A DNA stretch of 30,685 nucleotides from IMG/VR virus record IMGVR_UViG_3300030329_002408, positions 1 through 30,685 of that record; one strand, written 5' to 3'. This DNA is from a virus. Below the pieces are notes generated by a model that worked only from the letters and a program-made list of their open reading frames with translations, was not told the origin of the DNA and searched no databases. Below, piece by piece: positions 1 to 30,685 of this stretch. A program made the position numbers and the translations under genes. The stretch's first letter is position 1. Every line of letters begins with the position of its first letter.

Positions 1-143
1 CTAAGGAGAGCAATCTCTCGTTCAATTCTTGTAAGGAAGATGTCAATTCCAAAACTGACACCAAGCGTTGCCCAAAGCAGGATGTTCTCATCCTCTTCTT
101 CAAGATTTTGCGTAATTTCTTCTGTAGTTTCTTCATTAGCCAT
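1..143 (-). CDS. Partial gene downstream of the virion morphogenesis gene (C-terminus beyond the window)
   Basis: The first 47 codons of a leftward gene are visible; the rest lies outside the window. The ATG overlaps the stop of the preceding gene by one base (TAATG), so the two are probably translationally coupled. The visible N-terminus is very acidic (runs of Glu and Asp in the first 22 residues) and is followed by a more hydrophobic stretch, ILLWATLGVSFGIDIFL. I do not recognise the family. Its place after terminase, portal and a gpG-like protein suggests a head or head-tail joining role, but that is inference from position only. Confidence 0.6.
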   Translation of the reverse strand, partial: MANEETTEEITQNLEEEDENILLWATLGVSFGIDIFLTRIEREIALL

Positions 144-610
144 TATTTTTTAAGTGCCTTTCCAATCTTTTTCATTAAATCGTTAATTGGTTTTTTCATC
201 CTTTTTGCATCCATTGCAATAAAATTACGAGCAGGGACTTTAATTCCTTTAGTATTCTTTGGAAAAAATAATTTATCATTTTTAATTGATGGTATCCTCT
301 TAGGGGTAAAACCTTCATATTGATATTGCCCATAATGCAGTCCCCATATACCTTCTTTTTTGATTTTTAAACTTTTTGCCAATTTTCCTGTATCATAAAG
401 TGGAGTATTTCCGCTGCTACCTCTCATTTTTCTTATTTTAATAGTAGATTCTTCTAATGGAGGCGTTACTTTGCCACTTTTCATGAAATCTCTACTGGAT
501 TCTATGATTCCTTGTCCAAGTAGCTTATTTGATTCTTCTTTAAATGATTCGGATTCAACATATTTCGCTAACTTGCCAAAATCAAAAGTTGTCTTTATGC
601 TTTTAATCAC
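143..610 (-). CDS. Phage virion morphogenesis protein, gpG/gpS-like (tail completion or minor head)
   Basis: This basic protein of 155 residues resembles the phage virion morphogenesis family (Mu gpG and P2 gpS type), whose members help complete the tail or join it to the head. Hallmarks seen are a central 'PLYDTGKLAKSL' segment, matching the family's 'PL-DTG-L--S' signature, and a C-terminal 'VPARNFIAMD' segment, matching the usual 'IPARPF-G'. A Lys-rich tail follows. The start is GTG at 610; the only in-frame ATG comes about 42 codons later, so GTG is needed to keep the conserved N-terminus. It overlaps the upstream 78-residue gene by 8 bases and the downstream gene by 1. The family call is by motif only. 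Confidence 0.7.
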   Translation of the reverse strand: MIKSIKTTFDFGKLAKYVESESFKEESNKLLGQGIIESSRDFMKSGKVTPPLEESTIKIRKMRGSSGNTPLYDTGKLAKSLKIKKEGIWGLHYGQYQYEGFTPKRIPSIKNDKLFFPKNTKGIKVPARNFIAMDAKRMKKPINDLMKKIGKALKK

Positions 611-839
611 TTGTTATCTTTCGGGCAAACTGCTCACCCATTTTCTTGGCTTTGCGGTATCGGGGAAGCTCTTTTAATATGGCATCCTCTGCGAACTGCT
701 CCGCCCACGATTGTGGATCATCCAATATTTCTTCTATTTCGCCCGTCAGCTCTACGTCAAACTTCAGAAGTTCTCTGAGCGACTTGGCGTGCTTTTTCAA
801 ATATTGAGAGTTTCTCGTTTCTTTGCTTGTTTGAGGCAA
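603..839 (-). CDS. Small protein (78 aa) overlapping the portal gene end
   Basis: An unrecognised charged, probably helical protein. The start codon is TTG at 839; a GCGGAG Shine-Dalgarno lies 7 bases upstream on the minus strand, which supports this start despite an 83-base overlap with the portal reading frame. The middle contains 'DDPQSWAEQFAEDAILKE' and the end is Lys/Arg-rich. The next gene begins inside its stop region (8-base overlap). It lies between portal and a gpG-like gene, so a head assembly or head-tail accessory role is plausible but not shown. The real start could be further in, since the N-terminal 28 residues fall wholly in the overlap. Confidence 0.6.
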   Translation of the reverse strand: MPQTSKETRNSQYLKKHAKSLRELLKFDVELTGEIEEILDDPQSWAEQFAEDAILKELPRYRKAKKMGEQFARKITSD

Positions 840-2055
840 TGCTTAACTCCGCTTGTTCTAATGTTAAATCGTTATTATATTCCATTAATAGTCCAACCTC
901 GTCTATTAAATTCATCTCAAGACGATGTTTGTCCCATAAAATCTGATCCTGTACTGTTTTTGGATATTCTGGCTCTTTGAAATCAAGTCCAAGATCGGCT
1001 GGCAGACTTACTCCGAAACTTGAGGCAATTTGACGTTCCACACGATAAAAATCCTCCTCATACATCTTCCAAAGAGCCAAATCATCCTGATAATCCTCTG
1101 TCCTTTCCAAATCCTTAATCATTAAAGAAATTCCTGATGGCACTTCGCCACCTTGTTCACTCCATTGTACCCATAGGTGATTGTTTTGAGCAACAAGCTC
1201 GACGAGGAATTTAATATTTTCTATTACACCTGTAACATTTCCTTGTGGGGCTACTATCTCATAAGTAGAGCCTTCAGGCAGTTCCAAAGTAACATCTGAT
1301 CCCGTTCTTTGGTTATTACCCATCTCAGCACCTGTCATTACTGGTTGCCCGAACATTTGGAATCGAAGTCCAAGTTGCATTTCAGTCATTCCAATGTTTA
1401 TATGCTCATTGGCATTAATTATGTCATTCGCACCCTCAACATAAAAAGAATCTGTCTGATTTTCACGATGGGTGAACACAAATGGTAAAACTCCGTATGT
1501 ATGAGGTATTTCATTTAATACATTACCATCCTCATCCATTTGAACATATTTTTCAGCATCCCAATAAGCATATTGTAACTTCTCTACCTGAGAAGAATCT
1601 TCTACTGGCTGTAATATTGGATAACTAATTGCTGAAGGAACGAAGGGGTCATCATGAAAGAATACGTGAAAAAAGTAAATAGGTCGGTAGTCAAAATAAG
1701 GAGTGTCCCCTTCGCTCCATACAACTCTTGTGGCGATTGTTCCTACAAGTCTTGTCATTCGCTCTATGTGTTTCATCCTTGCGGATTTCATTTTTGTTAA
1801 AATGTCATATTGATCTCCTGCGTTGCGATTCGCACCGATTGTATAGATTCTTGACATCTTGTTTATGAATTTTCGTGTAATGTTTGATTCCACTATGGGT
1901 ATCTCATTAAATACGGCAGAAGAAAACATCCTTGATATGTAATGAGAAGTGTTATTGCCATTGTAATAGTCAAGTAGCTTCTCAACATGGTTTTCTCTTT
2001 TTTTCGCATTGTGTAGTTTTAATTGTCTAATTGATTCTTGTAATAAGTCCATCAT
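757..2055 (-). CDS. Portal protein
   Basis: This 432-residue protein directly follows the terminase gene and has the size and composition of a phage portal: the dodecameric ring at the capsid vertex through which DNA enters and leaves. The N-terminal part ('DYYNGNNTSHYISRMF', then 'VESNITRKFINKMSRIYT') looks like portal N-terminal regions, where a short helix precedes a conserved 'N-----V---V----G' type segment. The C-terminal third is helical and charged. The ATG at 2055 overlaps the terminase stop by 4 bases (ATGA); a second in-frame ATG follows immediately. The SD is weak, so coupling to terminase translation is likely. The call rests on position plus partial motif. Confidence 0.8.
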   Translation of the reverse strand: MMDLLQESIRQLKLHNAKKRENHVEKLLDYYNGNNTSHYISRMFSSAVFNEIPIVESNITRKFINKMSRIYTIGANRNAGDQYDILTKMKSARMKHIERMTRLVGTIATRVVWSEGDTPYFDYRPIYFFHVFFHDDPFVPSAISYPILQPVEDSSQVEKLQYAYWDAEKYVQMDEDGNVLNEIPHTYGVLPFVFTHRENQTDSFYVEGANDIINANEHINIGMTEMQLGLRFQMFGQPVMTGAEMGNNQRTGSDVTLELPEGSTYEIVAPQGNVTGVIENIKFLVELVAQNNHLWVQWSEQGGEVPSGISLMIKDLERTEDYQDDLALWKMYEEDFYRVERQIASSFGVSLPADLGLDFKEPEYPKTVQDQILWDKHRLEMNLIDEVGLLMEYNNDLTLEQAELSIASNKQRNEKLSIFEKARQVAQRTSEV

Positions 2056-3359
2056 CTTTTAATTGCCCTCGCCTCCCTATTTTTTATTGGGAATTTGTTT
2101 ATGAAAAAATATCGTATCATGTCACACCCGTGATCGTGGTATCCATCTTTTAAACTCTCTGGTTTTAAATCCCCTGTAGATTCAGGGTATCTAAGACTTT
2201 CCAAGTCCTCTTGTATTCCTGCGCAATGCTCATCAATGTGAAATCTTCTGCTACCATCCGCACTTTCAATGAATGATCGCACATGACTTTCACCTGACGG
2301 CTTGTTCCTTGATGTTTTATCTCTTACTGATTTTACTATTATTCCGTTTCTTCTAAATATCTCAATGTCACCAAGCCCTGACTGCCCTTGCGCTTGCATC
2401 CCTGCTGGATCACCGAAATATTCCATTACATTATATTTTTTTGCCTTAATCATCTCAATTAAAGTATCTGTCTTGATATTCTCCTCGTGGATAATCTCAT
2501 CTATCATGTTTACGTGGGATATGCCACCGACCTTATATACTTGAAACCATCCCACAGCAGGCATCCTATACCCAAAGTCAATAGCACAGTAAGTCGGAAA
2601 ATTAGGGCTATAAGGATAATGACCAACATCAAGATTCCTATCAAAAGGATATACCCTGCCTGCGAAACTTGTGAATTTAGCACCATACTCTTGATCGAAT
2701 ACCTCCTTTGACATGTTTCGTTTACGCTCAATGATTACTGGATTCTTCTCTCCATCAGGATAAGAATAACCATTCTCCCAAGCAGGAGCAGTATGCGATT
2801 CCCACATTGGGTCTTTCTTTCCAAGTAGGTACTTATCATAAAGCCAGTTAAATCCCTGTGGGGTACTTATGAAAATCGCATTTCCATTTCTACGACCAAC
2901 GGCAGGCGAGATATACATGTCCCATATCTCCTGTTTCATCTTCGCAGCCTCATCTAAAATTACAAGATCATACTCATCTCCTACAAGCGAATCAGGATTA
3001 TCCGCAGATAGTCCTTCTATCGTGCTTCCCCATTTGAACCTAACATACTGATCCTTCTCTGAACATTTAACAACGTCGTTCTTATTTGGAAGTACCATCG
3101 TTCTCCATATTTCATCAAATAATAGTTTGGATTTTTTGTAAGAAAGCCCCACAAGAGCCACCTTTTTATTTGGTAGCGATGCAACAAAGGATGCTTCTTT
3201 CGCAGAAGCAAATGTTTTCCCATAACCACGCCCGCAAACAATAACGAAAAATCGGGATGACTTCTTTTTTGGGAAATGTAGCAGAGATTGACCCCTGTGA
3301 GGCTCATAGCCCATGAACTTAAACCAGTCCTTTTTGTATGTCGTGAGATCGTTCTTCAA
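2052..3359 (-). CDS. terL: Terminase large subunit (ATPase and nuclease)
   Basis: This is the DNA-packaging motor. The ATPase domain has Walker A 'GRGYGKT' at residues 43-49, Walker B 'LVILDE' with D136 and E137, and the coupling motif 'STPQG' at 165-169. The C-terminal RNase H-like nuclease domain begins at 'AIDFGY' (D260) and has further acidic residues in 'FGDPAG' and near the end in 'HDHGCD'. The length of 435 residues is normal. The start is TTG at 3359: a stop lies two codons upstream and the first in-frame ATG is residue 16, inside a segment ('W--F-GYEPH-GQ') usual for terminase N-termini. No clear SD precedes it. No small terminase was found in the window. Confidence 0.95.
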   Translation of the reverse strand: MKNDLTTYKKDWFKFMGYEPHRGQSLLHFPKKKSSRFFVIVCGRGYGKTFASAKEASFVASLPNKKVALVGLSYKKSKLLFDEIWRTMVLPNKNDVVKCSEKDQYVRFKWGSTIEGLSADNPDSLVGDEYDLVILDEAAKMKQEIWDMYISPAVGRRNGNAIFISTPQGFNWLYDKYLLGKKDPMWESHTAPAWENGYSYPDGEKNPVIIERKRNMSKEVFDQEYGAKFTSFAGRVYPFDRNLDVGHYPYSPNFPTYCAIDFGYRMPAVGWFQVYKVGGISHVNMIDEIIHEENIKTDTLIEMIKAKKYNVMEYFGDPAGMQAQGQSGLGDIEIFRRNGIIVKSVRDKTSRNKPSGESHVRSFIESADGSRRFHIDEHCAGIQEDLESLRYPESTGDLKPESLKDGYHDHGCDMIRYFFINKFPIKNREARAIKR

Positions 3360-3488
3360 ATATTAAGTTATTTTAAAGTTTTTCTTTAAAAAATTAGGTT
3401 AAGTATTGTAAATACTTGCAAATCTAATCTTTTCAAATTTAAGTTATGTTGTCCAAATTAAACAACAATTTGAATAAAAGGAGAGAAA
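3360..3488. promoter_or_regulatory. Divergent intergenic region between terminase and scaffold, with inverted repeat
   Basis: This very AT-rich gap separates leftward packaging genes from rightward capsid genes, so promoters for both directions are expected here. A perfect dyad AAGTATT-GTA-AATACTT lies at 3401-3417 and could be an operator or a short hairpin. On the minus strand a TAGATTTG box occurs near 3420-3430. No convincing sigma-70 pair at good spacing was found in either direction. A clear SD (AAAGGAGAG) sits just before the scaffold ATG. Confidence 0.45.
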
Positions 3489-4010
3489 ATGTCCGAAGAA
3501 ATGACACAAGATAGCGTGCAAGAAAGTCAAGAAATTAAGACGGAGAGCAGACCTGAAAATGCCGATTCTGGTTTGTTGCAGGAAGTGATGGCTAAAAAAG
3601 CTACAATCAAGGAATTGCAAACTAAATTAGCTGAATTTGAATCTGCGAATGAAAAAAGGCGACAAAAGCAATTATCAGAAGATGGTAAAAAAGATGAACT
3701 TATTTCAGAATTAAATACGAAAGTTGAGAAACTTGAAGGCGAATATACTCGTCTTTCCAAGTACGAGGATGATGAAAAAACAGGGCTTATTGCATCTTTG
3801 GCATCTAATGAGGAAGAAGCAGAACAACTTTCAAAAGAAAGTCTTTCTACGCTTCGTTTGCTTAAAAGCAAGATCGCTACCAAAACTCCTGAAGCTCCTC
3901 CTGCAAGAGGGTCTGTTGGAAATCAACCTCCTCCTGATCTTGTAAAAATGGATCAAAAGGAAAGGAAGAAAAATTGGGGCGATATTTTAAGAAGTTATAG
4001 AAAAAATTAA
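3489..4010 (+). CDS. Capsid scaffolding protein
   Basis: This 173-residue highly charged protein lies immediately before the major capsid gene, the usual place for a scaffold. The middle (residues about 30-125) is Lys/Glu-rich with heptad-like leucines and should form a coiled coil. The N-terminus is acidic. The C-terminus is basic ('KERKKNWGDILRSYRKN'), like the capsid-binding helix of known scaffolds. A Pro-rich linker (about 134-150) precedes that end. Scaffolds direct procapsid assembly and are absent from the mature virion. An SD lies 6 bases before the ATG. The sequence family is not recognisable, but composition and position agree. Confidence 0.8.
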   Translation: MSEEMTQDSVQESQEIKTESRPENADSGLLQEVMAKKATIKELQTKLAEFESANEKRRQKQLSEDGKKDELISELNTKVEKLEGEYTRLSKYEDDEKTGLIASLASNEEEAEQLSKESLSTLRLLKSKIATKTPEAPPARGSVGNQPPPDLVKMDQKERKKNWGDILRSYRKN

Positions 4011-4026
4011 CATGGAGAAATAAAAA

Positions 4027-5010
4027 ATGGAATTTTTAACAATGGATTTAGGTGTCCTTATTGAGATTATCAGTCTTATTTGTGTTGGTGGTGCTATTAC
4101 AGGATTTACAGATCATTCAGGTTCAAACGCATCTAATACAACAGGTACTGCAAATCTTGATGAAGTAATCCCTGAATTATGGGCTGACATGATATGGGGA
4201 TATTTTGAAAGAAGGCTTGTTTTAAGAAATCTTTTTGATGATTATTCACCTCTTGTTAAAGGTAAGGGTGATAAGATAAATATGCCTGAAATGCCAGAAT
4301 CAACAGGTCTTGGTGATAAAAGTGCAGGTTCTTCAGTAACTTATGAAGATGAAGATTTGGCAACAGAATTGCTTACTATCAACAAACATAAATATGTTGC
4401 AAAGATGTTTGAAGATATTGCAGTAATTCAGGCAAATGAAGAACTTTTTTCTAAATATGCTCAAGCAATGGGCTATCAATTAGCAAAGCAAATTGAAGCT
4501 GATATTGTTACTGCATTAGAAGGCTATGGAACAACACAGTCAATAACTACTGATAATGTTATAACGCTTGGTGAGATTGAAACAGCAATGAATACATTAT
4601 CTGCTTCTGATGTTCCTATTGATGAGTGTTTTATAATTGCTAATTATAAAATCTACAACGATCTATTAACACAGGGTGTTGTTGAAGGAATAGCATCATC
4701 AACTTATCATACCACTAATGCAAACGCACTTGCTGGTATTAATTTTGGTGGTGCAACAATGAGCGGTAAAGTGCCAACAGTATTTGGTATGCCTGTTTAT
4801 AAATGCAATAGCGTTAAGGTTTCAACATCATCAGGTGACGAGCAAATGTTTATTGCTCATCCTACTGCACTTGCTATAGCAGTTCAGCAAGACATCAGGG
4901 TTCAATCTGAATATAGTGTTGATTTCTTGAGTACAAAGGTTGTAGCAGATACTATTTATGGTACTGCTGTTAGAAATACTACAGTAAGAGCTATTGAGTT
5001 CATATCATAA
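4027..5010 (+). CDS. Major capsid protein (HK97-fold type)
   Basis: This 327-residue protein follows the scaffold gene and has features of HK97-fold coat proteins: an early 'PELWADMIWGYFERRLVLRNLFDDYS' style segment (residues about 50-75), a spine-helix region with 'MGYQLAKQIEADIVTAL', and a late segment 'VFGMPVYKCNSV' followed by 'RAIEF' near the C-terminus. It builds the icosahedral shell. GGAGA sits 8 bases before the ATG. An oddity is that residues 8-26 are strongly hydrophobic, unusual for a coat protein; the next in-frame ATG is codon 6 and does not remove this run. The N-terminus may be buried, cleaved, or misread here. The family call is by pattern and position. Confidence 0.88.
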   Translation: MEFLTMDLGVLIEIISLICVGGAITGFTDHSGSNASNTTGTANLDEVIPELWADMIWGYFERRLVLRNLFDDYSPLVKGKGDKINMPEMPESTGLGDKSAGSSVTYEDEDLATELLTINKHKYVAKMFEDIAVIQANEELFSKYAQAMGYQLAKQIEADIVTALEGYGTTQSITTDNVITLGEIETAMNTLSASDVPIDECFIIANYKIYNDLLTQGVVEGIASSTYHTTNANALAGINFGGATMSGKVPTVFGMPVYKCNSVKVSTSSGDEQMFIAHPTALAIAVQQDIRVQSEYSVDFLSTKVVADTIYGTAVRNTTVRAIEFIS

Positions 5011-5019
5011 TGCTTAATC

Positions 5020-5047
5020 ATGGAGGGGGCGTAAAAACCTCCTCCAT
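5020..5047 (+). terminator. Stem-loop after the major capsid gene
   Basis: Ten-base arms at 5020-5029 (ATGGAGGGGG) and 5038-5047 (CCTCCTCCAT) pair completely if one G-U is allowed, around an 8-base loop. It begins 9 bases after the capsid stop. No T-run follows, so it is not a classic intrinsic terminator. It may reduce read-through, protect the abundant capsid mRNA from 3' exonucleases, or serve as a processing site. Confidence 0.55.
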
Positions 5048-5062
5048 AAAATTGGAGAAAAA

Positions 5063-5224
5063 ATGATTGTATTAAAAGATAAAACAGGTAGGAATAGTAA
5101 AGTTTTTCAAGCAAATGGCGCTAAGGAAGCGCAAAAATTAGTAGATGACGGAAAATGGGTTGTAGATACAGATAAATATGGATTAATGAAAGCTAAAGCA
5201 AAGAAAAAAGCCAAGAAGAAATAG
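5063..5224 (+). CDS. Small basic protein (53 aa), head region
   Basis: A short gene between capsid and the 112-residue protein. TTGGAGAAAA gives an SD 6 to 9 bases before the ATG. It has a compact N-terminal part ('MIVLKDKTGRNSKVFQ') and a C-terminal tail made almost only of Lys and Ala. Small proteins of this type are common after phage coat genes. The function is unknown. The basic tail could bind DNA or the acidic virion surface, which is inference. Confidence 0.65.
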   Translation: MIVLKDKTGRNSKVFQANGAKEAQKLVDDGKWVVDTDKYGLMKAKAKKKAKKK

Positions 5225-5282
5225 ATATATTTTTAAGGCTCGTTCACAGTTCAACCATTAACTTTAGAGAGGAAGAAAATCA

Positions 5283-5621
5283 ATGGCTTCAAAGCATAAA
5301 CTGACAGTTCAGGAATCGCAAAACGCATCACTTGGTCAAGCAGGATCAATACTTGTTAAAGATGCAGATGTGGCAGTAACCGCACTTAATGGAGTGTTTG
5401 TAGCAATACAATTCTTAGAGGATACAATATTCAAGTCCTCTGGCGGTCTTGTTGCTGAAACAGAACAATTATATCTTGATGACACAGGGACATCTACTTC
5501 CGTGTCTGCTGCGAATGGAGATACGATAGATGGCATTACATTCCCGCAGGGGATGACTATTTACGGAAGATGGACAGCATTTACACTTGCCTCAGGCAAA
5601 GCCGTAGCATATATAGGTTAA
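5283..5621 (+). CDS. Putative head decoration or minor virion protein (112 aa)
   Basis: A protein of 112 residues, probably mostly beta strand, with small residues (Ala, Thr, Ser, Gly) and few Cys or Trp. It ends in a strand-like segment 'ITFPQGMTIYGRWTAF' followed by 'GKAVAYIG'. Position after the capsid genes and before the LamG giant suggests a capsid decoration protein or an anchor for that giant protein. I do not recognise a named family. An SD (AGGAAG) precedes the ATG, and its stop is one base before the next start. Confidence 0.65.
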   Translation: MASKHKLTVQESQNASLGQAGSILVKDADVAVTALNGVFVAIQFLEDTIFKSSGGLVAETEQLYLDDTGTSTSVSAANGDTIDGITFPQGMTIYGRWTAFTLASGKAVAYIG

Positions 5622-5622
5622 T

Positions 5623-8600
5623 ATGTTAGGATTAGGTGCTAACTTAATCAAATCAGCATATCGCAGAGGGTTAGCGTATGTTCGTGATGGCTTAAAACTC
5701 TATATGCCCTATCGTGGGGCAAATCATTCCGAAGTTAAATTCGTAGGCACAGATTCGGCTACATTTACAAGTGGAAATAGTGAATATTTTTCAGTAGCAG
5801 ACCAAAATGATTTAAGTTTTGGTGATGGAGATGATGATAGTCCATTTACATTCATGGCGTGGATTAAAACTGATGATGCAACTGATTTTCCTATAATATC
5901 AAAAGGGCAATACAATACAGGTTCTGCACACGGAGAATATAGATTTATACTGGGTGGAGATGATAAGTTATTTATGTATATATATGATGATGATGCTAAT
6001 GCTTACGAAGTTGGATATTATAATACTGCAATGACAACTTATGAGGGAAAATGGGTTCACCTTGCAGCAACTTATGATGGTCGTGGTGGAAGTGCTGCGA
6101 GAGCAGGTATTCAAATTTATATAGATGGTGTTGCTGTAACAATGACTACTACAGGTGGTGGTACATACGATTCTATGGTTAATGGTTCAGGAAATTTTCA
6201 TATTGGTAGGGATGAAACAGAAAATAAATATGCAGATGGTCAAATGAAAAATGTTGCAATGTGGACAAGGGAATTAACTGCTACTGAAATCCAAAATGTA
6301 ATGTATAAAACACATGATGAATTATCAGGAAGATTGACATCTAATTTAATCCATTGGTGGTCATTAGAAATTAATGGAGATGATAGTGCAGGAAATACAA
6401 CATTAACAAATAATAATACAGTTACATTTTCAACAACTATATATGGTGGTGATACTCCAGTAATCCCAAGAGCAATCGACAATGCACCAACAGTTCAAGC
6501 AGATGGAATAGGTAGTGGTAGCATGGTCTTTAATAGCACAGACTATATTTATTTTGGAAGCAGTTATCAATCATATTGGCAAGGTTCATTTTCTATGAGT
6601 ATTTGGGTTAAGCCTGATGATGGCAGACCTGCTGCAATAGACCATATTTTAGGAACAAATAATGGCGATGATTCAGATACTGTTATATTATATATAAATA
6701 CGGATGGAACATTAAATTTTCTTTATCAATCAAATAATCAATCTGTAACTGCAACATCAACAAGTGCGGTATTTAGTGATGGTCAAGAAGAATGGACACA
6801 TATTGCAGTAGTAGCAAATTCAGGTGGGAATATTTTATTATATGCTGATGGTGTATTAGTGGAAACAGAAGATGCAAGTACACCAACTTTTGGTAATTGG
6901 TCAAATGCTAATCCTCTATATGTAGGTGCATCAAATAATGGTGGTGACCCAAATGCTGCAACAAATCATTTTTCAGGAAAATTGGCACAGTTCTGCGTTT
7001 GGAATAAATCAATGACCCAAGCCCAAGTTATAAATATAATGGAAAAAACGTATGATGAAATGAACGATAATGATAAATCAGATTTAGTATTGCAATTACC
7101 ATTAGAGGTAAATCACAATGCTAATGTTGGAAGTGGTGCTTCAAATTCAGGTAGTGCTGCAGATACATCTGATTTTCCACTTAAAAAAGGTTCACCTCCT
7201 GACTTTGGCACTTTATATAGTGGTAGAGCATTAGAATTTGATGGGGTGGGGGATTATATAGATTGTGGTGACACTTCTTTTCGATTTGGAACTGGAGATT
7301 TTACATTATCAGGTTGGTTTCAAACATCTACTGCGGGAACAGAAAAGTATATTATTAGCAAAGGGACATCAGGGGAAGGTGGTTTGCGATATGCTTTATA
7401 TATAAATTCTGCAAACCATATTGTTGCAGAATTAGATGACAATACTGAAGGAACAGGTCTTACGACTGCAACAGGCTCGACAACAGTAACGGATGGTATT
7501 TGGCATTATGTCGTTGCTTCTTATGATAGGGATGGAAATTTAATTGTATATTTAGATGGTGCTGTTGAAGTAAGTGCAGGGATAAGTGGATCAGATGGAA
7601 CATTAGATGGTGCAAAAAATTTCCATATTGGTATTCTGTCAAATGATAGTTCATCACATCCATTTAGTGGGAAAATAGCCAATATCCAAGTTTGGAATAG
7701 TGCTTTAACAGAAGCAGAAGTCCAATATTCTTACACACATCCTGAAAAATTCGCATACAATACATCAGGTTCATCACTAACAGCATCCAATCTTGTGGCT
7801 TGGTATCCAATGATTGAGGGTGAGGATAGCACAGTACGTATTCCTCTTCGTAGTCCTCAAATGTATATTACGGATGGTAGTGAAAAGGGGCTTGGTGATG
7901 ATTTAATAGGAACTTTTGATTTTACATCAGCAGGGGAAGATCCTGATTGGGCTTTTACTGGAAGTTCAGCAGTAGATGCAGATACATTTTCAACAAATGC
8001 AAGTACGACAGGTGGTGCAAGGAAAGATTTTGGAACAATAGGAAAAGTATATAAAATGAGAATCGCAGGAACAACTGCTTGTACTTCGGTTAGGGTAGTA
8101 GGAACTGATACGAGTACAGTTTATACTTCAGGTCTTGGAACTGGAAGTTTTGATTCTACATTTTATTTTACTCACGATAGTGCAGGGTTTAGAATACAGG
8201 GAATCAATGGATCAGGAGGTGCATTAGAAACTACTATTACAACATTAACGATGCAAGAAGTAAAAATGGGTAATCATGGTGCTACTACGTTTTATGGTGA
8301 TGAATTAACTACTACTGCCTCTCCTGCTTCTATTACTGAAACTGGTCAAAATACTGAAGGTACTACTATATCGATGTGGACAGATGCTTCTCACGCAACA
8401 ACATCAAGCGTAACATCTCCAAGCCCTCATAATGGTAGCAATATGATAAAGATGATTACAGCAGCATCAGGAGGTGCTGCAAATTTAAGAAAATCTACTC
8501 ACGCTGCAATATCTGTAGTTGCAGGAAGAACATATTATTTTAGTGGATATTCTAAAGCAGATTCTTCAGATGGCGACCTTCACGGATTTGGTATTTATGA

Positions 8601-10200
8601 TGTTCAAAATGGGTCTGATTTATATACTAATACTATTGCAAGTAGCACTACTGCTTGGACACAATCTACTACTACAATAACTATTCCATCAGGATGTACT
8701 TCTGTTCAGATAAGGTTACAAGGTTCGGCTGAAGGAAGTAAAATTGGATATTATGATAGCATAGTATTTAAAGAAGTAGGAATAGCAGAAGGATGGTCAT
8801 CAGTAGATAGTGAGCCACTAATTCCACAGACAGCATTAATGGGATTAAGCAAGAAACACGCATTTGATGGTGTTAATGACTATGTGGGCATTGCAGATAA
8901 TTCCGCATTTGACATAACTAACAATTTTACTATATCTTGTTGGGCAATGAATTATGCAAGTGGAATAACTTCATATAATGAAGCATTGGCAAGTAAATAC
9001 AAGACAGCAGGGGGTGTGGATGAAAGGTCTTGGCTTTTCTTTTTAGATACTGATGAAAAATTAGTATTAAACACGTCTGATGATGGACAAAGTGGAGTAA
9101 TGACTCATACAAGTGATGCTGCCATCTCAACAATTAACCGCTTAAATCATTATGTTGCCACATTTGCAGGAGGAACAGTTAAATTTTATGTGAATGGTGC
9201 AGAAATAGCAAATACGAAAAGTGGTGAAACACAAACTGCAATAGCATCTGATGATGCAGACATTGCTATTGGAGCAATAAGTGAAGGAGGTGGGTATTAT
9301 TGGCATGGAATCATAGATGAGGTTGCAATATGGGATACAGCAGTATTAAGTCTTGCAGAAATACAAGCCATATTTAATGATGGCGTACCACTTGATGTAT
9401 CTTCTAATTCAGGAGATTATACGTCATCAGGAGATTTAGTTGGATATTGGAGAAATAACAATTTAACGACAGCAGGAACTTGGGATGACTTATCAGATAC
9501 TAATGTAAATGGAACAATGACAGGTTTTGGTGCAAGTGCTTATGCCCTACTCCCACAAGGAACAACAGCAGGAAAAGACATATTAGGATTTCCACTTACA
9601 CATGTAAATAATGGGTGGTTGAATCTTAATGGTGCAGGGTATGTAAATGCAGGAGATAATGATTTATTCACATTCATAAATGGTGGCTTTTCTCTTGAAT
9701 GTTGGTTTAAAATGGATGCTGTACCATCTGATGTAGCATTTTTAATAGGTAAGGCAAATCAAAGAAATGCAAGTAATGCTGATGATACGGAATATGGTTT
9801 ATTCTTGGATAATAATAAAATATTATACTTTCGACTTCTTGATGATAGTGCGTCAGCACATATAGGTGCATATTTTAATACTGCATTGAATCTAAATCAA
9901 TGGTATCACGTTGTTTGCACCCATACAGCAGGAGGAACTACGAGTGCTACTTGCAAAATATATTTAGGTGAAACTGCAACGCCTACTCCGACAGAATTGA
10001 AAACTGATGTAGATAGTGAAACTGGAACGTATGTAGCAATGGAAAATGCAACAGATAATATTCCTCTTGTAATAGGAGCAACATCTAATGGGGCAAAACC
10101 ATTTAATGGTTCTATTGATGAAGTTAGGATTTATGATAGAGAATTATCAGCAGCAGAAATAACAAAAAATTACAATCACGGAAAAAGCAAACATAGTTAG
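5623..10200 (+). CDS. Giant virion protein with five LamG/concanavalin-like domains (1525 aa)
   Basis: Five jelly-roll domains of the LamG_3/concanavalin A type can be read, at about residues 35-230, 297-481, 536-710, 1077-1257 and 1331-1516. Each shows the family pattern: a near-N-terminal 'F-G--DY----' strand, a 'F-(L/M)--W-' strand, 'W-H-(V/A)' before the 'YIDG' or 'YVNG' turn, a 'F-IG' strand, and a closing 'G-I--V-(I/V)W' strand. The last ends in 'FNGSIDEVRIYDRELS'. Residues about 718-1075 hold two other beta-rich segments; the second resembles carbohydrate-binding jelly rolls ('AGRTYYFSGYSKAD'). There is no signal peptide, as expected for a virion protein. It lies next to the capsid genes, so it could be a capsid fibre or decoration adhesin rather than a tail fibre. 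The likely role is binding of surface glycans. Confidence 0.88.
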   Translation: MLGLGANLIKSAYRRGLAYVRDGLKLYMPYRGANHSEVKFVGTDSATFTSGNSEYFSVADQNDLSFGDGDDDSPFTFMAWIKTDDATDFPIISKGQYNTGSAHGEYRFILGGDDKLFMYIYDDDANAYEVGYYNTAMTTYEGKWVHLAATYDGRGGSAARAGIQIYIDGVAVTMTTTGGGTYDSMVNGSGNFHIGRDETENKYADGQMKNVAMWTRELTATEIQNVMYKTHDELSGRLTSNLIHWWSLEINGDDSAGNTTLTNNNTVTFSTTIYGGDTPVIPRAIDNAPTVQADGIGSGSMVFNSTDYIYFGSSYQSYWQGSFSMSIWVKPDDGRPAAIDHILGTNNGDDSDTVILYINTDGTLNFLYQSNNQSVTATSTSAVFSDGQEEWTHIAVVANSGGNILLYADGVLVETEDASTPTFGNWSNANPLYVGASNNGGDPNAATNHFSGKLAQFCVWNKSMTQAQVINIMEKTYDEMNDNDKSDLVLQLPLEVNHNANVGSGASNSGSAADTSDFPLKKGSPPDFGTLYSGRALEFDGVGDYIDCGDTSFRFGTGDFTLSGWFQTSTAGTEKYIISKGTSGEGGLRYALYINSANHIVAELDDNTEGTGLTTATGSTTVTDGIWHYVVASYDRDGNLIVYLDGAVEVSAGISGSDGTLDGAKNFHIGILSNDSSSHPFSGKIANIQVWNSALTEAEVQYSYTHPEKFAYNTSGSSLTASNLVAWYPMIEGEDSTVRIPLRSPQMYITDGSEKGLGDDLIGTFDFTSAGEDPDWAFTGSSAVDADTFSTNASTTGGARKDFGTIGKVYKMRIAGTTACTSVRVVGTDTSTVYTSGLGTGSFDSTFYFTHDSAGFRIQGINGSGGALETTITTLTMQEVKMGNHGATTFYGDELTTTASPASITETGQNTEGTTISMWTDASHATTSSVTSPSPHNGSNMIKMITAASGGAANLRKSTHAAISVVAGRTYYFSGYSKADSSDGDLHGFGIYDVQNGSDLYTNTIASSTTAWTQSTTTITIPSGCTSVQIRLQGSAEGSKIGYYDSIVFKEVGIAEGWSSVDSEPLIPQTALMGLSKKHAFDGVNDYVGIADNSAFDITNNFTISCWAMNYASGITSYNEALASKYKTAGGVDERSWLFFLDTDEKLVLNTSDDGQSGVMTHTSDAAISTINRLNHYVATFAGGTVKFYVNGAEIANTKSGETQTAIASDDADIAIGAISEGGGYYWHGIIDEVAIWDTAVLSLAEIQAIFNDGVPLDVSSNSGDYTSSGDLVGYWRNNNLTTAGTWDDLSDTNVNGTMTGFGASAYALLPQGTTAGKDILGFPLTHVNNGWLNLNGAGYVNAGDNDLFTFINGGFSLECWFKMDAVPSDVAFLIGKANQRNASNADDTEYGLFLDNNKILYFRLLDDSASAHIGAYFNTALNLNQWYHVVCTHTAGGTTSATCKIYLGETATPTPTELKTDVDSETGTYVAMENATDNIPLVIGATSNGAKPFNGSIDEVRIYDRELSAAEITKNYNHGKSKHS

Positions 10201-10208
10201 GGAAATAA

Positions 10209-10571
10209 ATGGCACATTATGAATTATATATTTGTTTAAAAAAAGATACTTACGAATCCAAAGTGCCTGATGCACTTAAAAGCAAATTGCAATGGGATGA
10301 GTATGAATATGGTGACGATGGAGAGGTTACTAAAACAACAACAATCCATCCAACTTGGAAAGAGGCTACATTCAAGGGTTTTCTTGGAAGCCCAAGAGTA
10401 AGTCTTGATGGGAGTTTAATCATCGTAAAAGGCGAATTTAGCCTATTAAAAGGCGAACTAACATCAATGATTGCACTTGGTGATGGAATGGATTACCCAA
10501 ACAATTCAATTTTAACCAAATCGGAAGCACAAACATTAGCAAATGGGGAGTTATTTACAGCAAATGATTGA
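10209..10571 (+). CDS. Hypothetical protein (120 aa) between the LamG protein and the lysozyme
   Basis: I do not recognise this protein. It is a soluble, mixed alpha/beta protein with no membrane segment. A tandem-like motif is seen at 'IVKGEFSLLKGELTSM'. The SD is weak (AGGGAAAT before the ATG) and its start lies 8 bases after the LamG stop. Its last 8 bases overlap the preferred start of the lysozyme. It could be a chaperone or partner for the LamG protein, as small genes after fibre genes often are. This is inference from position only. Confidence 0.6.
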   Translation: MAHYELYICLKKDTYESKVPDALKSKLQWDEYEYGDDGEVTKTTTIHPTWKEATFKGFLGSPRVSLDGSLIIVKGEFSLLKGELTSMIALGDGMDYPNNSILTKSEAQTLANGELFTAND

Positions 10572-10974
10572 TGGATTAATAGATAGATTGAAGATCAGCG
10601 AAGGTTTCCGTGATCGTGTATATAAATGCACGGAGGGTTTTGATACCATCGGATATGGGTTCGCCATTAAGGATTTGGTATTATCGGAAGAAATATCAGA
10701 GATGATTTTAAAAGAAAAAGTAGAAGCATTGATTGGTAGAATAGAAAGCAAATTTGACTGGTTTGTTGAGATGCCTCCTGAAGTTCAATCCGTAATAGTG
10801 GAGTGTTGCTATCAACTAGGTGTTTACGGATGGAGTTGTTTTAAAAAGACAATTCACCACATGAAAGAAAAAGAATTTAAACACGCTGCAGATGAGATGC
10901 TTGACTCAAGATGGGCAAAGCAAACACCTAATCGTGCAAATATGTTAGCACAGATAGTTAGGGAACACGGATGA
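10564..10974 (+). CDS. Endolysin, GH24 T4-type lysozyme
   Basis: A muramidase that cuts peptidoglycan for lysis. The catalytic pattern E-8 residues-(D/C)-5 residues-T is exact: E13 in 'ISEGF', C22 in 'YKCTEG', T28 in 'DTIGYGF'. Cys replaces the usual Asp20 of T4 lysozyme; this is a known natural variant in the family. The C-terminal 'SRWAKQTPNRA' matches the conserved 'S-W----P-RA' of T4-type lysozymes. There is no signal peptide or N-terminal membrane segment, so export needs a holin. I chose ATG 10564: it places the catalytic Glu near residue 11-13 as in T4, with GGGGAG upstream. An in-frame ATG at 10543 would add 7 residues but has no SD. Confidence 0.9.
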   Translation: MIDGLIDRLKISEGFRDRVYKCTEGFDTIGYGFAIKDLVLSEEISEMILKEKVEALIGRIESKFDWFVEMPPEVQSVIVECCYQLGVYGWSCFKKTIHHMKEKEFKHAADEMLDSRWAKQTPNRANMLAQIVREHG

Positions 10975-11192
10975 AGCATATAAGCATGGGAAATTGGATT
11001 ACCATATTCATTGTTTTGGGCAATATATTGTTTATGGTGGGTGTTATGTCCAAAGATGTATTAAACGCACAGGAAACGTCAAATACAGCGTTAAGAATGG
11101 CATACGATAATGATAAAAAGATAGCAGTAATGGAATCAAAAATTGAGCAGGGCTTTGATAACTTGGAGCATCTTATTAAAAATGGGCAATAA
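10971..11192 (+). CDS. Small membrane protein in lysis cassette (73 aa)
   Basis: One membrane segment (about residues 8-26, 'WITIFIVLGNILFMVGVMS') is followed by a charged, probably helical or coiled-coil tail. The ATG overlaps the lysozyme stop by 4 bases (ATGA). This layout fits small lysis-cassette proteins such as holin-like or spanin-like proteins, but no family signature is visible. The next gene starts one base into its stop (TAATG). Confidence 0.65.
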   Translation: MKHISMGNWITIFIVLGNILFMVGVMSKDVLNAQETSNTALRMAYDNDKKIAVMESKIEQGFDNLEHLIKNGQ

Positions 11193-11446
11193 TGGATATA
11201 TTGCAAATCGTAGAAACATTGGGAGTGCCGATAGCCGTAAGCGTTGGGCTTGGATATGCTCTTATGTACTTAATAAGATTTATAACGAGAGATGTAAAGG
11301 CGGACATTAAAAATTTATATGAAATCACAGTTAAACTCATTGACAGCAACAGACAGGCAAAAGACGAAACGAAGAAAACGATGACTGCAATGAACGTGAT
11401 AAAAGACATAATGATAAAATTGTTCAAAAGAAATGGCGACAAGTGA
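11192..11446 (+). CDS. Putative holin (84 aa, one N-terminal membrane segment)
   Basis: The N-terminus 'IVETLGVPIAVSVGLGYALM' continues to 'LIRFI' and forms one membrane helix that starts at about residue 6, typical of small YvrJ/BhlA-like holin proteins of phages. A long charged helical tail with many Lys and Asp follows and ends basic ('KLFKRNGDK'). Holins form the membrane holes that release the endolysin or collapse the proton gradient. It lies directly after the lysozyme and one other small membrane gene. Of the four membrane minigenes here, this one most resembles known holins. Confidence 0.65.
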   Translation: MDILQIVETLGVPIAVSVGLGYALMYLIRFITRDVKADIKNLYEITVKLIDSNRQAKDETKKTMTAMNVIKDIMIKLFKRNGDK

Positions 11447-11741
11447 TAAAAAAGAAACTATTTTGGGAGATAATCTATCTATCCATATAAACATAAAGTG
11501 GTTGATTCAGATTATCGTGGTTACTGGCATGATAACATTCGGATGGTACAAGTTGGAGATTCGGATTCAAGAATTAGAAAGAAACATGGAATTGTCGTTA
11601 AGGGAAATTGAATTGCACGAAGAAGAAAGGCAAAGGGCATTAGAAAGACAAAGAAAAGACATGGAAGAAGAAGTAAGTTTGTTAAGAAAAGAGTTAAATA
11701 TTAATCCCTTTAGTTGGGGAAAAAAGAAAAGGAGTAAGTAA
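11433..11741 (+). CDS. Membrane-anchored coiled-coil protein (102 aa), possible spanin-like
   Basis: One membrane segment at about residues 22-41 ('IKWLIQIIVVTGMITFGWYK') follows a short polar N-terminus. Residues about 45-88 are almost all Glu, Arg, Lys, Leu and Gln in a heptad-like order and should form a coiled coil; the tail is Lys-rich. An inner-membrane anchor plus a periplasmic coiled coil is the layout of i-spanins, which fuse the two membranes of Gram-negative hosts. No nested o-spanin lipoprotein reading frame was recognised inside it. A holin regulator is the other option. It overlaps the previous gene by 14 bases and the next by 1. Confidence 0.6.
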   Translation: MATSDKKETILGDNLSIHINIKWLIQIIVVTGMITFGWYKLEIRIQELERNMELSLREIELHEEERQRALERQRKDMEEEVSLLRKELNINPFSWGKKKRSK

Positions 11742-11884
11742 TGGATTGGTTAATGAATAACTGGGATATATGTTTATTGGTTTTCATGATAGCAGAGAAA
11801 GCAGTAAAGGCATCTCCGTCTAAATATGATGACATATTGCTTGACATGGTATGGGGAACAATTAAGAAAGTTGTTAAAAAATGA
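11741..11884 (+). CDS. Tiny membrane protein (47 aa) in lysis cassette
   Basis: Tight overlaps support this reading frame: its ATG shares a base with the upstream TAA (TAATG), and its TGA overlaps the next ATG by 4 bases. GGAG lies 6 bases upstream of the ATG. It has one hydrophobic segment, residues about 8-18 ('WDICLLVFMIA'), then 'ASPSKYDD', then a basic amphipathic end. Short phage proteins with a membrane helix followed by 'SP-K-DD' are common near lysis genes; their role is not known to me. Confidence 0.65.
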   Translation: MDWLMNNWDICLLVFMIAEKAVKASPSKYDDILLDMVWGTIKKVVKK

Positions 11885-12162
11885 TAGGAAAACTCGTTGC
11901 ACCACTATTAAAACTATTACTTCCAAAGGTTACGGAAAAGGTGGCGGATCATCTTGCAAAGATATTCAAGATGGATCAGTTATTAAATTACATGGAGTTA
12001 CCTAACGAGGCTGATAAGAAAATAGAACAGTTGGAGGCAAAGATTCAAGTGCTACTTGAAGATACACATCCTCCTGCTGTGGACATTAAAGAGTTTGAGG
12101 AAATGAAAGAAACAATCAAGAAGATAAAGAAATTAAGGGTGTTTAAGTCCATTGGCAAATGA
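11881..12162 (+). CDS. Small helical protein (93 aa) ending the lysis cassette
   Basis: The N-terminus is a Leu- and Lys-rich amphipathic helix ('LVAPLLKLLLPKVTEKV') that could sit on the membrane surface. The rest is charged and probably coiled coil, ending in a basic 'IKKIKKLRVF'. There is no clear transmembrane segment and no recognised family. It starts inside the stop of the 47-residue gene and its end overlaps the next gene by 11 bases, so the whole run from the lysozyme onward is translationally linked. Confidence 0.6.
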   Translation: MIGKLVAPLLKLLLPKVTEKVADHLAKIFKMDQLLNYMELPNEADKKIEQLEAKIQVLLEDTHPPAVDIKEFEEMKETIKKIKKLRVFKSIGK

Positions 12163-13192
12163 TGTGAAATTACAAGAGGGGCATCCTGTCGATGAGAATC
12201 TCCGCCCAATCAAGGTTGGGGGTGAAACGACTGCACTCGAATTATCCAAAGATGATGTAAGGGTTAATAATCTCCATGTAAATGGAACAACATCAGGCGT
12301 ATCTGCATCAGATTCTACTAAACTTCCTCTCGCAGGTGGAACAATGACAGGCGACATCACAACAGATAGTAACATTGTATCAACTGATCTTACGATTGAT
12401 GATTCAGGTGATATTACTTTAGATGCAGATGGTGGTGAGGTTTATATAAAAGATGGCGGAAATACTGTTGCTGAATTTACTGATGCAGGTGGCAGACCAA
12501 CATTGAAATTATATGAAGATGCTTCAGGTGGAACTGATTATGGGTTTTTGCAGACAAGGGTAAGCGGATATACCATACTTGGTACTTTTGATGATGCAGG
12601 ATCAGATGCTGATCTTATAATTACAGCAGATGGTGATCTTCAGTTGGTGTCTGAAACTGGAAAGTTTAAAATGAAAGATTCAAATGGTGAATTTTCTGTT
12701 ACAGATAGTGCTTATGCAGGTATGATACTGGGATATAGATGTATTGGCGAAGATGTTGCCCCTGCAACATATACATTAACCACGTCAATGGTAACAATAC
12801 ATTCTAATGCGACTGTTAGATTTATTGCTCCACCATCAGGGAATGTAGAAATAAATTTTCAAGCACATTACTTTGGCGGAAATGGATCAACTGTAACTTT
12901 AGGAATTTCAGACAATGCGACATATAGTGCATTATCAGCACCATCAGCACAATATGAGAAAGTAAGTTTTGATGTTGCAAGATTTGATGATGCAATTTTA
13001 AATCAGAATTGGGTAATTACAGGGCTGACAGCAGGAGATACTTACAATTATTGGATAGGTGCAAAAACATCATCTACAGTAGGAACTCCAACTATTAAAT
13101 ATGGTGGAGATAGTGCAGGTGAAAATGTGCCTTTAATTATTAAAGTAACTGCACTTCCAGCAGCAGTTTCAGATTTTGCAGTTTATGGGTAG
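12152..13192 (+). CDS. Fibre-like virion protein (346 aa)
   Basis: The start is TTG at 12152. The first residues (ANDVKLQEGHPVDENLRPIK) form an N-terminal signature that I associate with structural proteins of uncultured marine phages; no earlier start keeps it, and the next option is GTG four codons on. A repetitive beta-rich region with the tail-fibre motif 'LPLAGGTMTGDI' at about residues 58-69 follows, then 'L-I-ADGDL-L' repeats typical of trimeric fibres. The C-terminal 150 residues look like a separate compact beta domain. The 'PLAGGTMTG' motif is well known in phage fibres, which supports a receptor-binding or fibre-stalk role. Confidence 0.75.
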   Translation: MANDVKLQEGHPVDENLRPIKVGGETTALELSKDDVRVNNLHVNGTTSGVSASDSTKLPLAGGTMTGDITTDSNIVSTDLTIDDSGDITLDADGGEVYIKDGGNTVAEFTDAGGRPTLKLYEDASGGTDYGFLQTRVSGYTILGTFDDAGSDADLIITADGDLQLVSETGKFKMKDSNGEFSVTDSAYAGMILGYRCIGEDVAPATYTLTTSMVTIHSNATVRFIAPPSGNVEINFQAHYFGGNGSTVTLGISDNATYSALSAPSAQYEKVSFDVARFDDAILNQNWVITGLTAGDTYNYWIGAKTSSTVGTPTIKYGGDSAGENVPLIIKVTALPAAVSDFAVYG

Positions 13193-13202
13193 AGGAGAAT
13201 AA

Positions 13203-14018
13203 ATGCCAAGTTTTACAGGAGATAAATTTAGTAATTTTTATAAGAGGCTATTCCAAGTAAGTCAGACCTCCAATACAGGAGCAGATGCAACCACAAGACA
13301 AGTGCAGACAGGTGGAGGGGAGGATACATCTCTATCCATAAGCGATGATGTATTGCAAGTGCAACCGCAAAACGATGATACGACAGGTGCAATGGTTGTT
13401 AAAAATAAGGGTGGCTCAAATATTCTTGCAGTAGATACGACAAACAGTAAGGTTTTAGGTGGAGCGACACAAACTGCATTAAATACCCAATATGCTTATT
13501 TCGGTGCAAACTTTGCTGACCAGTCAGCATTTACTGCCGACATCCATCACGCTATTCCATTTAATACAGGAATGACTACTGGGGTAGCAGGTACTGCTAT
13601 GGGGAGTTCTACATCATCAAGTTTTAATGATACAAATCCTGCAACTTCATTGACTCTAACTACAGGTGCTCACCATTTTGCAGCCTGTTATTGGCACGTA
13701 ATTGATAATATTACCATAGATGCAGTTTCATGGTGGCATGGAGCAGATACGGCAACTGGCGATTCAACTGCGGCACATTTAATGGGATATGATGTTGTGT
13801 CGGATAATTCTTCTAATAGTGGAAATTTATCAAATGGAACTGTATTGGCAGATGGAGCAGGTATATCAAATGCAGGACATGAACAAATATATTATCAAAA
13901 CATGACAGTTCAATCAGCAGACGTAGATGCAGGAAAAGTGATTTTATTCACATTCGCATCAGATACAGTAAATTCAGATTATACAATTAATGCAACAGTA
14001 AAATATCATATTAGATAG
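13203..14018 (+). CDS. Putative virion structural protein (271 aa)
   Basis: A beta-rich, Asp/Thr/Ser/Gly-rich protein with 'ISDDVLQVQPQNDDTTGAMV', then 'NILAVDTTNSKV', which resembles trimeric fibre or needle repeat segments. The last 170 residues look like a globular beta domain with several aromatic residues and an early 'DIHHAIPF'. It sits in a run with two other proteins of similar composition, with a strong SD (GAGGAGA). A fibre or decoration role is inferred from composition and place; no named family was recognised. Confidence 0.65.
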   Translation: MPSFTGDKFSNFYKRLFQVSQTSNTGADATTRQVQTGGGEDTSLSISDDVLQVQPQNDDTTGAMVVKNKGGSNILAVDTTNSKVLGGATQTALNTQYAYFGANFADQSAFTADIHHAIPFNTGMTTGVAGTAMGSSTSSSFNDTNPATSLTLTTGAHHFAACYWHVIDNITIDAVSWWHGADTATGDSTAAHLMGYDVVSDNSSNSGNLSNGTVLADGAGISNAGHEQIYYQNMTVQSADVDAGKVILFTFASDTVNSDYTINATVKYHIR

Positions 14019-14029
14019 GAGAAGAAGAT

Positions 14030-15523
14030 ATGCCGTTATCAAGATATACAGGTGGATTGGGAGGACTTAAAGATTTATCAACTCAACAACAAAGTGCAGG
14101 TACTGTTCTTGAAAGAGTAAAGTCTTTAACATATTCAGCATCAGAAAATAAACTTTTATTAGACGTAGAACAAGCACAAACAGAAGGTTCTGTAAAAACT
14201 GACCATGTTGGGGAAATAGAAATAGTAAATACAGGCAAACATCCTGCATTTGCGATTTTAGGATATAGAACTTGGACAGCAGAGGGAACAATGAGTAGCA
14301 ACACCTATTACGTAAATTATTTATTAAGACCAAATCAGGGAATGATTGTTCCTGATTGTCCTGCAATAATACAAGATGAGGACAATGACCAATATGATGG
14401 AACTGCCATTGGTAATCAAGCCCCTCATTCAGATATGTATGAAGCAAGTGGATGCTTGCTTGATGAGGGCAGTAACATTACTGATTCCGTAACTAATTTT
14501 ACTGTTGATGATGGTGATTATTTTAGAGTAGGTGATTTGATAAGATTAGATAACGAGATAATGGAGGTTACATCTATATCTACAAATGAGTTATATGTTA
14601 CAAGGGCGGTTGATGGTTCGGGTGCTGCAACTCACAATGATGATGCCCCTATTAGATTTCCATTTTACAATGCTTATCACGATTTTGATAAATATTCAGT
14701 TGTACAAACAGATGGGCAGGGAAGATTTAAAGCAACTAATTTTTTTAAATATGGGAGAGCAGCAACTAATTTAATGGGATTAACCGCAGGTTCTATTGCT
14801 ATTAAATTTTATCAATCAGGGTATCAAACATTGGGATTGTCGAATATCACCTCCCAGTCAAATTCGGGATTATCCTCGTCGACAAATTATGCGTTAGATA
14901 TTCAGGTGGATGGGGCTACTAATTTTGATAATCTTACTTTCACGACTGACAGTTCAAATGTGAATTTTGGAGGTGCTAATGGGGTAATATCAAAAATACA
15001 GGCAGCACTTGATGCTCAATATTATACATCAGGCAATTTGTTTGAGAAGAAGGTTCACGTTGGCATAGTAAATGGTGATTTAAGGTTTACATCAGGTTCA
15101 CATCTTTCAACATCGGCTATTGCACTTACAGCAGAAGATGGAGCGGATGCCTCTTTCTTTGGAACAGGTAGAATACCTGCTGTTGGTAGTATTAATAGTG
15201 CAGTTGCTGCTAAACTTCCTGATGATGTTGTATATGATAGATTGACATACCAATCCTCGCCAAATGCAAATGCTTTCATGTATGATGATGGGTATGGAAA
15301 TTTGGTTGGTGCAGGTAGAGGAACAATAAACTATGAAACAGGTGCTATTGATTTTACAAATGCCCCAGTAAATGCAGAATTTGTAGTAAGTTGTTTACAT
15401 ACATCTCCATTTTCAGGTAGACAAGATGCAACAAATACTGCTAAAATGAATAGTTTAAAAGCCATATACGGAAACATGCCAAATCAAAAGGCATCAGGCG
15501 AACTTACAATTACAAGGAGATAG
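14030..15523 (+). CDS. Putative virion structural protein (497 aa)
   Basis: A large soluble beta-rich protein. A short strand-rich stretch, 'VGDLIRLDNEIMEVTSIS' (about residues 167-185), looks like a compact beta-barrel motif seen in many phage structural proteins. Residues about 285-370 ('ALDIQVDGATNFDNLTFT', then 'ISKIQAALDAQYY', then 'GDLRFTSG') resemble repeated domains found in flagellin-like and phage tail proteins. The C-terminus carries 'GTINYETGAIDFTNAP', a segment I also associate with marine phage virion proteins. The GAGAAGAAG region upstream supplies an SD. The exact function is unknown; a neck, collar or whisker component is possible because the connector gene follows. Confidence 0.65.
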   Translation: MPLSRYTGGLGGLKDLSTQQQSAGTVLERVKSLTYSASENKLLLDVEQAQTEGSVKTDHVGEIEIVNTGKHPAFAILGYRTWTAEGTMSSNTYYVNYLLRPNQGMIVPDCPAIIQDEDNDQYDGTAIGNQAPHSDMYEASGCLLDEGSNITDSVTNFTVDDGDYFRVGDLIRLDNEIMEVTSISTNELYVTRAVDGSGAATHNDDAPIRFPFYNAYHDFDKYSVVQTDGQGRFKATNFFKYGRAATNLMGLTAGSIAIKFYQSGYQTLGLSNITSQSNSGLSSSTNYALDIQVDGATNFDNLTFTTDSSNVNFGGANGVISKIQAALDAQYYTSGNLFEKKVHVGIVNGDLRFTSGSHLSTSAIALTAEDGADASFFGTGRIPAVGSINSAVAAKLPDDVVYDRLTYQSSPNANAFMYDDGYGNLVGAGRGTINYETGAIDFTNAPVNAEFVVSCLHTSPFSGRQDATNTAKMNSLKAIYGNMPNQKASGELTITRR

Positions 15524-15526
15524 AGA

Positions 15527-16492
15527 ATGGCAACAGCCCCAATATATTGCACTCACAAGGAACTTAAACGGGTTTATCCACAGATAGATGCCTTTGACAC
15601 TAAAACGCCTTTATATGGATGGGTAGAAGTATCAACTAATAAATACGCTTCCCATGATTGTGGTGCAGTTACTCAATTATTCGCAGATGGTGAGGATTTG
15701 GGCGCTGCGCAATCTGCTCATACTGATTTGAATGTAGAGGGAGAATGGTTTTATAATTCAGCAGAGGATGTATGCTACTATTACTCAGCAAGTTCTCCAT
15801 TAGATAAATTAATGGAAGCAGGTGAAGAATTTACCGCAATGATTACACAATTTCGCACGGATGCAAGTAGATACCTTGATAGCAAACTCGATCCGAATCT
15901 TCCGAGAGAGCAACTCAAAGACAAAAGTGGGAATTTTGATTACATGATTATTCGCAGTACCGCACTTATCGCTGCTGCCTTTTTAATCCGTGCGAATGAT
16001 CCCACTAATGAAATCGCAACTGCTTTAATTGAGGAGGCACAAGGAAACATAGATGCTTTAAATGAGGGTAAGGCTGCTCTTTCTTGGCAAACTACAAGAG
16101 ATGCTTCTCGTGGAATCATAAGAGATGTAAGCTATACGGATGGTAGTGTTCGCCCTGTAGATACAAGAGGGATGTATAGTGGAACATTTGATCTTATTCG
16201 GGTAAAAATTGAAACTGGTGGCGCATTGGATGGTACGGCTACTTACTCCGTATGGGTTAAAAATGGTGATAAATTAGGAAATCAGCAGGGAAATCAAGTT
16301 GTAGATTCTGAAAAAATTAGTGGTGACTATCAATCTCTTGGTGGTGGATTGCAAATAAGATTCGCAGGCGAAGATAAAACTTCAGTTGCTACAGCCACCA
16401 ATGAATGGGAAATAGAGGTGATGGGCGCAAGCGAACACATAGATGCCTCTGGTGTTAAAAGCGTTGCGAATACGAGGTGGCTTTTAAGGTAA
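15527..16492 (+). CDS. Head-tail connector/adaptor-like protein (321 aa)
   Basis: Residues about 105-165 ('FRTDASRYLDSKLDPNLP' and then 'IRSTALIAAAFLIRANDP') match the pattern of neck adaptor proteins of the DUF1320/gp6 type: an 'A---ID-YL---Y--P' helix followed by a helix with 'A---A---L'. The N-terminus 'CTHKELKRVYPQID' fits the short first helix of such proteins. The C-terminal 110 residues form an added beta-rich domain, so it is about twice the usual family length. It is likely to sit between portal ring and tail. It has a strong SD (AAGGAGA) and is followed at once by a terminator-like gene, the normal neck order. Confidence 0.65.
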   Translation: MATAPIYCTHKELKRVYPQIDAFDTKTPLYGWVEVSTNKYASHDCGAVTQLFADGEDLGAAQSAHTDLNVEGEWFYNSAEDVCYYYSASSPLDKLMEAGEEFTAMITQFRTDASRYLDSKLDPNLPREQLKDKSGNFDYMIIRSTALIAAAFLIRANDPTNEIATALIEEAQGNIDALNEGKAALSWQTTRDASRGIIRDVSYTDGSVRPVDTRGMYSGTFDLIRVKIETGGALDGTATYSVWVKNGDKLGNQQGNQVVDSEKISGDYQSLGGGLQIRFAGEDKTSVATATNEWEIEVMGASEHIDASGVKSVANTRWLLR

Positions 16493-16498
16493 TTTCGC

Positions 16499-16930
16499 AT
16501 GGCTGTAAATTTTACTAACAACTGGAAGAATATTATTGATAAATTAGAGTACACTATTCGTAATGAATTTAAGGGTGCTTTGCCAGTTTACAGAGGTAAT
16601 AAAGCTCCTGCGGGTACAACCTACCTACAACTGAATCCTGTTGGATCGGAGCTTTTGGAGTATAATGTAAACTCTGAAACACGGGAATTTACCATACAAA
16701 TTGTTTATTATTTTTTAGAGGCTAATGTGAAAGATAGTGCTTTAGATCACATTCTTCGCACAGTTTCACGAATAGAGGCTTTAATACATGACAATGTAAG
16801 CATGACACTTGCAGATAGCACCCAAGCGTTTAATTGTAGGATGCAATCAACAGAGTTAAATGCAGGAGATGATGACATGTATGTTGTTGAGTGGGAATAC
16901 AAATGTATGCACTTAGGTAACACAGATTAG
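16499..16930 (+). CDS. Putative tail terminator / neck protein (143 aa)
   Basis: A protein of 143 residues with an N-terminal helix, then a beta-rich core ('REFTIQIVYYF') and a helix with 'RIEALIHDN', ending in 'VVEWEYKCMH'. Length, alpha/beta order and position between the connector and tail tube genes fit tail terminator proteins, which cap the tail tube and join it to the neck. No sequence signature is strong enough for more. The SD is weak (AAGG). Confidence 0.6.
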   Translation: MAVNFTNNWKNIIDKLEYTIRNEFKGALPVYRGNKAPAGTTYLQLNPVGSELLEYNVNSETREFTIQIVYYFLEANVKDSALDHILRTVSRIEALIHDNVSMTLADSTQAFNCRMQSTELNAGDDDMYVVEWEYKCMHLGNTD

Positions 16931-16937
16931 GAGATAT

Positions 16938-17123
16938 ATGAAGATAAAATTAATTGATAAAAAGAATCCAATAACTGCTATGTGGTGCTTTAAAAACGCA
17001 GGTTATTGTTCTACTTTAATTGATGAAATAAATTCTGGAAAGCAAGTGTCGGTGGATAGGATACCAAAGGCTGCTTTAGAATATGTTGAAGAAATAAAAA
17101 CAAAGAAAAAAGGAGATAAATAA
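16938..17123 (+). CDS. Small protein (61 aa) before the tail tube gene
   Basis: A short basic protein with 'MWCFKNAGYCSTLIDEINSG' in the middle and a Lys-rich end. It has a perfect AGGAGA SD 5 bases upstream of its ATG, and its TAA overlaps the tail tube ATG by one base. There is no membrane segment. The function is not known; the layout resembles the 53-residue gene after the capsid gene (small fold plus Lys-rich tail). Confidence 0.65.
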   Translation: MKIKLIDKKNPITAMWCFKNAGYCSTLIDEINSGKQVSVDRIPKAALEYVEEIKTKKKGDK

Positions 17124-18139
17124 TGGCTATTGATACTAATGCTTATTCACCGAAGCAGTTTATGTTTCTTGTTGCAGAGCAAGATGATTTTGGCACACAT
17201 GCTGCTGATGAAACTTCGCCTAATAATAATTTTTTAGCACTTGATGTGGATTCTGTTGGAAGTCCCTCTTTAAATGTAAATCAAGTTCTTGACCATAGGA
17301 CTGGAAGTCGTGTTCTGCAAGCAACTGATTTTTTTCAAGATAATAAAGCTAAAGTTACTGAGATTACTATAAGTGGAACTGCTAATACTGAAACTTTAGA
17401 TTTGCTATTGTCACATATAACTTTAGATGCTTCTGTTCCGTATGCGATGGCTTCAAATGCAGGAGGGGCTACATTTACGACTGCGACAACAAACCAAACA
17501 GATCAACAAATATTATCTATTGTATATAGGTCGCCTTCAAGTGGCAATGATTTATCATTTAAAGATTGCTTTATGACGAGCATTACTTTAAATGGAGATA
17601 TGGGTACTGAAGGTGGCAGAATAAAGTATTCTGCAACTTTTAAGACTGGCAGTTTGCCTACCGATCTTACTGATGCTCAAACTACTGTAGATACTGCAAT
17701 AACTGCTAATAATTATTATATGAGTAGTTGGGATGCAGATGATAGAATAGTTGCTGGTATTGCAAATTGCCTTGTTAATTCTTTTTCTTTAACGATTGAA
17801 AATGATGCGGTATTTGCTGGAGTTACAAGCACAGGATATGAACAAGTTGCAAGAATAGGCGAAGTATCTGCTATTGCTGATTTTAATATTAAATATGATG
17901 CTAACACAGATGTTTTATTTGAGAACTTTCACGATCAGGTAACTGGACAATCTGAGGGTGCTACCTTAATGGCTACAGATGCAACACCTTCAGATGGAGA
18001 ATTTGAGTTTAAATTTGCAAGTTCCGTTATGACCAATGTTGCCTTTTCTGAAGGGGATATGATGGCGTTAGATGTATCTGTAAAGGCTGTTGGAGCAGGT
18101 ACTGGATCATCTACAGAGCTATTTGAGGTTTCCTGCTAA
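17123..18139 (+). CDS. Major tail protein (tail tube)
   Basis: This 338-residue beta-rich protein lies directly before the tail chaperone and tape measure genes, the fixed position of the tail tube protein. It has alternating strands with 'VTEITISGTANTETLDLLLS' early, 'SITLNGDMGTEGGRIKYSATF' in the middle (typical of tube proteins, where a strand pair with 'G-L' patterns repeats), and 'SLTIENDAVF' followed by 'FNIKYDANT' later. A hexameric ring of this protein repeats to build the tail. The SD is AAGGAG. The call is by position and secondary-structure pattern. Confidence 0.82.
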   Translation: MAIDTNAYSPKQFMFLVAEQDDFGTHAADETSPNNNFLALDVDSVGSPSLNVNQVLDHRTGSRVLQATDFFQDNKAKVTEITISGTANTETLDLLLSHITLDASVPYAMASNAGGATFTTATTNQTDQQILSIVYRSPSSGNDLSFKDCFMTSITLNGDMGTEGGRIKYSATFKTGSLPTDLTDAQTTVDTAITANNYYMSSWDADDRIVAGIANCLVNSFSLTIENDAVFAGVTSTGYEQVARIGEVSAIADFNIKYDANTDVLFENFHDQVTGQSEGATLMATDATPSDGEFEFKFASSVMTNVAFSEGDMMALDVSVKAVGAGTGSSTELFEVSC

Positions 18140-18429
18140 TGGAAAAATTAAAACTAAAATCAGGGCGTGAAATTAACATTAAGGATGTAACTCTTGACGA
18201 AAGAGATGAAATGCTTGATAGTGTTGAGTACATATACGATGACAAAGGTAATGTAAGTGGGGTGAAAATGATGCACTCCACCATTACCAAATGGCTACGA
18301 AACGGATTAAATGGTCAAGCAACTGATGAGTTCATTCTTGGTTTAACATTTGAAGAAAGAACGGAAATCTTCCTCAAGATGCAAGAAAAGCTGATAACGG
18401 GGGAAGGGAACGCCTCCAACTTGAGTTAA
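18139..18429 (+). CDS. Tail assembly chaperone, short (G-type) product
   Basis: A 96-residue protein lying between tail tube and tape measure, in the position of lambda gpG. It is charged and mostly helical ('LDERDEMLDSVEYIYDDKG', 'LTFEERTEIFLKMQEKL'). Its last 26 codons overlap an open reading frame in the -1 register that continues for about 140 codons with no good start of its own, which is the arrangement of frameshifted chaperones G and GT. These proteins wrap the tape measure during tail assembly and are not in the virion. The ATG overlaps the tube stop by 1 base. Confidence 0.8.
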   Translation: MEKLKLKSGREINIKDVTLDERDEMLDSVEYIYDDKGNVSGVKMMHSTITKWLRNGLNGQATDEFILGLTFEERTEIFLKMQEKLITGEGNASNLS

Positions 18430-18455
18430 ACATACATGCGGAAGTGTGTGGAGGC
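18399..18455 (+). promoter_or_regulatory. Candidate -1 programmed ribosomal frameshift signal
   Basis: Zero-frame codons here read ACG GGG GAA. The run of five G at 18399-18403 lets the tRNA on GGG slip back one base onto GGG without mismatch; the A-site pairing (GAA to GGA) is not perfect. A spacer of 6 bases follows, then arms GCCTCCA (18412-18418) and TGGAGGC (18449-18455). Next to them ACTT (18419-18422) can pair with AAGT (18442-18445), extending the stem. The zero-frame stop (18427-18429) lies in the loop. Slippery run, 6-base spacer and stem match the known layout of such signals. Confidence 0.7.
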
Positions 18456-18854
18456 TGTAGATTTCATACATATCCGTATGATGCACAACTTCCTGTTCGC
18501 ATTAATGGGGAATATGAAACACGCACATTTGAGTGCGATGAAGATGTATGGGAAATAATTGATTTATTAATAGACGAGGCTAAGGAGTTTAATGAACAAG
18601 GCAAACAGTTTGACATCGCAAAATCCGTCAATGCTCAGTTGCCTTTTTTTTGTTGTAGAAATGTTGTGCAATCAAGAGAAATGCAGAAAGACATTGAAAG
18701 ATATGTTTATTGTCAGCAGTTTGGAATTTCTCCGTATCAGGGGAGCTATGGAGATCAACCTGCGAAATGGGTGGACAGAGCTTTCACCATTAAGAATGTT
18801 CTCGCTAAAAAAGAAAAGGATCAAATAGATGGCGCAAGAAAAGATAATAATTAA
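18402..18854 (+). CDS. Tail assembly chaperone, -1 frame extension (T part of GT fusion)
   Basis: This reading frame is open from 18354 to 18854 in the -1 register relative to the upstream gene. It contains no ATG before the conserved-looking part; the first in-frame start is a GTG at 18444 with a poor SD, and starting there would discard 'LQLELNIHAEV', which reads as real protein. A shift at the G-run gives a fusion of about 238 residues (88 from the first gene and 150 from this one). The extension has paired cysteines ('VCGGCRF' and later 'FFCCRN') and a helical middle ('VWEIIDLLIDEAKEF'). It overlaps the tape measure start by 26 bases. Confidence 0.75.
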   Translation, partial: GRERLQLELNIHAEVCGGCRFHTYPYDAQLPVRINGEYETRTFECDEDVWEIIDLLIDEAKEFNEQGKQFDIAKSVNAQLPFFCCRNVVQSREMQKDIERYVYCQQFGISPYQGSYGDQPAKWVDRAFTIKNVLAKKEKDQIDGARKDNN

Positions 18855-20598
18855 GTTTGAGCCGAAAGGACATAAACCTTTAATAGCCGCATTAAATCAA
18901 CTTGCTGATGCGCAAAGACGAGCTACAGGGGAAAGTAAAAAACAAGCTAAGGCAGGTGGTATATTAGATACTGGGCATAAAAGGCTTGCTAAAACTAATG
19001 GCATACTTGCCAATTCATTTGCAACTATTCGTTCTAAAATGTTATTGGTATCTTTTGCCATGAGTATGGGTGTTAAGCAACTTATTGGGTTTATAAAACA
19101 ATCTGCTAAGATAGAAGAAATGTCAAGAGCGTTTAATTCATTGTCTGGAGGTGTTGATAGTGCTGTAAATTCAATGCAAAAATTGCAAAGCGCTACAAAT
19201 GGAGCAATGTCCCAATTTGACTTATTACAACAAGCAAATAATGCTTTAATTCTCGGTGTTTCACGAAATTCTAATGAAATGGCTGAAATGTTTGACATTG
19301 CACAGCGTTTAGGTCGTGCATTAGGCAGAGATACAAAATCTTCAGTTGAATCTCTTATAACGGGTATTGGGCGGCAATCCCGTCTTATGTTGGATAATAT
19401 TGGTATCATTGTTAAAGCAGAAAGCGCCTATCAAGCATTTGCTGAAATGATAGGGGTTAATGCAGATCAATTAACTGAAACACAAAGGAAGCAGGCGTTT
19501 TTAAATGCTACAATGGAGGCTGCCCGAATAAAAGTATCTCAATTAAATGAAGAATTACCATCTACTCAATCTTCTCTTGAAAAAGTAACAGCAGCATGGG
19601 AGGATTCTAATGTAGCAATGGGAAACTTTGCCATTACACTATTTAGTTTAGATAAAAATTTACCTCATTTTGCAAGAAGTCTTAGAAGTATTACAAAGGT
19701 AATTGAAGGTCAAAAACTTACATTAATTGACCATAATCAAATATGGCTTAATTTTATAGATAATGCACATCTTCTTACCCCTATTCTTGGGATTTGGGGT
19801 TTTCAGTTAGACAATATAGCTGAAAAGTTTGGCAAAGGTGCAGAATCTACGCAAAATTTATTAGCTACATTGTTAATGTTTGAGGCAATGCCTTCTCCGC
19901 TTGCAAAGTGGGTAGAAGATGGAGAAAGTTTTGAAGATAGACCCTTTCCATTATTATATGATGAAGAGGATATTGAAAATATGTCAGAAGGAGCAAAGCA
20001 AGTTCAAAGAATATTGGCTGAAATGAACGCAGCAACAAAGAAAAATATTGACATAGATAAGATTCACATGGTTAAGAAAATAAAAATATGGGCAGATGGA
20101 ATTTCTACAATAGGTAATATTCTTGATCTTAATTCAAAAAATTCTAAACATGTTGCAAACATACAGGCTCTCGCTTCAGTTGTTGATGCTTTTGCAATGG
20201 CTCAAACAGCATCTATGCAAGCAGCAAAAAATCCAATGACAATTCCATTCCCTGCTTACCCTTCTACGATTTATGGTATTACTCTTGCTAAAGGATTGGC
20301 TCAGGCTGCTGCCACTAAGGCTGCTGCTGATAAGATGGAACAAGGAGGTCTTATAGGTGGGCGCAGACATTCGCAGGGTGGTACAATGATAGAAGCAGAG
20401 CAGGGTGAGTTCATAATGAGCAGAAGCGCAGTAGAAAGCATAGGAATAGAAAACCTCAACAGAATGAATCAAGGTGGTGGCGGTGCTGTAACTGTAAACG
20501 TATCAGGAAATGTATTATCGCAGGACTTCGTTGAGGGTGAACTTGCAGAAAACATTAAAGAGGCAGTTCGCAGGGGAACTGATTTCGGTATTAGTTAA
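18829..20598 (+). CDS. Tape measure protein
   Basis: This 589-residue, largely helical protein sets tail length. It has a long Ala/Gln/Ser-rich helical N-terminal half with a hydrophobic stretch at about residues 68-82 ('SKMLLVSFAMSMGVKQLIGF'), then 'LLDNIGIIVK'-type segments. The Ala-rich region (about 440-500) ends in 'GGLIGGRRHSQGG', followed by 'EQGEFIMSRSAVE' (about 505-545); that Gly-rich stretch and 'G-FI-S--A' pattern is a standard tape measure C-terminus. At about 1.5 angstrom per helical residue the tail would be around 85-90 nm, an estimate only. The ATG lies inside the end of the chaperone frame. Confidence 0.88.
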   Translation: MAQEKIIIKFEPKGHKPLIAALNQLADAQRRATGESKKQAKAGGILDTGHKRLAKTNGILANSFATIRSKMLLVSFAMSMGVKQLIGFIKQSAKIEEMSRAFNSLSGGVDSAVNSMQKLQSATNGAMSQFDLLQQANNALILGVSRNSNEMAEMFDIAQRLGRALGRDTKSSVESLITGIGRQSRLMLDNIGIIVKAESAYQAFAEMIGVNADQLTETQRKQAFLNATMEAARIKVSQLNEELPSTQSSLEKVTAAWEDSNVAMGNFAITLFSLDKNLPHFARSLRSITKVIEGQKLTLIDHNQIWLNFIDNAHLLTPILGIWGFQLDNIAEKFGKGAESTQNLLATLLMFEAMPSPLAKWVEDGESFEDRPFPLLYDEEDIENMSEGAKQVQRILAEMNAATKKNIDIDKIHMVKKIKIWADGISTIGNILDLNSKNSKHVANIQALASVVDAFAMAQTASMQAAKNPMTIPFPAYPSTIYGITLAKGLAQAAATKAAADKMEQGGLIGGRRHSQGGTMIEAEQGEFIMSRSAVESIGIENLNRMNQGGGGAVTVNVSGNVLSQDFVEGELAENIKEAVRRGTDFGIS

Positions 20599-23500
20599 TG
20601 GGCTTTAACGAGGACATACAATCAAGAGATACAAATCTATTTCCCATAGTAGGAATTGGTGAAGATATAAAAATATCCACTAATTCTGTTACTGTTGGCG
20701 ACAATTACTATAAACCACTCTTATTAAATGTTCCATCACTAAAAGAATCCATCGACATTGAGGAAAGGAAATACAAAATTTCCAATCTGAATTTATCACT
20801 CTCAAATTTTCCACACGAGGGTGTCCGCTTTAGTGAAATGGTGGAGGATTCATCTCTAATCAACAAAGTGGTAGATATTTCTTGGGTAGGGCAAAGTAAT
20901 GAGCCTTACCTAATATACAAAGGGCAAATTCGCAGATATACTCACGATGATGAGAAAGTGACATTAGTTGTAGAGGATCGTAGCCAATCAAAATTGCACA
21001 AGGATTTACCATTGTCTAATTTGGATGGTAATCAAGTACCTGAAAAATATAAAAACAAACCGATTCCCATTGTCTATGGCAAGGTAACAGGAAGCCCATG
21101 TGTTATTGTCGAATCTCCTTTTGCGAGTGAAGAATATTTAGGTGGAAATAGGATTGTGATGAAGGTAGATGAGGATTCGAGGGTAAATGTGGATGGAGAT
21201 CATGGATTAAAATTATATGAATCTAAATATATTAGCATACCAAGTGTTGCAAGAAAAAAGGATTTTACTGGATATGGACATGAAACAGGCAATCAATGGA
21301 TTGCTGAAAATAATGAAATAATTTTTACTTTAGGAGATGCAGTATATGCTGAATCAGGTGATGGAATGCCAATTAATGCAATAGAAAATAACATGATTAT
21401 TGCCCATGATGTTGCATATCCCATAGAAGCATTACCTGTAAATGAGGGAACTGGTGGTGCGAATTTGCCAAACAATACAAACACAACAGTAATCATGAAA
21501 CCATCCGAATATATGCCAAGCGGTAAAATGATTACCATATCAGGAACGAAGTATTATGATGCCAATTTGGATGAATTTGATGGAAGTTCACGCACGACGG
21601 ATTATTGCGAACATTGGGGAATTGGCAATGATGACATGCAAAACTTTGATGATACATTTAACAGGAATCAATTGCAATGTTCATTTAAAACGGATGTGAT
21701 TACCCCAAGTGATTTAGTTACAGAGGCAGGGTATTTAAATGCTTATTGTGAAACTCATGTGCATAATGTGTCATTTTTCACTTCAGCATCTTCAAAAATT
21801 AGAATCCATATAAGATTTGGTGGAAATACGTGGATAACCCATCCTAATGGCGACCTCCCCTTTGCAACTATTGATCCGGGTGTTGATGATGCAGGTTGGA
21901 TAAATCACATAAACGATTATAGAACACACGCTTTTGGGGCAGGTTCAAATAATATACATGATGGAGATTATTATCTTGATTATGATGAATGGCTTGGTTT
22001 TGAATTAGGCACATATAGAGAACTTGGTTTATATACAAAATTCAAAGTAACTGGCAGTACTTGGAGTTCAAATGGTGCATTGGCAATGTCATTGGAATTT
22101 CCATACATATACATAAACCATTGGATGTTAATTGACAAGATGCGAGAACAAGACTATTTTGCCAATGTAAATGGAAGATTGCATGAAGATAGAACAGCCC
22201 CAAGTATTATTGCGGACATATTGGCAAATGAATTGAATGATTTTGATGCTTTGGCAAGGATTGAAGAATTTAATGCCATTGAGCATTATTCTGATTGGAA
22301 ATATGATTTTTGCATAAATGAAAAAGTAAACTCAAAGAAATTAATTGAAACATTAGGTTCAGCATCTCCATTTTTGCCAAGATATGGAAATTCAGGAGAG
22401 TTTAAATTTGATGTAATCACGGAAACATACAAGGTGGGTGATGCGGATGTGGAGATAAAAGAGGAAGATTGCATAAAATGGTCATACACAAGAACGCCCA
22501 TTGAGGATGTTTATACCAAGATTAAATTCAAATATGATTGGAATTTCGGTAGAGGTGAATTTGATGGATTCCATGAATTAGACGTAACACAATTAGAACA
22601 ATTCAATGCAAATCAAGAATATTTTAATTATTATGGAATCAACATGGATGATAATATACTTGAAATTGATGATGATAGGGGTAAATTCATAAGAGATAAA
22701 GAAACAGCCGAGAAATACGTAAAATGGCTCTTATATTGGCATTGCAATCAACATCTCAAGATTAAAGTTAGGCTTCCCCTTAAACATTTAGGTACGGAGG
22801 TGGGAAACATCATCGTATTTGATAAGATACTTGGTGATATAAAGCCTTATGGCATTGATTATTCGCAAGATGCTTCTTATGTAGATGATAATGGAAATAC
22901 TCTTGAAGGATTTGAAATAAACAAACAACAATCATATCCTGTCTTTTTATGCACAAGCACCAATAAAACATTGGAATATATTGAAATTGAGATGATTCAG
23001 ATGCACAATTTATCTGATTCTGCTTTTCCATCTGATTGGGTAGGTGGATCAATGGCATTATCACAATATGGTGAAACAGCATGGAACTTTAATTCGGATG
23101 CGGATTATAGTGATGGAAGTGAAATTTATCCAAGTGATTTTGTTGTTTGGAATAAATGTCCTATTGAAATACATCCTGCGTATTCTTCGGAGGATGATAG
23201 TAGTGTTGATGTTTCAACAAATTATATAGGTAATCTTGAGATTGGAGCATTTCAAGCAAATGATTTGAATGATCCAGTTTTAGATGCGGAATATATTGAA
23301 GGAACTCCATATTATTTTTGGTTAATGCAGGATACATTAGGATTAGGTGATTATCCTCTAAAAATTTATCTTGTTTCGGAATGCACTTGGCAGAATAGTA
23401 TTCCACACGAAATTACTTTATTAAAATTAGAAAATAGTGATGGTGATTTTATTTCAAGTGCTTTGGTTGATGAAAACCTTGAACTTCCAATAACAAATGC

Positions 23501-24032
23501 AATGCTTGAAAATATTGATACAATGGATTTAGTCATCAAGGTATTTTTCAAAACAGATGCTACGTTTGCAGGAACATCACAATTAAGGATGCAGATAGCA
23601 GATCATGGGGTTGATTGGTTTTCAGAATCATTTGATGTTTCATCTTTAGACTTTGTATCTCTTGATGTAGATGTAAACATTGATTTGTCAAATATTTATG
23701 AGGTTGGTGAATCATTTACGGAAAAAGAAAGCATCATTACATTGACTGGCGTATTGCCTGACATGGATGGATTTGTTGAGTTTACAAAAAATATCAACTT
23801 AAAGTATGTAGAGCCACATCCATTTGATTTTAATCAAGATGGGTTTTTGGATTGGGATGACCATACTTGGATTATTGACAATGCTATTCCTGAAGGTGCA
23901 AATATACATTCCAATGAAGGATATTCTGAAGAATATGACATATTTAATATGGGCGAAGATTCTTTTACTTGGTATGTTACACTTTGGGGCTTTGGTATTC
24001 TTATTGGTAATTATTTGGTGGGAAATGAATAA
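20598..24032 (+). CDS. Large tail tip protein (1144 aa) with dockerin-like calcium loop
   Basis: This is the first gene after the tape measure, where the distal tail and hub proteins are coded. The N-terminal 170 residues ('YKISNLNLSLSNFPHEGVRF', 'YLIYKGQIRRYTHDDEKVTL', 'IPIVYGKVTG') look like hub or baseplate beta domains. Residues about 600-800 ('FINEKV' region, 'IKWSYTRTPIEDVYTKIKF', 'LPLKHLGTEVGNIIVFD') resemble the central tail-hub fold, in which late strands read 'DVGDIV'. Near the C-terminus D1077-x-N1079-x-D1081-G-x-x-D1085-x-x-D1088 matches a dockerin/EF-hand calcium loop. The protein is strongly acidic. There is no peptidase motif that I can name. The ATG overlaps the tape measure stop by 1 base. 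Confidence 0.75.
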   Translation: MGFNEDIQSRDTNLFPIVGIGEDIKISTNSVTVGDNYYKPLLLNVPSLKESIDIEERKYKISNLNLSLSNFPHEGVRFSEMVEDSSLINKVVDISWVGQSNEPYLIYKGQIRRYTHDDEKVTLVVEDRSQSKLHKDLPLSNLDGNQVPEKYKNKPIPIVYGKVTGSPCVIVESPFASEEYLGGNRIVMKVDEDSRVNVDGDHGLKLYESKYISIPSVARKKDFTGYGHETGNQWIAENNEIIFTLGDAVYAESGDGMPINAIENNMIIAHDVAYPIEALPVNEGTGGANLPNNTNTTVIMKPSEYMPSGKMITISGTKYYDANLDEFDGSSRTTDYCEHWGIGNDDMQNFDDTFNRNQLQCSFKTDVITPSDLVTEAGYLNAYCETHVHNVSFFTSASSKIRIHIRFGGNTWITHPNGDLPFATIDPGVDDAGWINHINDYRTHAFGAGSNNIHDGDYYLDYDEWLGFELGTYRELGLYTKFKVTGSTWSSNGALAMSLEFPYIYINHWMLIDKMREQDYFANVNGRLHEDRTAPSIIADILANELNDFDALARIEEFNAIEHYSDWKYDFCINEKVNSKKLIETLGSASPFLPRYGNSGEFKFDVITETYKVGDADVEIKEEDCIKWSYTRTPIEDVYTKIKFKYDWNFGRGEFDGFHELDVTQLEQFNANQEYFNYYGINMDDNILEIDDDRGKFIRDKETAEKYVKWLLYWHCNQHLKIKVRLPLKHLGTEVGNIIVFDKILGDIKPYGIDYSQDASYVDDNGNTLEGFEINKQQSYPVFLCTSTNKTLEYIEIEMIQMHNLSDSAFPSDWVGGSMALSQYGETAWNFNSDADYSDGSEIYPSDFVVWNKCPIEIHPAYSSEDDSSVDVSTNYIGNLEIGAFQANDLNDPVLDAEYIEGTPYYFWLMQDTLGLGDYPLKIYLVSECTWQNSIPHEITLLKLENSDGDFISSALVDENLELPITNAMLENIDTMDLVIKVFFKTDATFAGTSQLRMQIADHGVDWFSESFDVSSLDFVSLDVDVNIDLSNIYEVGESFTEKESIITLTGVLPDMDGFVEFTKNINLKYVEPHPFDFNQDGFLDWDDHTWIIDNAIPEGANIHSNEGYSEEYDIFNMGEDSFTWYVTLWGFGILIGNYLVGNE

Positions 24033-24594
24033 TTTATATTACGGCATGGGTGATTGTTCTGTTCAAGGGGGTGTCCGCCTTGTTGAAATTAAATATAATG
24101 GAAAAGTTAAAATCACCGATAAAACAGGATTTAATCATAGGATTAGAGTAATGAGAAACATGATTGTCATCTTTCCATTACGTGGGTCAGACATATTGAG
24201 TGATTTATTTGAATATGAGGGAGAATTTAAAATAACAGGAGTTAGAGCAATAGGGGTTGATGGTAATTTTGTTCAAATTAACATTAAGAAACAGATGCAC
24301 TATTCTGAATTGATAAATACAAAATCAGAGGACATTACATTAAATTCAGAGGATTTGAGTGCAGGTATCTCTCAAGGCAATCCTGTTTTGGAATCAACAG
24401 TAGACAATGATTTGATAGAGGACTTGCAATCAACTGGAAATTTCTATTTTTCTGATGGGAATCCATATACAGGATTAATGCACTTTCACATAAGTACAGG
24501 AAATGTGATGACAGGTGCAACACATACAAAAGATTCGCAAGTTTTATATGTATTACAATTAACAGGCGATTTAGTTCAAATGGGAGAAATTTAA
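24025..24594 (+). CDS. Tail tip structural protein (189 aa)
   Basis: The start is ATG 24025 with GGTGGGAA just upstream; the frame is open further back, but that part is the shadow of the tail tip gene. Residues 1-100 look like a compact beta domain ('VRLVEIKYNGKVKITDKTGF'). The C-terminal third contains 'YTGLMHFHISTGNVMTGATH', matching a 'Y-G--H-H--G--M-GA-H' motif that I associate with the ends of many marine phage virion proteins. Overlap with the tail tip gene is 8 bases and with the next gene 1 base. It is a virion part at the tail tip by position; the precise role is unknown. Confidence 0.7.
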   Translation: MNNLYYGMGDCSVQGGVRLVEIKYNGKVKITDKTGFNHRIRVMRNMIVIFPLRGSDILSDLFEYEGEFKITGVRAIGVDGNFVQINIKKQMHYSELINTKSEDITLNSEDLSAGISQGNPVLESTVDNDLIEDLQSTGNFYFSDGNPYTGLMHFHISTGNVMTGATHTKDSQVLYVLQLTGDLVQMGEI

Positions 24595-25616
24595 TGGCGT
24601 ATCAACAAGTAGGAACACCAAGATTTTATGTAAATATTTTAGAATGGGGAGCATTGAATGGGGTATTGGAAATAGATGATTTATTTAGAACATTACCAGT
24701 TAATCCTCAAGCATTAGATGACCATACATATCAATTACCTGATATTAAAGCCTACACAAACCAATCATTTATTGCTGTTCTTGGTCATAATTATGGCAAC
24801 TTTGATAATAGTTTTTTTAGGATAGGGCATATTGATGATTATGAAAATATTGTAAACGCTGAAATATCTAATAGCAGACCTAACCCTACTTATAATGGAT
24901 TTAGTATTGCTACATTTACAGGAAATAATGATTTAAATTTATCATTTATTACAGTAGAGGAGGATGATACTTATCTCAATATTGACATTGGATCGATAAT
25001 AATTGGAACATACTACGAAATGCCTCATTCTCCTGATTTGAATTTGTCACTCTCATACGATTATTCAGGCGTTAAGGAGATAACAACTCGTGGAGGGGCA
25101 TCACTTTCAAATTCGTTCTATTCAAAACCTCCAATGTGGGGAGATTTACCTGCTTGGGAATTTAATGCCATTGCTTATGCAGGGGATCAACTGGATACTG
25201 AAGAAATCCAAACAAATGTAAATTATATTCCTGATAGTTTAAAGCCTCTTTCTCGTAGTGGTCGTAGAATATGGGATTTATCCTTTTCCTATCTTGATGA
25301 TGGCGATGTTTTTGGTGCAAATCAAAATATAGGAACATTTACAGGAGATGGAGATGCTGCTGTAGCAGATTACGATGATGGGGATTTAAATTCTAATCGT
25401 GCTTGGTTTGAATATGGAAAAAATCTATTAGGTGATGATAACTTTTATAGCCAAGTCATCCATAAAACAAATGGAGGACAACTGCCATTCATATTTCAGC
25501 CTAATAAGGATGATAATACTAATTTCGCAATAGCAAAAATAGATTCAGGGTTTACCTTTAAGCAGGTTGCCAATGGGGTTTATAATGTGAAAATGAAAAT
25601 TAGGGAAGTCTGGTAG
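24594..25616 (+). CDS. Tail tip or minor tail protein (340 aa), last late gene
   Basis: This acidic, beta-rich protein closes the plus-strand late operon. Segments such as 'FYVNILEWGALNGVLEIDD', 'SFIAVLGHNYGNF' and 'RRIWDLSFSYLDDGDVFG' suggest two beta domains. The C-terminal 'GVYNVKMKIREVW' reads like a strand that ends a distal tail domain. No named family was recognised. Its 3' end overlaps the 3' end of the opposite-strand NinB-like gene by 17 bases, and no terminator hairpin separates them. Confidence 0.7.
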   Translation: MAYQQVGTPRFYVNILEWGALNGVLEIDDLFRTLPVNPQALDDHTYQLPDIKAYTNQSFIAVLGHNYGNFDNSFFRIGHIDDYENIVNAEISNSRPNPTYNGFSIATFTGNNDLNLSFITVEEDDTYLNIDIGSIIIGTYYEMPHSPDLNLSLSYDYSGVKEITTRGGASLSNSFYSKPPMWGDLPAWEFNAIAYAGDQLDTEEIQTNVNYIPDSLKPLSRSGRRIWDLSFSYLDDGDVFGANQNIGTFTGDGDAAVADYDDGDLNSNRAWFEYGKNLLGDDNFYSQVIHKTNGGQLPFIFQPNKDDNTNFAIAKIDSGFTFKQVANGVYNVKMKIREVW

Positions 25617-25947
25617 TTCGAGGGTCTTTTATTGGGAATCCTGTTTCGGCTGCCCATTGATGTATTCTATCTAAATATTCGCTAAACTCATCCCTGTTTA
25701 AATCTTTAGTAGACTTTATTTTAAATTTTCGCTTACATACTTCGTGCATTTCATCAGAATGATACCCGCATTGTTTTCCAAACTCCGTAAGCATTGTCCA
25801 ATAGTAGTTATTTTGAGCAGTATTGCGCTTATTTGTGGGTTTTATGTCAATATATACCTCACCTTCAGATTCATATAAAAACTTCCTTAAACCCTCAGTA
25901 TCGTGCCATTCTATTTTTCCGTCTTTTATGTTAGCCGTGAACCTCAT
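25600..25947 (-). CDS. NinB-like recombination accessory protein (115 aa)
   Basis: The pattern 'KRNTAQNNYYWTMLTE' followed by 'STKDLNRDEFSEYLDRIHQW' resembles the NinB/DUF1367-type phage family found beside recombination genes ('KRS-AQN--YW', then 'ST--L---EF--Y---I--WA'). I chose ATG 25947 because GCGGAG lies 7 bases upstream; frames open further up would take in the preceding gene. NinB proteins bind DNA and act with annealing recombinases, consistent with ERF, RusA and nuclease genes in the same operon. The family call is moderate. It is the last gene of the minus-strand block in this direction. Confidence 0.65.
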   Translation of the reverse strand: MRFTANIKDGKIEWHDTEGLRKFLYESEGEVYIDIKPTNKRNTAQNNYYWTMLTEFGKQCGYHSDEMHEVCKRKFKIKSTKDLNRDEFSEYLDRIHQWAAETGFPIKDPRTTRLP

Positions 25948-26359
25948 ATACAAACTCCGCATTATTTTTAATTCTTTCTGTAGGGCATAGATATGCTTTT
26001 TTAGATTTAGTATCGCCCTTTCCAACAAATTCTCTTAATGGTAGTCCTTTTATGGCTTCTCTTATTCTGTATGGTGTTGTCCATATTTCGCATTTACCAT
26101 CAAATATAACCCAATAGTCAGCTTCCGTAGTAGATAGCGCAGAGGGTTTACCGCCAAATTCCACTTCGATGACATAATTACCCGTGTGTTGCGATTTCAT
26201 GTCCTGTTTTACTTCGATGCGAACACCAATCTCAGGAACATATAAATCATATCCCTTGAAATAACCTTCTATTTTTTTCGCTTTTGGGTATCGTCTTTGA
26301 ACTTTTTTAAGTATGTGTTTCTCAAGTGTTTCCCCGACTATTAAATCATTCTGGAACAA
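25931..26359 (-). CDS. PD-(D/E)xK-type nuclease (142 aa)
   Basis: The core 'GYDLYVPEIGVRIEVKQD' carries D38, then E49 and K51 in 'IEVK', the signature of PD-(D/E)xK nucleases. It is followed by a strand-rich segment and 'ADYWVIFDGK', seen in small phage nucleases of this fold. A helix with 'E10' before the core fits the first motif. It probably cuts branched or damaged DNA during recombination or helps process concatemers; the substrate is unknown. The start is TTG at 26359 with AAGGAG 5-6 bases upstream, a good SD. It overlaps the HNH-type gene by 14 bases. Confidence 0.72.
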   Translation of the reverse strand: MFQNDLIVGETLEKHILKKVQRRYPKAKKIEGYFKGYDLYVPEIGVRIEVKQDMKSQHTGNYVIEVEFGGKPSALSTTEADYWVIFDGKCEIWTTPYRIREAIKGLPLREFVGKGDTKSKKAYLCPTERIKNNAEFVYEVHG

Positions 26360-26600
26360 AGTATCTCCTTATTAAGTTAAAAGCATCTTTCCATAAATTT
26401 ATACCATACTTGTTTTCAAATTTCTCATTTCCTGCCTGATGTCGCTCTGAATGATGTATTCTACATAGAGGAACACAGGAATAATCTTTCTTTTCCGTAC
26501 CTGCTCCACCCATTCCACGAGCTTCCAAGTGATCTGGATCGCACGGCTGTAAACCACATACAAGACATGGCTGTTTGCGAATGTAGTCAAGATATTTCAT
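26346..26600 (-). CDS. HNH-type zinc protein (84 aa)
   Basis: Cysteine and histidine residues fit a compact HNH/DUF968-type finger: C12-x2-C15, D23-H24, C46-x2-H49-H50 and H54. The order CxxC, DH, CxxHH matches phage HNH proteins that sit near RusA and Nin-type genes ('CL-CG-----DP-H--A-G--G---K-----VPLC--HH---H'). It is short but complete for this family. It is probably a DNA-nicking enzyme or DNA-binding accessory in recombination. The ATG at 26600 overlaps the upstream gene's stop by 4 bases. Confidence 0.8.
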   Translation of the reverse strand: MKYLDYIRKQPCLVCGLQPCDPDHLEARGMGGAGTEKKDYSCVPLCRIHHSERHQAGNEKFENKYGINLWKDAFNLIRRYFVPE

Positions 26601-27151
26601 TGATGGCTTAATATTGCTCTCATTATTTCAGAATTATATGCAGTTGTGTATCTATCAATATATTTAGGCTCACATTCTTCTAATATGTGTTTATAACTAA
26701 CAAATCCACTATCTGATAAATTTATTAAAATGTCACGCTGACAATCATCTAAATATTCTTCTGTATCTATTAAATAATCAACATTTAATCGCTCAGAAAC
26801 ATGCAATCTCTCTTGTTTCTTTTGTGTTTCTTCTTCTTGAAATGTATTTTGACTTCTATTTCCTATGCTTTTACCTTTTTTTTCAAGATTTAAATAAAAT
26901 GGATCAAATCGTTTTTTTCGTTCTTCTTCTAATTTGCGCTGTTCTAAGGCTTTTTCTTTTATATTTAGAATTATTCTAAAATTATCTGATAAGATATAAA
27001 TAATATTATTATACATATTAATCTGTAATTGAGGTATTCCTTGCCCATTACACCAAGTTATATACCCATCTTCTGTTTCCTCTGTTTTATGGAATAATTT
27101 TAAAGTTTCTTCTAATGCAATTTGGTTATTAGATAAGTCGTTTAATTTCAT
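26597..27151 (-). CDS. Hypothetical protein (184 aa), possible DNA-replication accessory
   Basis: I do not recognise this family. The N-terminal third is mixed ('TEETEDGYITWCNGQGIPQL'). The middle (about residues 65-120) is rich in Lys, Glu, Gln and Arg and should be helical or disordered. The C-terminal third ('LNVDYLIDTEEYLDDCQRDI') is acidic and helical. No catalytic motif is visible. It starts in the stop of the RusA gene (4-base overlap), so it belongs to the recombination operon. Confidence 0.6.
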   Translation of the reverse strand: MKLNDLSNNQIALEETLKLFHKTEETEDGYITWCNGQGIPQLQINMYNNIIYILSDNFRIILNIKEKALEQRKLEEERKKRFDPFYLNLEKKGKSIGNRSQNTFQEEETQKKQERLHVSERLNVDYLIDTEEYLDDCQRDILINLSDSGFVSYKHILEECEPKYIDRYTTAYNSEIMRAILSHQ

Positions 27152-27558
27152 ATTTCTTGGATGACAACTTCTGTTCTCGGATCAGTTGAATACATTTTCT
27201 CTGCTTGTAGCATGCAAATCTGCGAATCATCGCATATCATCTGCGGTTGAATTATATCGGCAATTAGTTTAACGCAATTATCTAAATCGGGGATTGAGCC
27301 TTTATAAATTACATCCTTGTAGGCATCTTTTAACAAATGTGAATATTTACCCGATCTAAAGTGGTTTTTTGGTCTTTGAAAATAAAATATAGCCTTCATA
27401 TAAATATCGCCTTTAAGGGGCTTTTTTGGCTTGTATTTTGCAATTTGTAGCCATATCTGTTTTTTATCCTTGTAAGATGGGTCATACATTCGCCCATTTC
27501 TTGCTACTCTATGTCTTTTGAGTGCTATTGGTTGTCCTGTGATAGTGAATGAAATCAT
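27148..27558 (-). CDS. rusA: RusA-family Holliday junction resolvase
   Basis: This enzyme cuts four-way DNA junctions made during recombination and replication. The 'IPDLDNCVK' motif gives D91, D93, N94 and K97, and 'CDDSQI' gives D110/D111; these match the metal-binding Asp residues and Lys of E. coli RusA. The early 'GQPIALKRHR' matches the family's first strand. The length of 136 residues is close to normal (about 120). It overlaps both neighbours by 4 bases. The confidence is high because motif order and spacing agree. Confidence 0.92.
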   Translation of the reverse strand: MISFTITGQPIALKRHRVARNGRMYDPSYKDKKQIWLQIAKYKPKKPLKGDIYMKAIFYFQRPKNHFRSGKYSHLLKDAYKDVIYKGSIPDLDNCVKLIADIIQPQMICDDSQICMLQAEKMYSTDPRTEVVIQEI

Positions 27559-27905
27559 AATGCTCTATTGTTATAATCTTCAGAAGCAATAGTTAAATAA
27601 TTATTATTTTCCTTATATATTCTAACAGATTCAAACATTGATACAGGCGCTCCATCATATTGTTCATAATCACTAAATCCATATTGAAAATGAACAACAT
27701 AATGATCTACTATACCTTCATTTTCTTTCATTTTATAATATAACAAATCTATTTCTGCTTCATACCAAGCATCAGGTTTATTTGTAAAGTCCACAACTCC
27801 TGCTTTTGCAAACATAAAGCACGATTGGTTTACATATTCTACCAATTCATCTGATATGTGGTGTCTTTTAGGTATATATTTTGATATTATTACATTCTTA
27901 TTCAT
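27555..27905 (-). CDS. Hypothetical protein (116 aa)
   Basis: I do not recognise this protein. It is aromatic-rich (many Tyr and Phe) and probably alpha/beta, with 'YVVHFQYGFSDYEQYDGAP' in the middle. GGAG lies 6-7 bases before the ATG. There is no membrane segment or metal motif. It lies between a small lipoprotein gene and RusA, so a DNA role or host-interaction role cannot be separated. Confidence 0.6.
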   Translation of the reverse strand: MNKNVIISKYIPKRHHISDELVEYVNQSCFMFAKAGVVDFTNKPDAWYEAEIDLLYYKMKENEGIVDHYVVHFQYGFSDYEQYDGAPVSMFESVRIYKENNNYLTIASEDYNNRAL

Positions 27906-27924
27906 TTTTCTCCTTTATTTAAAA

Positions 27925-28071
27925 CTACTCAACTATTTTCACATAGCAGGGATTATAACTGCTATCTCCACAATCGCTACTACTTGCTTCAAGCGGTGTA
28001 AACGTGCAAGATACCATGAATATGGTAACAAGTGCAGTAAAATAACCCATTGCAAAATATAAATACTTCAT
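27925..28071 (-). CDS. Small predicted lipoprotein (48 aa)
   Basis: A lipoprotein signal is visible: 'MKYLYF', a hydrophobic core to residue 19, and 'MVSC' with the lipid-bearing Cys at 22. The mature part is only about 27 residues and has two more Cys ('SDCGDSSYNPCYVKIVE') that could form a disulfide. GGAGA lies 4-5 bases before the ATG. It sits in the early operon far from the lysis genes. Small phage lipoproteins made early can alter the host envelope, for example to block superinfection; that is inference. An o-spanin seems less likely at this position. Confidence 0.65.
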   Translation of the reverse strand: MKYLYFAMGYFTALVTIFMVSCTFTPLEASSSDCGDSSYNPCYVKIVE

Positions 28072-28169
28072 TCGTTCTCCTCTTCATCTAAACATTCATG
28101 GCACATCCTTTCTTCAGGGTCACCATTTAAATGATTATAATTATCTTCACATTTTATACAGGTAAACAT
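28068..28169 (-). CDS. Zinc-ribbon-like minigene (33 aa)
   Basis: This tiny gene reads CIKC at its start and CHEC near its end, spaced for one zinc-binding ribbon, with an acidic tail. AAGGAG lies 5-6 bases before the ATG, and its TGA overlaps the lipoprotein start by 4 bases. Its small size, the SD and the tight coupling together support it. It could be a DNA- or RNA-polymerase-binding peptide; the function is unknown. Confidence 0.6.
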   Translation of the reverse strand: MFTCIKCEDNYNHLNGDPEERMCHECLDEEENE

Positions 28170-28170
28170 A

Positions 28171-28323
28171 TTATCTCCTTATTGGTTCAGTTGGTCTTTT
28201 TACTTTAAATCCTATTTCTTGCAAGCAATCTAAAATCGTTCTCAAATCTTGATTATTACAAGAATCAGTACAATTATTTATAATTTCTAATATTTCTTGT
28301 CTTTCTATTTCATATTCTTTCAT
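28171..28323 (-). CDS. Small helical protein (50 aa)
   Basis: A short protein rich in Glu, Ile and Asn, with three cysteines at positions 18, 22 and 33. GGAGAAG lies 3-4 bases before the ATG. It is probably two helices ('EYEIERQEILEIINN' and 'DLRTILDCLQEIGF') followed by a basic end. No family was recognised. Its upstream neighbour overlaps it by 4 bases and the downstream minigene follows after one base. Confidence 0.55.
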   Translation of the reverse strand: MKEYEIERQEILEIINNCTDSCNNQDLRTILDCLQEIGFKVKRPTEPIRR

Positions 28324-28451
28324 TTCTTCTCCTTTTTCCTCTTTGTAGGTATGTCTAAATCTTCAAATTTATTCCATTGTCCTAAAATTGCGATTAACTG
28401 ACCATTTAAAAAAATATGTCCATTTCGCTCTAAATCAACTTGTACTTTCAT
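28320..28451 (-). CDS. Small protein (43 aa)
   Basis: A short protein with a strand-rich N-terminus ('MKVQVDLERNGHIFLNGQLI') and a Lys-rich tail. AGGAG lies 6 bases before the ATG. It directly follows the structured non-coding stretch, so that hairpin is at the 5' side of its ribosome binding site and could influence its translation. No family was recognised. Confidence 0.55.
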   Translation of the reverse strand: MKVQVDLERNGHIFLNGQLIAILGQWNKFEDLDIPTKRKKEKK

Positions 28452-28619
28452 TTTTCTCCTAAATTTTAGGGGGATGCCCTCAAAAACACCCCCCTATCCG
28501 ACGGATGCCTCTTGACACCCTATGTATGCTTCTTATGGTGAAGCGCAACCAATTATGAGCAGATTGCTTATTCGATATAGCGGATCGTTGTTCAAGGTTA
28601 ATAAACGAAGCGAACCTGC
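28452..28619. ncRNA. Structured non-coding stretch in the early operon
   Basis: About 168 bases with no ATG on the minus strand, clearly more GC-rich than the genes on both sides and full of complementary segments. Arms at 28467-28476 and 28487-28496 form a 10-bp stem. ATCCG-A-CGGAT lies at 28496-28506. GAGCAG (28557-28562) pairs with CTGCTC, whose end enters the next gene. On the plus strand TTGACA (28512-28517), a 16-base gap, then TATGGT (28534-28539) could be a promoter reading through that last structure. It could be a small RNA, a regulatory leader, or a replication or packaging site; the sequence alone cannot decide. Confidence 0.45.
28467..28496 (-). other. 10-bp hairpin upstream of the 43-aa gene
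   Basis: On the minus strand TAGGGGGGTG, a 10-base loop starting with TTTTT, then CATCCCCCTA. All ten positions pair if one G-U is allowed. Only three T follow, so it is a poor terminator. It ends about ten bases before the SD of the next gene. The design is like the hairpin behind the capsid gene: G-rich arm, loop ending in AAAAA on the plus strand, C-rich arm. Confidence 0.55.
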
Positions 28620-28814
28620 TCAATTCCTTCCTTTATAAAAATCCATTAGTGAAAACTTTAATTCCTTTGGTGGATATTCTTGTTCTAAACAGTCAGGACT
28701 ACAATATTTAAAAGTACCACCATTATTTATAACTGACCACGTTTGATTTCCATAATTAGAACCACATTTACAAAAATCATTACTTTCAAATATCAATGAT
28801 AGCTGATTGTTCAT
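28620..28814 (-). CDS. Zinc-finger-like small protein (64 aa)
   Basis: The cysteines in 'FCKCGSNYG' (CxC) and 'YCSPDCLEQE' (CxxxC) are spaced for a single zinc site with a beta hairpin between them ('TWSVINNGGTFKYC'), similar to small treble-clef or MYND-like fingers. The ATG at 28814 follows the stop of the upstream minigene by 3 bases, so it is coupled; the SD itself is weak. The function is unknown; it is one of a set of five paired-cysteine minigenes here. Confidence 0.65.
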   Translation of the reverse strand: MNNQLSLIFESNDFCKCGSNYGNQTWSVINNGGTFKYCSPDCLEQEYPPKELKFSLMDFYKGRN

Positions 28815-28817
28815 TTA

Positions 28818-28967
28818 CTAATTTTTTTTATACATTCGATTATAATCAGAAATACAACTCCTACACACATGATAATGACCTTGAAAATGCCTAACAAGTT
28901 CATCTTCATTGTAGATAGTTCCACAATCATCGCACTTTTTAGCGACTTGCGTAGTCCCATCATTCAC
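28818..28967 (-). CDS. Zinc-ribbon-like minigene (49 aa)
   Basis: Read from GTG 28967 this frame gives CDDC at residues 12-15 and CRSC at 36-39, with His at 28, 32 and 34: a convincing zinc finger or ribbon. The GTG lies inside the end of the upstream gene (8-base overlap) with AGAGG just before it. Two ATG codons nearby belong to another frame that lacks the cysteine pattern. The protein ends in a basic tail. The role is unknown. Confidence 0.6.
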   Translation of the reverse strand: MNDGTTQVAKKCDDCGTIYNEDELVRHFQGHYHVCRSCISDYNRMYKKN

Positions 28968-29187
28968 CCTCTGATTCAATCCAACTTTTATAGTTTTTAC
29001 CTTGTTTATAACTACTACCCCATACCTCTCTAAATGCGCACGTCTGACACATTTCTTTTATGAACTCCCTATCAAAGAAAGTGTACCAAGCATAAAATTT
29101 AGTGCTTCGTGGCTTGTTTTTGCAAAAGTGATTACAAATTGCAGTTTTCTTGCCTACATATTTCATGTTTCTACTAATGTCTTTCAT
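28960..29187 (-). CDS. Cysteine-rich small protein (75 aa)
   Basis: Cysteines in 'ICNHFC' (CxxxC) and 'MCQTC' (CxxC) suggest one zinc site around an aromatic-rich core ('STKFYAWYTFFDREF'). AGGAAC lies just before the ATG. It overlaps both neighbours by 8 and 14 bases. The N-terminus is basic and the C-terminus acidic. No family was recognised. Confidence 0.65.
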   Translation of the reverse strand: MKDISRNMKYVGKKTAICNHFCKNKPRSTKFYAWYTFFDREFIKEMCQTCAFREVWGSSYKQGKNYKSWIESEGE

Positions 29188-29314
29188 GTTCCTGTTCCTC
29201 TGTAAAACTAATCATGCAATCTTCACATAGCATCTGCTTATAACAAGTTTCACTTAAATCTATTTCATATTTAAAATCACCGCAATTATCACATAAATGT
29301 ACTCTTGCACTCAT
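29174..29314 (-). CDS. Zinc-ribbon-like minigene (46 aa)
   Basis: CDNC at residues 8-11 and CEDC at 30-33 form a standard zinc ribbon, with C24 between. The ATG overlaps the stop of the upstream gene by 4 bases (ATGA), and GGGGAAAA gives an SD. The C-terminus is acidic and His-containing ('TEEQEHERH'). Such small ribbon proteins in phage early regions are often transcription or host-takeover factors, but there is no direct evidence for this one. Confidence 0.62.
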   Translation of the reverse strand: MSARVHLCDNCGDFKYEIDLSETCYKQMLCEDCMISFTEEQEHERH

Positions 29315-29757
29315 TTTTTCCCCTTTAATATTTCTCTTATTTCTTCTGGTGTTGCAATATCTTCCTCATTTATAACAGGAGGAACATACGTTTTATATGC
29401 CCCTCTGTTATCTTCTATCGTGGGTTTTCCATTTCGCATGGCTTTAGCCATCCAATTATTTAGATATGTCTTAAAATTTGATTTTGCTTTATTCGGATTA
29501 GATAGAAGCCACATTTTAGCCGATTCTATTTCTTGATCCACATTTACATTAGGATATGCTTTTTTAAGTGCATCCATCCATTCCTCGTCAATCTTACTAA
29601 AAAAATCATTTATCTTGTCTTTATATGGTGCTGGTTTACTACCCTTTAATTCTGTTTTGGTATATTCCTGCAATAGATGGGCGAACACCTTTGAAGCATC
29701 CGCCCACCTTACTTCCTCACCCACCTTAATTTGTATTTTAAAACGGGAGATCATCAT
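29311..29757 (-). CDS. Replication-associated hypothetical protein (148 aa)
   Basis: The segment 'AYPNVNVDQEIESAKMWLLS' followed by 'NPNKAKSNFKTYLNNWM' matches the common C-terminal helical domain found at the ends of phage replication-organiser proteins ('YP-VD---E---A--WL--NP-K-KKN---FL--W'). The N-terminal half ('WADASKVFAHLLQEYTKTEL') may be a short helical or winged domain. The preferred start is ATG 29757, overlapping the SSB-like gene by 20 bases; a GTG at 29724 is possible. The frame is open further upstream but there it shadows the SSB-like gene. A role in replication is inferred. Confidence 0.62.
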   Translation of the reverse strand: MMISRFKIQIKVGEEVRWADASKVFAHLLQEYTKTELKGSKPAPYKDKINDFFSKIDEEWMDALKKAYPNVNVDQEIESAKMWLLSNPNKAKSNFKTYLNNWMAKAMRNGKPTIEDNRGAYKTYVPPVINEEDIATPEEIREILKGKK

Positions 29758-30013
29758 CTGCTGTTGTTTGAGGTTTTGAGTATTGTGGCTTTGGTGTTGC
29801 ATCTGAATTAGCTTTGCTATATTTCGCTGCTTCATCCATTGATTGAAATCCAAGTCCAAAATACGGATTCCCGTTCTTGTCCTTATTTACCCACAAGGAA
29901 GCCTTCATCACAGTCCCATTAATCATCACATCCCCTTTATAATCGGGTTGCTTTGATCCTTCTTCCTTGAAGGTATTTTTGAATAAATTACCGCTATTGT
30001 TTTTAGTTGCCAT
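29738..30013 (-). CDS. Small SSB-like protein with DDDLPF tail (91 aa)
   Basis: The C-terminus 'DDDLPF' copies the acidic tip of bacterial single-stranded DNA-binding proteins ('DDDIPF'), which recruits helicases, nucleases and polymerase parts. Before it is a Pro/Gln/Ser/Lys-rich linker, as in SSB. The N-terminal about 65 residues are strand-rich ('GDVMINGTVMKASLWVNKDK', then 'GNPYFGLGF') and could be a minimal OB-like domain, but they are shorter than normal SSB. It lies next to the ERF annealing gene, fitting a recombination partner. It could instead be a decoy that binds host SSB partners. Confidence 0.7.
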   Translation of the reverse strand: MATKNNSGNLFKNTFKEEGSKQPDYKGDVMINGTVMKASLWVNKDKNGNPYFGLGFQSMDEAAKYSKANSDATPKPQYSKPQTTADDDLPF

Positions 30014-30015
30014 CT

Positions 30016-30600
30016 CTATCCTTTCTCTTTATGTTTTTCTTTATAATTATCCACATGATCCTGCATCCTGCGTAATCCTGCCTTTGCCTGTGGTTCTGTG
30101 GTTAATGTTTTCCACCATTTATTTATCTTCTGCTTTTCACCCTCATAAGCACCAGAGTTTAAAAGCTCTTGATACATTGCTTTCTGCCCCTCTGTAATGG
30201 TGTAGGTATTATCCATTGAATCAGCATCTTTCACATCATCTATTGCAAAAAGTCCATTACAAGCATATTTTCTTGCATAGCTTGATGCACTACCTGTGAT
30301 TTGAGATTCATCCATACCTTTTTTTACTTCTGTTTCCCTCGCCCAACCATCAACGGAGATTGATTCATCCCCTTTTATAATAGAGGCAGTTGCTTTTATG
30401 TAATGGCGATCTCCAACAAGCTCCATGCTATCAGTTATATTTATAATGCAACCCGTCTGCTCAAGTAGTGGTTTAAGTCCCTCAAGTATGCCCTCTAAAT
30501 TTCTGTAAGAATAATTACCGAAATTATTAGTCATGTTCTTGGGTGCTTTTAAATTTACTTGAATATAATTCAAACACTCCTGCAATGAGTTATTTTTCAT
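30016..30600 (-). CDS. erf: ERF-family single-strand annealing protein
   Basis: This recombinase pairs complementary single strands. Family features seen are 'NYSYRNLEGILEGLKPLLEQ' near the N-terminus, a central strand region, and 'GMDESQITGSASSYARKYAC' followed by 'NGLFAIDDVKDAD', which is the ERF hallmark. The C-terminal 60 residues form a charged variable tail. The start is ATG 30600 with AAGGAG 6-7 bases upstream; the frame is open for 18 more codons, but that part is a Lys/Asn-rich shadow of the upstream gene. The length of 194 residues is normal for ERF. Confidence 0.92.
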   Translation of the reverse strand: MKNNSLQECLNYIQVNLKAPKNMTNNFGNYSYRNLEGILEGLKPLLEQTGCIINITDSMELVGDRHYIKATASIIKGDESISVDGWARETEVKKGMDESQITGSASSYARKYACNGLFAIDDVKDADSMDNTYTITEGQKAMYQELLNSGAYEGEKQKINKWWKTLTTEPQAKAGLRRMQDHVDNYKEKHKEKG

Positions 30601-30685
30601 TTTTCTCCTTTTTCTGTTTATTTTTATTCTGTTTATTTTTAAATGGTGGTTCACTTAAAACCTCATTTACATATTTTTCAAATAG
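30590..30685 (-). CDS. 3' end of an upstream early gene (partial)
   Basis: An open frame enters from beyond the right edge and ends at TAA 30592-30590, giving 31 residues: a short 'FEKYVNEVLSEPPF' segment, then a Lys/Asn/Gln-rich basic tail. Its end overlaps the ERF start by 11 bases, matching the coupled style of this operon. Too little is present to name it. Confidence 0.5.
   Translation of the reverse strand, partial: LFEKYVNEVLSEPPFKNKQNKNKQKKEKNEK

Follow-up and report, generated by a model that had tools for sequence, protein, structure and literature searches.

In the stretch of viral DNA analysed here (the window; 30,685 bases, IMG/VR record IMGVR_UViG_3300030329_002408), two adjacent genes at 5283-5621 and 5623-10200 probably encode a capsid head spike of the RcGTA build, in which a 112-residue β-protein would serve as the base and a 1525-residue multi-lectin protein as the fibre. 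A sequence-only reading had proposed a capsid-borne, glycan-binding adhesin from the place of the large gene. This is still the best reading of the protein, but on other grounds: a base-like gene lies upstream, the N-terminus carries an LGLG motif, RcGTA provides a precedent, and in relatives the small gene is replaced by a recognizable spike base. Adjacency to the capsid genes alone is weak evidence, because the fibre-like g346 also lies outside the tail-tip block and because in relatives a tail-terminator-like protein bears LamG arrays; position as sufficient evidence was therefore rejected. To our knowledge, detailed accounts of polysaccharide-binding head spikes are limited to very few particles, and no description of lectin-array head spikes was found among open papers.

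The domain composition of the large protein was as read before. Pfam Laminin_G_3 matches it five times (whole-protein E 2.2e-107), and each of the five concanavalin-like domains alone reaches 78-86 bits, well above the curated cut-off of 27.6 bits. The domains differ strongly, with pairwise identities of 21-34%, yet all pairs lie far above shuffled sequence (z 6-15), which identifies them as divergent homologues; separate ligands for single domains are plausible. The two β-rich segments noticed between the third and fourth domains (residues 702-1081) correspond to two separate β-sandwich modules of the carbohydrate-binding CBM4/16/22 type. Module 1 is assigned by the predicted model alone, only module 2 passing Pfam CBM_4_9. 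The model of this region is of low confidence (mean pLDDT 48, ~50-75 inside the modules) and was thus used for module count and fold class alone; in Foldseek it matched a tandem CBM22 best in the PDB (E 2e-9), and CBM16 and CBM4 modules as well.

The gene order is scaffold-like protein, major capsid protein, 112-residue protein, LamG protein, 120-residue protein, lysozyme, and then further fibre-like and tail genes, with tape measure and tail tip at 18.8-25.6 kb (Table 1). The large gene thus does lie between capsid and lysis genes and not in the tail-tip block. The major capsid protein is the presumed attachment site of the spike. Terminase and presumed portal genes (757-3359, minus strand) face away from the scaffold and capsid genes on the opposite strand (3489-5010, plus strand), a layout kept in most terminase relatives. 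Between the lysis and neck genes, g346 and g271 (12152-14018) look like more fibre-type proteins and vary among relatives.

Table 1. Features of the proposed head-spike locus and its flanks (window coordinates)
Feature	Position	Strand	Remarks
Major capsid protein	4027..5010	+	PHROG major head protein phrog_267, E 9e-31
Small β-protein, 112 aa, proposed head-spike base	5283..5621	+	1 bp before 5623
Multi-lectin protein, 1525 aa, proposed spike fibre	5623..10200	+	ATG start; LamG-A + LamG-B fusion
N-terminal anchor MLGLGANLIKSAYRRGLA	5623..5676	+	conserved in 13 other contigs
LamG domain 1	5779..6294	+	85.8 bits
Conserved joint with YGGDTPVIPRAIDNAPTVQAD	6424..6546	+	80-84% DNA identity to relatives
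LamG domain 2	6535..7029	+	78.3 bits
Conserved joint KKGSPPDFGTLYSGRALEFDG	7147..7269	+	former LamG-B start, fusion point
LamG domain 3	7240..7725	+	83.9 bits
Carbohydrate-binding-type module 1 (CBM1)	7867..8292	+	predicted model and Foldseek; resembles RcapNL spike-fibre module
Carbohydrate-binding module 2 (CBM_4_9)	8356..8724	+	Pfam 26.5 bits, cut-off 25.9; also model
Conserved joint SEPLIPQTALMGLSK	8758..8886	+	
LamG domain 4	8866..9366	+	82.8 bits
Conserved joint LLPQGTTAGKDILGFPLTHVNNGWLNLNG	9517..9636	+	74-84% DNA identity to relatives
LamG domain 5	9631..10161	+	83.9 bits
Conserved C-terminus DRELSAAEITKNYNHGKSKHS	10135..10197	+	
120-aa protein MAHYELYICL...	10209..10571	+	travels with LamG-B
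Lysozyme	10543..10974	+	Pfam Phage_lysozyme, E 5e-9; lysis genes begin and insertion slot ends here

In RcGTA, a base pentamer on the capsid pentamers grips one fibre via its N-terminal IALGLGLGL peptide (PMC7296036), and the fibre binds capsule polysaccharide (PMC7296036, PMC10218006). As in the window, a small β base gene (Rcc01079/GhsA) is followed by a sugar-binding-type fibre (Rcc01080/GhsB) with a hydrophobic-glycine peptide at its N-terminus. The RcGTA fibre comprises 325 residues, however, whereas that of the window has 1525 and includes two CBM-type modules besides its five LamG domains; its LGLG motif is also shorter than the RcGTA peptide.

Any likeness between the proposed base of the window and that of RcGTA would be structural only. 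The model of the 112-residue protein (pLDDT 74, built with 18 sequences) was aligned by VIA-align to 6tb9_A1 and 8cjz_h, named 'Head spike base Rcc01079' and 'Spike Base Protein' in the PDB, over 80/84 and 81/87 residues; the Z-scores of 5.4-5.5 are below the trust level of 8, in a range that may reflect merely a common β arrangement, so that the fold match alone is suggestive. Thiamine pyrophosphokinase domains outscore the spike bases in this comparison; among the PDB chains listed, the only phage matches were RcGTA and Carin-1 capsid chains, the two solved spike bases. Profile-profile comparison of the window-type base with known bases including Rcc01079 gave no significant sequence homology, and Pfam and PHROG no convincing family. 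Sequence searches of the PDB gave no match with the base profile and no useful ones with single bases; some of the single-base hits were local alignments with repeat proteins and lectins instead of spike bases. Foldseek with the base model returned weak, cupin-like matches only from the PDB, and uncharacterised phage proteins from a viral library.

The fibre protein begins with MLGLGANLI; its first residues (MLGLGANL) recur in ~20 other phage contigs, and an LGL[GS] start is found family-wide. The motif is present in 14 of 20 starts of the protein family termed LamG-A below and in 1 of ~1,275 other ORFs; the LamG-A starts of L117, L120 and L125 have no clear motif. In about 17 of the 20 relatives, a homologue of the small protein is located 0-4 bp upstream of LamG-A. 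In L110 and L117, this slot is taken by an RcGTA-like base that matches a known-spike-base profile (E 6e-4 and 1.7e-5, among 5,249 ORFs) and is followed by the same LamG-A family.

These elements could act together in the following manner. Copies of the 112-residue protein, probably five at a time, would assemble into small rings on the capsid vertices, and one 1525-residue fibre per ring would be plugged in by its N-terminal leucine/glycine peptide, with some eleven arms per particle. Both carbohydrate-binding modules and all five lectin domains would extend on flexible joints and bind host surface polysaccharide, weakly but in a multivalent manner, and the phage would be kept near the cell until the tail engages. 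What we infer here are the oligomeric state of the base, its attachment to vertices, the number of spikes, the ligand, the host and the role in adsorption. By analogy, host surface polysaccharide is the likelier ligand; mucus or particles, which had also been suggested, found no support.

Relatives of the fibre clarify its domain organization. A search of viral contigs with the whole protein yielded no match; relatives were found instead with the N-terminal and joint peptides, the first 50 residues being conserved in 13 contigs and the joints adding more, ~20 in total. The capsid proteins of these contigs are unlike that of the window. Their usual gene order is a ~100-residue β-protein, LamG-A (430-993 residues), LamG-B (800-1028 residues) and the MAHYEL protein. 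LamG-A typically has two LamG domains; LamG-B has three, with two CBM-type modules between its first and second. Judged from sequence, LamG-A and LamG-B, which are separate genes in most relatives, are joined in a single reading frame in the window protein. The fusion accounts for the five domains and the location of the β-rich segments, and argues that LamG-A and LamG-B act jointly.

The LamG gene is accessory: in terminase relatives the slot between capsid and lysozyme genes is mostly short and without LamG, and a LamG gene occurs in only 4 of 50 sampled contigs, many of which are fragments. L073 has a different LamG gene in this slot. In the closest capsid-protein relatives, L003:2580-2882, L004:3485-3787 and L005:1098-1400, a homologue of the small base-like protein is followed directly by lysozyme, with no adjacent LamG fibre. 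No confirmed relative of the N-terminus is encoded in any bacterial or archaeal genome of the scanned collection, and tblastn against cultured phages revealed no relative of LamG-A or of the base.

Three relatives of the window phage bear LamG arrays on a different protein. In G047, a LamG protein encoded between g321-like and tail-tube genes matches the window's g143 with its N-terminus (27% over 91 residues, E 8.5e-11); G043 and G044 share the synteny of G047, their tail-terminator-like fusion resting on synteny and visual similarity. The PHROG 'tail terminator' phrog_347 takes in such fusions. The arrays fused to a tail-terminator-like protein comprise LamG and CBM-type modules and lie between g321-like and tail-tube genes (L134:2481-5201, L135:1804-4692 and L136:2843-5404). 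In view of G043, G044 and G047, the main rival is a lectin array at the head-tail junction, as in the neck structures of 936 phages or the tail-terminator-like fusions. The neck passage structure of the lactococcal 936 phages resembles the window protein, for which we infer the location in the virion, in bearing CBMs away from the tail tip, and its carbohydrate-binding modules bind host cells (PMC6669499). It is anchored at the neck by an N-terminal BppU-like domain, however, whereas Pfam detects neither a neck nor a BppU domain in the 1525-residue protein. Moreover, the latter has no N-terminal tail-terminator domain but opens with the anchor and LamG domain 1; g143 is separate in the window (16499-16930) and without LamG; and the start motif and partner gene of the LamG protein are in keeping with a head spike. 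A neck-borne array is thus unlikely. The laminin G protein of HRTV-25, also a multi-LamG protein (~1,570 residues) in the head gene block, differs from that of the window in its N-terminus without LGLG, an adjacent BppU-type gene and an archaeal host.

The 120-residue protein is possibly a chaperone or a cap; it shares 62-74% identity with the product of the gene that follows LamG-B in L100, L117, L120 and L123. Chaperone genes follow fibre genes, and a small gene travelling behind a gene for adhesin domains could indicate a misplaced gene for a conventional side tail fibre or receptor-binding protein, accompanied by that of its chaperone. An unrelated small gene (78-82 residues) likewise stands behind the tail-terminator-like LamG fusions and the LamG gene of L073. 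The cassette, however, stays with head genes in contigs of unrelated capsid proteins, and the N-terminus of the fibre matches none of the tail modules in the contigs analysed, which leaves a tail fibre less probable still than a neck array. Adjacency to the lysis genes could also suit a non-virion lectin, freed at lysis to bind debris, polysaccharide or competing phage. This is very improbable: the N-terminus shows no evident signal peptide, the best-matching PHROG carries the label virion structural protein, and LamG arrays in relatives are joined to a structural protein.

The distribution of conservation along the fibre bears on how it may evolve. DNA similarity between the window gene and its relatives is found mostly at the joints; mean pairwise identity is 48-62% in the linkers, where the conserved blocks are centred, versus 28-29% in the lectin cores. 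Between L108 and L117, one LamG domain is 84% identical and the other four are 30-42%; between L104 and L123, one is 65% identical, versus 38%. Single, highly similar domains in otherwise divergent pairs suggest module exchange, and these sequence comparisons point to an exchange of some lectin cores between related phages with the joints kept; conserved joints would permit such swapping. Tentatively, and with slightly less than even confidence, we suggest that the base, LamG-A, LamG-B and the companion protein make up a head-spike cassette that moves across unrelated capsids and diversifies through recombination, the long joints serving as exchange sites for a swappable, capsid-mounted sugar-recognition repertoire. 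If the head-spike reading is correct, (i) head spikes with modular lectin arrays would occur in several unrelated phage groups; (ii) adsorption of such phages may begin at the capsid and not at the tail; (iii) the signature of a small base gene and an LGLG fibre start would make spikes findable in metagenomes; and (iv) conserved joints with exchanged cores would make the evolution of a receptor repertoire directly testable.

Similar gene pairs, with fibre starts of the LGLG type, occur in cultured phages. Rhodobacter phage RcapNL has a homologue of the RcGTA base (PMC8601537), which was confirmed by sequence; its base gene (gp29) overlaps a fibre gene (gp30) starting MGLGLGIGLGL. The module of gp30 is homologous to CBM1 of the window (34.5% identity over 110 residues, z 6.9), but unlike the window fibre gp30 is just 144 residues long and has this single module. 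In Verrucomicrobia phage P8625, an RcGTA-like base (gp23) is followed by a 584-residue fibre (gp24, MIGLGLDL) with a LamG domain; this fibre is shorter than that of the window, has other joints and adjoins tail genes, not the capsid gene. The P8625 genes (L141:5959-7961), which resemble an RcGTA-type spike base and LamG fibre, are annotated 'tail fiber' or hypothetical. In Flavobacterium phage immuto (L140:3989-5912), a gp23-like capsid gene is directly followed by an RcGTA-like spike base and a repeat protein starting MYIGLGISL.
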